Below are positions 1 through 64,000 of a stretch of DNA of 64,000 bases, piece after piece. Position 1 is the first letter of the stretch, and every line of letters begins with the position of its first letter. Source of the stretch: Ramlibacter pinisoli (GTDB lineage: Bacteria; Pseudomonadota; Gammaproteobacteria; Burkholderiales; Burkholderiaceae_C). The notes below the pieces were generated by a model that made no database searches, had not been told where the DNA came from, and saw only the letters and a program-made list of their open reading frames with translations. The stretch is from the NCBI RefSeq assembly GCF_009758015.1, contig NZ_WSEL01000011.1, positions 124,001 through 188,000 on the forward strand. Reading direction: 5' to 3'. The translations under genes and the position numbers were made by a program.

Positions 1-280
1 CGAAGCGTGGTCGTTCGAATGCCTTTAGCCGAATCGCCTCGTCATGTGCGCCTCGCTTCAACGGCGTTACGGTTTCACGATACCGTCTAAGCAGTTCCGC
101 TAGGGGTGTGTCTCCCGCCTCCTTGGTGCGGATGTACCGTCCGGCGTCCATGCCGGTCTCGATGCTGCGACACCACTCCAGCGCCTCGGACTTCGTTTTG
201 AACGATGCGGTCTCGTCTGGGAAACCCTTACGAGTCACACGAGCCTGCCACGCGCTACCGCGCTTTCTGATCGATGCCAT
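1..280 (-). CDS. Site-specific tyrosine integrase, N-terminal part (cut by window edge)
   Basis: Reading from an ATG at 280 down to base 1 gives 93 residues with no stop. They begin MASIRKRGSAWQARVTRKGF, the usual opening of phage or ICE tyrosine recombinases (a short arm-binding beta-sheet domain), followed by a stretch like the SAM-like core-binding domain (TPLAELLRRYRETVTPLKRG). The catalytic domain lies outside the window. Base composition and codons differ from the surroundings: 35 of the first 60 bases are G or C, against 49 of 60 at 1021-1080, and AT-ending codons such as CTA, CTT, AAA and AGA appear. I infer a transferred element whose end lies beside moaC. No strong ribosome binding site is visible. 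The integrase assignment is firm; the element type (prophage or ICE) cannot be told. Confidence 0.85.
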   Translation of the reverse strand, partial: MASIRKRGSAWQARVTRKGFPDETASFKTKSEALEWCRSIETGMDAGRYIRTKEAGDTPLAELLRRYRETVTPLKRGAHDEAIRLKAFERPRF

Positions 281-291
281 CGCGTCTCACT

Positions 292-310
292 TGGACAAAC
301 GATGGACAAA
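292..310. repeat. Tandem 8-bp direct repeat beside the integrase start
   Basis: TGGACAAA occurs at 292-299 and again at 303-310, 11 bp apart, which is one helical turn. It lies 12 bases upstream of the integrase ATG. Spaced short repeats next to an integrase gene can be arm-type integrase or excisionase sites, but that role is inference. Confidence 0.4.
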
Positions 311-390
311 ACGGCGTTTTCAGCCCTTTGGAGGCCGCGATGGGAGGTGCAGAACCTACCCCAGCAAGCCCCCTCCCCAACACCTCAGAA

Positions 391-882
391 TCAGCCGGTT
401 TCCCTCGGAGAAGCCTTCCACTCCCCCGACTTCCCCCCCCGCTTCTCCAGCAGCCTGACATCCCCGATCGTCATGCCGCGGTCGACCGCCTTGCACATGT
501 CGTAGATGGTCAGCAGGGCCACCTGCACGGCGGTGAGGGCCTCCATCTCGACGCCGGTTGGGCCGATCGTCTCGGCGGTGGCGGTGCACAGGACGGCCGA
601 AGCCGCCTCGTCGAGGGTGAAGTCGACCGCGACGCGTGTCAGCGCGAGGGGGTGGCACAGCGGGACCAGCTCGCTGGTCTTCTTGGCGCCCTGGATGCCG
701 GCGATGCGGGCCACGCCCAGCACGTCGCCCTTGGCCGCGCTGCCGGCGCGCACCAGCGCCAGGGTGGCCGGGAGCATGGCGATGCGGCCGCCCGCCACGG
801 CCACGCGACGGGTGGCGGCCTTGCCGGCCACGTCCACCATGTGGGCTTGGCCGTGGGCGTCGAAGTGGGTCAGACCGGTCAT
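391..882 (-). CDS. moaC: Cyclic pyranopterin monophosphate synthase MoaC
   Basis: The 163-residue product matches MoaC, which converts 3',8-cyclo-7,8-dihydro-GTP (the MoaA product) to cyclic pyranopterin monophosphate in cytoplasmic molybdenum cofactor synthesis. Family landmarks are visible: the HMVDV segment near the start, the LCHPL motif, [20 protein letters not shown] and the C-terminal GGKSGEW. Length is normal for the family (about 160). After GGKSGEW it runs a further seven or so residues (KASPRETG) before TGA, and the integrase lies only 110 bp further on. The tail may therefore have been changed by integration of the neighbouring element. It stands alone here; no other moa gene is nearby. 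Confidence 0.95.
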
Positions 883-904
883 GGCGGGGCTCGGGGTGGA
901 CGCG

Positions 905-910
905 ATGATA
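905..910 (-). promoter_or_regulatory. Candidate -10 box for moaC
   Basis: The minus strand reads TATCAT at this position, 22 bases before the moaC ATG. No good -35 hexamer is seen, so this is a tentative call based on spacing only. Confidence 0.3.
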
Positions 911-979
911 AGCGGGGCGGCCGACAGGGCGATCGGGGCCGGTTACTTGCCGTTGACAGTTCTGTCGCATCATTGCCCG

Positions 980-2491
980 ATGACTTCCGCACGTCACCGC
1001 CCGGCCCTGCGCCTGCTGGCGGCCCTGGTGGCCGCCGCGCTGCTGGCCGTGCCTGCCCGGGCCCAGTTGCCGACGCTGGGCGACAGCGCCGACATGAGCA
1101 TCGCCGCCGAGCGCCGCCTCGGTGAGCGGATCGCCCGCGAGCTGTACCGCGATCCCGATTTCATCGACGACCCGGTTCTGGCCGACTATGTCCGCGGCAT
1201 CTGGCAACCGCTGCTGGACGCCGCCCGCGCCCGCGGCGAGCTGACGCCGGAGCTGGACGACCGGTTCGCCTGGCAGGTGCTGCTGGGCAAGGACCGCACC
1301 GTCAACGCCTTCGCGGTGCCGGGCGGCTGGCTGGGGCTGAACCTGGGCCTGGTGAGCGTCACCGCCACCCGCGACGAACTGGCCTCGGTGCTGGCCCACG
1401 AACTGAGCCACGTGACCCAGCGCCACATCGCCCGCCTGGTCAGCCAGGAGAAGCGCCAGACGCCCTGGGTGATCGGCGCCATGATCCTGGGCGCGCTGGC
1501 GGCGTCGCGCAACCCGCAGGCGGCCAACGCGGTGATCGCCGGCAGCCAGGCGGCCGCCATCCACGGCCAGCTGAGTTTCTCGCGCGACATGGAGCGCGAG
1601 GCCGACCGGGTCGGCTTCGGCGTCCTCAGCCAGGCCGGCTACCAGCCGCAGGGCTTCGTCGGCATGTTCGAGAAGCTGCAGCAGGCCTCGCGCCTGAACG
1701 ACTACGGCGCCTTCCCCTACCTGCGCAGCCACCCGCTGACCACCGAGCGGGTGGCCGACATGCAGCAGCGCCTGCAGCTCATCCCGCGCGGCGCGGCGCC
1801 GGCGCCCGAGGCGGTGCTGGAGCACGCGCTGATGGCCGGCCGGGCGCGGGCGATCTCGGCCAACGGCGTCGACGGCCTGCGCGCGCTGGCCAGCGACGCC
1901 GCCAACCTGCAGCCGGGCGCGCCGCAGGCCCGCGCCGCCTCGGTGCTGTACGCGGCCGCGCTGGCAGCGTCGCGGCTGCGCGACCAGGAGGCCGCGTTCG
2001 CGCTCGGCCAGCGGCTGGGCAAGACGCTCGAAGGGTCGGCCGTGGGCGCCCGCCACGCCCGCCTGCTGGCGGCCGAACTGGCGCTGGGCGTCGGCCGCAC
2101 CGACCGCGCGCTGGCGCTGGTCGACGGCAAGAGCGAGAGCCGGGCCGACGTGCTGCTGTGGGCCCAGGCCCGGATGGCCACCGGCGGGGCGCCCGAGGTG
2201 GCGCAGCGCCTGCAGGCCTGGGTGGCGGCGCAGCCGCGCGATGCCACTGCCTGGCAATTGCTGGCGTCCTCCTACGCCGCCCAGGGGCAGCAGCTGCGCG
2301 CCCTGCGCGCCGAGGCCGAGGCCCAGGTGGCGCACCTGGACTACCCGGCGGCGGTCGACCGCTTCAAGGCCGCCCAGGACGTGGCGCGCCGGGGCAGCAC
2401 CGGCGGCGGCGACTACATCGAGGCCTCGATCGTCGACACCCGCCTGCGGGCGGTGGAATCACTGGCGCGGGAACAGGCGCTCGAGCGCTGA
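980..2491 (+). CDS. BepA-like M48 zinc metalloprotease with C-terminal TPR region
   Basis: The 503-residue protein starts with a signal peptide cut after VPARA (about residue 27), so it acts in the periplasm. The M48 protease domain has the zinc motif HELSH at residues 140-144 and the third ligand Glu205 in EREAD; a SHPLT motif follows, as in E. coli BepA (YfgC). The C-terminal half is alanine-rich and helical, consistent with tetratricopeptide repeats. BepA-type proteins degrade or help fold outer-membrane proteins such as LptD at the BAM complex. The ATG at 980 is chosen because it puts the signal peptide at the very N-terminus; a frame extending further upstream has no such logic. The 3' end overlaps the convergent membrane protein gene by 33 bases. 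Confidence 0.9.
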   Translation: MTSARHRPALRLLAALVAAALLAVPARAQLPTLGDSADMSIAAERRLGERIARELYRDPDFIDDPVLADYVRGIWQPLLDAARARGELTPELDDRFAWQVLLGKDRTVNAFAVPGGWLGLNLGLVSVTATRDELASVLAHELSHVTQRHIARLVSQEKRQTPWVIGAMILGALAASRNPQAANAVIAGSQAAAIHGQLSFSRDMEREADRVGFGVLSQAGYQPQGFVGMFEKLQQASRLNDYGAFPYLRSHPLTTERVADMQQRLQLIPRGAAPAPEAVLEHALMAGRARAISANGVDGLRALASDAANLQPGAPQARAASVLYAAALAASRLRDQEAAFALGQRLGKTLEGSAVGARHARLLAAELALGVGRTDRALALVDGKSESRADVLLWAQARMATGGAPEVAQRLQAWVAAQPRDATAWQLLASSYAAQGQQLRALRAEAEAQVAHLDYPAAVDRFKAAQDVARRGSTGGGDYIEASIVDTRLRAVESLAREQALER

Positions 2492-2812
2492 CTCGATCAC
2501 CACGCCGATCGCCGAGTAGATCAGCGAGCCGACCAGCGCCCCGACGAAGCCGCGCACCTCGAAGCCTTCGAGCACGGTGGCGGCGGCCCAGAACATGAGC
2601 GCGTTGATCACGAACAGGAACAGGCCCAGCGTCAGTACCGTGACCGGCAGCGTGAGCACCAGCAGCACCGGCCGCACCACCATGTTGAACAGGCCGATGA
2701 CAAGGGCGGCGAGCAGCGCGGAAGTGAAACTCTTCACCTCGACGCCGTGGTAGACGTAAGCGACGAACAACAATGCCATCGCGCTGAGCAGCCACTTGGC
2801 GAGCAGCTTCAT
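2459..2812 (-). CDS. Phage holin family (holin-4 superfamily) small membrane protein
   Basis: This 117-residue protein is almost entirely hydrophobic, with four predicted membrane segments (roughly residues 5-25, 28-50, 53-75 and 85-108). FNMVVRPVLLVLTLPVTVLT is characteristic of the chromosomal holin-4-superfamily proteins found across proteobacteria. Despite the name these are not phage lysis genes as far as is known; their function is unresolved. It is convergent with the protease gene, and the last 33 bases of the two reading frames overlap. Both C-termini look normal, so the overlap appears genuine. Confidence 0.8.
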   Translation of the reverse strand: MKLLAKWLLSAMALLFVAYVYHGVEVKSFTSALLAALVIGLFNMVVRPVLLVLTLPVTVLTLGLFLFVINALMFWAAATVLEGFEVRGFVGALVGSLIYSAIGVVIESALERLFPRQ

Positions 2813-2852
2813 GCGCGCGAGGATAGCATCCGGTCCCGCCGCCCGGCCGGGC

Positions 2853-2858
2853 TATCAT
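2853..2858 (+). promoter_or_regulatory. Candidate -10 box for the DUF3717/DUF1289 gene
   Basis: TATCAT lies 11 bases before the ATG at 2870. If used, transcription would begin only a few bases from the start codon, giving a nearly leaderless message. Evidence is the hexamer and its position only. Confidence 0.35.
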
Positions 2859-2869
2859 CGTCGCCCCCC

Positions 2870-3298
2870 ATGGCCGGCATCCACATCACCGACATCGAGG
2901 CCGCGATCAATTTCTGGCGCGAGCGCAAGCCCTCGCCCGACGGCGTGACGCTGGCTCCGGAGCTGCGCGCGCTGGCCGAGGTCTACGCGCTGATGGTGTA
3001 CTACCACGAGGACGAGGCCGACGAGCACGGCTTCCCGGCGCCCGCCTACGCGGCCTGGAGGACCTGGTACGACAGCACGCCCGACACCCCCTGCATCGCG
3101 ATCTGCTCCACCAGCCAGGGCGACGACGACTGCAAGGGCTGCGGCCGCACCTTCGAGGAGGTGCAGCACTGGCCCGAGATGACGCCGGCCGAAAAGCGCG
3201 CCACCTGGCGCCGCATCACGCTGGCCGGTGACGCCTGGCGCTTCAACCGCTATGCCGAGAGGGCCGGCGGCGGCACCCCGCCGGAAGGCAAGGACTGA
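2870..3298 (+). CDS. DUF3717 and DUF1289 fusion protein
   Basis: The 142-residue protein joins two uncharacterised domains. Residues 1-55 (ITDIEAAINFWRERKPS) match DUF3717, a Burkholderiales-type domain. Residues 73-115 match DUF1289 with four cysteines at 75, 79, 88 and 91 (TPCIAICS and CKGCGRT), which probably bind a metal or iron-sulfur centre. DUF1289 is usually a stand-alone protein of about 60-70 residues. The ATG at 2870 is used because the DUF3717 motif begins immediately after it. Its TGA overlaps the next ATG by one base (ATGA), so the two genes are likely translated together. Function is unknown. Confidence 0.85.
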   Translation: MAGIHITDIEAAINFWRERKPSPDGVTLAPELRALAEVYALMVYYHEDEADEHGFPAPAYAAWRTWYDSTPDTPCIAICSTSQGDDDCKGCGRTFEEVQHWPEMTPAEKRATWRRITLAGDAWRFNRYAERAGGGTPPEGKD

Positions 3299-3600
3299 TG
3301 CTGCGGCTGGCGCGGGCGCCCAACATCGCCATCGCGTCGCTGTGGGTCGACATGCTGCGCCAGGCCGGCTTCGACGCCTGCCTGAACCGCTACTTCCTGG
3401 GCGCCGCGGCCGGGGAGCTGCCGCCCGACCAGTGCCTGCCCGAGGTCTGGCTGGTCGACGTCACGCAGGAGGCGGCGGCGCGCGAGATGCTGCGCGAGGT
3501 GCAGCGGCCGCCGCAGCGGCGCTGGGCCTGCGCCTGCGGCGAGTTGGTCGAGGGCGGGTTCGCCAGTTGCTGGCAGTGCGGCCGGCCGATGCCGGACTGA
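3298..3600 (+). CDS. DUF2007-type protein with C-terminal zinc ribbon
   Basis: This 100-residue protein begins MLRLARAPNIAIASLWVDML, typical of the DUF2007 'putative signal transducing protein' family (a small ferredoxin-like fold). It ends in a zinc-ribbon-like CxC...CxxC arrangement with cysteines at 78, 80, 91 and 94. It overlaps the preceding stop codon by one base and so is likely co-translated with the DUF3717/DUF1289 gene, itself cysteine-rich. The pairing hints at a shared metal-linked role, but no function is established. Confidence 0.8.
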   Translation: MLRLARAPNIAIASLWVDMLRQAGFDACLNRYFLGAAAGELPPDQCLPEVWLVDVTQEAAAREMLREVQRPPQRRWACACGELVEGGFASCWQCGRPMPD

Positions 3601-3607
3601 GCCCGGC

Positions 3608-4168
3608 TCACTTCCAGCGCAGCGGCTCCACCTCGACGCTGCCGGTCCCGCTCGACAGCAGCAGCGCGCCGTCCTGGATGGTGGCCTGCAGCTGCATCGA
3701 GCGCTCGGCCAGCGCCCCGAGCGCCTGCGCGGCCTCGGTCGGGATGCGCCAGACCTGCAGGCGGTCCAGGCGGGTCAGCTTGGTCTCGATGCCGCGCCAC
3801 CAGATCTCGGCCGAGGGGCTGAACGCGTACAGCAGCACGCGGTCGGCCTTGGAGCAGGCGCGCGCCATCGGCTTGTCCTCGGGCTGGCCGACCTCGATCC
3901 ACAGGCGGGTGCGGCCGGTGAAGTCGCGCAGGTGCACGTCGGGATCGTCGGGGTCGGACAGGCCGGCGCCGAAGGCCAGCGTGCCGTCGCTGTTGCACTC
4001 GGTCTGCAGCGCATGGGCGTTGAGCGCCAGCGCGGCCAGGCGGACCATCATCCGCTCGTCGGTCTCGCTGGGATGGCGCGCCAGCGTCAGCGCGTGGTCG
4101 GCGTAGTAGCCGTGGTCGATGTCGGCGACCGCCAGTTGCGCCTTGAAGACGGTGGACTTGAGCGCCAC
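3608..4168 (-). CDS. yaeQ: YaeQ family protein
   Basis: The 186-residue product carries the YaeQ signature throughout: ALKSTVFKAQLAVADIDHGY at the start, HPSETDERMMVRLAALAL, and GLSDPDDPD followed by WIEVGQPEDK, the degraded PD-(D/E)XK nuclease-like core. Length is normal. YaeQ proteins have a restriction-nuclease-like fold but an unproven role; an early link to transcription antitermination is weak. The start is a GTG at 4168, one base after the purB stop on the same strand, so it is probably read from the purB transcript. Confidence 0.9.
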   Translation of the reverse strand: MALKSTVFKAQLAVADIDHGYYADHALTLARHPSETDERMMVRLAALALNAHALQTECNSDGTLAFGAGLSDPDDPDVHLRDFTGRTRLWIEVGQPEDKPMARACSKADRVLLYAFSPSAEIWWRGIETKLTRLDRLQVWRIPTEAAQALGALAERSMQLQATIQDGALLLSSGTGSVEVEPLRWK

Positions 4169-4169
4169 G

Positions 4170-5648
<1,479 letters not shown>

Positions 5649-5649
5649 C

Positions 5650-5655
5650 TAAAAT
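5650..5655 (+). promoter_or_regulatory. Candidate -10 box for the glutathione S-transferase gene
   Basis: TAAAAT in an otherwise GC-rich purB/GST divergent gap, 29 bases before the ATG at 5685. The same CCTTAAAAT-like context recurs upstream of purE and of the ferritin-like gene, supporting a vegetative sigma-70 box. No clear -35 was found. Confidence 0.45.
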
Positions 5656-5684
5656 TGTTCGTGGCCCACAACAGCAAGAGTCCC

Positions 5685-6299
5685 ATGAAACTGATCGGAG
5701 CCGTGACCAGCCCCTACGTCCGCAAGGTGCGCGTCGTCATGGCGGAGAAGAAGCTCGACTATCAGTTCGTGCAGGAAGACGTCTGGGCCGCCGAAACCAC
5801 CATCACCGAATCGAATCCGCTGGGCAAGGTGCCCTGCCTCGTCATGGAAGGCGGCGAGGCCCTGTTCGACTCGCGCGTCGTCGTCGAGTACCTCGACACC
5901 CTGTCGCCGGTGGGCAAGCTCATTCCGGCGGTCGGCCGCGAGCGCGCCGAGGTCAAGACCTGGGAGGCGCTGGCCGACGGCGTGCTCGACGCCGCGATCC
6001 TGGCGCGGCTGGAGGCCAACTGGGCGCCGCGCACCAAGGCGCAGCGCAGCCAGGCCTGGATCGATCGCCAGCTCGGCAAGGTCAACGCCAGCGTCAAGGC
6101 CATGAGCCAGGGCCTGGGCGACAAGCCGTTCTGCGCCGGCATCCATCTCAGCCTGGCTGACATCGCGGTCGGCTGCGCCCTGGGCTACCTCGATTTCCGC
6201 TTCCCCGACATCGACTGGCGCACGCCCTACCCCAACCTGGCGCGGTTGCACGAGAAGCTGATGCAGCGCACCAGCTTCCAGGACACCAAGCCCGCCTGA
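5685..6299 (+). CDS. Glutathione S-transferase
   Basis: This 204-residue cytosolic GST has an N-terminal thioredoxin-like domain (MKLIGAVTSPYVRKVRVVMA, then NPLGKVPCLV with the cis-Pro, and the DSRVVVEYLD glutathione-binding segment) and an all-alpha C-terminal domain containing LSLADIAVGCALGYLDFR. The SPYVRK context suggests a Ser/Cys-type or YfcF/YibF-like GST that conjugates or reduces with glutathione; the substrate is unknown. The ATG at 5685 begins exactly at the domain start. It diverges from purB and is followed by a palindromic hairpin. Confidence 0.9.
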   Translation: MKLIGAVTSPYVRKVRVVMAEKKLDYQFVQEDVWAAETTITESNPLGKVPCLVMEGGEALFDSRVVVEYLDTLSPVGKLIPAVGRERAEVKTWEALADGVLDAAILARLEANWAPRTKAQRSQAWIDRQLGKVNASVKAMSQGLGDKPFCAGIHLSLADIAVGCALGYLDFRFPDIDWRTPYPNLARLHEKLMQRTSFQDTKPA

Positions 6300-6306
6300 G
6301 GGCACC

Positions 6307-6323
6307 CCGCCGGTCACCGGCGG
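6307..6323. terminator. Hairpin just after the GST stop codon
   Basis: CCGCCG-gtcac-CGGCGG forms a stem of six G:C pairs (17-bp near-perfect palindrome) eight bases after the GST stop. There is no T tract, so it may be a transcript-stabilising hairpin or a weak terminator. Confidence 0.4.
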
Positions 6324-6571
6324 CCGTTCGACACGCGCGCTCGCGGCCGGCCCAGGGTTGCCCGGCGCATCGATCCCCAACCATGCATGCAGGCCGCCGC
6401 GCGCGCATGCCGCGGTGGTGCCGCCGACCGCTGCCTGCTGCTAGCTGCTGGCTCTCGTCGTGGTCGCGCAGAGGGTGGGCGGCAGCCGCCGAAGCCGGCG
6501 ACAGGTCCCTCGCGCTGCCGCCGGATGCCGCGTGTGCGGCGTGAGAAAAATGCTGCGAAGCGCCCCGGGAC

Positions 6572-6601
6572 GAAGGAGGGAGGGAGGGAGGAGGAGAAGA
6601 G
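6572..6601 (+). repeat. Homopurine G-rich tract with possible G-quadruplex
   Basis: Thirty consecutive purines containing GGAGGGAGGGAGGGAGG, that is several G2-G3 runs separated by single A. Such tracts can form G-quadruplex or triplex DNA on the plus strand. It is flanked by the 10-bp direct repeat CGCCCCGGGA. Confidence 0.7.
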
Positions 6602-6799
6602 TCGCCCCGGGATTGCAGCCGGTCCTCTAGGGGCCGGAAGGCTACGCAGCAATAACCGAATTCTTCTGGAGCCGTGCTCCGTGCCCCTCTAGACACGCCG
6701 GCGCCCCGCGGGGTTCCGTGCCGCAGGCCATGAGCCAGGTAAAGTTTTGTGAGCCGGTCAGCAGGCCCGGACTGCCGTGTCCGGATGGCTACCCGCCAG

Positions 6800-7381
6800 T
6801 CAGCGGGCCAGCAGGTTCTCGATCGCGGCGACGAAGGCGCGGTCGTCCGGCGCGGTGAGGCTGGAGTACTGGGCCACGACCGTGCCGTCGCGCGCCACCA
6901 GGTATTTGTGGAAGTTCCACGCCGGCGCGCGCCCGGTGCGGGCCGCCAGTTCCTTGAACAGCGGGTTGGCGTCGCGGCCGCGCACCGCGCTCTTGCCGAA
7001 CATCGGGAACTTGACGCCGAAGGTGCTCTCGCAGAAATCGGCGATCTCGCGGTTGCTGCCGGTCTCCTGCGCGAAGTCGTTGGACGGGAACCCCAGCACC
7101 ACCAGCCCGCGCTCGCGGTAGCGGCCGTACAGCGCCTCCAGCCCCTGGTACTGGGGCGTGAAGCCGCAGTAGCTGGCGGTGTTCACGACCAGCAGCACCT
7201 TGCCCGCGTACTGGCACAGGTTCTGGGGCTTCTCGTCCTGCAGGCGCGGGAACTCCTGGTTCAGCAGCGCAGGGCAGGCTGCGGCAGACGCGGGGGCGCC
7301 CGGCTTCGCCGGCTGGGCTTGCGTGGGCGCCCCGCCCAGCGCCACGGTGGCAACCAGGCAGGCGAGCAGGGTCGTGCGCAT
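6800..7381 (-). CDS. Exported glutathione peroxidase
   Basis: The 193-residue protein begins with a signal peptide (MRTTLLACLVATVALGGAPT, cut near residue 22), so it works in the periplasm. The glutathione-peroxidase fold follows: NTASYCGFTPQY with the peroxidatic residue as Cys72 (not selenocysteine), then FPSNDFAQETG and the WNFHKYLV segment with the conserved Trp-Asn. The usual Gln of the FPCNQF motif is Asp here, a variation seen by eye against the classical tetrad. Such enzymes reduce H2O2 or lipid peroxides, in bacteria mostly with thioredoxin. The start is set at 7381 because it places the signal peptide first; a longer frame upstream lacks support. It diverges from the ferritin-like gene. 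Confidence 0.9.
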   Translation of the reverse strand: MRTTLLACLVATVALGGAPTQAQPAKPGAPASAAACPALLNQEFPRLQDEKPQNLCQYAGKVLLVVNTASYCGFTPQYQGLEALYGRYRERGLVVLGFPSNDFAQETGSNREIADFCESTFGVKFPMFGKSAVRGRDANPLFKELAARTGRAPAWNFHKYLVARDGTVVAQYSSLTAPDDRAFVAAIENLLAR

Positions 7382-7537
7382 GCGGGGCTTTCTGGCAGGA
7401 GGGGGGTGGCACGCATTCTGCGCGCACTCGGGCGGCGGGCCAATGGCTGGGCCGCCGAGTGTCCCTGCGCGCGACCCGGCCGCAGACTGACGTGTGCCAT
7501 CCCGATACGCTGTCAAGACCGTTTCATGCCCCCCGCT

Positions 7538-7543
7538 TAAAAT
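7538..7543 (+). promoter_or_regulatory. Candidate -10 box for the ferritin-like gene
   Basis: TAAAAT in the 188-bp gap between the divergent peroxidase and ferritin-like genes, 26 bases before the ATG at 7570. Same local context as the boxes before GST and purE. Confidence 0.45.
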
Positions 7544-7569
7544 CTGCGCAATACCAACGACAACGTCCC

Positions 7570-8430
7570 ATGCTCTATCCAGAACTGTTCAAGCAACTCG
7601 AGTCCGTACGCTGGGACATGGACAAGGACATTCCCTGGGAGCGGTTCGACGCCTCGCTGCTGACCGACGAACAGGCGCAGACCATCAAGATGAACGCCAT
7701 CACCGAGTGGTCGGCGCTGCCGGCCACCGAGATGTTCCTGCGCGACAACCGCAACGACAGCGATTTCTCCGCCTTCATGTCGATCTGGTTTTTCGAGGAG
7801 CAGAAGCACTCGCTGGTGCTCATCGAGTACCTCAAGCGGTTCCGCCCCGAACTGGTGCCCAGCGAGCAGGAGTTGCACGAGGTCCGCTTCGAGTTCGAGC
7901 CGGCGCCGGCCCTCGAGACCCTGATGCTGCATTTCTGCGGCGAGATCCGGCTGAACCACTGGTACCGGCGCGCCTCCGAGTGGCACACCGAACCGGTCAT
8001 CAAGCACATCTACCAGACCCTCAGCCAGGACGAGGCGCGCCACGGCGGCGCCTACCTGCGCTACATGAAGCGCGCCATCAACAACTTCGGCGTCGAGGCC
8101 AAGGCCGCCTTCGCCAAGGTCGGCGTGCTGATGGCCAGCGCGCGCCGCACGGCCCAGGCCCTGCACCCGACCAACCTGCACGTGAACAAGTCGCTGTTCC
8201 CGCGCGACACCATCCAGAGCCGGCTGCCCAACCCCGAGTGGCTGGAGCACTGGCTGGACACCCAGATCAAGTTCGACGCGGTCTGGGAGACCAAGGTGGT
8301 CGAGCGCATCCTGCACAACCTCAGTCTGCTGATGGACCGCAGCTTCCAGAGCGTGCAGGAGCTCAATCGCTACCGCAAGGAACTGACGGCCGTCCTGGCC
8401 CAGGGCACCGCCGCCGCGCACGCGGCGTGA
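7570..8430 (+). CDS. Ferritin-like di-iron protein (acyl-ACP desaturase-like)
   Basis: The 286-residue protein has two ExxH iron-binding motifs in a four-helix pattern: FFEEQKHSLV and SQDEARHGGAYL, with further acidic residues in TEWSALPATEMF and FCGEIRLNHWY that could complete the E...ExxH...E...ExxH site of the ferritin/ribonucleotide-reductase-like superfamily. Family members are annotated as ferritin-like or acyl-ACP desaturase-like proteins; substrate is unknown. The gene is followed 5 bases later by rfaE2, so they probably share a transcript. The divergent peroxidase might suggest an oxidative-stress theme, but that is inference. Confidence 0.8.
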   Translation: MLYPELFKQLESVRWDMDKDIPWERFDASLLTDEQAQTIKMNAITEWSALPATEMFLRDNRNDSDFSAFMSIWFFEEQKHSLVLIEYLKRFRPELVPSEQELHEVRFEFEPAPALETLMLHFCGEIRLNHWYRRASEWHTEPVIKHIYQTLSQDEARHGGAYLRYMKRAINNFGVEAKAAFAKVGVLMASARRTAQALHPTNLHVNKSLFPRDTIQSRLPNPEWLEHWLDTQIKFDAVWETKVVERILHNLSLLMDRSFQSVQELNRYRKELTAVLAQGTAAAHAA

Positions 8431-8435
8431 CGGTC

Positions 8436-8918
8436 ATGGCCACCGCGCCGGCCTTTCTCGCCAAGGTGGTGGCGCGCGCGCAGGCCCCGGCCGCCGTGGC
8501 CGCCCTGCCCGGGCCGGTGGTCTTCACCAACGGCGTGTTCGACGTCCTGCACCGCGGCCACGCCACCTACCTGGCGCAGGCACGCGCCCTGGGTGCCAGC
8601 CTGGTGGTCGCGGTCAACACCGACGCCTCGGCGCGCCGGCTCGGCAAGGGGCCGGAGCGGCCGCTGAACAACGAGCAGGACCGGGCCGCGATGCTGGCGG
8701 CGCTGGAGAGCGTGAGCCTGGTCACCTGGTTTGACGAGGACACGCCGGTGCAGCTGCTGGACGAGCTGCGGCCGGCCCTGTACGTCAAGGGCGGCGACTA
8801 CGCCATGGAGACCCTGGCCGAGACCCGGCTGGTGCAGGGCTGGGGTGGCCGCGCGCTGGCCATCCCGTTCGTCGGCGGCTACTCGACGACCGCGCTGGTG
8901 CGCAAAATCCGCGCCTAG
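8436..8918 (+). CDS. rfaE2: D-glycero-beta-D-manno-heptose 1-phosphate adenylyltransferase
   Basis: The 160-residue enzyme activates heptose 1-phosphate with ATP to ADP-heptose for the lipopolysaccharide inner core. It is the stand-alone nucleotidyltransferase half of HldE, as is usual in betaproteobacteria. The cytidylyltransferase-like motif HRGH is at residues 39-42 (TNGVFDVLHRGH), with PLNNEQDRAAMLAALESV and the C-terminal GYSTTALV segment typical of the family. The ATG at 8436 is preceded by an in-frame GTG a few codons upstream; the ATG fits the family length. The kinase half (hldE1) is not in the window. Confidence 0.92.
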   Translation: MATAPAFLAKVVARAQAPAAVAALPGPVVFTNGVFDVLHRGHATYLAQARALGASLVVAVNTDASARRLGKGPERPLNNEQDRAAMLAALESVSLVTWFDEDTPVQLLDELRPALYVKGGDYAMETLAETRLVQGWGGRALAIPFVGGYSTTALVRKIRA

Positions 8919-8919
8919 C

Positions 8920-8946
8920 GGTCACACGCCGGCCGGCCGGTCCGTC
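8920..8946 (+). promoter_or_regulatory. ECF41-type promoter upstream of the sigma factor gene
   Basis: GGTCACA at 8920-8926, then exactly 16 bases, then CGTC at 8943-8946. The published ECF41 target motif is TGTCACA-N16-CGTC; this differs in one base only. The -10 element ends 7 bases before the sigma ATG at 8954, which implies autoregulation and a leaderless or nearly leaderless transcript. The motif is read from sequence; use by this sigma factor is inference. Confidence 0.7.
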
Positions 8947-8953
8947 TTTCGCC

Positions 8954-9862
8954 ATGGACCAGCGCACCGCCACCTTCCAGCAGCACCGCCGACGCCTGTT
9001 CGGCATCGCCTACCGCATGCTCGGCTCGCCGGCCGAGGCCGACGACGTGCTGCAGGACGCCTGGCTGCGCTGGAACGAATCCGACACCGACAGCCTGCGC
9101 ACGCCCGAGGCCTGGCTGGTGACCGTCACCACCCGGCTGGCCATCGACCGCCTGCGCGCGCTGCGCGCCGAGCGCGAGCACTACACCGGCTTCTGGCTGC
9201 CCGAGCCGCTGGTCGAGGCGGCCGACGAGGACACGCCGCACGCGCTGCTGGAGCGGGCCGACCAGGTCTCGGTCGCGCTGCTGCGGCTGCTGGAGCAGCT
9301 GGCACCGCACGAGCGCGCCGCCTTCGTGCTGCGCCAGGTGTTCGATGTCGACTACCCCGACCTGGCGGCCATGCTGGGCAAGACCGAGGCGGCCTGCCGC
9401 CAGCTGGTGCACCGCGCCGGCGAGCGGGTGCGGGCGGCGCGGCCGGCGCAGGTGGTCGATCCGCTTGAGCACCAGCGGCTGCTGGAGGCCTTCGCGGCCG
9501 CCGCCACCCGGGGCGACCTGGCCGGCCTGCGCGACCTGATGGCGCCCGACGCCCAGCTGGTGAGCGACGGCGGCGGCAAGGTCCGCGCGTTCGGCCACCT
9601 GCTGCAGGGCGGCCAGCGCCTCGCGCAGCTGTACTACGCCACGTTCCTGCGGCTCGGGGCCGGGGTGCGCTACCAGCCGGTGCGGGTGAACGGCCAGCCG
9701 GGACTGGCGCGCTGGATCGACGGCGAACTCGAATCGGTGCAGGCCTTCGAGGTGCAGGCCGGCCGCATCGCCGCCGTGTTCGTGCAGCGCAACCCCGACA
9801 AATTGGCACGGGTGCGCGCGCACCTGTCACAGGCGGGCGGGCCGGCGCGTCTTGAGCAGTGA
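8954..9862 (+). CDS. ECF41-family RNA polymerase sigma factor with SnoaL-like extension
   Basis: The 302-residue protein has sigma region 2 (residues 8-75, GSPAEADDVLQDAWLRW), the WLPEPL linker at 81-86, sigma region 4 (about 105-160) and a fused SnoaL-like C-terminal domain. The ECF41 hallmarks are all present: DGGGK at 205-209 and NPDKL near the end. In this family the C-terminal domain replaces a separate anti-sigma factor and both inhibits and activates the sigma. ECF41 factors control a neighbouring carboxymuconolactone decarboxylase, oxidoreductase or epimerase gene, and exactly such a decarboxylase gene follows. Promoter motifs of the ECF41 type sit before both genes. The inducing signal is unknown for the family. 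Confidence 0.95.
   Translation: MDQRTATFQQHRRRLFGIAYRMLGSPAEADDVLQDAWLRWNESDTDSLRTPEAWLVTVTTRLAIDRLRALRAEREHYTGFWLPEPLVEAADEDTPHALLERADQVSVALLRLLEQLAPHERAAFVLRQVFDVDYPDLAAMLGKTEAACRQLVHRAGERVRAARPAQVVDPLEHQRLLEAFAAAATRGDLAGLRDLMAPDAQLVSDGGGKVRAFGHLLQGGQRLAQLYYATFLRLGAGVRYQPVRVNGQPGLARWIDGELESVQAFEVQAGRIAAVFVQRNPDKLARVRAHLSQAGGPARLEQ
9825..9851 (+). promoter_or_regulatory. ECF41 promoter for the decarboxylase gene (exact consensus)
   Basis: TGTCACA at 9825-9831, a 16-base spacer, and CGTC at 9848-9851: a perfect match to the reported ECF41 target motif. It lies inside the last codons of the sigma factor gene, 34 bases before the decarboxylase GTG at 9885. So the decarboxylase can be induced separately from the sigma gene. 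Confidence 0.85.
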
Positions 9863-9884
9863 CACCACTTTGAAAGGACGCTCC

Positions 9885-10349
9885 GTGGACACTGCCCGCC
9901 TCCCCCACACCCAGCTCGCCCCCGACGCCTTCCGCGCCATGCTCGGCGTCAGCGAGGTGCTGCAGCGCTCGCCGCTCGGCAAGGCCCTGCAGGCCCTGCT
10001 GCACGTGCGCGTGTCGCAGCTCAATGGCTGCGCGTACTGCCTCGACATGCACACGCGCGAGGCGCTGGCGGCCGGCGAGGAGCTGCAGCGCCTGCTGGGC
10101 CTGCCGGCCTGGCGCGAGCTGCCGCTGTACACCCCGCGCGAGCGCGCCGCGCTGCAATGGGCCGAGGACCTGACGCTGCTGGCCGACAGCCACGCGCCGC
10201 AGGCCAGCTTCGATGCGCTGCGGCCGCACTTCAGCGACGCCGAGATCGCCGACCTGACCTTCTCGCTCGCCCAGATCAACGCCTGGAACCGGCTGGGCGT
10301 GGCGATGCGGCTGCCGGTGGCGCGCCGGCCGCTGGCGGTGCGCGGCTAG
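9885..10349 (+). CDS. Carboxymuconolactone decarboxylase / AhpD-like protein (ECF41 target)
   Basis: The 154-residue protein has the AhpD/CMD core with the redox-active CxxC...H motif: Cys49, Cys52 and His56 in NGCAYCLDMHTREAL. Family members are alkylhydroperoxidase-like thiol peroxidases or decarboxylases; this subfamily is the standard partner of ECF41 sigma factors. The GTG at 9885 is chosen over an upstream TTG because AAAGGA (9873-9878) sits 6 bases before it and because the ECF41 promoter lies between. The stop overlaps the convergent RND pump gene by 4 bases. Confidence 0.9.
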   Translation: MDTARLPHTQLAPDAFRAMLGVSEVLQRSPLGKALQALLHVRVSQLNGCAYCLDMHTREALAAGEELQRLLGLPAWRELPLYTPRERAALQWAEDLTLLADSHAPQASFDALRPHFSDAEIADLTFSLAQINAWNRLGVAMRLPVARRPLAVRG

Positions 10350-13300
10350 TCGCGCGGCGCCGCGTCGGCCAGCGGCGCCGGCGTCGCTGCCGGCGGCGGA
10401 TGCCGCCGGTGCAGCCGCTGCAGCTGGCGGCGGACGAAGTGCTCCACGTCGTTGACGTAGGTGAACACCACCGGGATCACCAGCAGGCTGAGCACCGTCG
10501 ACGTGATCAGGCCGCCGATCACCGCGATCGCCATCGGCGAGCGGAAGCTCGGGTCGGCGGTGCCGAAGCCGACGGCGATCGGCAGCATGCCGGCGCCCAT
10601 GGCGATGGTGGTCATGATGATGGGCCGGGCCCGCTTGTGGCAGGCGTCCATCAGCGCGTCCCAGCGGCTCATGCCGTGCTCGCGGGCGACGATGGCGTAC
10701 TCCACCAGCAGGATGGAATTCTTGGTCGCGATGCCCATCAGCATGATCAGCCCGATCAGCGACGGCATCGAGAAGCTCTTCTGCGCCACCAGCAGGCCGA
10801 CGAAGGCGCCGCCCAGCGACAGCGGCAGCGCGGCCAGGATGGTCACCGGGTGCAGGAAGTCCTTGAACAGCAGCACCAGCACGACGTAGATGCACAGCAC
10901 GCCGGTCAGCATGGCCAGCCCGAAGCTGGCGAACAGCTCGCCCATCACCTCGGCGTCGCCGACCTCCGCCACCTTCACGCCGGCCGGCAGGTTGCGCAGC
11001 GACGGCAGGGCCTGCACCGCCTTGGTCACCTCGCCCAGCGGCAGGCCGGACAGCTCGACCTCGAAGTTGATGTTGCGCGAGCGGTCGTAGCGGTCGATCA
11101 CCGCCGGCCCGCCGGCCAGCTCCAGCGTCGCCACCTGGCCGAGCATCACCGGGCCGCGGCTGCCGGGCACCGCCAGCCGTTCCAGCATCGACAGGTCCTG
11201 GCGCGCCTCGTCGGCCAGCCGAACCACGATCGGCACCTGGCGCTGCGAGAGGTTCAGCTTGGGCAGGGACACGTCGTAGTCGCCCAGCGTGGCGATGCGC
11301 AGCGTCTGGCCGATGGCGGCGCTGGTCACGCCCAGGTCGGCGGCGCGGGCGAAGTCGGGCCGCACCGCGATCTCCGGCCGGATCAGGCTGGCCGAGGACG
11401 ACACCTCGCCCAGCCCGGGGATGGTGCGCAGGTCCTTCTGCACCGCCAGCGCCGTGGTCTGCAGCGCCTGCGGGTCCTCGCCGGTCAGCACCAGCACGTA
11501 CTTCTCGCCCGAACCGCCCAGCCCGACCCGCGAGCGCACGCCCGGCAGCTCGGTCAGGGCCTGGCGGATGCGGTTCTCCACCGCCTGCTTGCGCTCCCGG
11601 GTGCCGCGTTCGGCCAGCAGCACGGTGAGGGTGGCGCGCCGGGTCTCGGCCGCACCCTGGGGCGCGAACGGATCGGCCCCGGCCGTGCCGGCGCCGATGG
11701 TGGTGTAGACGCTGCGCACCTCGGGGATGTGCGTCGCCAGCAGCTGGCGCGCGTGCTCGGCCGACTGGCGGGTCTGCGCCAGCGTGCTGCCGGGGGGCAG
11801 TTCCAGGTTCACCTGGGTCTGCGAGTTGTCGTCCGGCGGGATGAAGCCGGTCGGCAGCAGCGGCACCAGGGCGATCGAGCCGAAGAAGAACAGGGTGGCG
11901 GCGATCAGCGTGACCAGGCGGTGGTGGGTGCACCAGGCCACCCAGCGCATGTAGGTGGTGAGCCAGGCCGGATCGCGCCCGGGGTGCGCGATCGGCCGCA
12001 GCAGGTAGGCGGCCATCATCGGCGTCAGCATGCGCGCCACCACCAGCGAGGCGAAGACGGCCAGCGCGGCGGTCCAGCCGAACTGCTTGAAGAACTTGCC
12101 GGCAATGCCGCTCATGAAGGCGGTCGGCAGGAACACGGCGATGAGGGTGAAGGTGGTGGCGATCACCGCCAGCCCGATCTCGTCGGCCGCCTCCATCGCG
12201 GCCTCGAACGGGCGCTTGCCCATGCGCAGGTGGCGCACGATGTTCTCGACCTCGACGATCGCGTCGTCGACCAGGATGCCGACCACCAGCGACAGCGCCA
12301 GCAGCGTGACCACGTTGATCGAGAAGCCCAGCAGGTACATGCCCAGGAAGGCCGGGATGACCGACATCGGCAGGGCCACCGCCGAGACGAAGGTGGCGCG
12401 CCAGTCGCGCAGGAACAGCCAGACCACGATCACCGCCAGCGCCGCCCCTTCGTACAGCAGGTGCAGCGAGCCCTCGTACTCCTCCTGCACCGGGGTCACG
12501 AAGTCGAACGCCTGGGTCAGCTGCAGGTCGGGCCGCTGCGCCTGCAGCTCGGCCAGGGCGCGCCGCACCCCGGCGCCCACCGCCACCTCGCTCTCGCCGC
12601 GGCTGCGCGAGACCTCGAAGCCGACCACCGGCTTGCCGTCGAGCAGGGCGGCGGCGCGCGGCTCGGCCACCGTGTCGCTCACCTGGGCCACCTGGTCCAG
12701 GCGCACCCGCCGCACGTCGCCGTTGCTGGTCGCGCCGGGCAGCGACAGTTCGATGGCGGCGATCTCGGCCGCGCTGCGCACGGTCGCCAGCGTGCGCACC
12801 GGCTGCTCGCTGCCGCCCAGGTCGGTGCGGCCGCCGGCGCTTTCCACCTGCACCTGGCCGAGCTGGCGCGACACCTCGGCCGCCGTGACGCCGAGCGCCT
12901 GCATCTGGCGCGGGTCGAGGGCGACGCGGATCTCGCGCGTGACGCCCCCGACCCGGTTGACCGCGCCCACGCCCTTGACGGCCAGCAGCCGGCGCGAGAT
13001 CTCGTTGTCGACGAACCAGGACAGCGCCTCTTCGTCGAGCTTGCTGGAGGCGACGGTGTAGGCCAGCACCGGCTGGCCGGCCAGGTCGAGCTTGGTCACC
13101 ACCGGGTCGCGCAGGTCCGACGGCATCTCGGCGCGCACCCGCTGCACCGCCGAGCGCACGTCGTCGACCGCTTCCTGCACCGGCTTTTCCAGCCGGAACT
13201 CGGCCGTGATCGAGACGCCGCCGTCGGTGACCCGGGTGGTGATGTGCTTGAGGCCCTGCACGCTGGCGATGGCGTTCTCGACCTTGCGCGCGACGTCGGT

Positions 13301-13483
13301 CTCCAGCTGGGACGGCGAGGCGCCCGGCAGCGAGGCGCTGACGCTCACCGTGGGCAGGTCGATGTCGGGGAAGTTCTGCACCTTCATCAGCCGGAACCCG
13401 AGCAGGCCGGCGAAGGTGAGCAGCATGAACAGCAGCACCGACGGGATCGGGTTGCGGATCGTCCACGACGAGACGTTCAGCAT
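10346..13483 (-). CDS. RND efflux pump inner-membrane permease (HAE1/MdtB-like)
   Basis: The 1045-residue protein is a full-length proton-driven RND permease. Helix 1 is at the N-terminus (PIPSVLLFMLLTFAGLLGF), followed by the porter loop starting VQNFPDIDLPTVSVSASLPG, the NVVTLLALSLVVGILVDDAI helix with the adjacent aspartates of the proton relay, and a second half repeating the pattern (LIGLIMLMGIATKNSILLVE). Twelve membrane segments are expected. It is last in the order outer-membrane channel, adaptor, permease on the minus strand, 7 bases after the adaptor gene, and forms with them a tripartite pump. The substrate cannot be told from sequence. Confidence 0.95.
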   Translation of the reverse strand: MLNVSSWTIRNPIPSVLLFMLLTFAGLLGFRLMKVQNFPDIDLPTVSVSASLPGASPSQLETDVARKVENAIASVQGLKHITTRVTDGGVSITAEFRLEKPVQEAVDDVRSAVQRVRAEMPSDLRDPVVTKLDLAGQPVLAYTVASSKLDEEALSWFVDNEISRRLLAVKGVGAVNRVGGVTREIRVALDPRQMQALGVTAAEVSRQLGQVQVESAGGRTDLGGSEQPVRTLATVRSAAEIAAIELSLPGATSNGDVRRVRLDQVAQVSDTVAEPRAAALLDGKPVVGFEVSRSRGESEVAVGAGVRRALAELQAQRPDLQLTQAFDFVTPVQEEYEGSLHLLYEGAALAVIVVWLFLRDWRATFVSAVALPMSVIPAFLGMYLLGFSINVVTLLALSLVVGILVDDAIVEVENIVRHLRMGKRPFEAAMEAADEIGLAVIATTFTLIAVFLPTAFMSGIAGKFFKQFGWTAALAVFASLVVARMLTPMMAAYLLRPIAHPGRDPAWLTTYMRWVAWCTHHRLVTLIAATLFFFGSIALVPLLPTGFIPPDDNSQTQVNLELPPGSTLAQTRQSAEHARQLLATHIPEVRSVYTTIGAGTAGADPFAPQGAAETRRATLTVLLAERGTRERKQAVENRIRQALTELPGVRSRVGLGGSGEKYVLVLTGEDPQALQTTALAVQKDLRTIPGLGEVSSSASLIRPEIAVRPDFARAADLGVTSAAIGQTLRIATLGDYDVSLPKLNLSQRQVPIVVRLADEARQDLSMLERLAVPGSRGPVMLGQVATLELAGGPAVIDRYDRSRNINFEVELSGLPLGEVTKAVQALPSLRNLPAGVKVAEVGDAEVMGELFASFGLAMLTGVLCIYVVLVLLFKDFLHPVTILAALPLSLGGAFVGLLVAQKSFSMPSLIGLIMLMGIATKNSILLVEYAIVAREHGMSRWDALMDACHKRARPIIMTTIAMGAGMLPIAVGFGTADPSFRSPMAIAVIGGLITSTVLSLLVIPVVFTYVNDVEHFVRRQLQRLHRRHPPPAATPAPLADAAPRD

Positions 13484-13490
13484 GGCTGGC

Positions 13491-14663
13491 TCATTTGACC
13501 GTCGAGGCGGCGGAGGCCGGCGCGGCTGCCGCCGGCGCGCCGGGCTGCGCCAGCCGCACCAGGTCGCCGTCGTTGAGGAAGCTGCCGCCGGCGGCGACCA
13601 CCCGGGCGTCGGCCGGCAGGCCCTCCAGGATCTCGACCCGGTTGCCCACCAGCCGGCCGGTGCGCACCTTCAGCTGCGCCACCCGGTTGTCGGGCTGCAC
13701 GCGCATCACGTAGCTGAAGCCCTCGCGCACCACCACCGCCGCCTGCGGCACCGTCAGCGCCTGCGTGCTGCCGAGCTGGAACTCGCCGCGCGCGTACATG
13801 CCGGCGCGGGCACTGCCGGCCGCCGGCCCGGGCAGCGGCCGCAGGTCGACGTACACCAGGGCCGCGCGGGTCTGCGGATCGACCGCCGCGCCCAGCGTGC
13901 GCACCCGGCCTTCCAGCCGCGCCCCGCTGGCCGCCGTCACGTGCGCCAGGGTGCCGGGCGTGATGCGGCCCAGCTCGCTGGAGGTGACTTCGGCGCGCCA
14001 CTCGAGCCGGCCCTGCCGGATCAGTCGGAACAGCTCGGTGCCGGCGGCGACGACCGCGCCGACGGTGGCGGTGCGGGCCGAGATCACGCCGTCGTCCGGC
14101 GCCAGCACCTTGCTCTGCGCCAGCCGCGCCTGTTGCGCCTCGACGGTGGAGCGCGCCGCCTCGACCCGGGCCTGCGCGGTCTTGGCGGCGGTGAGGTACT
14201 GGTTGATCTGCGAGGCCGACAGGGCGCCGGTCTCCTCCAGCGTGCGCGCGCGCTGCGCATTGGCGGCGGCATCGGCGGCCGCCGCCTCGGCCTCGGCCAG
14301 CGCGGCGCGCGTCTGCGCCGCCTCGGCGCCCAGGGTGGCGGTGGAGAAGGTGGCCAGCACCTGGCCCTTCTTCACCGTGTCGCCGACGCCGGCCAGCACC
14401 TCGGTCAGGCGCTGGCCGTTGGTCTCGGCGCCGATGCTGGCCTCCTGCCAGGCGGCGATGTTGCCGTTGGCGGCCAGCGTGACGGGCAGCGTCACCCGCT
14501 CGGGAGTGGCCGTGGCCACGGTCAGTGCCGGCCGTGCGGCCGAGGCCGCGAGTGCCGGGCCGCCGGTGGCACCGCCGCCGTCGCCGCAGGCGGCCAGCAG
14601 GGTGGCCGGCAGGGCCAGGCCGGCGGCGAGGCGGCGGGTCCAGGACGGGGCGAGGCGGGTCAT
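13491..14663 (-). CDS. RND efflux periplasmic adaptor (membrane fusion protein)
   Basis: The 390-residue protein has a lipoprotein signal ending LPATLLAAC, a lipoyl/barrel-sandwich half (PVTLAANGNIAAWQEASIGA ... GDTVKKGQVLATF), an alanine-rich alpha-hairpin (about residues 100-165) and the second barrel half with VLAPDDGVISARTATVG. It anchors in the inner membrane and links the permease to the outer-membrane channel. The ATG at 14663 overlaps the channel gene's stop by 4 bases (ATGA), so translation is coupled. The C-terminus is Ala/Pro-rich. Confidence 0.95.
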   Translation of the reverse strand: MTRLAPSWTRRLAAGLALPATLLAACGDGGGATGGPALAASAARPALTVATATPERVTLPVTLAANGNIAAWQEASIGAETNGQRLTEVLAGVGDTVKKGQVLATFSTATLGAEAAQTRAALAEAEAAAADAAANAQRARTLEETGALSASQINQYLTAAKTAQARVEAARSTVEAQQARLAQSKVLAPDDGVISARTATVGAVVAAGTELFRLIRQGRLEWRAEVTSSELGRITPGTLAHVTAASGARLEGRVRTLGAAVDPQTRAALVYVDLRPLPGPAAGSARAGMYARGEFQLGSTQALTVPQAAVVVREGFSYVMRVQPDNRVAQLKVRTGRLVGNRVEILEGLPADARVVAAGGSFLNDGDLVRLAQPGAPAAAAPASAASTVK

Positions 14664-16102
14664 CGGGTCTCCGGGGTGGTGGGGGCCGCGGCCGCGACGT
14701 CCTCGCGCGACCAGCCGCCGCCGGTGGCGCGGTACAGCGCCACCAGGGCGGCGGCGCGTTCCTGCTGCAGCGTCACCCAGGAACTCTGGGCGGTGAGCAG
14801 CGTGCGGCGCTGCAGCTCCAGATCGATCAGGCTGCCCAGGCCGCTGCGCCAGCGTGCCTCGGCGGCGATGAACGAGATGCGGAAGCCCTCGACGGCGCGG
14901 GCGGCGTCGCTCTCGCGCTGGCGGGTGCTGTCCAGGTCGACCAGCGCCGACTCGACTTCGCGCACTGCCTGCCGCAGGCGGGCCTGGTAGACGCTCACCG
15001 CCTCGTCGTAGCGCGCCCGGGCGGCATCCATGTTGGCGCCGATCACGCCGCCGTCGAACAGCGGCAGCGACAGCGCCAGCGGTCCGGCCGACCAGGTGTT
15101 CAGCGTGCTGTCGGTGCCGAGGAAGGAAAAGCGCACCCGCGTCACCGAGCCGCCCAGCGTCACGCGCGGGTAGCGCTGCGCATCGGCCTGGCCGACATCG
15201 GCGGCAGCGGCCACCACGTCGCGCTCGGCCGTGTAGAGGTCGGGGCGCTGGGCCAGCAGGCGCGCCGGCACGGCCTCGATGGCGGGCGGGGCCGGCAGTT
15301 CGCCGGGCGCCGTGGCGAGCAGCTGGCGCAGGGTGGGCTCGTCGATCGCCGTGAGCGCGGCCAGGGCGTGGCGGTCGCGCGCGCACTGGGCGTCCTGCTG
15401 CGCCAGCCGCACCGCGCCGTCGGCGGCACTGGCGTCGGCCAGCGCGGCGTCGGCCGGGGCCTGGAAGCCGGCATTGGCCGCCAGCCGGGTCAGGCGGGCG
15501 GTCTCGGCGCGCGAGCCGGCGTCGTCGCGCGTCACCGCCGCCAGGGCGTCGCAGGTGCGCACGGCGATGTAGCTGCCTGCCGCCTCGGCGGCGACGCTGA
15601 CCCGCGCCTCGTGCCAGCCGGCCTGGGCGCCGAGCAGGCGGGCGTCGGTGGCGGTGCGGCCCTGGGCCAGGCCGCCGAACAGGTCGAGTTCCCAGCTGGC
15701 CTGCAGGCCGGCCTGCAGCGTGGTCGCCGGGCTGGGGAAGAGCGGGCTGGTGATCGCCCGGCTGGCCGAGGCGATGCCGTCGACGCGCGGCAGCAGCGCC
15801 GCGCCGGCGCCGATGCGCTCGGCCCGGGCCTGGGCGATGCGGGTGCGCGCCTGCGCCACCGTGGGGCTGGCGGCCTGGGCGGCATCGACCACCCGGGCCA
15901 GCACCGGATCGTCCCAGCCCTGCCACCAGCGGGCGATCGCGGCCGGTTCGCCGGCGTGCGGCAACGGCGCCTGCCAGCCGGCCGGGGCCAGCTCGGCCAG
16001 CGCGCGGGGCGGCGTCAGCGGCGGCGCGGCGGCGCAGGCGGCCAGCAGCACCGGCCCGAGCAGCAGGGCGGGCCGCAGCGCGGAGCGGGCGGAGCGGGTC
16101 AT
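14660..16102 (-). CDS. NodT-family outer-membrane efflux lipoprotein (TolC-like)
   Basis: The 480-residue protein has a lipoprotein signal (LLLGPVLLAACAAAPP) and two repeats of the TolC fold; WWQGWDDPVLARVVDAA in the N-terminal part and LLAQRPDLYTAERDVVAAAA in the middle are classic NodT/OprM motifs. It forms the trimeric outer-membrane channel of the pump encoded just downstream. The ATG at 16102 is preferred to one nine codons earlier because it puts the signal peptide first. A 151-bp gap separates it from the ketosynthase cluster upstream on the same strand, so co-transcription is possible but not proven. Confidence 0.93.
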   Translation of the reverse strand: MTRSARSALRPALLLGPVLLAACAAAPPLTPPRALAELAPAGWQAPLPHAGEPAAIARWWQGWDDPVLARVVDAAQAASPTVAQARTRIAQARAERIGAGAALLPRVDGIASASRAITSPLFPSPATTLQAGLQASWELDLFGGLAQGRTATDARLLGAQAGWHEARVSVAAEAAGSYIAVRTCDALAAVTRDDAGSRAETARLTRLAANAGFQAPADAALADASAADGAVRLAQQDAQCARDRHALAALTAIDEPTLRQLLATAPGELPAPPAIEAVPARLLAQRPDLYTAERDVVAAAADVGQADAQRYPRVTLGGSVTRVRFSFLGTDSTLNTWSAGPLALSLPLFDGGVIGANMDAARARYDEAVSVYQARLRQAVREVESALVDLDSTRQRESDAARAVEGFRISFIAAEARWRSGLGSLIDLELQRRTLLTAQSSWVTLQQERAAALVALYRATGGGWSREDVAAAAPTTPETR

Positions 16103-16253
16103 CGGGATCGGTTCCTGGGCCGGCGGCACGCCGCCGCCGGGCCTGCGGCCGGGGGACGCGGGGCGCGCCTCGCGCCGGCCGGAGCCGAGGGATTACATCA
16201 CGCGCGCCAGCCGGGACCGAACGCCGGGCGGGAGCCCGCGCCCGCCCGCCGCG

Positions 16254-17348
16254 CTACTTGAAGTCGGCCGCCATCTGCTCGGTCATCGGCACGTGCTCGC
16301 TGCTGCGCACGCAGGCCGCGAGGTAGTCGGCGAACGGCGGTGGCGGCGGAACGCCCTCGGCCAGCAGGCGCTGGTTGTCGAACACGTAGTTGAGCTGGGC
16401 GAAGGCGCCGTACAGCGTCAGGGCGCGCAGGATCAGCAGCCGGTTGACCCGGCCCAGGCGCTGCTCGAACAGCGGCACCAGGCTGCGCAGCTCGTCCACG
16501 GCGACCTGCTGGTAGCGCGGCAGCACCGGTTCGCGGCCGCTGGCCTGCGCGTAGGCGACGTCGATCTCGTCGAAGCGGTTCGAGCGGCCGCCGGCCGACA
16601 GGTGGTACAGGTCGTGCGCCAGCCGCGGCGCCAGCGCCAGCGACACCAGCGCCTCGCCGCACCAGTCGGACGGGATGATGTCGATCCGCTCGGCCGGCGA
16701 GCAAGTGAAGCGCTCGAGCGCGAACGCCATGCGCAGCACCCAGAAGATGCTGGGCGAGGGCGCGCAGCCCAGGCGGCTGTGGCCGACCACGATGGACGGC
16801 CGGGCCACCACCAGCGGGAAGCCGGGCAGCTCGCGCAGCGCCAGTTCGGCCGCGATCTTGGAGCGCGTGTAGGGCACCAGGTGGGCCTCCTCGTCGCGGC
16901 CGGCCTCCCACGACTCGGCCACCGGCGAGGGCAGCCCGGGGCCGCAGCACATCGCGGTGCCGACCTGCACCCAGCGGCGCAGGCCCGGCGAGCGGGCGTG
17001 CACGGCCCGCGCCAGCGCCAGCGTGCCGTCGACGTTGTGGGCCCAGATGGCCGGGTTGGTCGAGAAGGTCGCCAGCGCCGCGCAGTGGATCACCTGGGTC
17101 AGGCCGTCGAGGCCGGGCGCGGCGGCGAACGCCTGCGGCTCGGTGAGGTCGCCCAGCACCACCTGGTCGGGCGTGATGGCGGTCTCGACGCCGAAGCGGG
17201 CCAGGTTGGCGCTCACCCGGCGGGCGCCCTCGGCCGGGGTGGCGGCGCGCACCAGGAACACGGTGGACGCGAGCAGGTCCCGGCCGGCCAGTGCGGCCGC
17301 GACCGCACCCCCGACGAAACCGGTCGCACCCGTCAGCAGCAGTCGCAT
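16254..17348 (-). CDS. SDR / thioester-reductase-like NAD(P)-binding protein
   Basis: The 364-residue protein starts with the Rossmann motif TGATGFVGG (residues 6-14) and has an extended-SDR catalytic Tyr160-x3-Lys164 (PYTRSK). The family closest by eye is NAD-binding type 4 (thioester reductase or 'male sterility' type), which releases acyl chains from a carrier protein as aldehydes or alcohols, or acts on sugar or steroid substrates. Its place directly after a ketosynthase and an acyl carrier protein supports acyl-thioester reduction, but this is inference. It follows the ketosynthase by 68 bases. A GC-rich stem (16225-16248) lies just beyond its stop. Confidence 0.75.
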   Translation of the reverse strand: MRLLLTGATGFVGGAVAAALAGRDLLASTVFLVRAATPAEGARRVSANLARFGVETAITPDQVVLGDLTEPQAFAAAPGLDGLTQVIHCAALATFSTNPAIWAHNVDGTLALARAVHARSPGLRRWVQVGTAMCCGPGLPSPVAESWEAGRDEEAHLVPYTRSKIAAELALRELPGFPLVVARPSIVVGHSRLGCAPSPSIFWVLRMAFALERFTCSPAERIDIIPSDWCGEALVSLALAPRLAHDLYHLSAGGRSNRFDEIDVAYAQASGREPVLPRYQQVAVDELRSLVPLFEQRLGRVNRLLILRALTLYGAFAQLNYVFDNQRLLAEGVPPPPPFADYLAACVRSSEHVPMTEQMAADFK

Positions 17349-17416
17349 GCGGTCACCAGAAGAACAACAGTGGAGGAAGAAGGAAACGGGATGGGCGGCA
17401 GCGGCCGGCGGCGCGC

Positions 17417-18661
17417 TCAGGCCGGCGCGCGGCCGAACAGGAGCGAGACGTTGGCGCCGCCGAAAGCGAACGAGTTGGACAGCACCCAGTCGAGCGGGCG
17501 GCCGGTGGGCTGCGCGGCCAGCTGCAGGTGGGCGCAGCGCGGGTCGCGCGGCTCGGCGCCCAGGGTGGCGGGCACCAGCTGGTGGACCAGGCTGGCGATG
17601 CTCACCACCGCTTCCATCGCGCCGGCGGCCCCCAGCAGGTGGCCGTGGTGCGACTTGGTGGCGCAGACCGCCGGGGCCGCCCGGCCGGTGCCGAACACCG
17701 CCGCCAGGGCCTCGGCCTCGGCGACGTCGCCGGCGTCGGTGCCGGTGCCGTGCGCGTTGACCAGCCCGACGGCGTCGGCCGGGGCGCCGGCATCGGCCAG
17801 CGCCTGCCGCATGGCGTCGGCCTCGCCGTCGGCCTGGGGGTGCACCAGCGAGGGCGCGGCGTCGCAGTTGCTGCCGTAGCCGGCCAGGATGGCGAGCGGG
17901 CGGGCGCCGCGGGCGCGCGCGCTGGCGGGCCGCTCCAGCACCAGTGCGGCGGCGCCTTCGCCGAGCACCAGGCCGCTGCGGCCGGCGCCGAACGGCCGGC
18001 AGGCCTGCGCGGCGGTCTCGGCCTGGCGCAGCGTCGACAGCACGCGCAGGCCCTGCCAGCCGGCCAGCACGCCGGCCTGCAGCATCGATTCGCTGCCACC
18101 GGCGATGGCGAGGTCGACGCGGCCGACGCGCAGCGCGAGCAGCGCCTCGCCGATGGCGGTGGCGGCCGAGGCGCAGGCGATCGCATAGGTGAGGTTGGGG
18201 CCGCGCAGGCCGTGCCGGGTGGCGATCTGCGCCGCCGGCGAGCTGGCCATGATGCGCGGCACCGTCATCGGCCGCAGCGCGGCGCGCTCGAGCAGGAAGC
18301 GGCGGTAGCTCTGTTCGGTGCTCTGCGCGCCGCCCATGCCGGTGCCCCACCAGACGCCGCCGCGGCGCGGCTGCGGCTCGGCGCCGGCCTGGCGCCAGGC
18401 CTGGTCGGCGGCGGCCAGCGCCATCGCGCAGGCGCGGTCGGCGCTGGCGGTGTCGAACGGCTGCAGCGCCGCCTCGGCGTCGGCGGCCAGCGGCGCCGTC
18501 CACGCGGCCGGCACGCCGGGCTCGGCCTGCCAGGCCGGCGGGACCGGCTGGAACAGCGGCGTCGGCTGCTGCAGCCCGCGCACCACGGCGTCCCAGCCGC
18601 AGCCCTGCGGACCCAGGATGCCGATGCCGGTGATCCAGGCCTCGGCGTCGGCGCCGGTCAT
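17417..18661 (-). CDS. Beta-ketoacyl-ACP synthase (FabF-like)
   Basis: The 414-residue thiolase-fold enzyme extends acyl chains by decarboxylative condensation. The catalytic triad is intact: Cys163 in IACASAATAIGEAL, His304 in NAHGTGTDAGD and His341 in KSHHGHLLGAAG, with Lys336. The C-terminus NSFAFGGANVSLLF is standard. The divergence from housekeeping FabF (Trp- and Ala-rich N-terminal part, WWGTGMGG in place of the usual segment) suggests a dedicated secondary pathway. Its ATG overlaps the stop of the upstream ACP gene by 4 bases, so the two are translated together and the ACP is its likely partner. Confidence 0.9.
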   Translation of the reverse strand: MTGADAEAWITGIGILGPQGCGWDAVVRGLQQPTPLFQPVPPAWQAEPGVPAAWTAPLAADAEAALQPFDTASADRACAMALAAADQAWRQAGAEPQPRRGGVWWGTGMGGAQSTEQSYRRFLLERAALRPMTVPRIMASSPAAQIATRHGLRGPNLTYAIACASAATAIGEALLALRVGRVDLAIAGGSESMLQAGVLAGWQGLRVLSTLRQAETAAQACRPFGAGRSGLVLGEGAAALVLERPASARARGARPLAILAGYGSNCDAAPSLVHPQADGEADAMRQALADAGAPADAVGLVNAHGTGTDAGDVAEAEALAAVFGTGRAAPAVCATKSHHGHLLGAAGAMEAVVSIASLVHQLVPATLGAEPRDPRCAHLQLAAQPTGRPLDWVLSNSFAFGGANVSLLFGRAPA

Positions 18662-18903
18662 GCCGGCGCCAGCTTGCTGTCGATCAGGGCGACCACCTCG
18701 CCGACGGTGGCCGGCACGTCGGTGACGTCCATGTCGCCCAGGTTCACGCCGAAGGTGTCCTCGATGGTGAACAGCAGTTCGGCCACGGCCAGCGAATCGA
18801 GGCCGGCGTCGGCCAGGCCGGTGGCCGGGGTCAGGGCGGTGGGGTCGACCGCGTGCTGTTGGGCGACGAGGGCCGCCAAGCGGTCGAAAGTGGATGTAGC
18901 CAT
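18658..18903 (-). CDS. Acyl carrier protein
   Basis: This 81-residue acidic protein has the phosphopantetheine attachment site DSL, Ser37 (LADAGLDSLAVAELLFTIED), in a normal ACP length and helix pattern. It is coupled to the ketosynthase (4-base overlap) and differs from primary-metabolism AcpP. Upstream the minus strand holds a comparatively AT-rich stretch (about 18920-18955) that is the natural promoter position for the ACP/ketosynthase/SDR operon, but no clear -35/-10 pair was settled. Confidence 0.93.
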   Translation of the reverse strand: MATSTFDRLAALVAQQHAVDPTALTPATGLADAGLDSLAVAELLFTIEDTFGVNLGDMDVTDVPATVGEVVALIDSKLAPA

Positions 18904-19007
18904 GCGGGAAGCCCTGCCGAAAAGAAAACTTTTGTAACTCGACTGTAAAGTCTAGCGGATGGGCTTGCAGAAACCTGAACGCGGCCCGACCGGGCCGACG
19001 GATGGGG

Positions 19008-21803
19008 TCAGGACGTGAAGAGGTGCCGCCACAACGCCAGCACGGCGTCGCGTTCTGTCGACAGCACGGCGACCTGGGTGGCGGCCTCGTCCAGGCGCGC
19101 CTGGTGCTGGACCCGTCGCAGTTCGCGGTAGGCACGGGCGGCGGCGTCGCCGACGCCCGGGGGCAGCAGGCCGGCCGCCTCGGCCCGTTGCAGCAGCGCG
19201 ATGTTGCCCACGTTGGGCACCAGCTCGGGATGGGCGGCCGCACAGGACAGCACCAGGTACTGGACCGCAAACTCGGCGTCGACCATGCCCCCCGGGCTGT
19301 GCTTGACGTCGAACCAGCCGGGCTTGATCGGATGCGCGGCGCGCACCCGCTGGCGCATCGCCACGATCTCCTCGCGCAGCCGGCCGACGTCGCGCGGGGC
19401 GGCGATGACGGCTTCGCGCACGGCGTCGAAGCGGCCGGCCAGCGCCGCCTCACCGAGCACGAAGCGCGCCCGCGTCATGGCCTGGTGTTCCCAGGTCCAG
19501 GCGGTGTTGCTGCCGCGGCCTTCCTGGTACTTGGCGTAGGCGGCGAAGGTGGTGACCAGCAGGCCCGAGCTGCCGTTCGGGCGCAGCGCGGTGTCGATCT
19601 CGTACAGGTCGCCCTCGCCGGTCTTGGTGGTCAGCCAGTTGATCAGCTTGCGCACGAAGGCGCCGTAGATCTCGGGGGCGCGCTCGTCCTCGTCCTCGAA
19701 CACGAACACGATGTCGAGGTCGCTGCCGTAGCCCAGTTCCTTGCCGCCCAGCTTGCCGTAGCCGATGATGGCGAAGCTCGGCGTGTCGCGGTGGCGCGCC
19801 CTCAGCCGCTCCCAGCACCACAGCGCCGTGACGCGCAGCACGGCGTCGGCCAGCGCGCTCAGCTCGTCGGCCACCTGCTCGACGGTCAGGCGCCCCTCGA
19901 TGTCGCGCGCCAGGGTGCGGAACACCTCGGCGTGGTGGGCGCGGCGCAGCAGGTTGAGCAGGGCCTCGTCGTCGTCCTCGCCGGTGCGGCGCAGGGCCGC
20001 GCACCGGTCCTGCAGGTCCTGGGCGAAGGCGGCGGCGTCGAAGCGCTCGGACACCATGGCGTTGCTGGCCAGCTCGTCGATGACGCCCGGGTGGCGCAGC
20101 AGGTAGCGCGCCGGCCACTTGGCCGCGCCCAGCAGGCGCAGCAGCCGCTCGTGCACGTTGGGCCGCTCCAGCAGCAGGGCCAGGTAGCTCTCGCGCCGCA
20201 GCAGCGGCTCCAGCCAGTCGGCCATGCGCAGCGCCGCCTCTTCCGAGACCCGGCCCTCGAGCAGCCAGTCGGCGGTGCGTGCCACCAGCCGGCCGAGGCG
20301 GTGGCGGGCGTCCTCGCGCAGCGCCAGCACGCGCGGGTGGTCGCGCCAGCGCTCGATGCGCTCGCGCACCGGCGCCGGCAGCCGTTCGCACAGCTCGTCC
20401 AGGGTGGGCGGCTGGGCGCGACCGCGCGGCCCGGCGCAGCCGCGGCATTCGGACTGGGTGCCGCCCAGCAGGGTGTCGAATTCCTGGGCCACGAACTCGC
20501 GTTGGCTGTCCAGCTCGTGCAGGAACGGGCAGCCGTCCGGGTAGCCCATGCTGCGGGCGATCCAGTTGAGGTCGCGCTCGCCCTCCTCGCCGTCCTGGCC
20601 GCAGCCCAGCGGCAGCACGTGCGTCTGGCGGTCGTCCAGGTACTGGATGCGGTGCTCGACCCGGCGCAGGAACTCGTAGGCGTGCGCCAGCCCCTGGGCG
20701 GTGGCCGCCGGCATCAGGCCGGCGGCTGCGACCCGTTCCAGCGCGTCCAGCGTCGGGCGGGTGCGCAGTTCGGGGAACTGGCCGCCGCGCACCACCTGCA
20801 GCAGCTGCACGATGAATTCGATCTCGCGGATGCCGCCGCGCGACAGCTTGACGTCGTTGGCGCGCCCGGGGCGGCCGGCACTGCGCCGGGCGGCATGCTC
20901 GCGGATCTGGCGGTGCAGCACCCGCAGCGAGTCGAACACGCTGTAGTCCAGGTAGCGGCGGAACACGAACGGCAGCACCACGGCGCGCAGCGCCTGGGCC
21001 GAGCCGTCCTCGATGGCGCCGCGCGGCGCCACCACCCGGCTCTTGAGCCAGGCGAAGCGCTCCCACTCGCGGCCCTGGACGACGAAATACTCCTCCAGCG
21101 CATCCAGCGAGACCGCCGGCGGTCCCGAGTTGCCGTTCGGGCGCAACGCCAGGTCGACCCGGAACACGAAGCCGTGCTCGGTGGTGTCGCCGATCAGGCC
21201 GTAGACGGCCTTGACCGCCTTGGCGAAGTACTCCTGGTGGCTGATGCGGCCGCGGCCGTCGACGCCGTCGGTCTCGCCGTCCTGGTCGTACACGTACACC
21301 AGGTCGATGTCGCTCGACACGTTGAGTTCGCGGGCCCCCAGCTTGCCCATGCCGACGATCCACAGCTGGGCGCGCCGGCCGTCGGCCCCGCGCGGCTCGC
21401 CGTGCACCGCGTCGAGGTCGGCCAGCGCCTGCCGGCAGGCGGCGTCGAGGGTGAATTCGGCCAGGTGGGTCACCGCCAGGGTGACCGCGCGCAGCGAGGC
21501 GTGCTCCTCGCAGTCGAGGCGCGCCAGCCGCTCCAGCACCAGCTGGCGCAGGATGCGCAGCGCGTCGCCGAGCGGGTGGCCGCGTTGGCGCAGGGCCTCG
21601 CAGGTGGACCGCAGGGCCTCGCGGCCGGGCACGCCCGGCGGCAGCAGGGCCAGCTCCTGCGCGTAGCGGCGCCGGATCCGTTGCACGAAGCGGGAATGGG
21701 CGGAACCCGCGGCCGGCGGGGCCATCTCACCTTGCACCAGCCGTCCTGCGCCCGGCAGGACCGGGCTGCCCGGCTCCGGGGCGGTGCCGGAGCCGGCGCT
21801 CAT
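19008..21803 (-). CDS. glnE: Bifunctional glutamine synthetase adenylyltransferase/adenylyl-removing enzyme
   Basis: The product (931 residues from the chosen start) controls glutamine synthetase by adding or removing AMP in response to PII. It has the two nucleotidyltransferase domains of GlnE: the N-terminal adenylyl-removing half with GMGKLGARELNVSSDIDLVY, and the C-terminal adenylyltransferase half with GYGKLGGKELGYGSDLDIVF. Length fits E. coli GlnE (946). An ATG nine codons further upstream (21830) would overlap the yhdP start codon on the other strand, so the ATG at 21803 is used; one at 21725 is also possible. It is divergent from yhdP. Confidence 0.95.
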   Translation of the reverse strand: MSAGSGTAPEPGSPVLPGAGRLVQGEMAPPAAGSAHSRFVQRIRRRYAQELALLPPGVPGREALRSTCEALRQRGHPLGDALRILRQLVLERLARLDCEEHASLRAVTLAVTHLAEFTLDAACRQALADLDAVHGEPRGADGRRAQLWIVGMGKLGARELNVSSDIDLVYVYDQDGETDGVDGRGRISHQEYFAKAVKAVYGLIGDTTEHGFVFRVDLALRPNGNSGPPAVSLDALEEYFVVQGREWERFAWLKSRVVAPRGAIEDGSAQALRAVVLPFVFRRYLDYSVFDSLRVLHRQIREHAARRSAGRPGRANDVKLSRGGIREIEFIVQLLQVVRGGQFPELRTRPTLDALERVAAAGLMPAATAQGLAHAYEFLRRVEHRIQYLDDRQTHVLPLGCGQDGEEGERDLNWIARSMGYPDGCPFLHELDSQREFVAQEFDTLLGGTQSECRGCAGPRGRAQPPTLDELCERLPAPVRERIERWRDHPRVLALREDARHRLGRLVARTADWLLEGRVSEEAALRMADWLEPLLRRESYLALLLERPNVHERLLRLLGAAKWPARYLLRHPGVIDELASNAMVSERFDAAAFAQDLQDRCAALRRTGEDDDEALLNLLRRAHHAEVFRTLARDIEGRLTVEQVADELSALADAVLRVTALWCWERLRARHRDTPSFAIIGYGKLGGKELGYGSDLDIVFVFEDEDERAPEIYGAFVRKLINWLTTKTGEGDLYEIDTALRPNGSSGLLVTTFAAYAKYQEGRGSNTAWTWEHQAMTRARFVLGEAALAGRFDAVREAVIAAPRDVGRLREEIVAMRQRVRAAHPIKPGWFDVKHSPGGMVDAEFAVQYLVLSCAAAHPELVPNVGNIALLQRAEAAGLLPPGVGDAAARAYRELRRVQHQARLDEAATQVAVLSTERDAVLALWRHLFTS

Positions 21804-21828
21804 AATTCCTGCCACATCGTCGTCTTTC

Positions 21829-24800
21829 ATGAACGATTCGCCGCCCCTTCCATCGCGCCTGCTGAAGTTCTATGCCGCCTGCGCGAAGGGGGCACTATGG
21901 CTGCTGGCCGCCTTCTGGCTGCTGCTGGCGCTGGGCTGGGGCGCTTTGCACGGCTGGATTGTGCCGCGAATCAGCGACTGGCGCCCCGTGCTGGAAGCCC
22001 AGGCCACGCGGGTCCTGGGGGTGCCCGTGCGCATCGGCGCCGTCAGCGCGCGCAGCGAGGGCCTGATCCCGACGGTCGAATTCGACGGCGTCGTGCTGCT
22101 CGACCCGCAGGGCCGCGAGGCCTTGCGGCTGCCGCGCGTGGTCACCGCGCTGTCGCCGCGGTCGCTCTGGCACCGCGGCTTCGACCAGCTGTACATCGAG
22201 GGCGCGGTGCTGGACATCCGGCGCACCGTCGACGGCCGGGTGCTGGTCGCCGGCCTGGACGTGACGCGCGGTGGCCGCGACGACGGCGGCGCCGCCGACT
22301 GGGTGTTCGAGCAGGCCGAGATCGTGCTGCGCGGCGGCCAGCTGCACTGGACCGACGAGATGCGGCAGGCGCCGGAACTGGTGCTCGCCGGCGTCGACCT
22401 GGTGGTGCGCAACACCGCCCGCCGGCACGCGATCCGCCTCGACGCCACGCCGCCCGCGGCGGTGGGCGACCGCTTCACGCTGGTCGGCGCGTTCCGCCAG
22501 CCGTTCCTGTCCACCCACCCCGGTCGCTGGCAGGACTGGGACGGCCAGTTCCATGGCGCGTTTGGCCGCATCGAGCTCGGCGAACTGCGCCGCTACACGC
22601 CGATCGACGCGCGCCTCGAAGGCGGCCACGGCGCCGTGCGGGCCTGGGTCGACATCGCCGCCGGCGAGGTCACCGGTGCCGTCGCCGACCTGGCGGTGGC
22701 CGGCGTCTCGACCCGCCTGGCGCCCGGGCTGCAGCCGCTGGCGCTGGCCTCGCTGGCCGGCCGCATCGCCGCCCGGCGGGTCGGCGAGGGGGTCGAGGTC
22801 GAGGCCCGCGACCTGCAGTTCGTCACCGCCGACGGCCAGCGCTGGCCGGGCGGCAACGTGTTCGTCGGCTGGACCCCGGCCGGCGCCAGGCGACCCGAGA
22901 GCGGCGAGGTGCGCGCCGACCGCCTCGACCTGGCGGCGCTGGGGGCGCTGGCCGAGCGGCTGCCGCTGGGGGCGGCGACCCACGCCGCCCTGGCCACGCA
23001 CGCGCCGCGCGGTGTGGTCGAGACGCTGCAGGCGCGCTGGCAGGGGCCGGTGCAGGCGCCGACGTCCTACCAGGCCAAAGGCCGCCTGAGCGGCCTGCAC
23101 GTGGCCGCGGTGCCGGCGCCGCAGCCGCCGGCCGGCGGCCGCCCGGTCGCGGGCACGCCGGGCGTGCGCAACCTGGCGGCCGAGTTCGACCTGAGCGAGG
23201 CCGGCGGCCGGGCCAGGCTGACCATGCAGGACGGCGCGCTCGAGCTGCCCGGCGTGTTCGAGGAACCGCTGCTGCCGTTCGCCCGGTTCAGCGGCGACCT
23301 GCAGTGGCAGCGCACCGGCAGCCGGCTGGCGGTCACCGCCAGCAACCTGAAGTTCGCCAATGCCGACGCCCAGGGCGAGGCCCAGGGCTCCTGGCGCACC
23401 GGCGACGACCCGGCCCACCGCTATCCGGGCGTCCTCGACCTGCAGGGCAGCCTGGCGCGCGCCGACGGCAGCCGGGTCTGGCGCTACCTGCCGCTGCGGC
23501 TGCCGCAGACGGCGCGCAGCTACGTGCGCGAGGCGGTGCAGCAGGCCGAGGTGAGCGAGGCCCGGTTCCGCCTGAAGGGCGACCTGCGCGAGTTCCCGTT
23601 CGCCCAGGGCAAGTCCGGCGAGTTCAAGGTGACGGCGCAGGTGCGCAACGCCACCTACGCCTTCGCCCCGCGGGCGCCGGCCAAGCCGGGCGCGCTGCCG
23701 TGGCCGGTGCTCACGCAGCTGTCCGGCCAGCTGGTGTTCGACCGCACCAGCCTGCGGGTGGTCCATGCCGACGGCCGCTTCGCCGGCGCGCCGGGCCTGC
23801 GGGTGAAAGCCGACGCCGAGGTCGCCGACCTGGCGCGCAGCACGGTGGAGGTCAGCGGCGAGGTGCGCGGGCCGCTCGCCGAGGCGCTGCAGGTGGTGCA
23901 GCGCTCGCCGGTGTCGGCGCTGGCCCAGGACGCGCTGGCCCGCGCCACCGCCAACGGCCCGGCGGAGGTGCGGCTGAAGCTGTCGCTGCCGATCGCCCAG
24001 CTCGAACGCAGCCGGGTGCAGGGCTCGGTGGTGCTGGCCGGCAACGACCTGCAGATCACCCCCGACAGCCCGGCGCTGGGCCGGGCCCGCGGAACGGTGT
24101 CGTTCAACGAGCGCGGGTTCTCGCTCACCGGCACGCAGGCGCGCGCCTTTGGCGGCGACCTGCGGGTGGAGGGCGGCACCCGAGGCAGCAACGGCGACAG
24201 CGCCGTCGTGCTGCGGGTGCAGGGCGTCGCCAGCGCCGAGGGCCTGCGCCAGGCGCGCGAGCTGGGCGGGGTGGCCCGATTGGCGCGCCAGGCCAGCGGC
24301 AGCGCCGCCTACGCCGGCACGCTCACCTTCCGCCGGGGCGGCAGCCCCGAGATCCAGCTCACCAGCTCGCTGCAGGGCCTGGGCCTGAACCTGCCGCCGC
24401 CGCTGAACAAGGCACCCGACGCCGTCCTGCCGCTGCGCTACGAGAACGCACGGCTGCGCGAGGGCGAGCCGGTCGACCAGCTGTCGGTGGAGATCGGCCG
24501 CGCCCTGGCGGTCCGCTACGTGCGCGACGTTTCGGGCGCCGAGCCGCGGGTGCTGCGCGGCACGATCGCGGTCGGCCTGCCGCCCGGCGAGTCGGTCGCC
24601 CTGCCCGAACAGGGCGTGGCCGCCAACCTGGTGCTGGGCGTGGCCAACATCGACGCCTGGGAGGAAGCACTGGACGGGGTGGTGGGCCACGCGGCGGCCG
24701 CTGCCGTGTCGGCTCCCGCGTCCGCACCTGCCCCCGCATCCGCGCCGGCCGCCGCATCTGCACCTGCCGTGGCATCCGCACCGACCTCGGCCCCCGCCGC

Positions 24801-26049
24801 GACGGCGTCCCCGGCTCCGCGCGGCGCGACCGCGGCCATCGACGGCCTGGGCTACCTGCCCACCAGGCTGGCGCTGCGGGCGCGCGAACTCACCGTCGAT
24901 GGCCGCACGCTCCACAACCTGGTGGTGGGCGGGACGCGCGAGGGACTGCTCTGGCGCGGCAATGTCGACGCCGACGAGCTCGGCGGCTATGTCGAGTACC
25001 GCCAGCCCTCGGGCAACGGCGCCGGCCGGGTCTATGCCCGGCTGGCCCGGCTGTCGATCGCCAGCGCCGCCGCCAGCGCCGTCGAGGCGATGCTGGACGA
25101 ACAGCCGAGCGCGATCCCGGCGCTGGACGTGGTGGTGGAGGACTTCGAACTGCGCGGCCGCAAGCTCGGCCGGCTGGAGATCGACGCCGTCAACCGCGGC
25201 GGCGGCGCCGTCGCGCGCGAGGGCGGGGTGCGCGAATGGCGTCTCAACAAGCTCAGCCTGCTGATGCCGGAGGCCACCTTCTCGGCCATCGGCAACTGGG
25301 CGGCGGTGGACGCCCAGGCGCAGCCACCCGGCAGCCGGCCGCCGCCGCGGGTCGCGCACGAGCGCCGGCGCACGGTGATGAATTTCCGGCTCGACATCCA
25401 GGACGCCGGCCAGTTGCTCGGCCGCATGGGCATGAAGGGCGTGGTGCAGCGCGGCCAGGGCCGGCTGGAAGGCCAGATCGCCTGGATCGGCTCGCCGCTG
25501 GGCTTCGACTACCCGTCGATGACCGGCGCCTTCCACATCAACGTCGAGAACGGCCAGTTCCTCAAGGCCGACCCGGGGCTGGCCAAGCTGCTGGGCGTGC
25601 TGAGCCTGCAGTCGCTGCCGCGCCGGCTGACGCTGGACTTCCGCGACGTCTTCAGCGAGGGCTTCGCGTTCGACTTCCTGCGCGGCGACGTCACCGTGCA
25701 GCAGGGCGTCGCCGCCACCAACAACCTGCAGATGAAGGGCGTCAACGCCGCCGTGCTGACCGAGGGCAAGGCCGACCTGGCGCGCGAGACGCAGGACGTG
25801 CGGGTGGTGGTGGTGCCGGAGATCAACGCCGGCACCGCCTCGCTGGTGGCCGCCACCATCAACCCGGCGATCGGCATCGGCACCTTCCTGGCCCAGATCT
25901 TCCTGCGCGAGCCGCTGGCCCGCGCCATCACCCAGCAGTTCCAGATCGACGGCACCTGGACCGATCCGCGCATCAGCAAGGTCACCAAGCCGCCGCCCGA
26001 GAACGCCCGCCAGGCCGGCCCGCTGGCCGAACAGGGAGTGTCGCGATGA
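21829..26049 (+). CDS. yhdP: YhdP-family AsmA-like envelope protein
   Basis: The 1406-residue protein belongs to the TIGR02099/DUF3971 group represented by E. coli YhdP, one of the AsmA-like proteins thought to bridge the envelope and carry phospholipid to the outer membrane. One membrane helix lies near residues 19-40 (ALWLLAAFWLLLALGWGALH), followed by a very long periplasmic beta-rich region and the AsmA-type C-terminus (NAGTASLVAATINPAIGIGT). An Ala/Pro/Ser linker of about 35 residues around residue 970-1000 interrupts the last third and may be a flexible hinge. The ATG at 21829 is used because the membrane helix follows closely. The stop overlaps the nitrilase start (ATGA). Confidence 0.93.
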   Translation: MNDSPPLPSRLLKFYAACAKGALWLLAAFWLLLALGWGALHGWIVPRISDWRPVLEAQATRVLGVPVRIGAVSARSEGLIPTVEFDGVVLLDPQGREALRLPRVVTALSPRSLWHRGFDQLYIEGAVLDIRRTVDGRVLVAGLDVTRGGRDDGGAADWVFEQAEIVLRGGQLHWTDEMRQAPELVLAGVDLVVRNTARRHAIRLDATPPAAVGDRFTLVGAFRQPFLSTHPGRWQDWDGQFHGAFGRIELGELRRYTPIDARLEGGHGAVRAWVDIAAGEVTGAVADLAVAGVSTRLAPGLQPLALASLAGRIAARRVGEGVEVEARDLQFVTADGQRWPGGNVFVGWTPAGARRPESGEVRADRLDLAALGALAERLPLGAATHAALATHAPRGVVETLQARWQGPVQAPTSYQAKGRLSGLHVAAVPAPQPPAGGRPVAGTPGVRNLAAEFDLSEAGGRARLTMQDGALELPGVFEEPLLPFARFSGDLQWQRTGSRLAVTASNLKFANADAQGEAQGSWRTGDDPAHRYPGVLDLQGSLARADGSRVWRYLPLRLPQTARSYVREAVQQAEVSEARFRLKGDLREFPFAQGKSGEFKVTAQVRNATYAFAPRAPAKPGALPWPVLTQLSGQLVFDRTSLRVVHADGRFAGAPGLRVKADAEVADLARSTVEVSGEVRGPLAEALQVVQRSPVSALAQDALARATANGPAEVRLKLSLPIAQLERSRVQGSVVLAGNDLQITPDSPALGRARGTVSFNERGFSLTGTQARAFGGDLRVEGGTRGSNGDSAVVLRVQGVASAEGLRQARELGGVARLARQASGSAAYAGTLTFRRGGSPEIQLTSSLQGLGLNLPPPLNKAPDAVLPLRYENARLREGEPVDQLSVEIGRALAVRYVRDVSGAEPRVLRGTIAVGLPPGESVALPEQGVAANLVLGVANIDAWEEALDGVVGHAAAAAVSAPASAPAPASAPAAASAPAVASAPTSAPAATASPAPRGATAAIDGLGYLPTRLALRARELTVDGRTLHNLVVGGTREGLLWRGNVDADELGGYVEYRQPSGNGAGRVYARLARLSIASAAASAVEAMLDEQPSAIPALDVVVEDFELRGRKLGRLEIDAVNRGGGAVAREGGVREWRLNKLSLLMPEATFSAIGNWAAVDAQAQPPGSRPPPRVAHERRRTVMNFRLDIQDAGQLLGRMGMKGVVQRGQGRLEGQIAWIGSPLGFDYPSMTGAFHINVENGQFLKADPGLAKLLGVLSLQSLPRRLTLDFRDVFSEGFAFDFLRGDVTVQQGVAATNNLQMKGVNAAVLTEGKADLARETQDVRVVVVPEINAGTASLVAATINPAIGIGTFLAQIFLREPLARAITQQFQIDGTWTDPRISKVTKPPPENARQAGPLAEQGVSR

Positions 26050-26855
26050 AGATCGCCGCGATCCAGATGCTGTCCGGCCCGCGCCTGGACGACAACCTGG
26101 CGGCGGCCGGCCGGCTGCTGGCGCAGGCCGCCGCCCAGGGCTGCGAGCTGGCCGTGCTGCCGGAGTACTTCTGCCTGCTGGGCCGCGCCGAGACCGACAA
26201 GCTGGCGGTGCGCGAGCAGCCCGGCGCCGGCCCAGTGCAGGACTTCCTGGCCGACCAGGCCCGCCGCCACGGCCTGTGGCTGGTCGGCGGCACGCTGCCG
26301 CTGGCCGGCGCCGACCCCGGCCACGTGCGCAACACCTGCATCGCCTGGTCGCCGGCCGGCGAGCCGGTGGCCCGCTACGACAAGATCCACCTGTTCCGGT
26401 TCGACAACGGGCGCGAGCGCTTCGACGAGGCGCGCACCATCGAGCCGGGCGCCGCGCCGGTCGCGTTCGACCTCGCCGCGCGCGACGGCCGGCGCTGGCG
26501 GGTCGGCCTGTCGGTCTGCTACGACCTGCGCTTTCCCGAGCTGTACCGGCGGCTGGACGCCGACCTGCTGCTGGTGCCCAGCGCCTTCACCCACGGCACC
26601 GGCCAGGCGCACTGGGAGCCGCTGCTGCGCGCGCGGGCGATCGAGAACCTGGCCTACGTCGCCGCGCCGGCGCAGGGCGGGCTGCACGAGAACGGCCGCC
26701 GCACCTGGGGCCACAGCCTGGTGGTCGATCCCTGGGGGGTGGTGCTGGCGCAGCGCGAGGACGAGGGCGAGGGGCTGGTGGTGGCCGCGCTGGACGGCGA
26801 GCGCCTGGCCCAGGTGCGCCGCCAGCTGCCGGCGCTGGAGCACCGCGTCCTATGA
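26046..26855 (+). CDS. Carbon-nitrogen hydrolase (Nit1-like deaminated glutathione amidase)
   Basis: The 269-residue nitrilase-superfamily enzyme has the complete catalytic triad Glu40 (AVLPEYF), Lys113 (YDKIHLF) and Cys158 (SVCYDLRFPELY). The sequence pattern fits the Nit1/omega-amidase branch, which hydrolyses deaminated glutathione made by transaminase side reactions. It overlaps yhdP by 4 bases and the sensor kinase by 4 bases, so it sits in a coupled operon. The nitrilase next to yhdP is a familiar Burkholderiales arrangement; a functional link is not known. Confidence 0.9.
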   Translation: MKIAAIQMLSGPRLDDNLAAAGRLLAQAAAQGCELAVLPEYFCLLGRAETDKLAVREQPGAGPVQDFLADQARRHGLWLVGGTLPLAGADPGHVRNTCIAWSPAGEPVARYDKIHLFRFDNGRERFDEARTIEPGAAPVAFDLAARDGRRWRVGLSVCYDLRFPELYRRLDADLLLVPSAFTHGTGQAHWEPLLRARAIENLAYVAAPAQGGLHENGRRTWGHSLVVDPWGVVLAQREDEGEGLVVAALDGERLAQVRRQLPALEHRVL

Positions 26856-28924
26856 GCGACGCCCGGCGCCTGCAGTCCCCGCCCGACGACGGGGGCGGCC
26901 GGCCGCCGGCGGCGCAGCGCTGGCTGCTGTGGGGGTCGCTGAGCACGCTGGTCGCCACGCTGCTGGTGACCCTGATCTGGCTGGCCGGGCGCTACGAGGC
27001 CAGCCAGGTGCAGTCGCGCCTGGAGCGCGACGCCGCCGAGGCGCTGTCCGACATCCGCGGCGCCATGACCCGCAACGTGCAGTCGATCCAGGCCCTGCAG
27101 GCCGGCACGCCCACGCTGGCGGCCTGGTCGGCCGAGGCGCTGCGGCTGCTGCACGAGCGGCGCGAGCTGGTGCGGGTGGAGTGGCGCGACGCCCAGCTGG
27201 GCGTGATGGGCTCGGTCGACACGCCGTACCGTCCGCCGGTGTTCGACCGCCTGGGCCGCGCCAACGCCCATGCCGACGTCGCCCTGGCCTGCGCCAACGC
27301 GCGCCGCAGCAGCGGCGCCGGCTACGCCGCCAGCTACTTCGTGCCGCAGAACGACGGGCTGGGGCTGGAGGTGATGGAGCTGTGCCTGCCGCAGATGGTG
27401 GCCGGCCAGCTGACCGGCTACATGGTCGCCACCTACTCGCTGGGCGAGATGCTGGCCAGCCTGGTCGGCCCGCAGCTGGCCCGCAGCCAGGAGGTCTCGT
27501 TCACCGAGGCCGACGGCACCCGGCTGGCGCTGCACGGCAATGCCCGCCGCGGCTCGCGCGTGTTCACCGCCCAGCAGCTGCTCGACCTGCCCGGCAACAC
27601 CCTGGTGCTGCGCGTCGACAGCTGGCGCGGCGCGCCCGAGATCTTCCCCAACGTGCTGACGGCGCTGGTCACGATCACCTCGATCGCGCTGCTGGCGGTG
27701 CTGTTCCTGCTCGGCAAGGACACCCGCCGGCGGCTGCAGGTCGAGCAGGACCTGGCCGAGGCGCTGGCGTTCCGCAAGGCGATGGAGGATTCGCTGGTCA
27801 CCGGCCTGCGGGCGCGCGACCTGCGCGGGCGCATCACCTACGTGAACCCGGCCTTCTGCGCCATGGTGGGCTTTCCGCCCGAGGAACTGCTCGGCCAGGC
27901 GACGCCGGCGCCGTACTGGCCGCCCGAGCTGGCCGGCGAGTACCAGAAGCGGCAGGAGGTCCGGCTGGCCGGCCATTTCGCACCGCCGCGCGAGGGCTTC
28001 GAGTCGGTCTTCATGCGCAAGGACGGCTCGCGCTTCCCGGTGCTGATCATCGAGGCGCCGCTGATCAACGCCCAGGGCGTGCAGACCGGCTGGATGAGCG
28101 CCTTCCTCGACATGAGCGAGCAGCGCCGGATCGAGGAACTCTCGCGCGCCAGCCAGGAACGCCTGCAGGCCACGGCCCGCCTCGCGACGGTGGGCGAGAT
28201 GGCCTCGCTGCTCAGCCACGAACTGAACCAGCCGCTGGCGGCGATCTCCAGCTATGCCACCGGCTCGCTCAACCTGCTGCAGGCGGGCGGCGCGGCGGCG
28301 CAGGCCGACATGCAGCTGGCGCTGCGCCGCATCGCCGAGCAGGCCGAGCGCGCCGGCAAGGTGATCCGCAGCGTGCACGACTTCGTGCGCCGGCGCGACC
28401 AGGACCGCGAGCCGGTCGCGCCGCAGGCGCTGATCGAGGCCGTCATGCCGCTGGTCGGGCTGCAGGCGCGCAAGCTCGGCGTGCAGGTCCAGACCCGGGT
28501 GCCGGCCGGCCTGCCGGCGGTGCTGTGCGACCGCACGATGGTCGAGCAGGTGCTGCTCAACCTGGCGCGCAACGCCATGCAGGCGATGGACCAGGCCGGC
28601 GTGCGCCAGCCCACGCTGCAGATCCAGGTGCGGCGCGCCGCGCCCGACGATGCCAACGGCCGCGCCTGGCTCGAGTTCGCCGTTGCCGACCAGGGCCCCG
28701 GCATCCCGGACGAGGTCCGCAAGCAGCTGTTCACGCCCTTCTTCACCACCAAGGCGGAGGGCATGGGCCTGGGCCTGTCGCTGTGCCGCACGGTGGTCGA
28801 GCAGCACGGCGGCTTCCTCGCCTACGAGCCCAACCGGCCGCAGGGCACCGTCTTCCGATTCACCCTCCCCACCCAGCCGGTGGCGGCGCCGCTCGCGGCG
28901 CCGAGCGAACCGGCCACCGCCTGA
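26852..28924 (+). CDS. PAS-containing membrane sensor histidine kinase (DctS-like)
   Basis: The 690-residue kinase has a membrane helix at about 24-46, a periplasmic sensing domain to about 265, a second helix near 268-288, a PAS domain (about 310-430, GRITYVNPAFCAMVGFPPEE), a HisKA dimerisation domain with phospho-acceptor His456 (SLLSHELNQPLAAISSYATG) and a HATPase domain (LLNLARNAMQAMDQ, DQGPGIP, GMGLGLSLCRTVVEQHGG). The layout and length resemble DctS, the C4-dicarboxylate sensor, and the partner regulator resembles DctR, but no dicarboxylate transporter gene is adjacent, so the signal is open. The start overlaps the nitrilase stop and the stop overlaps the regulator start. Confidence 0.9.
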   Translation: MSDARRLQSPPDDGGGRPPAAQRWLLWGSLSTLVATLLVTLIWLAGRYEASQVQSRLERDAAEALSDIRGAMTRNVQSIQALQAGTPTLAAWSAEALRLLHERRELVRVEWRDAQLGVMGSVDTPYRPPVFDRLGRANAHADVALACANARRSSGAGYAASYFVPQNDGLGLEVMELCLPQMVAGQLTGYMVATYSLGEMLASLVGPQLARSQEVSFTEADGTRLALHGNARRGSRVFTAQQLLDLPGNTLVLRVDSWRGAPEIFPNVLTALVTITSIALLAVLFLLGKDTRRRLQVEQDLAEALAFRKAMEDSLVTGLRARDLRGRITYVNPAFCAMVGFPPEELLGQATPAPYWPPELAGEYQKRQEVRLAGHFAPPREGFESVFMRKDGSRFPVLIIEAPLINAQGVQTGWMSAFLDMSEQRRIEELSRASQERLQATARLATVGEMASLLSHELNQPLAAISSYATGSLNLLQAGGAAAQADMQLALRRIAEQAERAGKVIRSVHDFVRRRDQDREPVAPQALIEAVMPLVGLQARKLGVQVQTRVPAGLPAVLCDRTMVEQVLLNLARNAMQAMDQAGVRQPTLQIQVRRAAPDDANGRAWLEFAVADQGPGIPDEVRKQLFTPFFTTKAEGMGLGLSLCRTVVEQHGGFLAYEPNRPQGTVFRFTLPTQPVAAPLAAPSEPATA

Positions 28925-29562
28925 TGCAGCCAGCTCCCGATGCCACTGTGTTCATCGTCGACGACGACGAGGGCGTGCGCGAGGCGCTTGCCTGGCTGCT
29001 GCGCTCGCGCCACCTGCCGAGCGAACGCTTCGCCGCCGGCGAGGACTTCGAGGCCATGCTGGCCGGCGGCTGGCAGCCGGGCCAGCCGTGCTGCCTGCTG
29101 CTGGACGTTCGCATGCCGGGCCTGAGCGGGCTGGCGCTGTTCGAGCGGCTGGCCGCGCAGGGGCTGGTGGAGGTGATGCCGGTGATCTTCCTGACCGGCC
29201 ATGCCGACGTGCCGACCGCGGTCGGCATGGTCAAGCGCGGCGCCTTCGACTTCTGCGAGAAGCCGTTCTCCGACAACGCGCTGGTCGACCGCATCGAGCA
29301 GGCGCTGGCGCAGTCGCGCCGGGTGCTGGCGTCGCGGCGCGCGCGCGACCGGCTGGCGGCGCGGCTGGCCGAGCTGACGGAGCGCGAACGCGACGTCATG
29401 CGGCTGGTGGCGCGCGGGCTGCCCAACAAGCTGATCGCCGACCAGCTCGCCATCAGCGTGCGCACGGTGGAAGTGCACCGGGCCCGGGTGTTCGACAAGA
29501 TGGAGGTGAAGTCGGCCGTCGAACTGGCCAACGTGTTGCGCGACGTCGAACCGGCGCGCTAG
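28924..29562 (+). CDS. FixJ/DctR-type response regulator
   Basis: The 212-residue regulator has a receiver domain with the acidic pocket VDDDEG, phosphorylation site Asp61 (LLLDVRMPGLSG) and the KPF switch lysine, joined to a LuxR-type helix-turn-helix (residues 145-205, LTERERDVMRLVARGLPNKL). Its ATG overlaps the kinase stop by one base, marking the two as cognate partners. It is a DNA-binding transcription factor; targets are unknown. The TAG stop overlaps the convergent 40-residue gene by 4 bases. Confidence 0.92.
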   Translation: MQPAPDATVFIVDDDEGVREALAWLLRSRHLPSERFAAGEDFEAMLAGGWQPGQPCCLLLDVRMPGLSGLALFERLAAQGLVEVMPVIFLTGHADVPTAVGMVKRGAFDFCEKPFSDNALVDRIEQALAQSRRVLASRRARDRLAARLAELTERERDVMRLVARGLPNKLIADQLAISVRTVEVHRARVFDKMEVKSAVELANVLRDVEPAR

Positions 29563-29681
29563 CGCGGCGGCTCGTCCTCGGGCGGCGGTTCGCCCTTGGG
29601 CCGGCCGGAGAACATGGTCCACCAGACGATCAGGACGAGCAGGCCCAGCGCGAGCAGGGCTTCCAGCAGAATCAGCAGCAT
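29559..29681 (-). CDS. 40-residue single-pass membrane protein
   Basis: The minus strand encodes MLLILLEALLALGLLVLIVW, then WTMFSGRPKG and a Pro/Glu-rich tail ending DEPPR before TAG. It has one membrane helix (residues 2-22), a Trp pair at the interface and a short acidic cytoplasmic or periplasmic tail. The clean helix, basic turn (GRPKG) and tail make a real small protein likely, of a kind often left out of annotations. It ends convergently with the response regulator (4-base overlap), and its ATG shares the four bases CATG with the mltA start on the other strand. Function is unknown. Confidence 0.7.
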   Translation of the reverse strand: MLLILLEALLALGLLVLIVWWTMFSGRPKGEPPPEDEPPR

Positions 29682-30816
29682 GCGACGACGGTACGGATGG
29701 GCGTTGATTGTAGGAATGCTGGCGGGTTGCGCCTCGGTGCCCCTGCCCGAACCGGTGCCGGCGACGGCCCCGCCGCCAGCGCCGTCGGCCGCCGCCCCGG
29801 CCGACGAGGCGGCGCCCGGCGCGCCGCTGCTGCAGGGCCGCAGCCGCTGGGTGCCGGTGCGCTGGAACGAGCTGCCCGGCTTCGACGACGATGCCCTGCA
29901 CGAGGCCTGGAACGCCTGGCTACGCAGCTGCGAGCGGCCGCCGGCCGCCTTCGCCGCCCTCTGCCCGCAGGTGCGCCAGCTGTCGATCGGCAGCGCGCAG
30001 GAGCAGCGCGCCTGGATGCGCGAGCGGCTGCAGCCCTACCGCATCGAACCGCTGCAGGGCGCGGCCGAGGGCCTGCTGACCGCCTACTACGAGCCGCTGC
30101 TGGACGCCTCGCGCCAGCCCACCGCCCGCCACACGGTGCCGCTGTACCGGCCGCCGGCCACGCTGGCCAGCCGCAAGCCCTGGTACAGCCGGCAGGAGAT
30201 CGACACCCAGCCGGAGCCGCGTGCGCAGCTGCGCGGGCGCGAGATCGTCTGGCTGGCCGACCCGATCGAGGCCCTGGTGCTGCAGATCCAGGGCTCCGGC
30301 CGGCTGCGCATCACCGAGCCCGACGGCAGCGTGCGGATGGCGCGGCTGGCCTACGCAGGCAGCAACGAGCAGCCGTACCGCAGCGTGGGCGGCTGGCTGC
30401 TGCAGCAGGGCGCGGTGCGCGACGCCTCCTGGCCCGGCATCCGCAGCTGGCTGCGCGACAACCCGCAGCGCCAGCAGGAGCTGCTGTGGAGCAATCCGCG
30501 GGTGGTGTTCTTCCGCGAGGAGCCGCTCGGCGACCTCGAGGCCGCCTTCGGGCCGCGCGGCGCCCAGGGCGTGGCGCTGACGCCCGGCCGCTCGATCGCG
30601 GTCGACAAGGAGAGCATCCCGTACGGCACGCCGGTCTGGCTGGCCTCCAGCGGCCCGGTGGTCACGCTGAACCGGCTGGTGCTGGCCCAGGACACCGGCA
30701 GTGCCATCGTCGGGGCGCTGCGGGCCGACTGGTTCGCCGGCTGGGGCGCCGAGGCCGGCGAGTTGGCCGGGCGCCTGAAGCAGCCGCTGCGCCTGTGGGC
30801 GCTGTGGCCGCGCTGA
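29680..30816 (+). CDS. mltA: Membrane-bound lytic murein transglycosylase A
   Basis: The 378-residue lipoprotein cleaves peptidoglycan to 1,6-anhydromuramyl products at the inner face of the outer membrane. The signal MRRRYGWALIVGMLAGC gives a lipobox Cys17. The MltA domain (GLLTAYYEPLLDASRQPT, IEALVLQIQGSGRLRI) is followed by the 3D domain with three conserved aspartates (AVDKESIPYGTPVWL, LAQDTGSAIVGALRADWF). The start at 29680 is fixed by the short lipoprotein signal; longer frames would bury it. The start codon overlaps that of the 40-residue gene opposite. Confidence 0.95.
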   Translation: MRRRYGWALIVGMLAGCASVPLPEPVPATAPPPAPSAAAPADEAAPGAPLLQGRSRWVPVRWNELPGFDDDALHEAWNAWLRSCERPPAAFAALCPQVRQLSIGSAQEQRAWMRERLQPYRIEPLQGAAEGLLTAYYEPLLDASRQPTARHTVPLYRPPATLASRKPWYSRQEIDTQPEPRAQLRGREIVWLADPIEALVLQIQGSGRLRITEPDGSVRMARLAYAGSNEQPYRSVGGWLLQQGAVRDASWPGIRSWLRDNPQRQQELLWSNPRVVFFREEPLGDLEAAFGPRGAQGVALTPGRSIAVDKESIPYGTPVWLASSGPVVTLNRLVLAQDTGSAIVGALRADWFAGWGAEAGELAGRLKQPLRLWALWPR

Positions 30817-30885
30817 CGCGGGCCGCTCAGCGGCAGACCACGCTGCCGACCTTGCGGGTGACCGTCGCCGCAGGCCGGCGCGCGC

Positions 30886-31365
30886 TCAATCCGGCTTCAA
30901 GTGCCCGAGCGGCAGTGCGCGGCTCGCCTTGACCTCGCCCAGCGAGAAGCTGGTGTGGAGGTCCTTGACGTTGGGCAGGTTGATCAGCACCCGGCGCGCG
31001 AACTGCGAGAAGCTGTCCAGGTCGCTGGAGACGACCTGCAGCTCGAACGTGCCGGCGCCGCTGATGTAGTGGCAGGACACCACCTCGGGGATCTTGCGGA
31101 TCGCCTCCTCCATCTCCCGGGTGCGCTCGCCGGTGTTGCGGTCGGCGTCCAGCCGCACGAAGGCCAGCACGCCCAGGCCGATGCGGTGGCGGTCGATCTC
31201 GGCGTGGTAGCCCTTGATGTAGCCGGCCTCCTCCAGCGCCCGCACGCGGCGCCAGCAGGGCGCCGCCGACAGGCCCACGCGCTGCGCCAGCTCGGCGTTG
31301 GTGAGCCGGGCGTCGGCTTGCAACTCTTCCAGGATACGGAGGTCGAACTTGTCGAGTCTTTCCAC
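30886..31365 (-). CDS. Lrp/AsnC-family transcriptional regulator
   Basis: The 159-residue protein has the N-terminal helix-turn-helix (LDKFDLRILEELQADARLTN, then QRVGLSAAPCWRRVRALEEA) and a C-terminal RAM ligand-binding domain (residues 65-145). Such proteins sense amino acids as octamers. It is divergent from the indolepyruvate ferredoxin oxidoreductase gene, 128 bp away, with a palindrome 19 bases before its own ATG. That arrangement makes it the likely local regulator of aromatic amino-acid breakdown and of itself. Confidence 0.93.
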   Translation of the reverse strand: MERLDKFDLRILEELQADARLTNAELAQRVGLSAAPCWRRVRALEEAGYIKGYHAEIDRHRIGLGVLAFVRLDADRNTGERTREMEEAIRKIPEVVSCHYISGAGTFELQVVSSDLDSFSQFARRVLINLPNVKDLHTSFSLGEVKASRALPLGHLKPD

Positions 31366-31383
31366 GATGACCTATCTTGAGCA

Positions 31384-31400
31384 AGGATCTTCCTGATCCT
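31384..31400. promoter_or_regulatory. Palindromic operator candidate between the Lrp regulator and the oxidoreductase
   Basis: AGGATC-ttcct-GATCCT is a perfect 6-bp inverted repeat with a 5-base spacer, a 17-bp site close to the 15-bp length of Lrp/AsnC boxes. It lies 19 bases upstream of the regulator ATG and 94 bases before the oxidoreductase ATG. Binding by this regulator is inference. Confidence 0.5.
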
Positions 31401-31493
31401 AGCGGTTTTGGGGCATCGAAAGCAAAGACTGATCCGGCCTTTCTCCCTACACTGTGCCGCTGTCCCACGCCGCTCCCCCGGAGACCCGATTCG

Positions 31494-34400
31494 ATGAACG
31501 CGCCCCTGCCTGAACACATCCGCAAGTCGCTCGAGACCGTCACGCTGGACGACAAGTACGCACTCGAGTACGGGCGCGCCTTCATGAGCGGGGTGCAGGC
31601 GCTGGTCCAGCTGCCGATGCTGCAGCGCCGGCGCGACGCGCTGGTGGGCAAGAACACCGCCGGCTTCATCAGCGGCTACCGCGGTTCGCCGCTGGGCGGC
31701 TACGACCAGGCGTTGTGGAAGGCCAGCAAGTACCTGAAGGCGCAGCACATCGTGTTCCAGCCCGGGGTGAACGAGGAGCTGGCGGCGACGGCGCTGTGGG
31801 GCACGCAGCAGCTGGGCTTCGCGCCGAAGGAGCCGCAGAAGTTCGACGGCGTGTTCGGCATCTGGTACGGCAAGGGGCCGGGCGTGGACCGCTGCTCCGA
31901 CGTCTTCAAGCACGCCAACATGGCCGGCACCACGCCCTGGGGCGGCGTGATCGCCGTGGCCGGCGACGACCATGTCGCCAAGAGCTCCACCGCGGCGCAC
32001 CAGAGCGACCACATCTTCAAGGCCTGCGGGCTGCCGGTGTTCTTCCCGGCCACCGTGCAGGACATCCTGGACCTGGGCGTGCACGCGTTCGCCATGAGCC
32101 GCTATGCCGGCGTCTGGACCGGCATGAAGACCATCCAGGAGATCGTCGAGTCGAGCGCCACCGCGCTGATCGATCCGCAGCGGGTGCAGGTGCGGCTGCC
32201 GGACGATTTCACGATGCCGCCGGGCGGCGTGCACATCCGCTGGCCCGACCACGCGCTGGACCAGGAAGCGCGCCTGTTCGACTACAAGTGGTACGCCGCG
32301 CTGGCCTACATCCGCGCCAACCGCCTGAACCACAACGTCATCGAGGGCCCGAACGACCGCTTCGGCCTGATCGCCAGCGGCAAGGCCTACAACGACATGC
32401 GCCAGGCGCTGGACGACCTCGGGCTGGACGCGGCCACCTGCCAGCGCCTGGGCATCCGGGTGCACAAGGTCGCCGTCGTCTGGCCGCTGGAGGCGCAGAT
32501 CACGCGCGAGTTCGCCACCGGGCTGCGCGAGATCCTGGTGGTGGAGGAAAAGCGCCAGGTCATCGAGTACCAGCTGAAGGAAGAGCTGTACAACTGGCGG
32601 CCCGACGTGCGGCCCACCGTCCTGGGCAAGTTCGACGAGGGCGAGGGCGACTACAGCGGTGGCGAGTGGTCGGTGCCCAATCCCAGTGCCCACGCGCTGC
32701 TGCGCGCCAACGCCGACCTGTCGCCGGCCCTGATCGCGCGCGCCATCGCGCGCCGGCTGAAGAAGCTGGGCCTGGACGCCGACACCACGGCGCGCATCGA
32801 CGCCCAGCTGGCGGTGCTGGAGGCCAAGGAGCGCGCGATGCAGGTGCTGGAGGTCAAGGCCGACCGCCAGCCCTGGTTCTGTTCCGGCTGCCCGCACAAC
32901 ACATCCACCGTCGTGCCCGAGGGCTCGCGCGCCATGGCCGGCATCGGCTGCCACTTCATGGCGACCTGGATGGACCGCTCCACCGTCGGCTTCACCCAGA
33001 TGGGCGGCGAGGGCGTGCCCTGGGTCGGCCAGCAGCCGTTCACCGGCGAGAAGCACGTGTTCGCCAACCTGGGCGACGGCACCTACTTCCACAGCGGCCT
33101 GCTGGCGATCCGGCAGGCCATCGCCGCCGGCGTGAACATCACCTACAAGCTGCTGTACAACGACGCCGTCGCCATGACAGGCGGCCAGCAGGTGGGCGAG
33201 CGGCCGGAGGGCCACTCGGTGCTGCAGATCGCGCACAGCCTGGTGGCCGAGGGCGTGAAGAAGCTGGTGGTGGTGACCGACGAGCCGCAGAAGTACGCCG
33301 AGGCCAAACTGCCGCCGGGCGTCGGGGTCGAGCACCGCGACGAGCTCGACCGGATCCAGCGCCTGTTCCGCGACCTCGAAGGCACCACCGTCATCCTCTA
33401 CGACCAGACCTGCGCCACCGAGAAACGGCGCCGCCGCAAGCGCGGTGCCATCGTCGATCCGGCCGTGCGGGTGGTGATCAACGAGCTGGTGTGCGAGGGC
33501 TGCGGCGACTGCAGCGCCAAGAGCAACTGCCTGTCGGTCGAGCCGCTGGAGACCGAGTTCGGCCGCAAGCGCACCATCAACCAGAGCACCTGCAACAAGG
33601 ACACCAGCTGCCTGAAGGGCTTCTGCCCCAGCTTCGTCACGGTCGAGGGCGGCAAGCTCAAGACCCAGGCGAAGGCCAAGGCCAAGGTCCCGTCGCCGGC
33701 CGAGCTGGGCCCGCTGCCCGAGCCCGCGCTGCCGGCGCTGGACGGTGCCTACGGCATCGTCGTCGCCGGCGTCGGCGGCACCGGCGTCATCACCATCGGC
33801 CAGCTGCTCGGCATGGCGGCGCACATCGAGGGCAAGGGCATCGTCACCCAGGACGCGGCCGGGCTGGCGCAGAAGGGCGGCGCGACCTGGAGCCACGTGC
33901 TGATCGGCGACAGCCCCGAGTGCATCCACACCACCCGGGTGGGCATGGCGGCGGCCGACCTGGTGATCGGCTGCGACCCGATCGTGGCGGCCGGCAAGGA
34001 GACAGTGCTGCGGCTGCGCCCTGGGCGGACCCGGGTGGCGCTCAACGCCCACAGCACGCCCACCGCCGCCTTCGTCAAGGACGGCAACTGGGCCAACCCG
34101 GCCGAGGCCTGCGTGGCCGACATCGCCGGAGCGGTGGGGCCGGAGCAGGTCGGCAGCTTCGACGCCGACACCCTGGCCACGCGGGTGATGGGCGACAGCA
34201 TCTACACCAACCCCATGCTGCTCGGCTATGCCTGGCAGAAGGGCTGGGTGCCGCTCGGCCTGGCGTCCCTGCTGCGGGCGATCGAGCTGAACGCGGTGGC
34301 GGTCGAGGCCAACAAGGCGGCGTTCGCCTGGGGCCGGCAGGCGGCGCACGACCCGGCCGCCGTGCAGCAGCTGCTGGCGCCGGCGGCGCAGGTGATCGAG

Positions 34401-35063
34401 TTCAAGAAGCGCGAGACGCTGGACAGCCTGGTGGCGCGCCGGGTGGCCTTCCTCACCGCCTACCAGAACGCCGCCTATGGCCGGCGCTACGCCGACTTCG
34501 TCGAGCGGGTGCGGGCGGCCGAGTCCGGCCTGGGCCGCACCGCGCTGGCCGAGACCGTGGCCCGCAACCTGTTCAAGCTGATGGCCTACAAGGACGAGTA
34601 CGAGGTGGCGCGCCTGCACACCGAGACCGGCTTCCAGGAGCGCATCGCGGCCCAGTTCGAGGGCGACTACAAGGTCCACTACCACCTGGCGCCGCCGCTG
34701 ATCGCCCGCCGCAACGCCCAGGGCGAGCTGGTCAAGCGCAAGTACGGCCCCGGCATGGCGGTCGGCTTCCGGCTGCTGGCGAAGTTGCGCGGCCTGCGCG
34801 GCACGCCGCTGGACGTGTTCGGCCGCACCGAGGAGCGCCGCACCGAGCGGGCCCTGATCGGTGAGTACCGCGCCGCCATCGAGGAGGTGCTGGCCGGGCT
34901 GGACGCCGGCAACCATGCCCTGGCGCTGGAGATCGCCGCCCTGCCCGAGCAGATCAAGGGCTACGGGCACGTCAAGGAGCGCCATCTGGCGGCGGTTCGC
35001 CCGCGCTGGGAGGTGCTGCTGCAGCGCTGGCGCGAGCCGGCGCCGGCCTGCCAGGCCGCCTGA
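31494..35063 (+). CDS. Indolepyruvate ferredoxin oxidoreductase, fused single-chain form
   Basis: The 1189-residue enzyme oxidatively decarboxylates aryl 2-oxo acids (indolepyruvate, phenylpyruvate) to aryl-acetyl-CoA, passing electrons to ferredoxin. It joins the IorA-type thiamine-diphosphate part (ISGYRGSPLGGYDQAL near the start, then GCHFMATWMDRST and GDGTYFHSGLLAIRQA) to an iron-sulfur segment (CEGCGDC beginning at residue 667, then CNKDTSCLKGFC) and a C-terminal gamma-type oxidoreductase domain (GIVVAGVGGTGVITIGQLLG). This is the long proteobacterial form in which both subunits of the archaeal enzyme are one chain. An Lrp-type regulator diverges from it. Confidence 0.92.
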   Translation: MNAPLPEHIRKSLETVTLDDKYALEYGRAFMSGVQALVQLPMLQRRRDALVGKNTAGFISGYRGSPLGGYDQALWKASKYLKAQHIVFQPGVNEELAATALWGTQQLGFAPKEPQKFDGVFGIWYGKGPGVDRCSDVFKHANMAGTTPWGGVIAVAGDDHVAKSSTAAHQSDHIFKACGLPVFFPATVQDILDLGVHAFAMSRYAGVWTGMKTIQEIVESSATALIDPQRVQVRLPDDFTMPPGGVHIRWPDHALDQEARLFDYKWYAALAYIRANRLNHNVIEGPNDRFGLIASGKAYNDMRQALDDLGLDAATCQRLGIRVHKVAVVWPLEAQITREFATGLREILVVEEKRQVIEYQLKEELYNWRPDVRPTVLGKFDEGEGDYSGGEWSVPNPSAHALLRANADLSPALIARAIARRLKKLGLDADTTARIDAQLAVLEAKERAMQVLEVKADRQPWFCSGCPHNTSTVVPEGSRAMAGIGCHFMATWMDRSTVGFTQMGGEGVPWVGQQPFTGEKHVFANLGDGTYFHSGLLAIRQAIAAGVNITYKLLYNDAVAMTGGQQVGERPEGHSVLQIAHSLVAEGVKKLVVVTDEPQKYAEAKLPPGVGVEHRDELDRIQRLFRDLEGTTVILYDQTCATEKRRRRKRGAIVDPAVRVVINELVCEGCGDCSAKSNCLSVEPLETEFGRKRTINQSTCNKDTSCLKGFCPSFVTVEGGKLKTQAKAKAKVPSPAELGPLPEPALPALDGAYGIVVAGVGGTGVITIGQLLGMAAHIEGKGIVTQDAAGLAQKGGATWSHVLIGDSPECIHTTRVGMAAADLVIGCDPIVAAGKETVLRLRPGRTRVALNAHSTPTAAFVKDGNWANPAEACVADIAGAVGPEQVGSFDADTLATRVMGDSIYTNPMLLGYAWQKGWVPLGLASLLRAIELNAVAVEANKAAFAWGRQAAHDPAAVQQLLAPAAQVIEFKKRETLDSLVARRVAFLTAYQNAAYGRRYADFVERVRAAESGLGRTALAETVARNLFKLMAYKDEYEVARLHTETGFQERIAAQFEGDYKVHYHLAPPLIARRNAQGELVKRKYGPGMAVGFRLLAKLRGLRGTPLDVFGRTEERRTERALIGEYRAAIEEVLAGLDAGNHALALEIAALPEQIKGYGHVKERHLAAVRPRWEVLLQRWREPAPACQAA

Positions 35064-35139
35064 GCCCGGCCGGCCCAGCCCTGGCCGGCGGCGGTCGGCC
35101 ATGCCCCTGCCGCGGCCGGGGCCGGCTCCGCCGGCGTTC

Positions 35140-35145
35140 TACAAT
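35140..35145 (+). promoter_or_regulatory. Candidate -10 box for yajC-secD-secF
   Basis: TACAAT in a GC-rich 166-bp gap, 85 bases before the yajC start. The same TTCTACAAT/CCTACAATT context precedes pgk in this window. No convincing -35 was seen. Confidence 0.45.
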
Positions 35146-35229
35146 CCCGCGGTTGTGCACGCACCGGCCGCCCGGCGGGTGCGCGCTCGTCCTGTCCGAC
35201 GCGTCCGTCGGCTTTCCGCTGGAGTTCCC

Positions 35230-35562
35230 TTGTTCATTTCCTCCGCCTTCGCCCAGACCGCCCCGGCCGCCTCGACCGGCGGCGACATGCAGTCCTCCCT
35301 GATGAGCATGCTGCCGCTGGTGCTGATGTTCGTGGTGCTGTACTTCGTGATGATCCGCCCGCAGATGAAGCGGCAGAAGGAGCACCGGACCATGGTCGAG
35401 GCCCTCGCCAAGGGCGACGAGGTGGCCACCGCCGGCGGCCTGCTGGGCCGGGTCACCAAGCTGGGTGACACCTACCTGTCGGTCGAGATCGCCGGCGGCG
35501 TGGAAGTGCAGCTGCAGCGCAGCGCCGTCGTGCAGGTGCTCCCCAAGGGCACGATCAAGTAA
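35230..35562 (+). CDS. yajC: Sec translocase accessory protein YajC
   Basis: The 110-residue inner-membrane protein has one membrane helix (MLPLVLMFVVLYFVMIRPQM) followed by the conserved cytoplasmic part KRQKEHRTMVEALAKGDEV and TAGGLLGRVTKLGD. It associates with SecDF-YidC. No ATG fits: a TTG at 35230, preceded by GGAG at 35221-35224, gives the familiar N-terminus MFISSAFAQ. It is followed by secD 83 bases later. The usual upstream neighbours queA and tgt are absent; the oxidoreductase gene lies there instead. Confidence 0.92.
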   Translation: MFISSAFAQTAPAASTGGDMQSSLMSMLPLVLMFVVLYFVMIRPQMKRQKEHRTMVEALAKGDEVATAGGLLGRVTKLGDTYLSVEIAGGVEVQLQRSAVVQVLPKGTIK

Positions 35563-35645
35563 GAGGTCGGCCGCCCGCGCGTCGAGCGTCGGGCGGGACT
35601 CGCCGGCTCGCGCCCCCCGCCGGCGCCGCACGCTGAACCTTCGCC

Positions 35646-37526
35646 ATGAATAGATACCCGGTCTGGAAGTACGCGATCCTCGTGGTCGCACTGGTGGTGG
35701 GCGTGCTGTACACGCTGCCGAATTTCTTCGGCGAGGCGCCCGCCGTGCAGGTGTCCTCGTCCAAGTCGGTCGTCAAGATCGACGACACCACGCGCGTGAA
35801 GGTGGAACAGGCGCTGGCCGCGGCCGGCGTCCAGCCGGAGGCGGTAAGCCTGGAGGCCGGCTCGGTCAAGGTCCGCCTGGACAGCACCGACTCCCAGCTC
35901 AAGGCCAAGGACGCGATCCAGAAGGCACTGGCGCCCGATCCCAACGACACCGCCTACGTGGTGGCGCTGAACCTGCTGTCCAGCTCGCCCAAGTGGCTCA
36001 CCGCCCTGCGCGCGGCCCCCATGTACCTGGGCCTGGACCTGCGCGGCGGGGTGCACTTCATGCTGCAGGTGGACATGCCGGCGGCGCTCACCAAGCGTGC
36101 CGAGTCGCTGGCCGGCGACCTGCGCAGCCAGATGCGCGAGGCCGGCGTGCGCCACGGCGGCATCCAGCGCAATGGCCAGGCGATCGAGATCCGGGCCCGC
36201 GACAGCCAGACGGTGGCCGCCGCCCGCCGCGTGCTGCAGGACCAGTTCGCCGACCTGCAGGCGACCGACGCCCCCGACGGCACCGAGTACCGCATCACCG
36301 CCACCCTGCGGCCGGAAGCGGCGCGCCGGGTGCAGGAGCAGGCGCTCAAGCAGAACATGGTCACGCTGCACAACCGGATCAACGAGCTGGGCGTGGCCGA
36401 GCCGGTGATCCAGCAGCAGGGCCTGGACCGCATCGTGGTGCAGCTGCCCGGCGTGCAGGACACGGCCAAGGCCAAGGACATCCTGGGCCGCACGGCGACC
36501 CTGGAGATGCGCCTGGTCGACGAGAGCAGCGAGGCGCGCGCCGCCGAGGTCGGGGCCGGCCCGGTGCCGTTCGGCTCCGAGCGCTACCTCGAGCGCAACG
36601 GCCGGGCCGTCATCGTCAAGAAGCAGGTCATCCTCACCGGCGACAGCCTGACCGACGCCCAGCCCGGCTTCGACCAGCAGAACCAGCAGCCCAAGGTCGA
36701 CCTGACCGTGGACGCCAAGGGCGGCCGCATCATGCGCGACGTCAGCCGCGAGAACCTGAAGAAGCGGATGGCGATCCTGCTGTTCGAGAAGGGCAAGGGC
36801 GAGGCGCTCACGGCCCCGGTCATTCAGGGCGAGCTGGGCAACCGGTTCCAGATCTCCGGCTCCATGAGCGTCACCGAGGCCAACGACCTGGCCCTGCTGC
36901 TGCGCGCCGGCTCGCTGGCGGCACCGATGGAGATCATCGAGGAGCTCACCATCGGCCCGACCCTGGGCGCCGAGAACATCGCCAAGGGCTTCCACAGCGT
37001 GGCCTGGGGCTTCGCCGCCATCGTGGCCTTCATGGCCGTGTACTACATGCTGTTCGGGCTGTTCTCCGGCCTGGCGCTGGGGGTGAACCTGCTGCTGCTG
37101 GTGGCGGTGCTGTCCATGCTGCAGGCCACCCTGACCCTGCCGGGCATGGCGGCCATGGCGCTGGCACTGGGCATGGCGATCGACTCCAACGTCCTGATCA
37201 ACGAACGGGTGCGCGAGGAGCTGCGCAACGGGGCGGCGCCGCAGGCGGCCATCCATGCCGGCTACGACCGGGCCTGGGCCACCATCCTGGACTCCAACGT
37301 CACCACCCTGATCGCCGGCGTGGCCCTGCTCGCCTTCGGCTCCGGGCCGGTGCGCGGCTTCGCCGTCGTGCACTGCATCGGCATCCTGACGTCGATGTTC
37401 TCGGCGGTGTTCTTCTCGCGCGGGCTGGTCAACCTCTGGTACGGCCGCCAGAAGAAACTCAAGACCGTGTCGATCGGAACGGTCTGGCGTCCGGCGGCGG
37501 ACAGCGCTATAACCAAGGCCGAATAA
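35646..37526 (+). CDS. secD: Protein translocase subunit SecD
   Basis: The 626-residue inner-membrane protein uses the proton gradient to help pull proteins through SecYEG into the periplasm. Six membrane segments are expected: one at the N-terminus (YPVWKYAILVVALVVGVLYT) and five in the C-terminal third. The periplasmic P1 region starts YLGLDLRGGVHFMLQVDMP, and the RND-like signature ALALGMAIDSNVLINERVRE is present. Length matches E. coli SecD (615). It precedes secF by 12 bases. Confidence 0.97.
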   Translation: MNRYPVWKYAILVVALVVGVLYTLPNFFGEAPAVQVSSSKSVVKIDDTTRVKVEQALAAAGVQPEAVSLEAGSVKVRLDSTDSQLKAKDAIQKALAPDPNDTAYVVALNLLSSSPKWLTALRAAPMYLGLDLRGGVHFMLQVDMPAALTKRAESLAGDLRSQMREAGVRHGGIQRNGQAIEIRARDSQTVAAARRVLQDQFADLQATDAPDGTEYRITATLRPEAARRVQEQALKQNMVTLHNRINELGVAEPVIQQQGLDRIVVQLPGVQDTAKAKDILGRTATLEMRLVDESSEARAAEVGAGPVPFGSERYLERNGRAVIVKKQVILTGDSLTDAQPGFDQQNQQPKVDLTVDAKGGRIMRDVSRENLKKRMAILLFEKGKGEALTAPVIQGELGNRFQISGSMSVTEANDLALLLRAGSLAAPMEIIEELTIGPTLGAENIAKGFHSVAWGFAAIVAFMAVYYMLFGLFSGLALGVNLLLLVAVLSMLQATLTLPGMAAMALALGMAIDSNVLINERVREELRNGAAPQAAIHAGYDRAWATILDSNVTTLIAGVALLAFGSGPVRGFAVVHCIGILTSMFSAVFFSRGLVNLWYGRQKKLKTVSIGTVWRPAADSAITKAE

Positions 37527-37538
37527 GGAAGAGCTGTA

Positions 37539-38498
37539 GTGGAATTCTTCAAGATCCGGCGCGACATCCCGTTCATGCGGAACGCGCTGGCATTCAACCT
37601 GATCTCGTTCCTGACGTTCGCCGCGGCCGTCTTCTTCCTGTTCCACCGGGGCCTGCACCTCTCGGTGGAGTTCACCGGCGGCACCGTGATGGAGGTCGCC
37701 TACAGCCAGCCGGCCGACGTCGAGCGCATCCGCCAGACCGTCTCCGGCCTGGGCTTCGCCGACGTGCAGGTGCAGAACTTCGGCACCGCCCGCGACGTCA
37801 TGATCCGGCTGCCGGCGCAAAAAGGCGTCAGTTCCGCGCAACAGAGCGAGCGTGTGATGGGCGCGCTCAAGGCCGCCGATCCGGCCGTCGCCCTGCGCCG
37901 GACCGAGTTCGTCGGCCCGCAGGTCGGCGAGGAACTGGCCACCGACGGCCTCAAGGCGCTGGCCATGGTGGTGGCCGGCATCATGATCTACCTGGCCTTC
38001 CGCTTCGAGTGGAAGTTCGCGGTGGCGGCCATCGTCGCCAACCTGCACGACGTGGTCATCATCCTGGGCTTCTTCGCCTTCTTCCAGTGGGAGTTCTCGC
38101 TGGCGGTGCTGGCGGCGGTGCTGGCGGTGCTGGGCTACTCGGTCAACGAGTCGGTGGTCATCTTCGACCGGATCCGCGAGAACTTCCGCCGCTACCGCAA
38201 GATGAACACGGTGGAGATCATCGACAACGCGATCACCTCCACCATCAGCCGCACCATCATCACCCACGGCTCGACCCAGATCATGGTGCTGTCGATGCTG
38301 CTGTTCGGCGGCGCCACGTTGCACTACTTCGCGCTCGCGCTCACCATCGGCATCTGCTTCGGCATCTATTCGTCGGTGTTCGTCGCTGCCGCCATCGCCA
38401 TGTGGCTGGGCGTCAAGCGGGAGGACCTGGTCAAGGGGGGCGGCGGCGGCTCCCGCAAGGAAGACCCGAACGACCCCAACGCCGGCGCCATGGTCTGA
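37539..38498 (+). CDS. secF: Protein translocase subunit SecF
   Basis: The 319-residue protein is the SecD partner. It has the typical opening MEFFKIRRDIPFMRNALAFN, the GLHLSVEFTGGTVMEV motif of the periplasmic loop, and the signature VLGYSVNESVVIFDRIRENF. The start is a GTG at 37539, with AAGGAAGAG a few bases before it. The C-terminus ends in a basic, Gly-rich tail (VKGGGGGSRKEDP). It is followed 12 bases later by the DUF1631 gene on the same strand. Confidence 0.97.
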   Translation: MEFFKIRRDIPFMRNALAFNLISFLTFAAAVFFLFHRGLHLSVEFTGGTVMEVAYSQPADVERIRQTVSGLGFADVQVQNFGTARDVMIRLPAQKGVSSAQQSERVMGALKAADPAVALRRTEFVGPQVGEELATDGLKALAMVVAGIMIYLAFRFEWKFAVAAIVANLHDVVIILGFFAFFQWEFSLAVLAAVLAVLGYSVNESVVIFDRIRENFRRYRKMNTVEIIDNAITSTISRTIITHGSTQIMVLSMLLFGGATLHYFALALTIGICFGIYSSVFVAAAIAMWLGVKREDLVKGGGGGSRKEDPNDPNAGAMV

Positions 38499-38510
38499 CC
38501 GTCCGACACC

Positions 38511-41252
38511 GTGTTCCGCTCGCCTCCTCCCCCGCCGCCCCCCTCGTTGCCGCTGGCACGACAGGCGCGTGAGCACTTCGTGGCGGGACTGCTGGAGACC
38601 CTGAGGCCGCTGGCGGACGCCGTGCGCAACCGGCTCAGCGAACTGGTGGACAGCGCCACCAACAGCCGGGAAGGCCACGAGCGGCGCGATGCGCTGCTCG
38701 AGTTCGACCGCCAGCGCGTCGCCTGGCAGGAAGGCACCGTGCGCGCCTGGCGCAAGGCGCTGGTGCCGGCCACGGCCACCACCCGGGTGCGGCTCGAGAT
38801 GCTGAACCTCGAGCTGATCGGCGACGACGTGGTGGAGGCCAAGATCCTGTCCTCGCGCCTGGCGCAGGCCATCGGCGACAAGGCCAGCTGGGAGCTGAAC
38901 GACCTGAAGGTGCGCATGCAGCACCTGGAAGACGGCGATCTCGCCAGCGATGACATCCTGCGGCCGGAGGCCATCGCGCAGCTCATGCTCGAGCAATGGA
39001 CCGGCAGCGGGCTGACGCGGCCGCACTGGCAGGCGGCGCAGGACGTCATCGAAAAGCACATGGCCGGCGGCCTGGTGCCGGTCTACAAGTCCCTCAACGC
39101 CTTCCTGGTCGAGCGCGGCGTGATGCCGGACATCGAGCTGTCCAAGCGGGTGCGGCGCGCCGGTCCGCTGCGGCGTGCCCCGGGGGGCGGTCCGGCCGCG
39201 GAGCCGGGCGCCGATCCGGCGGCCCAGGGCGACCCCGGGACGGGCGGCTGGTCCGCAGGCGGCGGCTCGACCTCGGGCGGGTACGGCGGCGACTATGCGG
39301 GCGGCCCCTCGGGCGGTTACTCCATCCCCGGCGGCGCCAGCATGCCGGGCGGCCCCACCGTGCCCGGCGGCGCCACCGTGCCCGGGGGGGCCGGTGCGAT
39401 GGGCGGCGGCCTGCAGGGCGGTGGCGGCCCCGGCGCGCCTTTCCAGGGCGGTGGCTTCGCCGGTGCAGGTGCCCACGGCACGGGTAGCCACGGCGCCGGT
39501 GCCCACGGTGCAGGTGGCCACGGCGGCGGGTTCGGTGGCGGCACCCCCGGTGCCGGCGTCCAAGGTGGTGGGTCCGCCGGTGCCGGTTCCGGCGGCACCG
39601 GCTTCCAGGGCGGCGCATCCGCAGGGGGCGGCGCGGCCGGCGGCGGTCCGGGCGAGCCGGCCGGCGGCCAGGGCACCCGCAGCATGGGCGGCGTGGCCGA
39701 CGAGACCCGCCTGATGACGTCCAGCACGCCGCTGGCGCGCGCCCGCATGCGGGCCTCGGGCGTCATCGGCCAGCTGCGGCGCCTGCTCACCGACAAGGCC
39801 GGCTACAACCCCGAGCAGGGCGCGGGGGGCGCGTCGCCGGCACTGACCGAGGCGATCCAGCGGCACGCGACCCAGGTCCAGACGCAGGTGAACACCCAGC
39901 TGCAGGAGCAGGCCAACACCCTGCAGGAGGTGGTGGTCTTCGACGACGCCGCCGTGGAGCAGGTCGCCGTCGACCTGCGCCAGCGCACCACCGAGCTCAA
40001 GAAGAAGGCCGCGACCCAGACCGAGAAGGCCACCATCGAGATCGTCGCGCTGATGTTCCAGAGCATCCTGTCCGAGGAGCGCATCCCGGCCGCCGTGCGG
40101 GTGTGGTTCGCCCGGCTGCAGATGCCGGTGCTGCGGGTGGCGCTGGCCGAACCCGAGTTCTTCGGCACCCTGCAGCACCCGGCCCGCCAGCTGATCGACC
40201 GCATGGGCTCCTGCGTGCTCGGCTTCAACGCCGCCAGCATCGGCGGCAGCGCACTCGAGAGCGAGATCAAGCGGGTGGTGCAGGTCATCGAGCAGTATCC
40301 CGAGACCGGCCGGCGCGTGTTCCAGCTGGTGTACGACGAGTTCCAGAAGTTCCTTGCCAAGTTCCTCACCGAGAAGGGCGACACCCAGCGCCTGGTGAGC
40401 GTGGCGCAGCAGGTCGAGCAGAAGGAAACGATGGCGATCCAGTACACCATCGAGCTGCGCAAGATGCTCAACGACATCCCGGTGCGCGACGAGATCCGGG
40501 AGTTCCTGTTCAAGGTCTGGGCCGAGGTGCTGGCCGTGGCCGCGGTGCGCAACGGCCCGCAGCATGCCGACACCATTGCCATGAAGAAGTCGGCCGCCGA
40601 CCTGGTGTGGTCGGCCAGCGCCAAGCCCAACCGGGCCGAGCGCGCCAAGGTCATCCAGGACCTGCCCAACCTCCTCACGCGGCTGCGCGCCGGCATGTCG
40701 CTGCTCGGGCTGCAGGCGGCGGAGCAGGAAAAGCAGATCAAGGTGATCGGCGACACCCTGGCCGACGCCTTCATGTCCAAGACCGAGTCGATCCCGCAGG
40801 CCCAGATCGAGGCGCTGACCAAGCGGCTGGCCAACCTGGAGGACTTCGTCTCCGACGATCCCGGCGCCGAAGCCGACCTGCCGCTGGATGCCGAGAGCAT
40901 CGAGATGATGCTGGGCATCGACGCCTCGATGATCGAGGTGGTGGCCGACGGCGGCTCCAAGCCCAGCGACGCGATGCTGTCCTGGGCGCTGGAGCTGCAG
41001 CAGGGCAACTGGTTCACCCTCGACCACAACGGCACGGTGCACCAGGTGCAGTACGTCTGGCGCAGCGACCGGCGCCAGCTGCACCTGTTCGCCTCGGCCG
41101 AGGGCCGCAGCTTCCTGGTGCAGCTGCGGCGCCTGGCGTCCTACCTGCAGGCCGGCCTGGTGTTGCCGGCGGAAGAAGAGGCGCTCACCGTGCGTGCCAC
41201 CCGCGACGCGCTGGCCAAGCTGGACGCCAACCCCGAGCGGCTGCTGGCGTAG
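38511..41252 (+). CDS. DUF1631 protein with a large glycine-rich insertion
   Basis: The 913-residue protein matches the DUF1631 family of Burkholderiales and gammaproteobacteria in its flanking parts: an N-terminal helical region (HFVAGLLETLRPLADAVRNR) and a long C-terminal helical region ending in a PilZ-like or DUF1631-type end (WFTLDHNGTVHQVQYVW). Residues about 215-395 are a low-complexity insertion rich in Gly, Pro, Ala and His, with PGG triplets (MPGGPTVPGGATVPGG) and GAHG repeats. A GTG at 38511 is used; no strong ribosome binding site is visible, and the N-terminus is proline-rich. It lies 12 bases after secF and is closed by a strong terminator, so it is probably last in the sec operon. 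Function is unknown. Confidence 0.85.
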   Translation: MFRSPPPPPPPSLPLARQAREHFVAGLLETLRPLADAVRNRLSELVDSATNSREGHERRDALLEFDRQRVAWQEGTVRAWRKALVPATATTRVRLEMLNLELIGDDVVEAKILSSRLAQAIGDKASWELNDLKVRMQHLEDGDLASDDILRPEAIAQLMLEQWTGSGLTRPHWQAAQDVIEKHMAGGLVPVYKSLNAFLVERGVMPDIELSKRVRRAGPLRRAPGGGPAAEPGADPAAQGDPGTGGWSAGGGSTSGGYGGDYAGGPSGGYSIPGGASMPGGPTVPGGATVPGGAGAMGGGLQGGGGPGAPFQGGGFAGAGAHGTGSHGAGAHGAGGHGGGFGGGTPGAGVQGGGSAGAGSGGTGFQGGASAGGGAAGGGPGEPAGGQGTRSMGGVADETRLMTSSTPLARARMRASGVIGQLRRLLTDKAGYNPEQGAGGASPALTEAIQRHATQVQTQVNTQLQEQANTLQEVVVFDDAAVEQVAVDLRQRTTELKKKAATQTEKATIEIVALMFQSILSEERIPAAVRVWFARLQMPVLRVALAEPEFFGTLQHPARQLIDRMGSCVLGFNAASIGGSALESEIKRVVQVIEQYPETGRRVFQLVYDEFQKFLAKFLTEKGDTQRLVSVAQQVEQKETMAIQYTIELRKMLNDIPVRDEIREFLFKVWAEVLAVAAVRNGPQHADTIAMKKSAADLVWSASAKPNRAERAKVIQDLPNLLTRLRAGMSLLGLQAAEQEKQIKVIGDTLADAFMSKTESIPQAQIEALTKRLANLEDFVSDDPGAEADLPLDAESIEMMLGIDASMIEVVADGGSKPSDAMLSWALELQQGNWFTLDHNGTVHQVQYVWRSDRRQLHLFASAEGRSFLVQLRRLASYLQAGLVLPAEEEALTVRATRDALAKLDANPERLLA

Positions 41253-41274
41253 GCCGCCGCGCGCCCGAATAGAA

Positions 41275-41296
41275 AAGGGCCGCGCAAGCGGCCCTT
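41275..41296. terminator. Rho-independent-type terminator after the DUF1631 gene
   Basis: AAGGGCCGC-gcaa-GCGGCCCTT: a 9-bp perfect stem with a GCAA tetraloop, preceded by an A run and so able to act in both directions. It lies between the convergent DUF1631 and smg genes. Confidence 0.8.
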
Positions 41297-41318
41297 CGTC
41301 ATGGAGTCCCGGCGCCGC

Positions 41319-41792
41319 TCAGTGCGGCAGGCGCCCGGTGGTGTCGTCGCACAGCTCGTCGAGCACCAGGGCGTCGGGCTCGCGGCCGGTGCTCCAGTAC
41401 GCCATCAGGATGATGATCTTCAGGTCGTCGACGGCGACCGGATCGCCCGGCACGGCCATCGCCCGGTCGACCACGATCTCGCGCAGCGCCGGTGGCAGCA
41501 CGCCGGCGGTCTCCAGGAAACTGATGAACCCCAGGCACTGCGCCCCCAGGTGGTCCTGCTCGGCGACCGAGTAGACCCGCATGCCGTGGCTGGACTGGGG
41601 GGCGGGCGCCGCGGCGTCATCGAATTCGGCGCTCTGGGCCGCGAAGTTCAGCCCATCGAGCCAGTCCAGCGCCTGGTGGATCTCGTCGGGCTCGAAGCCG
41701 TGCGCATTGAGCTTGCGCTCCAGCTGTTGGAGTTCGGGGCATGCATCCCCGCGCCAGTAGTTTTCGTACACGAACACCAGCACTTCGAACAT
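41319..41792 (-). CDS. smg: Smg family protein (DUF494)
   Basis: The 157-residue protein matches Smg from its first residues (MFEVLVFVYENYWRGDACPE) through the C-terminal DDLKIIILMAYWSTGREPDA. Smg is a small cytoplasmic protein found next to dprA (smf) in many proteobacteria; its function is not established. It lies 72 bases downstream of dprA on the same strand, in the conserved LysM-dprA-smg order, with the terminator beyond it. Confidence 0.93.
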   Translation of the reverse strand: MFEVLVFVYENYWRGDACPELQQLERKLNAHGFEPDEIHQALDWLDGLNFAAQSAEFDDAAAPAPQSSHGMRVYSVAEQDHLGAQCLGFISFLETAGVLPPALREIVVDRAMAVPGDPVAVDDLKIIILMAYWSTGREPDALVLDELCDDTTGRLPH

Positions 41793-41864
41793 GGACCCAA
41801 TATAGCCCAGACCCCGCCGCCGTCGGCGCGGATTTGGCCCACTGTTGCCCGCAAGCGTCGCCGC

Positions 41865-42986
41865 TCAAGCCGACGCCTGGCGCTGGAACAGGCCGCCCGG
41901 CAGCCGCGCCACGCGGCCGGCGAGCTCCAGTTCGAGCAGGTGGGCCTGCAGCGTCGAGGCGGCGATGCCGGTGCGGGCGACCAGCGCATCGAGGCCGACC
42001 GGGTCGAAGCCCAGCGCCTCCAGCAGCGCCGTTGCGCGCCGGTCGACCGGGGCTTCGTGCACCGCCGGGGCCGGCGCGCGCGGCGCCGCCACGGCTGCCG
42101 GCGCCAGTTCCTCGAGCACGTCCTGCGCCGTCTCGACCAGCTTGGCGCCTTGCTTGAGCAAGGCATGGCAGCCGCGCGCCTGCGGCGAGTGGATCGAGCC
42201 CGGGATGGCGAACACGTCCTTGCCCTGTTCGACGGCCATCCGCGCGGTGATCAGCGAGCCGGACTGCAAGGCCGCCTCGACCACCAGCGTGCCCTGGCCG
42301 AGGGCCGAGATGATGCGGTTGCGGGGCGGGAAGTTGGCCGCCAGCGGACCCATGCCGAGCGGATATTCGGACAGCAGCAGCCCCTGGCGGGCGATGCGGT
42401 GCGCCAGTTCCAGGTGGCGGCTCGGGTAGACGCGGTCCAGCCCGGTCCCGACCACGGCGATGGTGGCCAGCTGGCCGGCGCCGGCGCCCTCCAGCGCGCC
42501 CTCGTGCGCCGCCCCGTCGATGCCCAGCGCCAGGCCGGAGACCACCGTCAGGCCGGCCTGCGCGAAGGCGCGGCCGAAGTCGCGCGCGTGGGCCAGGCCT
42601 TGCGGGGTCGGATTGCGGCTGCCGACCACGGCGATGGCGGCCGGCCACGGCGCGCAGGGCTGGCCGTGGGCATAGAGCAGCAGCGGCGGGTCTTCGGTCT
42701 GCAGCAGCGCCGGCGGATAGTCGGGATCGGCCAGCGTCAGCAGCCGGCGGTCGGCGCCCTCCTGCAGCCAGGCCCAGGTGCGCTCGACCTGGTCGGCCCA
42801 GCCGGGCGGCTCGGCCAGCAGGGCTTCGGCCAGTGCCGGCGGCAGCACGGCGTCCAGCGCCTGCGGGGTCTGGGTGAACAGCTGGCCAGGCAGGCCGAAG
42901 GCGGCCAGCAGGCGCCGGGCCGTGGCGCGGCCGACGCCTGGGGTCTGGGCCAGGCGCAACCAGGCGGCGAGTTCCTCGCGCTCCAT
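41865..42986 (-). CDS. dprA: DNA-processing protein DprA
   Basis: The 373-residue protein loads RecA on incoming single-stranded DNA during natural transformation. Domains in order: a SAM-like helix-hairpin-helix N-terminus (LRLAQTPGVGRATARRLLAA), the Rossmann DNA-binding core (AVVGSRNPTPQGLAHARDFG, NRIISALGQGTLVVEAALQS), and a C-terminal winged-helix DML1-like domain (after about residue 300). The ATG at 42986 is used rather than an upstream frame, because the HhH domain begins directly after it. It lies 28 bases after the LysM gene. Confidence 0.95.
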   Translation of the reverse strand: MEREELAAWLRLAQTPGVGRATARRLLAAFGLPGQLFTQTPQALDAVLPPALAEALLAEPPGWADQVERTWAWLQEGADRRLLTLADPDYPPALLQTEDPPLLLYAHGQPCAPWPAAIAVVGSRNPTPQGLAHARDFGRAFAQAGLTVVSGLALGIDGAAHEGALEGAGAGQLATIAVVGTGLDRVYPSRHLELAHRIARQGLLLSEYPLGMGPLAANFPPRNRIISALGQGTLVVEAALQSGSLITARMAVEQGKDVFAIPGSIHSPQARGCHALLKQGAKLVETAQDVLEELAPAAVAAPRAPAPAVHEAPVDRRATALLEALGFDPVGLDALVARTGIAASTLQAHLLELELAGRVARLPGGLFQRQASA

Positions 42987-43014
42987 GGGAAGCGCGCCAG
43001 CGGGCGGTGACGCC

Positions 43015-44238
43015 TCAGCGCGGGTTGATGACGCGGTCGCCGATCTGCACACCCTCGGTGCTGTCCAGGATCAGCGCGTACGACAGGTGCTCGAAGGGGC
43101 GGAAGACCATCATCAGGCCGTTGCGCTCGTTGGGCAGCTTGATCTCGGTGCGCTCGCCCGGCTGCGAGCGGTCGACCAGGCTGGCGCCGCGGCGCAGGAT
43201 GGCCAGCACGTGGCCGGACTCGATGCCCTCGGCCCGGCCCTTGTTGATCACCACCACCGAGTTCTGGCCGGCCAGTGCCACCGCGTCGCCGTACATGGAC
43301 ACCACGGCGCCGTCGACGACCGCCTCGGGCGCGCGCGGCACGTAGCTCACCAGCTGGCGACCCGGTTCGGGCAGCAGCCGGTCGCCCACCCGCATCTCGC
43401 TGCGGGCCGACACGATGTCGAGGGTGGCCGGCACCGGCGTGTTGCGGGCGCCGCCGTCGCTGGTCGGCACCGCCTCCACCGTCTCTCCGCGCAGCAGCGC
43501 CGCCTTGCCCAGGTACTGGGCCTCGTAGCCCAGCACCGCACGGGTGACCGGGTCGCGCAGCGGCACGGCGTTGCGGAAGATGCGGAATTCCTCCGCCGGG
43601 CCGGACGCGCGCGCCGTCATCTGCACGCCGTTGCTGCCGCGGGCATAGACCCGGTCGCCGCGGGTCAGCAGGACCCGGTTCTCGGGCCCGGCGACGATGC
43701 GCGGCGAGGCCTCCAGCACACCGCCATCGACGATGACCGGCTCGGCCAGGAACGGCTCGATCAGGTGCGGCTGCAGCGTCGGCAGGGCGGCGTCGGCCAG
43801 GGCCTGGATGCGCACCCGCGGCGACACCCGCACCGCCTCGGTGGGCACGGCCTCGGTGCCGGCCTGCAGGCGCAGGCGGGCGCGGCCGTCCTTCTTCTCC
43901 AGCACCAGCTGCTGGCCGGGGTAGATGCGGTGCGGATTGCGCACCTCCTGCATGTTCATGCCCCACAGCTCGGGCCAGCGCCACGGGCTGGTGAGGAAGA
44001 CCTTGGAGATCGCCCACAGCGTGTCGCCGGTCTTGACCGTGTAGCTGTCCGGGGCGTTGGGCGCCAGCTCGCTCAGCGGCACGCCGGCCTGGGCCACCTG
44101 CTCGGCGGTGGAGCGCTGGCCGGGGGTGACGGGCAGGTTCTGCGCGAGGGCGGGGACGGCGGCGAGGGCCGCGGCCAACACAACGGTGGCGCGCGCGCGC
44201 CCCGGGAAGCCGGCTGCTGCCAGGCGATGCGCCATCAT
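43015..44238 (-). CDS. LysM-domain exported protein
   Basis: The 407-residue protein has a signal peptide (cut after PALAQ, about residue 33) and one LysM peptidoglycan-binding domain at about 63-115 (YTVKTGDTLWAISKVFLTSP ... NPHRIYPGQQLVLEKK). The rest is a conserved region of unknown function. Two adjacent ATGs (44238, 44235) are possible; AGGAGG at 44245-44250 stands 6 or 9 bases before them, an unusually strong ribosome binding site. It heads the minus-strand LysM-dprA-smg set and diverges from def. This LysM/dprA/def/fmt layout is conserved in Burkholderiales. Confidence 0.93.
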   Translation of the reverse strand: MMAHRLAAAGFPGRARATVVLAAALAAVPALAQNLPVTPGQRSTAEQVAQAGVPLSELAPNAPDSYTVKTGDTLWAISKVFLTSPWRWPELWGMNMQEVRNPHRIYPGQQLVLEKKDGRARLRLQAGTEAVPTEAVRVSPRVRIQALADAALPTLQPHLIEPFLAEPVIVDGGVLEASPRIVAGPENRVLLTRGDRVYARGSNGVQMTARASGPAEEFRIFRNAVPLRDPVTRAVLGYEAQYLGKAALLRGETVEAVPTSDGGARNTPVPATLDIVSARSEMRVGDRLLPEPGRQLVSYVPRAPEAVVDGAVVSMYGDAVALAGQNSVVVINKGRAEGIESGHVLAILRRGASLVDRSQPGERTEIKLPNERNGLMMVFRPFEHLSYALILDSTEGVQIGDRVINPR

Positions 44239-44449
44239 GTTCTTCCTCCTCGTAACTGACTTGACAAATCGCTGTCGATTCTGGGCCCAAGCCCTTGATC
44301 GGGCAACGTTTTTGGCCGCTTCGCCGGTCGAGTCTCCGCAAAAGTGGCGAAAATAGCGACAGTTCCCCGCGACGGGACGACCGGCATGCCGGGGAGCCGA
44401 CGGGCGACCCGCGCCGGGAATTTCCCGCCCCCATCCGCATCTCTTCTCC

Positions 44450-44962
44450 ATGGCCCTCCTGACCATCCTGCGCTACCCCGACCCCAGCCTGCACACCGTC
44501 GCCCGCCCGGTCGCGGCCGTGGACGACCGCGTCCGCCAGCTGATCGCCGACATGCTCGAGACCATGTACGAGGCCCAGGGCATCGGGTTGGCGGCCACCC
44601 AGGTCGACGTGCACGAGCGGGTGGTCGTGATCGACATCTCGGAGGACCGCAACCAGCCGCTGGTGCTGGTCAACCCGGAGATCACCTGGTCCAGTCCGGA
44701 GCGCCAGGTCAATGACGAAGGCTGCCTGTCGGTCCCCGGCATCTACGACGGCGTCGAGCGCGCCTCCCGGGTGCGGGTGCGGGCCCTGGATGAGCAGGGC
44801 CGCTCGCGCGAGCTGGAAGCCGATGGGTTGCTGGCGGTGTGCATCCAGCACGAGATGGACCACCTGCTCGGGAAGGTCTTTGTCGAGTACCTGTCGCCCT
44901 TGAAACGGAACCGCATCAAGACCAAGATGCTGAAGGCGCGACGGGACACGGAGCGCGTTTGA
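44450..44962 (+). CDS. def: Peptide deformylase
   Basis: The 170-residue metalloenzyme removes the formyl group from the N-terminal Met of new proteins. All three motifs are present: [15 protein letters not shown] with the metal-binding Cys, and [12 protein letters not shown] with the two His and catalytic Glu. The C-terminal [14 protein letters not shown] is normal. It is followed by a lipoprotein gene and fmt, the transformylase that adds the group def removes. Confidence 0.97.
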
Positions 44963-44976
44963 CCCAGGGAGCGTGT

Positions 44977-45486
44977 ATGACTCGGACCCTGAGAATCCTG
45001 GCGGCCGCAGCCGGCGCGGCGTCCGTTCTGGCGCTGGCGGGCTGTGCCACCGGCTCCAACCTGCAGCCCGGCGCGAGCCGCGACCAGGTGTTCGCCAGCA
45101 TGGGGCGCCCCACCGCGGTGGTGCCGCTGCCCAATGGCGGTGAGCGCCTGCAGTACTCGCTGCAGCCGGCCGGCCAGTACGCCTACATGGTGGACATGGA
45201 TGCCGGCGGACGCATGGTGTCCGTTCGACAGGTCCTCAATCCGATCGACTTCGCCCGCCTCAACGCCAACCTCGGCCAGTGGACGCGGGCCGACGTCGAG
45301 CGCGAGTTCGGCCGCCCGGCCAAGGTCGACCATGTCGCCAGCTGGAACGGCGACATCATGACCTACCGCTGGAACGAGGGCCCCGACATGGACCGCTTCT
45401 ACTGGGTCTACCTCGACCCGCAGAACGTGGTGCGGCGGGCCCATCCGGGCATCGAGACGCTGCGCGGCAGCCCGCTGCGGCCTTGA
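44977..45486 (+). CDS. BamE/SmpA-like outer-membrane lipoprotein
   Basis: The 169-residue protein has a lipoprotein signal with lipobox LALAGC (Cys23) and an OmlA/SmpA-like repeat: [20 protein letters not shown] and, in a second copy, [20 protein letters not shown]. Two such half-repeats are typical of BamE-like proteins, which fold around DxxxVxxxxGxP segments. AGGGAG at 44966-44971 precedes the ATG. It sits between def and fmt and overlaps fmt by one base. A role in outer-membrane assembly is inferred from family, not shown. Confidence 0.8.
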
Positions 45487-46448
45487 TGCGGGTCGCCTTC
45501 GCCGGGACCCCGGACTTCGCCCGTTCCGCCCTCGAGGCCCTGCACGCGGCCGGCCACACGATCCCGCTGGTGCTCACCCAGCCTGACCGCCCGGCCGGGC
45601 GCGGCCTGAAGCTGCAGGCCTCGCCCGTCAAGCAGGCCGCCTTGGCGCACGGCATCCCGGTCGCGCAGCCGCGCAGCCTGCGGCTGGATGGCAAGTTCCC
45701 CGACGACGCGGCGCAGGCGCGCGACCTGCTGCGCGCCGCCGACCTCGACGTGCTGGTGGTGGCTGCGTACGGGCTCATCCTGCCGCAGTGGGTGCTGGAC
45801 ACGCCGCGGCGTGGCTGCCTGAACATCCATGCCTCGCTGCTGCCCCGCTGGCGCGGTGCCGCGCCCATCCACCGCGCCCTCGAGGCCGGCGACGCCCACA
45901 CCGGCGTCACCATCATGCAGATGGACGCCGGCCTGGACACCGGCGACATGCTGCTGGTGGAGCCGCTGCCGATCACGCCGCGCGACACCACCGGCACGCT
46001 GCACGACACGCTGGCCGCGCTCGGCGCCCGGCTGGTCGTCGAGGCGCTGGCGCTGGCCGCCCGCGGCGCGCTGGCGCGCACCCCGCAGCCGGCCGCGGGC
46101 GTGAGCTACGCCCACAAGATCGACAAGGCCGAGGCGCAGCTCGACTGGTCGCAGCCGGCCACCGCCATCGAGCGCCGCCTGCGCGCCTTCGACCCGTTTC
46201 CCGGTGCCACCAGCACGCTGGCCGGCGAGGCCCTCAAGCTGTGGCGCGGCGAGGTCATCGCGCCCGCCGCGGCGGCGCCGGGCACCGTGCTGGCCGTCTC
46301 GCCCCAGGGCCTGGACGTCGCCACCGGCGACGGCGCGCTGCGCCTGACCGAACTGCAGCGCCCGGGCGGCCGGCGGCTGCCGGCCGCGCAGGTGCTGCAG
46401 GGCCTGGCCGTCAGCCCCGGCCAGCGCTTCGAGGGCGGCGGGCGCTGA
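45486..46448 (+). CDS. fmt: Methionyl-tRNA formyltransferase
   Basis: The 320-residue enzyme formylates initiator Met-tRNA with 10-formyl-tetrahydrofolate. The catalytic segment is present ([20 protein letters not shown], then AGLDTGDM), and the C-terminal OB-like domain is there ([20 protein letters not shown]). Length matches E. coli Fmt (315). ATG overlaps the lipoprotein stop by one base; its stop overlaps the azlC start (TGATG). Confidence 0.97.
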
Positions 46449-47185
46449 TGTTCTTCCTGCGCTCGGTGCGCCGGCTGCCGCAGTTCCCCGAGGGGCTGCG
46501 CGCCAGCGCGCCGGTGGCCACCGGCATCGCGGCCTGGGGGCTGATGACCGGCGTCGCCATGGTCAAGTCGGGCATGAGCGTGGTCGAAGCGATCGCCATG
46601 ACGCTGCTGGTCTACGCCGGCAGTTCGCAGCTGGCGGCGATCCCGCTGCTGGTGGCCGGCGCACCGCCCTGGGTGGTGTGGGCCACGGGCTTTTGCGTCA
46701 ACCTGCGCTTCGTCGTCTTCAGCCTGCACCTGCGCCAGTACCTGATGCACCTGCCGCGCTGGCGCCGGCTGGTCAACGGCTTCCTCACCGCCGACCTGAC
46801 CTATGCGCTGTTCACCAGCCGCTACCCGGAGCCGGCCACCGACGCCGCCGGCCGCAGCGCCCAGGAGGCCTACCTGGCCGGCAACTACTGCCTGACCTGG
46901 CTGGCCTGGACCGGCGCCAGCCTGGCGGGCATCGCGCTGGGCAATGCCGTCCCGAGTTCCTGGGGCCTGGGCTTCGCCGGCGTGCTGTGCCTGGTGGGCA
47001 TCCTGTGCTCCATGGCCAACTCGCCGCTGCGGGTGCTGGCGGCGGCGGTCGCCGGCGCGGTGGCCGTGGCGGCCTACGCGTTGCCCCTCAAGCTCAACAT
47101 CGTGGTGGCGATCGGCGCCGCCGTGCTCGCTGCCACCTGGCTGGAGGGCCGGCGTGGGGCACCGCCGCGCCAGCATCCGGCATGA
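46448..47185 (+). CDS. azlC: AzlC-family branched-chain amino acid exporter, large subunit
   Basis: The 245-residue protein has the AzlC pattern of eight or so membrane segments, with the conserved [16 protein letters not shown] and [14 protein letters not shown] motifs. Together with AzlD it exports branched-chain amino acids or analogues (ygaZH type). It overlaps fmt by one base and azlD by 4 bases, so the three are coupled. Placing an exporter after fmt is a matter of genome layout rather than shared function. Confidence 0.9.
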
Positions 47186-47523
47186 CCGCCGGTGCCACCG
47201 ACCTCGCAACCCTGGCCGTCATCGCCGGCCTGGCCGCCGTCACCGTGCTCACGCGCTGCTTCTTCTTCATCCTCGACCGCGCCTGGACCCTGCCGCGCTG
47301 GGCCGAGCGGGCGCTGCAGTACGCCCCGGTGGCGGCGCTGGCCGGCGTCGTGCTGCCCGAGGTGGTGCTGACGCAGGGCGCGCTGGTCGTGCCGTGGCTG
47401 GACGCGCGCTGCTACGCCGCCCTGGCCGGGGCGTTGCTGTACTACCTGCGCGGCAGCGTGCTGCTGACCATGCTGGCCGGCATGGCGGTCTACCTCCCGT
47501 TGCACCTGGGCCTGGGCTGGTAG
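47182..47523 (+). CDS. azlD: AzlD-family branched-chain amino acid exporter, small subunit
   Basis: This 113-residue, four-segment membrane protein is the small partner of AzlC, with the conserved [20 protein letters not shown] and [19 protein letters not shown]. It is translationally coupled to azlC (4-base overlap). The operon ends here before the pgk promoter. Confidence 0.9.
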
Positions 47524-47566
47524 CACCTTCGGGCTGCGGGTGGCCTGGCAGGGGTGGGGCGCTGCC

Positions 47567-47572
47567 TACAAT
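47567..47572 (+). promoter_or_regulatory. Candidate -10 box for pgk
   Basis: TACAAT, 35 bases before the pgk ATG, in the context CCTACAATTCCG. The same hexamer precedes yajC. A weak -35 only. Confidence 0.5.
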
Positions 47573-47606
47573 TCCGGGCTTCGTCTGCCGTCTCCACTTT
47601 CGTCCC

Positions 47607-48800
47607 ATGAACGTCCTTCGTTTTTCCGACCTCTGTGCCCAGGGCAAGGTCCGTGGCCAGCGCGTGTTCATCCGCGCCGACCTGAACGTCCCGCAGGACG
47701 ATGCCGGCCGCATCACCGAGGACACGCGCATCCGCGCCTCGGTCCCCTGCATCCGCCTGGCGCTGGACGCCGGCGCGGCGGTGATGGTCACCTCGCACCT
47801 GGGCCGCCCGACCGAGGGCGAGTTCAAGCCGGCCGACTCGCTGGCGCCGGTGGCCGAGCGGCTCGGCCAGCTGCTGGGGCGCGAGGTCCCGCTGCGGGCC
47901 GACTGGGTCGACGGCGTCGACGTCCAGCCGGGCCAGGTGGTGCTGCTGGAGAACTGCCGCCTGAACAAGGGCGAGAAGAAGAACAACCCCGAGCTGGCGC
48001 AGAAGCTGGCGGCGCTGTGCGACATCTTCGTGCACGACGCCTTCGGCACCGCGCATCGGGCCGAGGCCTCCACCTACGGCATCGCGCAGTACGCCAAGGT
48101 CGCCTGCGCCGGGCCGCTGCTGGCGGCCGAGATCGACGCCATCGGCAAGGCGCTCGCCAATCCCCGGCGCCCGCTGGCCGCCATCGTGGCCGGCTCCAAG
48201 GTGTCGACCAAGCTCACCATCCTGCAGTCGCTGGCGAAGAACGTCGACCAGCTGATCGTCGGCGGCGGCATCGCCAACACCTTTCTGCTGGCCGCCGGCC
48301 TGAAGATCGGCAAGTCGCTGGCCGAGGCCGACCTGGTGGGCGAGGCCCGAGCCGTCATCGAGGCCATGAAGGCGCGCGGCGCCGAGGTGCCCATCCCCAC
48401 CGACGTGGTGGTCGCCAAGACCTTCGCGGCCGACGCGCCGGCCACGGTGAAGGCCGCCACCGAGGTGGCCGACGACGACCTGATCCTGGACATCGGCCCG
48501 CAGACCGCGCGCCGGCTGGCCGACCAGCTGATGGCGGCCGGCACCATCGTCTGGAACGGCCCGGTGGGCGTGTTCGAGTTCGACGCCTTCGCCGGCGGCA
48601 CCGAGACCATCGCGCGCGCCATCGCGGCCTCGCCTGCCTTCAGCATCGCCGGCGGCGGCGACACCCTGGCGGCGATCGCCAAGTACGGCATCGAGAAGGA
48701 CGTCGGCTACATCTCCACCGGCGGCGGCGCCTTCCTCGAAGTGCTGGAAGGCAAGACGCTGCCGGCGTTCGAGATCCTGGCCAGGCGCGCGGCCGGCTAG
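47607..48800 (+). CDS. pgk: Phosphoglycerate kinase
   Basis: The 397-residue two-domain enzyme transfers phosphate between 1,3-bisphosphoglycerate and ADP in glycolysis. Motifs: [13 protein letters not shown] at the start, [55 protein letters not shown], and [13 protein letters not shown] at the C-terminus. Length is normal. With pyk and fba it forms the glycolytic cluster common in Burkholderiales, here interrupted by an opposite-strand desaturase gene. Confidence 0.97.
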
Positions 48801-48819
48801 CTCGGCGCGCGGGCGGCCC

Positions 48820-49902
48820 TCAGGCGGGCCGCGGCGCGCTGGTGGCGCGGCCGGCGTAGTCGGTCCAGCAGCGGCGCTGGAAGTCGTACAGCTTGCAGCG
48901 GCGCGCGGTGTCGAAGTACCAGCGCCACGAGAAGCGCTGGATGACGATGCGCCCGGGCAGCAGTTCCTCCAGCCTGGCCTGGGCCTGCTTCAGCCGGTAC
49001 AGCGGGATGCCCATGTCCACGTGGTGCGCGGTGTGCTCCATGATGTGGTGCAGCAGGCTGCCGATCGCCAGCGGGAAGGTCAGGTGCACGGTGGTCGACA
49101 CGAAGGGCGCCGCCTGCGCCCAGGCCGTGCGCTCGTCGTGCCAGGACACCGCCGTGTGGGTGTGGTGCACGTAGACCACGAAGCCGATCATGGCGCACCA
49201 GACCAGGAACGGCACGACGAAGCCGGCCACGAGCACGGTGGCCGTCGACTGGCCGGTGGCACGCGCCGCCCAGGCCAGGCCGCCGGCCCACAGCACCGCG
49301 TAGGCGCTCACCAGCAGGTTGTCCCACAGGAACACCGGACGGCGCGTCGGCATGTGGCGGCGGGCGGGGAAGAACATGCGTTTCCACCAGATCTCGACCA
49401 GGTAGTACAGGCCGGGGGCCCAGCCGCTGCGGTAGATGCGGTCCAGCAGGCGCCGGCCGCCGCCGAGGGCGGCGTACTCCTCGCGCGTGCAGGGCGCCCA
49501 GACGAAGTCGAAGCCCTTGAGGTTGGTGTAGCCGTGGTGCACCACGTTGTGCCCCACGTCCCACAGCGAGTACGGCGTGATCGAGGGCAGGAAGGCGATC
49601 CGGCCGATCCACTTGTTTAGGCCGCGGTGCGGCGTCAGGCTCTGGTGGCAGGCGTCGTGGCCGAGGATGAACAGGCGGCCGATGACGAAGCCGGCGCCGA
49701 TGCCGCACAGCAGCTTGGCCCAGGTCGCCGCCAGCAGCACCGTGCCGGCCAGCGCCGCGCCCAGCAGCGCGGCATCGAGCACCAGCAGCAACAGCGCCCG
49801 CCCGGTGGCCTTGCTGGCCAGCGGCACCAGCCACTGGCGGATGGTCTTGCGGTGGGGCAGCGGGGTGCCGGGCGGGATCGGACGGGTGGCGGCGGCGGAC
49901 AT
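48820..49902 (-). CDS. Membrane fatty-acid desaturase
   Basis: The 360-residue integral membrane enzyme introduces a double bond into acyl chains with two irons and electrons from a ferredoxin-type donor. All three His boxes are present: HDACH, HNVVHH and HTAHH, as in the FADS/DesA-like family, with four membrane segments between them. The HxxxH-HxxxHH-HxxHH set favours a delta-12/omega-3-like or DesA-type enzyme, but regiospecificity cannot be read. It lies between pgk and pyk, convergent with pgk and divergent from pyk. Confidence 0.93.
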   Translation of the reverse strand: MSAAATRPIPPGTPLPHRKTIRQWLVPLASKATGRALLLLVLDAALLGAALAGTVLLAATWAKLLCGIGAGFVIGRLFILGHDACHQSLTPHRGLNKWIGRIAFLPSITPYSLWDVGHNVVHHGYTNLKGFDFVWAPCTREEYAALGGGRRLLDRIYRSGWAPGLYYLVEIWWKRMFFPARRHMPTRRPVFLWDNLLVSAYAVLWAGGLAWAARATGQSTATVLVAGFVVPFLVWCAMIGFVVYVHHTHTAVSWHDERTAWAQAAPFVSTTVHLTFPLAIGSLLHHIMEHTAHHVDMGIPLYRLKQAQARLEELLPGRIVIQRFSWRWYFDTARRCKLYDFQRRCWTDYAGRATSAPRPA

Positions 49903-50066
49903 GGGCGCGGAAACGGTGGAGGCGGAGCGGAGCGGCCGATGCTAGGGGCGGCCCCGCCGGCACCGGCTGATCCATGTCAACGCGGCCGCCCGCCGGGCCT
50001 GGCCGCCAGCCGGGCGGGCGCGCGTGTGAGAATGCCAGACACCACTGCAGAAGGAAGAGAACGCCC

Positions 50067-51500
50067 ATGGCCCGACGCGCCACCAAGATCGTTGCCACCC
50101 TCGGCCCCGCCTCCAGCGATCCCAAGCTCCTCGAGCAGATGATCCGCGCCGGCGTCAACGTCGTGCGGCTGAATTTCTCGCACGGCAAGGGCCAGGACCA
50201 CATCGACCGTGCCAACCTGGTGCGCGAGGCCGCGCAGCGCGCCGGCCGCGAGGTCGCCATCATGGCCGACCTGCAGGGTCCCAAGATCCGGGTCGGCAAG
50301 TTCGCCGACGGCAAGGTGTCGCTGGTGGGCGGCGCCAAGTTCGTGCTCGACGCCTCGCGCACCGAGCCGGGCGACCTGCAGGGCGTCGGCCTGGACTACA
50401 AGGAACTGCCGCGCGACGTGCGCGCGGGCGACGTGCTGCTGCTCAACGACGGCCTGATCGTGCTCACCGTCGACTCGGTGCAGGGCGAGCAGGTGCACAC
50501 CACCGTCAAGGTCGGCGGCGTGCTGTCCAACAACAAGGGCATCAACAAGCAGGGCGGCGGGCTGACGGCGCCGGCGCTCACGGCCAAGGACATGGAGGAC
50601 ATCCGCACCGCCATGAGCTTCCAGGCCGACTACGTGGCGGTGAGCTTTCCCAAGACCGCCACCGACATGGAGATGGCGCGCCAGCTGTGCAACGTGGCCG
50701 CCTCCGACTACCGCCACAAGCCGTTCCTGATCGCCAAGATCGAGCGCGCCGAGGCGATCCCGAACCTGGAATCCATCCTGCTGGCCAGCGACGGCATCAT
50801 GGTGGCGCGCGGCGACCTGGCCATCGAGGTGGGCAATGCCGCGGTGCCGGCGCTGCAGAAGAAGATGATCCGGATGGCCCGGCAGTGCGACAAGGTGGTG
50901 ATCACCGCGACCCAGATGATGGAGTCGATGATCAACAACCCGGTGCCCACCCGCGCCGAGGTGAGCGACGTCGCCAACGCCGTGCTCGACGGCACCGATG
51001 CCGTGATGCTCAGCGCCGAGACGGCCGCGGGCAAGTATCCGCTGGAGACCATCGTCGAGATGGCCAACATCTGCGCCGAGGCCGAGATGGCCGAGGACGT
51101 GAAGCTCGACGCCGACTTCACCGGCATGAGCTTCGCCCGCATCGACCAGTCGATCGCCATGGGCGCCCTGTTCACGGCCTACCACCTGGGCTGCAAGGCG
51201 ATCGTGGCGCTCACCGATTCCGGCTCCACCGCCTTGTGGATGAGCCGGCACCGCATCCACATCCCGATCTACGCGCTCACGCCCAAGCTGGAGACGCAGC
51301 GCAAGATGGCGCTGTACCGCAACGTGCGGCCGCTGCTGATGGACCAGAGCGCCGAGCGCGACACCGCCCTCGGCGACGCCGAGGCGCACCTGAAGCGGCG
51401 CGGCATCGTGGCCTCGGGCGACATCTACGCCATCACCTGCGGCGAGCCCATGGGTGCCCCGGGCGGCACCAACATGCTCAAGATCTGCCGCGTGGCCTGA
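50067..51500 (+). CDS. pyk: Pyruvate kinase
   Basis: The 477-residue enzyme makes pyruvate and ATP from phosphoenolpyruvate. Visible motifs: RRATKIVATLGPASSDPKLL, VVRLNFSHG, LIAKIERAEAIPNL with the active-site lysine, MVARGDLAIEVG, and ITATQMMESMI. AAGGAAGAG (50050-50058) is the ribosome binding site before the ATG at 50067. Normal length for the tetrameric bacterial form. Followed by fba. Confidence 0.97.
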   Translation: MARRATKIVATLGPASSDPKLLEQMIRAGVNVVRLNFSHGKGQDHIDRANLVREAAQRAGREVAIMADLQGPKIRVGKFADGKVSLVGGAKFVLDASRTEPGDLQGVGLDYKELPRDVRAGDVLLLNDGLIVLTVDSVQGEQVHTTVKVGGVLSNNKGINKQGGGLTAPALTAKDMEDIRTAMSFQADYVAVSFPKTATDMEMARQLCNVAASDYRHKPFLIAKIERAEAIPNLESILLASDGIMVARGDLAIEVGNAAVPALQKKMIRMARQCDKVVITATQMMESMINNPVPTRAEVSDVANAVLDGTDAVMLSAETAAGKYPLETIVEMANICAEAEMAEDVKLDADFTGMSFARIDQSIAMGALFTAYHLGCKAIVALTDSGSTALWMSRHRIHIPIYALTPKLETQRKMALYRNVRPLLMDQSAERDTALGDAEAHLKRRGIVASGDIYAITCGEPMGAPGGTNMLKICRVA

Positions 51501-51601
51501 GCGCCGGCCGCCCGCCCGCCGGCGCGTCCGCAGCGGGCCGCCCGCCAGTCCGAACGGGCCAGGCCGGCGCCGCCCCAGCCCCGGCCGGCAGACCCGGCCG
51601 G

Positions 51602-51607
51602 TAGAAT
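51602..51607 (+). promoter_or_regulatory. Candidate -10 box for fba
   Basis: TAGAAT, 69 bases before the fba ATG, in the 176-bp gap after pyk. No good -35 was found. Confidence 0.35.
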
Positions 51608-51676
51608 TCGAGGCTTCCGCTCGCGGTCCCGGGGCCGCGACCGCGGACTCGTTTTTCATCTCGACAGGACTGCACC

Positions 51677-52741
51677 ATGCCCCTCGTATCCATGCGCGAA
51701 CTGCTGGACCATGCCGCGGAGAACGGCTATGGCATCCCGGCCTTCAACGTCAACAACCTCGAGCAGGTGCAGGCCGTCATGGAAGCGGCCAAGGAGACCG
51801 GCGCGCCGGTCATCCTGCAGGCCAGCGCGGGGGCCCGCAAGTACGCCGGCGAGCCTTTCATCAAGCACCTCATCCAGGCCGCGCTCGAGGCCTACCCCGA
51901 GATCCCGCTGGTGATGCACCAGGACCACGGCCAGAGCCCGGACGTGTGCGCCGGTGCCATCAAGCTGGGCTTCTCCTCGGTGATGATGGACGGCTCGCTC
52001 GAGGCCGACGGCAAGACCATCGCGAGCTACGACTACAACGTCGACGTCACCCGCAAGGTGGTCGACATGGCGCACAAGCTGGGCGTCACCGTCGAGGGCG
52101 AACTCGGCTGCCTGGGCTCGCTCGAGACCATGAAGGGCGACAAGGAGGATGGCCACGGCACCGAGGCCACCATGACCCGCGAGCAGCTGCTCACCGACCC
52201 CGAGCAGGCCGCCGACTTCGTCCGCAAGACCCAGCTGGACGCGCTGGCCATCGCCATCGGCACCAGCCACGGCGCCTACAAGTTCACGCGCAAGCCCACC
52301 GGCGACATCCTGGCCATCGACCGCATCAAGGAGATCCACCGCCGCCTGCCCACCACCCACCTGGTGATGCACGGTTCGTCGTCGGTGCCGCAGGATCTGC
52401 TGGCCATCATCCGCCAGTACGGCGGCCAGATGAAGGAGACCTACGGCGTGCCGGTCGAGGAGATCCAGGAAGCGATCAAGCACGGTGTGCGCAAGATCAA
52501 CATCGACACCGACATCCGGCTGGCGATGACCGGCGCGGTGCGCAAGTTCCTGGCCGAGAACCCCGAGAAGTTCGATGCCCGCGAGTGGCTCAAGCCGGCC
52601 CGCGAGGCCGCCAAGCAGATCTGCAAGCAGCGCTACGTCGAGTTCGGCTGCGTCGGCCAGGCGCCCAAGATCAAGGGCCATGCGCTGCAGGTCGTGGCCG
52701 CCCAGTACCAGAAGGGCGAGCTGGCGCAGACGGTCCACTGA
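51677..52741 (+). CDS. fba: Class II fructose-bisphosphate aldolase (Calvin subtype)
   Basis: The 354-residue zinc enzyme reversibly splits fructose 1,6-bisphosphate. Zinc-binding and catalytic segments: [41 protein letters not shown] and [10 protein letters not shown]. The length and motif set match the class IIB 'Calvin subtype' common in proteobacteria. It closes the pgk-pyk-fba group and is followed by a strong terminator hairpin before purC. Confidence 0.96.
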
Positions 52742-52760
52742 CCCGCTGCTCCCGTTCCTG

Positions 52761-52786
52761 CGAAGCCCGCCGCCCGGCGGGCTTCG
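52761..52786 (+). terminator. Terminator hairpin after fba
   Basis: CGAAGCCCGCC-gccc-GGCGGGCTTCG: an 11-bp stem with a 4-base loop, followed shortly by GTTT. It sits 20 bases after the fba stop. Confidence 0.8.
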
Positions 52787-52919
52787 CCGTTTCTGGCCTG
52801 CGCTTGGCGGGCGCAAGCGCGTGGAGCCGCAGGACCTGCCGCTGCCCGGCGGCCACCGGCTGCCGCCGCGCCCGGCGGATAATCGATCCCTCCGGCGCAG
52901 CAGCGCCCCAGAGCCTCCG

Positions 52920-53828
52920 ATGACCTCCGCCCTGCACACCTCCTCGCTCACCTCGCTCCCCCTGCTGGCCCGCGGCAAGGTGCGCGACAACTACGCCGTC
53001 GGCAACGACCGCATCCTCATGGTCGCGACCGACCGGCTGTCGGCCTTCGACGTCATCATGGGCGAGCCCATTCCCGGCAAGGGCGAGCTCCTGACCCAGA
53101 TGGCCCTGGTCTGGTTCGGCAAGCTGGCCCATCTGTGCCCCAACCACCTGACCGGCGAACTGCCCGAGAGCGTGGTGAACTCGGGCGAGCTGGCGCAGGT
53201 GATCGGCCGCTCGATGCTGGTCAGGCGCCTGCGGCCCATTCCGGTCGAGGCCGTCGTGCGCGGCTACCTGGCCGGCAGCGGCTGGAAGGAGTACCAGGAG
53301 ACCCAGGCGGTGTGCGGCGTGTCGCTGCCGCCCGGGCTGACCAATGCGGCCCGGCTGCCGGAGCCGATCTACACGCCGGCCGCCAAGGCCGCCATGGGCG
53401 AGCACGACGAGAACATCAGCTTCGAGCGCACCGTGGAGATGGTCGGCGCCGACGTCGCGGCCCGCATCCGCGACGTCAGCATCGCGCTGTACCGGGAAGC
53501 GGCGGCCATCGCGCTGGCCAAGGGCATGATCATCGCGGACACCAAGTTCGAGTTCGGCCTTGACGAGCAGGGCAACGTGGTGCTGATGGACGAGGTGCTG
53601 ACGCCCGACTCGTCGCGCTACTGGCCGGTGGAAGGCTACGAGGCGGCGTTCCGGCAGGGCCAGAACCCGCCCAGCTTCGACAAGCAGTTCGTGCGCGACT
53701 GGCTGGAGCAGGTGCGCATCAACGGCAAGCCCTGGGACAAGACGCCGCCGGCGCCGCGCCTGCCCAAGGAGGTGGTCGAGAAGACGGCCGCCAAGTACCG
53801 CGAGGCGCTGGAGCGCCTGACGGCCTGA
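52920..53828 (+). CDS. purC: SAICAR synthase PurC
   Basis: The 302-residue enzyme joins aspartate to CAIR with ATP in purine synthesis. It shows [20 protein letters not shown] (the ATP-binding start), [32 protein letters not shown] and the C-terminal [10 protein letters not shown]. The long form (about 300) is typical of betaproteobacteria. It is followed on the same strand, beyond an opposite-strand thioredoxin gene, by purE and purK. Confidence 0.96.
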
Positions 53829-53840
53829 GGCCGCCGGCGC

Positions 53841-54743
53841 TCAGGACAGCACGACGCTGGACAGGCGGCGGCGGTAGGTCGCCACCGTGGGATCGTCGGG
53901 CGGGATCTGGCCCTCGGCCACCTTGGGCTTGGGCGGCTCGATGACGTCCAGGATGGCGATGTAGGTCTTGCGCGCCGCGTCCTCGTTCCAGGCCTTGTCG
54001 CGCATCAGGATCTCGAGCAGTTCGTCCATGGCGTCGGTCCAGCGGCGCTGCGCGGCCAGCACGCTGGCGCGGCCGAAGCGGGCCTCGAAGTCGCGCCGGT
54101 TGGCCGCGATGCGGGCGTCGAAGGCGGCGATCGCATCGGCCGGCTGGCCCTGCTGCGCCGCGAAGTCGGCGGCGGCGAGCACGCGCTGCAGCGAGTCGAG
54201 CCGGCGCACCGCGGCCACCTTGGAGGCCACCGGGGCGAACGCGGTGCGGGCATCGGCCACGCGGCCGGCCAGCAGCAGCGCCTTGACGTACTCGAAGCGC
54301 GCATCGTCGTCGGCTGGATTGGTGGCCACCGCCTGCTGCAGCTGCTCGAGCTGGCCCTCGGCGTCCAGCGGCGGCTCCTCCACCAGGTCGTCCTCGGCCT
54401 CGGCGGCGGCGTCATCGGCCGGCGGCACGTGCTTGTCGAGGAACTGGCGCAGCTGGCCCTCGGGGACCGCGCCCATGAAGCCGTCGACCGGCTGGCCGTT
54501 CATCAGCAGGATGCAGGTCGGGATGCTGCGGATGCCGAACGCCGACGCGAGCTGCTGCTCCTGGTCGGAGTCGATCTTGACCAGCTTGAAGCGGCCGGCG
54601 TATTCGGCCTCCATCTTTTCCAGCAGCGGGCCGATCACCTTGCAGGGCCCGCACCATGGGGCCCAGAAGTCGACCAGCACGGGCTGGGTCATGGAGGCGG
54701 CGATGACTTCGGTTTCGAAGTTCTCTAGCGTGACGTCGATCAT
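53841..54743 (-). CDS. CnoX/YbbN-like thioredoxin with TPR-like tail
   Basis: The 300-residue protein has an N-terminal thioredoxin fold with the intact active site WCGPC (Cys31 and Cys34 in FWAPWCGPCKVIGPLL) and the cis-Pro segment SIPTCILLMNGQPV, followed from about residue 120 by an alpha-helical tetratricopeptide-like region (QLEQLQQAVATNPADDDARF). E. coli CnoX has this layout but an SXXC site; a full CxxC here suggests retained reductase activity. CnoX-type proteins are holdases that hand clients to GroEL or DnaK under oxidative stress. The ATG at 54743 is used; an upstream frame to 54773 would run over the purE promoter. Confidence 0.9.
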   Translation of the reverse strand: MIDVTLENFETEVIAASMTQPVLVDFWAPWCGPCKVIGPLLEKMEAEYAGRFKLVKIDSDQEQQLASAFGIRSIPTCILLMNGQPVDGFMGAVPEGQLRQFLDKHVPPADDAAAEAEDDLVEEPPLDAEGQLEQLQQAVATNPADDDARFEYVKALLLAGRVADARTAFAPVASKVAAVRRLDSLQRVLAAADFAAQQGQPADAIAAFDARIAANRRDFEARFGRASVLAAQRRWTDAMDELLEILMRDKAWNEDAARKTYIAILDVIEPPKPKVAEGQIPPDDPTVATYRRRLSSVVLS

Positions 54744-54763
54744 GGCGTGGGACTCGGGCACCT

Positions 54764-54769
54764 TAAAAT
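54764..54769 (+). promoter_or_regulatory. Candidate -10 box for purE-purK-tsaC
   Basis: TAAAAT, 20 bases before the purE ATG, in the short gap between divergent thioredoxin and purE genes. AGGAG at 54779-54783 is the ribosome binding site, 6 bases before the ATG. Confidence 0.5.
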
Positions 54770-54789
54770 TCAACCTTTAGGAGCAGCAC

Positions 54790-55284
54790 ATGCCCCCGGT
54801 CCAGGTCGGCGTGGTGATGGGGTCCAGCAGTGACTGGGAGACCCTGCAGCACGCGGTACAGATTCTCCAGGAATTCGGCATCGGCCATGAGGCCCGGGTC
54901 GTCTCGGCGCACCGCATGCCGGACGACATGTTCGCCTACGCCCAGGAAGCCGCCGGCCGCGGCCTGAAGGCCATCATCGCGGGCGCCGGCGGCGCCGCCC
55001 ACCTGCCGGGCATGCTGGCGGCCAAGACCACGGTGCCGGTGCTCGGCGTGCCGGTGGCCGGCCGCCACCTGCAGGGCGTCGATTCGCTGCACAGCATCGT
55101 GCAGATGCCCAAGGGCATCCCGGTCGCCACCTTCGCCATCGGCGCGGCCGGTGCCGCCAATGCGGCGCTGTTCGCGGTGGCCATGCTGGCCGGCGAGCAG
55201 CCGGCGCTGCGCGACCAGCTCGACGCCTTCCGGGCCCGCCAGACCGCCGCGGCGCGCGCCATGACGCTGCCGCCCGCCGCATGA
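54790..55284 (+). CDS. purE: N5-carboxyaminoimidazole ribonucleotide mutase PurE
   Basis: The 164-residue enzyme moves the carboxyl group of N5-CAIR to give CAIR. Class I PurE motifs: [35 protein letters not shown] and [15 protein letters not shown]. It is translationally coupled to purK (4-base overlap), which makes its substrate, so the bacterial N5-CAIR route is used. Confidence 0.97.
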
Positions 55285-56444
55285 CGGCGCCGGCATTCCT
55301 GCCGCCGGGCAGCATGCTGGGCGTGATGGGCGGCGGCCAGCTGGGCCGCATGTTCGTCCACGCCGCCCAGCGGCTCGGCTACTCCACCGCCGTGCTCGAC
55401 CCCGACGCCGACAGCCCGGCCGGGCGGGTGAGCCACCTGCACGTGCGCACCGGCTACCTCGACGAGGGCGGGCTGGCCGAGCTGGCCGAAGCCTGCGCGG
55501 CGATCACCACCGAATTCGAGAACGTGCCGGCGGCAGCGCTCACCCGGCTGGCCGCGCGGCGCTTCGTCGCTCCCGGCGCGGCGGCCGTGGCCATCGCCCA
55601 GGACCGGGCCCAGGAGAAGGCGCACTTCGCCCGCTGCGGCGTGCCCTGCGCCCCGCATGCCGTGATCGCCTCGCGCGACCAGCTGGACGCCGTGCCGGAC
55701 GAGCTGCTGCCCGGCATCCTCAAGACCGCCCGGCTGGGCTACGACGGCAAGGGCCAGGCGCGCGTCGCCACCCGGGCCGAACTGGTGCAGGCCTGGGAGG
55801 CGATGCAGGGCGTGCCCTGCGTGCTCGAGAAGCTGCTGCCGCTGGCCTTCGAGTGCTCGGTGGTGGTGGCGCGCGGCGCCGACGGCGCCATGGTGCACCT
55901 GCCGGTGCAGCGCAACCTGCACCGCGCCGGCATCCTGGCGGTCACCGAGGTCGGCGAGGGCGTGCTGCCGGCGGCAATCGCGGCGCAGGCGATCGAGGGC
56001 ACGCGCGCCATCGCCCAGGGGCTGGGCTACGTCGGCGTGCTGTGCGTGGAGTTCTTCGTGCTGCAGGACGGCACGCTGGTGGTCAACGAGATGGCGCCGC
56101 GGCCGCACAACAGCGGCCACTGGAGCATCGACGGCGCCGACCTGTCGCAGTTCGACCTGCAGGTGCGCACGCTGGCCGGCCTGCCGCTGGTGGCGCCGCG
56201 CCAGCACAGCCACGCGGTCATGCTCAACCTGCTGGGCGACCTGTGGTTCGCCGGCGGCGCCGAGCGCACTCCGCCCTGGGAGCGCGTGCTGGCCCTGCCG
56301 GGCGCCAGCCTGCACCTGTATGGCAAGCCGCAGGCACGGCCCGGCCGCAAGATGGGCCACCTCACGCTGGTCGCCGAGTCGGCCCGCGGCGCCCGCACCA
56401 CGGCGCTCGAGGCCTGCGCGGCGCTGGGCATCCAGGCGTTCTGA
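55281..56444 (+). CDS. purK: N5-carboxyaminoimidazole ribonucleotide synthase PurK
   Basis: The 387-residue ATP-grasp enzyme carboxylates AIR with bicarbonate. It begins with the Rossmann-like [20 protein letters not shown], has the ATP-grasp core ([44 protein letters not shown]) and ends normally. Overlaps purE by 4 bases and precedes tsaC by 3 bases. Confidence 0.97.
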
Positions 56445-56447
56445 GCC

Positions 56448-57443
56448 ATGCTGCGTGATGCCCGTGATCCGGCGGCGCTGCAGGCCGCCGTCGGCCGCCT
56501 CCAGGCGGGCGAGCTGGTCGCCTTCCCGACCGAGACCGTCTACGGCCTGGGCGCCGACGCGTCCAGCGATGCGGCGGTGGCGAAGATCTTCGCCGCCAAG
56601 GGGCGCCCGAGCGACCACCCCCTCATCGTGCACGTGGCCGATGCCGCGGCCATCGCGTCCTTCGCCGCCGAGGTGCCGGACGTCGCCCGCCGCCTCGTCG
56701 CCGCGTTCTGGCCCGGCCCGCTCACCCTGATCCTGCCGCGCCGCCCCGGTGTCGCCGCCGCCGCCGCCGGCGGCCAGGACTCGATCGGCCTGCGCTGCCC
56801 CAGCCACCCGGTGGCCCGCGCGCTGCTGGCCGGCTGCGCCGCCGCCACCCCGCCGGTGCCGGGCCTGGCGGCGCCGAGCGCCAACCAGTTCGGCCGCGTG
56901 AGCCCGACCACCGCCGCCCACGTGCAGGCCGAGTTCGGCGACGCCCTGCTGGTGCTGGACGGCGGGCCGTGCGAGGTCGGCATCGAGTCGGCCATCGTCG
57001 ACTGCACCCGCGGCCGGCCGGTGCTGCTGCGCCCCGGCGTGCTCACGCGGGAGCAGCTGGAGGCCGCTTGCGGCGAGCCGCTGCTGCGCCCGCAGGACCT
57101 GCCCGATGCGGCGCCGCGCGCCTCCGGCACGCTGGAGGCGCACTACGCCCCGCGGGCGCGGGTGCGGCTGATGGAAGCCGGCGCGCTGCAGACCGCGCTC
57201 GACGTGCTGGGCGCTGACGCCGCCAACATCGCCACCTGGTCGCGCGCCATCCTGCACACGCCGTCGGCGCGGGTGCTGCGCCGGCGCATGCCGGACGACG
57301 CGCGCGAGACGGCCCGCCAGCTGTTCGCGGTGCTGCGCGAATTCGACCAGCAGCAGATGCAGTTGATCTGGATCGAGACCCCGCCGCCCGGCCCCGAGTG
57401 GGACGGCGTGCGCGACCGCCTGCAGCGCGCGGCCGCTGCATGA
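56448..57443 (+). CDS. Threonylcarbamoyl-AMP synthase (Sua5/YrdC type)
   Basis: The 331-residue enzyme makes threonylcarbamoyl-AMP for the t6A modification of tRNAs reading ANN codons. The N-terminal YrdC domain has AFPTETVYGLGADASSDAAV, KIFAAKGRPSDHPLIVHV and APSANQFGRVSPTTA; after it (about residue 210 on) comes the Sua5 C-terminal domain, so this is the long Sua5 form rather than short TsaC. It lies 3 bases after purK. tsaB, another t6A gene, is 3 kb downstream. Confidence 0.95.
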   Translation: MLRDARDPAALQAAVGRLQAGELVAFPTETVYGLGADASSDAAVAKIFAAKGRPSDHPLIVHVADAAAIASFAAEVPDVARRLVAAFWPGPLTLILPRRPGVAAAAAGGQDSIGLRCPSHPVARALLAGCAAATPPVPGLAAPSANQFGRVSPTTAAHVQAEFGDALLVLDGGPCEVGIESAIVDCTRGRPVLLRPGVLTREQLEAACGEPLLRPQDLPDAAPRASGTLEAHYAPRARVRLMEAGALQTALDVLGADAANIATWSRAILHTPSARVLRRRMPDDARETARQLFAVLREFDQQQMQLIWIETPPPGPEWDGVRDRLQRAAAA

Positions 57444-57475
57444 CACGCCCGTGAGGGCGGGCATCGGGCGCTCGG

Positions 57476-57481
57476 TACACT
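57476..57481 (+). promoter_or_regulatory. Candidate -10 box for the SGNH-like lipoprotein gene
   Basis: TACACT (context GGTACACTAGCG), 28 bases before the ATG at 57509, in a 65-bp gap after the Sua5 gene. Confidence 0.4.
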
Positions 57482-57508
57482 AGCGACCGCTTTTCGGAGA
57501 TCTCCCCC

Positions 57509-58480
57509 ATGCAAGTTTCCTGGTTGCGCCGAGCGCTGCTCGCGGCCGCCTGCGTGTCGGCCATCGTGGTCGCCGCCTGCGGCGGCGGCACCGTGGTGTC
57601 GCAATTCAACCCGAACCGGGTGGTCGCCTTCGGCGACGCCTTCAGCGACGTCGGCCAGCGCGGCACCCGCTACACCGTCAACAATGCGACCGCCGCCGCC
57701 TGGAACGAGCGCATCGCCCTGCGCTACGGACTGACGCTGCGGCCCAGTGCCGCGGGCGGGTTCGGCTTTGGCATCGGCAGTGCGCGCGTGCGCGTGGTGC
57801 CCGACGCCGGCGGCGACGCCAGCACGCCGACCATCACCCAGCAGGTGGACACCTTCCTGGCGACCCAGCCGGCCTTCAGCGCCAAGGACCTGGTGCTGGT
57901 GAACGCCGGCATCGGCGACATCGTGGCCGAAGTGGCGGCCATCAACGCCGGCACCCAGAACGACGACCAGGCCCTGGCGGCCGTCGAGCAGGCCGCCGCC
58001 GACCTGGCCGCGCAGGTGAAGCGGATCGCCAATTCGGGCGCCGAGCATGTCGGCGTGGTGGGCGTGTTTGACCTGGGGCGCACGCCCTGGGCCACCCAGA
58101 CCGGGCAGGCCACGCGGCTGTCCAACCTGTCGCAACAGTTCAACATCCGGCTCAAGACCGACCTGTTCGGCTTCAACATCGCCAGCCGGGTGCTCTACAT
58201 CGACGCCGAGTTCTACTACAACCTGGTGACGCAGAACCTGAACAACTCCACCTACGGCGGCATCAACAACGTGACCGACCTGGCCTGCAACTCGATCGAT
58301 CCGGGCCCCGGCATCGGCACCGGCGCCGGCCAGGTCAATTCGGCGCTGTGCACCGACGCGACGATCACCCCCGGCATCAACATCGCGCTGACGCTGTTCG
58401 CCGACCGCATCTACGTGACGCCGGCGGCGGCCTCGCTGTTCGGCGACTACGCCTTCGACCGCCTGCGGGCGCGCTGGTGA
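57509..58480 (+). CDS. SGNH/GDSL-hydrolase-like lipoprotein with degenerate active site
   Basis: The 323-residue protein has a lipoprotein signal ending VVAAC (Cys24) and an SGNH (lipase/lecithinase-like) fold pattern. By eye every catalytic block is altered: block I reads FGDAFSDVG, with Ala44 where GDS has the nucleophilic Ser; block III reads GIGD, with Gly136 where GxND has the oxyanion Asn; and the C-terminal block reads FADRIYVTPAAA, with Tyr in place of the His of DxxHPT. The fold blocks are otherwise kept in order, so this looks like a binding protein derived from an esterase rather than sequence error. It is lipid-anchored, probably to the outer membrane. A terminator follows. Confidence 0.7.
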   Translation: MQVSWLRRALLAAACVSAIVVAACGGGTVVSQFNPNRVVAFGDAFSDVGQRGTRYTVNNATAAAWNERIALRYGLTLRPSAAGGFGFGIGSARVRVVPDAGGDASTPTITQQVDTFLATQPAFSAKDLVLVNAGIGDIVAEVAAINAGTQNDDQALAAVEQAAADLAAQVKRIANSGAEHVGVVGVFDLGRTPWATQTGQATRLSNLSQQFNIRLKTDLFGFNIASRVLYIDAEFYYNLVTQNLNNSTYGGINNVTDLACNSIDPGPGIGTGAGQVNSALCTDATITPGINIALTLFADRIYVTPAAASLFGDYAFDRLRARW

Positions 58481-58505
58481 CGGCGCTGCCGCCAACGGAC
58501 CATGC

Positions 58506-58529
58506 AAGGGGCGCCGCTGGCGCCCTTTT
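58506..58529 (+). terminator. Terminator after the SGNH-like gene
   Basis: AAGGGGCGCC-gct-GGCGCCCTT with a single bulged G, followed by TTTTC: a typical rho-independent terminator 25 bases after the stop. Confidence 0.75.
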
Positions 58530-58553
58530 CGTTGCGCGCCCGGCTGGCGCGGC

Positions 58554-58832
58554 TCAGCGCGCGGCCGGCCCGGAGCGGTAGCGCAGCTTCATCGCCAGGA
58601 TCGCGATCGCCAGTGCCAGCGTGATGCCGTTGGCCAGCACCAGCGGCCAGGCGCGCAGCAGCAGGCCGTAGGCGAGCCACAGCGCGACGCCGAGCGCGAA
58701 CACGCCGTACATGCCCAGCGAGATGCCGCGCACGTCGCGCGTGCGGAAGGTGAGCCAGGCCTGCGGCACGAAGCTGCAGGTGGTCAGGGACGCGGCCAGG
58801 TAGCCGGTCCAGTCGATCCAGCCGCCGCTCAC
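58554..58832 (-). CDS. SemiSWEET-type (PQ-loop) sugar transporter
   Basis: The 92-residue membrane protein has three helices and the SemiSWEET/MtN3 pattern TGYLAASLTTCSFVPQAWLT with the PQ motif, then GISLGMYGVFALGVALWLAY. Such proteins dimerise to carry sugars by facilitated diffusion. The start is a GTG at 58832 that overlaps the stop of the upstream carboxypeptidase gene by 4 bases, so it is translated with it. It is short and easily overlooked. Confidence 0.85.
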   Translation of the reverse strand: MSGGWIDWTGYLAASLTTCSFVPQAWLTFRTRDVRGISLGMYGVFALGVALWLAYGLLLRAWPLVLANGITLALAIAILAMKLRYRSGPAAR

Positions 58833-60211
58833 CGCTCCCGCCCCGCCCAGGCCAGCAGCGCCTCCACCGCCGGCCGGAAGCCGGCGGCATTCGGATGGTT
58901 GGCGATCGCGACCACCACGTAGCGCCGGCCGCCGGCGCCGTCGACGTAGCCGGCCACGCCCTGCACGTCGCGCAGGCTGCCGCTCTTGAGGTGCGCGCCG
59001 ACCGGTGTCCGGGTGCGCCGCAGCGTGCCGTCGGTGCCCACCGCCGGCAGCGAGGCGGCCAGTTCGGGCATCAGCGGCGAGGCCCAGGTGTATTGCAGCA
59101 GGCGCGCCAGCTGCTGGGCGGTGATGCGCTCGTCGCGCGACAGCCCCGAGCCGTTGTCGAACGCCGGCAGGTCCGGGCCGATGCGGTCGCGCCACCAGGC
59201 GCGCAGCGTCTCCCGTGCCCCCTCGCGCGTGGCCGGGCCCTGGCCCTGCAGACCCAGGGTCAGGAACAGCTGCTGGGCCATCACGTTGTTGCTGTACTTG
59301 TTGATGTCGCGCACCACCTCGGACAGCGGCGGCGAGACCGACACGGCCAGCTGCGTCGCCGTGGCCGGCACGCGGCCGTCGCGCACCACGCCGCCGACCC
59401 GGCCCCCGACCTCGGCCCACAGGCCGGCCACCGCGCGCGTCGCGTAGCTGGCCGGGTCGGCGAAGGCCAGCGGCCAGCCGCGCTCGCCGCAGGCGGCCGG
59501 ATAGCTGCCGGCCAGCCGCGGCCGCAGCGGGTCGGTGAAGTCGGCCTTGAGGGTGCTGCGCCAGTCGCCGCATTCGCCCAGCACCAGCGGGACCGTCGAC
59601 GGCCAGCGCACGCCGGCCAGCGGTGGCTCCACCAGCAGGCGGGCCCGGCCGTCGGTCTGCGGCACCAGCGTGAGCAGCACCGACTTGAAGTTGAGCAGCA
59701 GGCCGTCCGGGGTGGCGTTGTACGGCCGCAGCGGCTCGCCGTCGAAGGAGCTCGGGTCGGTGGACACCGGCGCGAAGGCGCCGTGGTCCAGCACGATGTC
59801 GCCGGCGACGCGGTCGATGCCCAGCGCGCGCACCCGGCGCAGCAGCAGCCAGAGCCTCTCGAGCACGAGCTTGGGATCGCCCGATCCTTGCAGGTACAGG
59901 TTGCCCTGCAGGGTGCCGCCGGCGATCGGGCCGTCGGTCAGGACCGGCGTGGTCCAGGTGTAGGCAGGACCGAGCAGCTCCAGCGCCGCCATCGTGGTGG
60001 CCAGCTTGGCGATCGAGGCCGGGTTCACCGGCACCTCGGCCCGGTGGCTCAGGCGAGGCGGCTGGGCCGGATCGACGTCGGTCACCAGCAGGGTCACCGC
60101 GTCGCGCGGCAGCCGGGCCTGTGCCAGCGCGGCGTCGACCTCGGGGGGCAGGGGCTGGGCCCATGCGGCGGTCGCCGCGAGCAGGACGGCCAGGAGCGGC
60201 AGGACACGCAT
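58829..60211 (-). CDS. dacB: D-alanyl-D-alanine carboxypeptidase/endopeptidase (PBP4, DacB)
   Basis: The 460-residue exported enzyme trims or cleaves peptidoglycan cross-links. It has a signal peptide cut after AAWAQ (about residue 19) and the three penicillin-binding motifs: SIAK at 66-69 (NPASIAKLATT), SNN (NKYSNNVMAQQLF) and KSG (LKSGSLRDVQG), with the large PBP4 insertion between the first two. Length fits E. coli DacB (477). The ATG at 60211 places the signal peptide first. It is coupled to the SemiSWEET gene. Confidence 0.95.
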   Translation of the reverse strand: MRVLPLLAVLLAATAAWAQPLPPEVDAALAQARLPRDAVTLLVTDVDPAQPPRLSHRAEVPVNPASIAKLATTMAALELLGPAYTWTTPVLTDGPIAGGTLQGNLYLQGSGDPKLVLERLWLLLRRVRALGIDRVAGDIVLDHGAFAPVSTDPSSFDGEPLRPYNATPDGLLLNFKSVLLTLVPQTDGRARLLVEPPLAGVRWPSTVPLVLGECGDWRSTLKADFTDPLRPRLAGSYPAACGERGWPLAFADPASYATRAVAGLWAEVGGRVGGVVRDGRVPATATQLAVSVSPPLSEVVRDINKYSNNVMAQQLFLTLGLQGQGPATREGARETLRAWWRDRIGPDLPAFDNGSGLSRDERITAQQLARLLQYTWASPLMPELAASLPAVGTDGTLRRTRTPVGAHLKSGSLRDVQGVAGYVDGAGGRRYVVVAIANHPNAAGFRPAVEALLAWAGRER

Positions 60212-60241
60212 GGGGCGGATTATCCCGGCTGGCCGGGCACC

Positions 60242-60247
60242 GATAAT
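60242..60247 (+). promoter_or_regulatory. Candidate -10 box for tsaB
   Basis: GATAAT, 28 bases before the TTG start at 60275, in the gap between divergent dacB and tsaB. An out-of-frame ATG overlaps its end and is not used. Confidence 0.4.
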
Positions 60248-60274
60248 GGCCGCCCCGCCGCCGTTCCCTTCCCC

Positions 60275-60979
60275 TTGCGCCTCCTCGCCTTCGACACCAG
60301 CACCGACCGGCTCAGCATCGCCGTGGCGGTACCGGGCCGCGCGCCGCTGGTGCACCGCGGCGAGGGCGGCGCCAAGGCCTCGGCGGCGCTGATCCCGCAG
60401 CTGCTGGACCTGCTCGGGCAGGCCGGCGTGCCGCTGGCCACGCTGGACGCCATCGTGTTCGGGTGCGGACCGGGCTCCTTCACCGGGCTGCGCACCGCCT
60501 GCGCCGTGGCCCAGGGGCTGGCGCTGGGCGCGGGCGTGCCGGTGCTGCCGGTCGAGACCCTGCTGGTGCTGGCCGACGAGGCGCGGGCGCGCAGCGGAGC
60601 CACTCAGGTGCTGGCCGTCCTGGACGCCCGCATGGACGAGGTCTATGCCGCCGAGTACACCTGGGGCGGCAGCGGCTGGCGGCGCGCGGCCCCGATCCGG
60701 CTGGCGGCGCCGCAGGCGGTCGGCCCGCAGCCGGGCTGGCTGGTGGCGGGCAACGCCTTCGCCGCCTACCCGGGCCGCATCGCGCCCGGCGCGGCGCAGC
60801 TGGAGCTGTGGCCGGACGCGCAGGCCCTGCTGCGGCTGGCGCCCGGGCTGCTGGCGGCCGGCGAGGGCCGGCCGGCCGACGAGGCGCTGCCGCTCTACGT
60901 GCGCGACAAGGTCGCCCAGACCACCGAGGAGCGGGCAGCGGCCCGCGCGGCGGCCGCGGGCGCGACAATCACGCCATGA
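60275..60979 (+). CDS. tsaB: tRNA t6A synthesis protein TsaB
   Basis: The 234-residue ASKHA-fold protein partners with TsaD and TsaE in threonylcarbamoyl transfer to tRNA A37. It shows the N-terminal LAFDTSTDRLSIAVA, FGCGPGSFTGLRTACAVAQG, and VLDARMDEVYAAEY. There is no in-frame ATG; a TTG at 60275 begins right at the conserved start (MRLLAFDTST). Its stop overlaps the rimI start by 4 bases, a common tsaB-rimI pairing. Confidence 0.93.
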   Translation: MRLLAFDTSTDRLSIAVAVPGRAPLVHRGEGGAKASAALIPQLLDLLGQAGVPLATLDAIVFGCGPGSFTGLRTACAVAQGLALGAGVPVLPVETLLVLADEARARSGATQVLAVLDARMDEVYAAEYTWGGSGWRRAAPIRLAAPQAVGPQPGWLVAGNAFAAYPGRIAPGAAQLELWPDAQALLRLAPGLLAAGEGRPADEALPLYVRDKVAQTTEERAAARAAAAGATITP

Positions 60980-61443
60980 GTGCGGTGTTCGACAGCGAGC
61001 AGGCCGGCTTCGTGCCGATGGCCGAAAGCGACCTCGACGAGGTGCTGGCGATCGAGCGCCTCGCCTACGGCCATCCCTGGACGGCCGGCAACTTCGCCGA
61101 TTCGCTGCGCTCGGGCTACCAGGCGCAGCTGCTGCGGTCGGACGGCCGCCTGATCGGCTACTTCGTCGCCATGAAGGGCGTCGACGAGGTGCACCTGCTC
61201 AACATCACGGTGGCGCCGGGCGACCAGGGCCGCGGCTGGGGCCGGCTGATGCTGGACGCGCTGGCCGTGTGGTCGCGCGACCAGGGGGCCCAGTGGCTGT
61301 GGCTGGAGGTGCGCACCGGCAACACCCGGGCCCAGCGCATCTACGAGCGGCACGGCTTCCGGCGCGTCGGCGAACGCAAGAACTACTACCCGGCGGCCGC
61401 GGGCGGGCGCGAGGACGCCATCGTCATGAGCCTGCGCCTGTGA
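60976..61443 (+). CDS. rimI: Ribosomal protein S18 alanine N-acetyltransferase RimI
   Basis: The 155-residue GNAT enzyme acetylates the N-terminal Ala of ribosomal protein S18. The acetyl-CoA-binding motif A is LLNITVAPGDQGRGWGRLML, followed by VRTGNTRAQRIYERHGFRRV typical of RimI. It is translationally coupled to tsaB. The gene ends 31 bases before the uracil-DNA glycosylase gene. Confidence 0.93.
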   Translation: MSAVFDSEQAGFVPMAESDLDEVLAIERLAYGHPWTAGNFADSLRSGYQAQLLRSDGRLIGYFVAMKGVDEVHLLNITVAPGDQGRGWGRLMLDALAVWSRDQGAQWLWLEVRTGNTRAQRIYERHGFRRVGERKNYYPAAAGGREDAIVMSLRL

Positions 61444-61474
61444 GGACGGACACCGCCCCGGGGGCCGTGCGCCC

Positions 61475-62257
61475 ATGACCCTGCAGCTCGATCCGCGCCG
61501 GGTCGCGATGCTGCGCGAGATGGGCCTGCAGCTGCTGCCCCCGATCGCCCCGCCGGCGGCGCAGGCCGCTGTCGAGCCGTCGGCACCGCCCGCCTCCCTT
61601 GCCGCGGCGGCTGCACCGGTGGCCCGGCCCGTGGCCGACGCATCGGCCGCCGCCCCGGCGCCGGTCGCGGTCGTGCCGCCCGGCGCCATCGCATCCCTCG
61701 ACTGGGCCGGCCTGCAGGCCGCGGTGCAGGACTGCCGCGCCTGCGGCCTGTGCGAATCGCGCCGCAACGCCGTGTTCGGCACCGGTCCGGCCACGGCCGA
61801 GTGGCTGATCGTCGGCGAGGCCCCCGACGAGGACGCCGATGCGGCCGGTGAACCCTTCGTCGGCCAGGACGGCCAGCTGCTGGACAACATGCTGCGCAGC
61901 CTCGGCCTGGACCGGCGCCGCAATGCCTACGTCGCCAACGTGCTGCGGTGCCGCCCGCCCGGCGGCCGCAACCCGGAGCCGGCCGAACTGGCCCAGTGCG
62001 AGCCCTTCCTGCGCCGGCAGGTCGAGTTGCTGCAGCCGCGCATCATCCTGGCCATGGGCCGCTTCGCCGTGCAGTCGCTGCTGCAGACGACCGAGCCGAT
62101 CGGCCGCCTGCGCGGCCGCGTGCACCGCTACCACGACGTCCCGCTGGTGGTGACCTTCCACCCCGCCTACCTGCTGCGCAACCAGCCGGACAAGGCCAAG
62201 GCCTGGGCCGACCTGTGCCTGGCCATGGACCTGCTCGAGGGGCGGGTGGCCGGCTAG
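61475..62257 (+). CDS. Family-4 uracil-DNA glycosylase
   Basis: The 260-residue enzyme removes uracil from DNA, including deaminated cytosine. Residues about 25-70 are an Ala/Pro linker; the conserved domain follows with iron-sulfur cysteines (DCRACGLCESRRNAVFGTG, VANVLRCRPPGGRNPEPAEL), the active-site block GEAPDEDADAAGEPFVGQDG and the HPAYLLRNQ motif. It is distinct from the Ung family. Convergent with the glycosyltransferase gene (4-base overlap). Confidence 0.92.
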   Translation: MTLQLDPRRVAMLREMGLQLLPPIAPPAAQAAVEPSAPPASLAAAAAPVARPVADASAAAPAPVAVVPPGAIASLDWAGLQAAVQDCRACGLCESRRNAVFGTGPATAEWLIVGEAPDEDADAAGEPFVGQDGQLLDNMLRSLGLDRRRNAYVANVLRCRPPGGRNPEPAELAQCEPFLRRQVELLQPRIILAMGRFAVQSLLQTTEPIGRLRGRVHRYHDVPLVVTFHPAYLLRNQPDKAKAWADLCLAMDLLEGRVAG

Positions 62258-63204
62258 AGCGGCGGCAGCGGCTGGAACGCCTGGGGCTCCAGGCGGCGCG
62301 CGGCGTAGTCGATGCCGCACCAGCGTGCGTAATCGGCCAGGGTGCGCTCGCGTCCCAGTCCGTAGACGCCCAGCGGCTGGCCGGCCAGCAGCGCGGTGAG
62401 CCGGCGCCGCGACCGCTGTTCCAGCTCCCACCAGCTCTGCGAGCGGCCGGCTTCGTGTGCCGCATCCCAGTGCAGGGGCCGGGCGGGGACGCCGGAAGCG
62501 CCGTCGTTGTACAGGTGGTAGAGCGGCAGGCCGGGCATGTGCACGATGTCCCAGCCGTGGGTGTACAGGCGGATGGCCAGCGCCTGCTCCTCGCCGTGGA
62601 AGTACAGCGCCGGGTCGTACGGGAACGCCAGCGCGAAGCGGCCGGGCGCGAACAGGCAGCCGGCGCCCAGGTGGAAGCCCGGCAGCGGGTGGTCGCACTC
62701 CACCGCATGGGCCTCGAAGCCGAGGACGGGATGGTCCGGTGCGAAGGCGCTGCCCGGCTTGACCACGTGCGCCAGCACCTTGCCGGTGGCCGGGCGCGGC
62801 ATCGGGCGGCCCTGGGCGAAGAAGAAGGCGCTCGGGTAGGCCGAGATGACCACGCCGCGCCGGCCCGGCAGCAGCGCACCGGCCTGGGCCACCAGCCGCT
62901 CGTCCCAGCCGGGCTCGAAGTCCATGTGGGAGTCGATCTGCAGGTACCAGTCCTCGCCGTCGTACAGGGCCATGGCCAGCGCACGGGCCCAGCAGGGGCC
63001 GCGGGCGTACAGCGGGTCGATGCGCTGGTAGGTCAGCCGTGCGGGCGCCAGCTGCGCCAGCACGGAGGCGGCGGGCGGCTCGGGGCTCTGGTCGAGCACG
63101 CCGAAATGCAGCGCCTGCGGCCGGCTGGCGGCCGCCCGGGCGCGCCCCAGCGTGAACCCGAGCACGGGATCGCAGTAGGCGGCCACGCTGACGAAGATGC
63201 TCAT
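62254..63204 (-). CDS. GT60-type (Skp1-GlcNAc-transferase-like) glycosyltransferase
   Basis: The 316-residue protein resembles the GT60 / Pfam GlcNAc family, whose eukaryotic members add alpha-GlcNAc to hydroxyproline of Skp1. Signature segments by eye: SIFVSVAAYCDP at the start, CWARALAMALYDGEDWYLQI, then DSHMDFEPGWDE with the Asp-x-His motif of the nucleotide-sugar site, FHLGAGCLFAPGRFALAFPY and YFHGEEQALAIRLYTHGWDI. No signal peptide or membrane helix is seen, so it should be cytosolic. The ATG at 63204 is the natural start. It diverges from a two-partner-secretion adhesin, which is a candidate substrate by position only. Confidence 0.85.
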   Translation of the reverse strand: MSIFVSVAAYCDPVLGFTLGRARAAASRPQALHFGVLDQSPEPPAASVLAQLAPARLTYQRIDPLYARGPCWARALAMALYDGEDWYLQIDSHMDFEPGWDERLVAQAGALLPGRRGVVISAYPSAFFFAQGRPMPRPATGKVLAHVVKPGSAFAPDHPVLGFEAHAVECDHPLPGFHLGAGCLFAPGRFALAFPYDPALYFHGEEQALAIRLYTHGWDIVHMPGLPLYHLYNDGASGVPARPLHWDAAHEAGRSQSWWELEQRSRRRLTALLAGQPLGVYGLGRERTLADYARWCGIDYAARRLEPQAFQPLPPL

Positions 63205-63304
63205 GGGCGGCGGAGGATCGGTGGGCGCCGGGGATCGGCGTGTCCGTGAACTTTGCCGCATCCCGGCCCGTCGTGGTGGACGCGGCGCGCCCGCTACGGC
63301 TGGG

Positions 63305-63337
63305 TTGGTTGCCCAGGGTGTAACGGTATGCTACCGT
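63305..63337 (+). promoter_or_regulatory. Candidate promoter with overlapping palindromic operator for the adhesin gene
   Basis: A -35-like TTGGTT (63305-63310) and a -10-like TATGCT (63327-63332) are 16 bases apart. The palindrome ACGGTA-tgc-TACCGT (63323-63337) covers the -10, a placement typical of a repressor site. No matching regulator gene is identified in the window. Confidence 0.45.
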
Positions 63338-63468
63338 CAGCCGACCATCGCCCCGACCACGCCGGCCAGCGCCGTGGCCGGGGAAGAGCAACAACAAGAC
63401 AGCGCATTTCGAGGGATTCATCTCCGGTCCGGGCGGCCGGGTCCGGGTTCCGCGGAACGCCGTCCCTC

Positions 63469-63494
63469 GCGAGCGGCGCACGCCGGCCGCTCGC
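63469..63494 (+). other. Leader hairpin before the adhesin start
   Basis: GCGAGCGGC-gcacgccg-GCCGCTCGC: a 9-bp perfect stem with an 8-base loop, followed by GATCCTTTTCTT, 26 bases before the ATG. It resembles a terminator or attenuator in the 5' leader and could limit expression of the long downstream gene. Confidence 0.55.
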
Positions 63495-63520
63495 GATCCT
63501 TTTCTTGAGCAGGGCCAGCC

Positions 63521-64000
63521 ATGTCGCGACGCCATCCGTACCGAGTCTTCCCCCGGGCCGCAGCCCCGGCGCCCGCCGCCGCCGGCCACCGGCCCCTGCT
63601 GCTGGCCGTCGCGCTGGCCACCGGGTTCTCGGCCCTGCCGGCGCTGTCGCAGCCCAGCGGTGCGCAGGCCGTGGTCGGCACCGCCACGCTCAGCCAGCAG
63701 GGCAACCGGCTGGTGGTCACCACCACCAACGGCCCCGGCAACTACTCCGCGCTCAACTGGCAGAGCTTCAGCGTCCCGGGCGGCACCACCACCTGGTTCG
63801 CCCAGCCCGGCGCCACCAGCACCGCGATCAACCGGGTGGTCGGTCCCGACCCCAGCCTCATCTACGGCACCCTGGGCTCCAACGGCCGGCTGGTGCTGGT
63901 CAACCCGGCCGGCATCACGGTCGGTGCCGGTGCGGTGGTCGACACCGCCGCCTTCACCGCTTCCACCCTGCGCATGACCGACGCCGACCTGCTGAACGGC
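63521..64000 (+). CDS. Two-partner-secretion exoprotein (filamentous-haemagglutinin-like), N-terminal part
   Basis: The first 160 residues are seen, with no stop at the window edge. An extended signal peptide (to about residue 43, ALPALSQPSG) is followed by the start of the TPS domain: SALNWQSFSVPGGTTTWFAQ, then LVLVNPAGITVGAGAVVDTA with the NPAGI motif of FHA, HMW1 and ShlA-type TpsA proteins. TpsA proteins pass the outer membrane through a TpsB/Omp85 channel, which is not in the window. The full gene could be several kilobases. Role (adhesin, toxin or other exoprotein) cannot be told from this part. Confidence 0.88.
   Translation, partial: MSRRHPYRVFPRAAAPAPAAAGHRPLLLAVALATGFSALPALSQPSGAQAVVGTATLSQQGNRLVVTTTNGPGNYSALNWQSFSVPGGTTTWFAQPGATSTAINRVVGPDPSLIYGTLGSNGRLVLVNPAGITVGAGAVVDTAAFTASTLRMTDADLLNG

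Follow-up and report, generated by a model that had tools for sequence, protein, structure and literature searches.

An ECF41 sigma factor gene of Ramlibacter pinisoli with a predicted promoter of its own, a predicted leaderless message, and a predicted leadered message for its decarboxylase partner

The window, i.e., the whole 64-kb stretch of Ramlibacter pinisoli DNA analysed here, carries a sigma factor gene followed on the same strand by the gene of a carboxymuconolactone decarboxylase family protein, each preceded by a promoter-like site. The features of the locus are as follows:

8436..8918, + strand: rfaE2 (D-glycero-beta-D-manno-heptose 1-phosphate adenylyltransferase domain), TIGR02199 at 183.2 bits for a cut-off of 181.5, start codon uncertain; genomic context
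8916-8918, + strand: TAG, stop codon of rfaE2, from the sequence
8920..8926, + strand: GGTCACA, -35 element of the predicted sigma-gene promoter (P_sigma), by motif match; GTCAC invariant across 8 orthologous loci
8943..8946, + strand: CGTC, -10 element of P_sigma, by motif match; CGTCT invariant across 8 orthologous loci
8954, + strand: A of the sigma-gene ATG, predicted to be the transcription start to within one or two bases, from motif spacing
8954..9862, + strand: ECF41 sigma factor gene, 302 amino acids, C-terminal SnoaL-like extension, ATG start, no Shine-Dalgarno (SD) sequence; from profiles and a structure match
9825..9831, + strand: TGTCACA, -35 element of the predicted partner promoter (P_CMD), within the sigma gene, by motif match
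9848..9851, + strand: CGTC, -10 element of P_CMD, within the sigma gene, by motif match
9873..9878, + strand: AAAGGA, SD sequence of the partner gene, from the sequence; of 104 partner genes scored, 89% have an SD core
9885..10349, + strand: partner gene, AhpD-like carboxymuconolactone decarboxylase (CMD) family protein with a CxxC motif (CAYC), GTG start; Pfam CMD and TIGR00778
10346-13483, - strand: RND efflux permease gene, convergent neighbour of the partner gene

The 35-nt gap between rfaE2 and the sigma gene is filled by P_sigma, and neither a terminator-like site nor a sigma-70-like promoter was found at 8300-10500. Among the two neighbours of the pair, rfaE2 and the RND efflux gene, there is no separate anti-sigma gene. 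The stop codons of the partner gene and of the opposite-strand permease gene overlap in CTAG (10346-10349). The partner most likely starts at the GTG at 9885, behind AAAGGA, with in-frame TTG codons further upstream at 9852 and 9870; its identity is given by Pfam CMD (72.7 bits, cut-off 23) and TIGR00778 (53.3, cut-off 27.8), and its CxxC was read off the translation.

An earlier note on this DNA, made from the letters alone, had called the sigma factor a member of the ECF41 group, and the profile searches bear this out. The protein exceeds the cut-offs of both TIGR02957 (333.3 bits against 323.25) and the SigJ model (302.7 against 271), each spanning residues 2-288, and Pfam Sigma70_r2 and r4_2 are both matched, with SnoaL_2 at 21.6 bits, under the Pfam cut-off of 27. 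DGGGK and NPDKL, conserved motifs of the ECF41 extension, are present in the protein and invariant among 12 aligned relatives. The structure of SigJ of Mycobacterium tuberculosis (5xe7), named as an ECF41 factor in a review (PMC8999054), resembles the window's sigma factor over its full length, aligning to residues 5-284 with the C-terminal domain included (6.5e-47). The C-terminal extension of about 100 residues or more after sigma regions 2 and 4, the WLPEP linker (an ECF41 feature, PMC3426412), an adjoining COE partner and the TGTCACA-N16-CGTC target motif, whose recognition is predicted, are thus all present in the window. The ATG at 8954 is the sole in-frame start codon ahead of the conserved region. 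A protein search of the genome (E up to 0.001) returned no second ECF41 gene, only two other matches, 31 and 35% identical and covering residues 8-161 and 8-186 of 302.

Wecke 2012 (PMC3426412) counts about 400 ECF41 proteins from 10 phyla at that time, and describes, as does a review, a C-terminal domain that controls the activity of the studied proteins and the activation of TGTCACA-N16-CGTC-type promoters in two other species, where the COE gene with its operon was the only detected target. These systems, from Bacillus licheniformis and Rhodobacter sphaeroides, share with the window the C-terminal extension, WLPEP, the COE partner and the motif; unlike them, the window has the sigma gene first, with its own promoter and a predicted leaderless start, and their mapped COE messages carry a 22/23-nt leader with a ribosome site (PMC3426412). 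RpoE9 of Sinorhizobium meliloti is likewise an ECF41 factor with a carboxymuconolactone decarboxylase, there the single target, but at that locus the COE gene comes first and the sigma gene is co-transcribed behind it from a single operon start (PMC6180224).

Both promoter-like sites are as the earlier note had read them. TGTCACA-N16-CGTC lies ahead of the decarboxylase gene at 9825-9851 (+ strand), without mismatch, inside the 3' end of the sigma gene, and GGTCACA-N16-CGTC lies at 8920-8946 (+ strand), with one mismatch, the same N16 spacing and 7 nt (TTTCGCC) between the end of CGTC and the ATG. No further site in the 64-kb window matches the motif with one mismatch or fewer. Because shuffled windows hold 0.89 such sites on average and reach two or more in 24 of 100 cases, this count alone is not significant, and at up to two mismatches the 8 sites observed compare with 15.5 expected; site counting within the window was therefore set aside as uninformative. 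The two sites gain significance because they stand directly ahead of both genes of the ECF41 pair, because the 5.5 Mb genome has no perfect N16 match other than 9825-9851 (N15 matches occur at two other places; the reversed-pattern control gave 1), and because they are conserved in relatives. With P_CMD as the sole perfect N16 site, a wider ECF41 regulon in this genome was considered and rejected. A relaxed motif followed by an ATG at 7-9 nt matched three places in the same genome (reversed control 1), namely the sigma gene, a simple repeat and one position on contig C9. The mismatch in P_sigma is at its first T; in the 35 one-mismatch sites found at sigma genes in the two sets of relatives described below, mismatches fall only at position 1 (18), 7 (14) or 11 (3), so that the window deviates at the most tolerant position.

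For the first of these sets, the sigma protein was searched against 60 genomes of the genus, 299 of the family, 349 of the order and 398 of the phylum (samples partly overlapping), with matches in 25 genus (E up to 1e-40), 72 family (1e-60), 25 order (1e-60) and 41 phylum genomes (1e-50). Every listed match was examined, and the 166 loci, less L002 and L003 (not ECF41) and L120 (a duplicate of L087), left 163 in a survey that is centred on the window's relatives. The motif, called with at most one mismatch and a spacer of 15-17 within a 315-nt stretch that covers the sigma start and the sequence ahead of it, precedes the sigma gene at 102 of the 163 loci (genus 25/29, family 54/72, order 17/26, class/phylum 6/36) and is missing from 61; over the same loci, 25 permuted motifs averaged 0.6 and never exceeded 4, and the opposite strand gave 6. 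CMD partners were looked for by profile within the fetched stretches. Where the partner lies downstream on the same strand (91 loci), the motif stands at the sigma gene in 80, at the partner in 81 and at both in 72; where it lies upstream (20 loci), the motif stands at the sigma gene in none and at the partner in 19. The site before the sigma gene, whose conservation the earlier note had proposed to look for, is thus widely kept. As in the window, rfaE2 lies upstream of the sigma gene in L004-L008, L032 and L033, and in all eight rfaE2-linked loci the motif occupies the same place, 7-8 nt ahead of the ATG, and in their alignment GTCAC, CGTCT and CATGGAC are invariant amid divergent spacer and flank. 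A second, named set consisted of the best 80 of 562 relatives, from which 10 sharing sequence with the first set were removed; of the remaining 70, 39 have P_sigma and 31 do not.

Conservation of a second promoter, ahead of the sigma gene, therefore points to positive autoregulation, by which the sigma factor would very likely act on its own gene, in agreement with what the earlier note had drawn from the second site. The same note had placed such autoregulation outside the usual ECF41 picture, which the published record does not bear out in that form, since autoregulation is already recorded for the group as a documented minority: Wecke 2012 (PMC3426412) gives the motif before 14/53 sigma genes in the >ECF> >COE> order, with about 20% having it at both genes, and before 36/55 in the divergent order. 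The present densities of 80/91 and 72/91 for the former order, in a sample centred on the window's relatives, are higher than theirs. In the predominant >COE> >ECF> order the same source has the motif before the COE gene and a sigma gene without it (Table 4, PMC3426412), a finding that our partner-first loci repeat. The ECF41-type promoter that had been proposed for the partner is likewise upheld, by the perfect motif in the window and by its frequency in the partner-downstream loci. That one and the same sigma factor recognises both sites is what we infer from the sequence.

The more novel part is the start of the sigma message. Among the 102 P_sigma loci, an in-frame ATG follows CGTC at 7-9 nt in 64 (7 nt in 4, 8 nt in 38, 9 nt in 22) and is absent from that interval in 38, out-of-frame ATGs at 7, 8 and 9 nt number 2, 0 and 0, and at 10-18 nt there are 4 ATGs in frame and 3 out of frame. 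When the first start codon at least 5 nt out is taken and falls at 7-9 nt, it is ATG in 63 cases, GTG in 1 and TTG in 1. In the named set, drawn from the best 80 of 562 relatives, the ATG is at 7-9 nt in 17 of the 39 P_sigma loci and at another spacing in 22, the former including Variovorax, Hydrogenophaga, Massilia, Xanthomonas, Stenotrophomonas, Pseudoxanthomonas and Luteimonas; across both sets, seven loci have it at 10-11 nt. The window's 7 nt is one below the mode of 8. As for where transcription would begin, purines make up 29% of the bases at offset 7 and 78% at offset 8 (G 63%) in 106 partner promoters, and 83% at offset 8 in leadered sigma promoters, a pyrimidine-purine step of the kind that a start at the ninth base after CGTC would give. 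In S. meliloti, transcription of the ECF41 operon has been mapped to begin 9 nt downstream of the motif (PMC3616915). The promoter sequence in Table 1 of PMC6180224 has nine bases after CGTC, and in those entries of the table that mark the start in lower case it is the last letter. Together with the step at offsets 7/8, this makes the A of an ATG at 8 nt the predicted +1.

Ribosome sites agree with this placement. An SD core was found in 0 of the 64 leaderless-class sigma genes, an absence that is partly built in because the scored bases overlap the promoter. The core occurs in 46% of the leadered sigma genes (35 scored) and in 89% of the partner genes (104 scored), both of these groups being taken at their best-scoring start, which favours an SD there (the 64 and 35 are those of the 102 P_sigma loci that have an ATG, three lacking one; 104 of 106 partner genes were scored). 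The window's sigma gene itself has an ATG start and no SD core upstream. The first 28 nt of the 64 messages fold at -1.78 kcal/mol, compared with -7.91 in gene interiors, and at z +0.26 against shuffles, a matter of composition and not of order. Our best reading of the predicted 5' ends, which come from motif spacing, is accordingly a leaderless sigma message and a leadered partner message, and the leaderless start that the earlier note had ventured from the 7-nt spacing now stands more firmly than its reader could have known.

Leaderless messages as such are not exotic, and one organism that has them, Cupriavidus metallidurans, is a beta-proteobacterium. There, 4.67% of primary starts are leaderless, with the transcription class enriched and a leader under 5 nt counting as leaderless by definition, and the passages in question name no ECF41 sigma gene (PMC7563307). 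For S. meliloti, 171 leaderless starts are reported in a paper that treats both ECF41 and leaderless messages, and its passages on them describe no leaderless ECF41 sigma gene (PMC3616915). The word "leaderless" is absent from the main text of Wecke 2012 (PMC3426412), and we found no description of a conserved leaderless ECF41 spacing in the literature searched, supplements and relevant subscription papers being outside that search.

The pattern was also approached from the other end. Searching 298 family genomes for the motif followed by an ATG at 7-9 nt gave 61 matches in 49 genomes, and 5 for the reversed pattern; of the 61, 34 coincide with sigma starts (all but one in frame), 12 lie at a downstream partner and 15 elsewhere, the sorting having used 60 of 75 family sigma places, with no "elsewhere" match on the contigs of the other 15. 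Because of its P_sigma mismatch, the window's genome yields no match in this search. Perfect ECF41-type promoters with partner-like start regions also occur off the sigma places, at G276:C50, G183:C8, G265:C1, G162:C444 and G162:C604, and are possible unlinked ECF41 targets. On a tree built with FastTree only, in which 70 of 228 inner branches are open, several branches are long and L031 and L090 are excluded, the leaderless class needs 24 changes against a shuffled mean of 66.9. It is thus clustered, yet leaderless and leadered starts alternate on the tree, also inside the genus, so that a single clade was rejected; gain of the leaderless form is not distinguishable from its loss. Of the 64 leaderless-class loci, 51 have GAC or AAC directly after the start codon, which may reflect a constraint on the protein or on the message. 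In four leadered sigma genes of the same genus (L011, L018, L023 and L025), ATAGAC or GTAGAC stands near the position that ATGGAC occupies in the leaderless class; these sequences may be eroded leaderless starts or may reflect what the promoter prefers.

That last possibility belongs to a broader explanation, in which P_sigma is real and autoregulated and the ATG near +1 merely reflects what ECF41 promoters prefer in their start region, the leader being short or the start a few bases off, and leaderless translation not having been selected. The partner leaders lend it some substance: 27 of the 106 contain an ATG at 6-9 nt, and the 28 ATGs at 5-11 nt are spread over the frames as 11/9/8, with no frame preference, so that the promoter start region may itself favour such letters; the ATAGAC and GTAGAC of the four leadered loci fit as well. 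The sigma-gene ATGs at 7-9 nt behave differently, being in frame in 64 of 66 cases, unlike the frameless ATGs of the partner leaders, and the ATG as mere start-region sequence was rejected on this ground. The missing SD core in the 64 and the window's lack of any other in-frame start codon ahead of the conserved region speak against it too, and a leader of fewer than 5 nt would still be functionally leaderless by the definition cited above (PMC7563307). We consider this explanation improbable, albeit the strongest of the competitors.

Somewhat less probable still is that, in this species, most of the sigma message arises by read-through from rfaE2 or at another promoter, GGTCACA being a decayed site and the partner the sole real target. 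The -35 mismatch, the short 35-nt gap to rfaE2 and the lack of a terminator-like site at 8300-10500 would suit such an arrangement, as would the two studied species in which the COE gene with its operon was the sole detected target (PMC3426412). However, the mismatch sits where 18 of 35 one-mismatch sites have theirs, spacing, GTCAC and CGTCT are kept in 8/8 rfaE2-linked loci, no sigma-70-like promoter was seen at 8300-10500, and a read-through message would offer no SD. A chance match before the sigma gene, for which the 24 of 100 shuffles with two or more sites could be invoked, is very unlikely given the same site 7-8 nt before the ATG in 8/8 rfaE2-linked loci and the 102 of 163 sigma genes with the motif against 0.6 for permuted motifs.

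The reading that we favour, with a probability of roughly 0.7, is that the ECF41 factor drives both P_sigma, giving a leaderless message of its own translated without an SD, and P_CMD, giving a leadered partner message. Active sigma factor would transcribe from P_sigma (8920-8946), starting no more than a base or two from the ATG, and the resulting message would be translated without an SD. From P_CMD (9825-9851), inside the sigma gene, it would make a leadered partner message with an ordinary ribosome site, and as transcripts from P_sigma would run on into the partner gene, both promoters would raise the partner and P_sigma the sigma factor as well. The C-terminal SnoaL-like domain would gate the loop, and a self-reinforcing switch, as the earlier note proposed for the pair, is a possible behaviour of it. 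With neither a sigma-70-like promoter nor a terminator found at 8300-10500, the basal supply of sigma message would have to come from P_sigma itself or from rfaE2 read-through. The latter offers no SD site and would probably be a poor template for translation, which might tie synthesis of the sigma factor to its own promoter.

The leadered partner messages often begin with a hairpin. In the sigma-first order, 40 of 81 leaders fold better than 95% of shuffles (mean z -1.71), and only 3 of 19 do so in the partner-first order; the arms vary in sequence between species (e.g., L017, L019, L022 and L027), and the window's own hairpin, at about 9858-9869, is weak. A role in message stability is a guess.

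We tentatively extend the favoured reading, at a probability of about one in three in our judgement, to a conserved leaderless start that serves as a regulatory device of ECF41 sigma genes across the Burkholderiales and some Xanthomonadaceae, in which only self-started 5'-AUG transcripts would be translatable, the loop would be insulated from read-through and its gain set by the state of the ribosomes, and the partner would stay leadered, SD-driven and often hairpin-headed. If true, a single two-gene circuit would use a different mode of translation initiation for each of its two outputs. ECF41 factors are widespread and come without obvious anti-sigma factors, and a conserved self-promoter together with a leaderless start would be a naturally occurring example of positive feedback coupled to unusual translation initiation and would offer a simple, testable model for how the threshold of such a system could be set.
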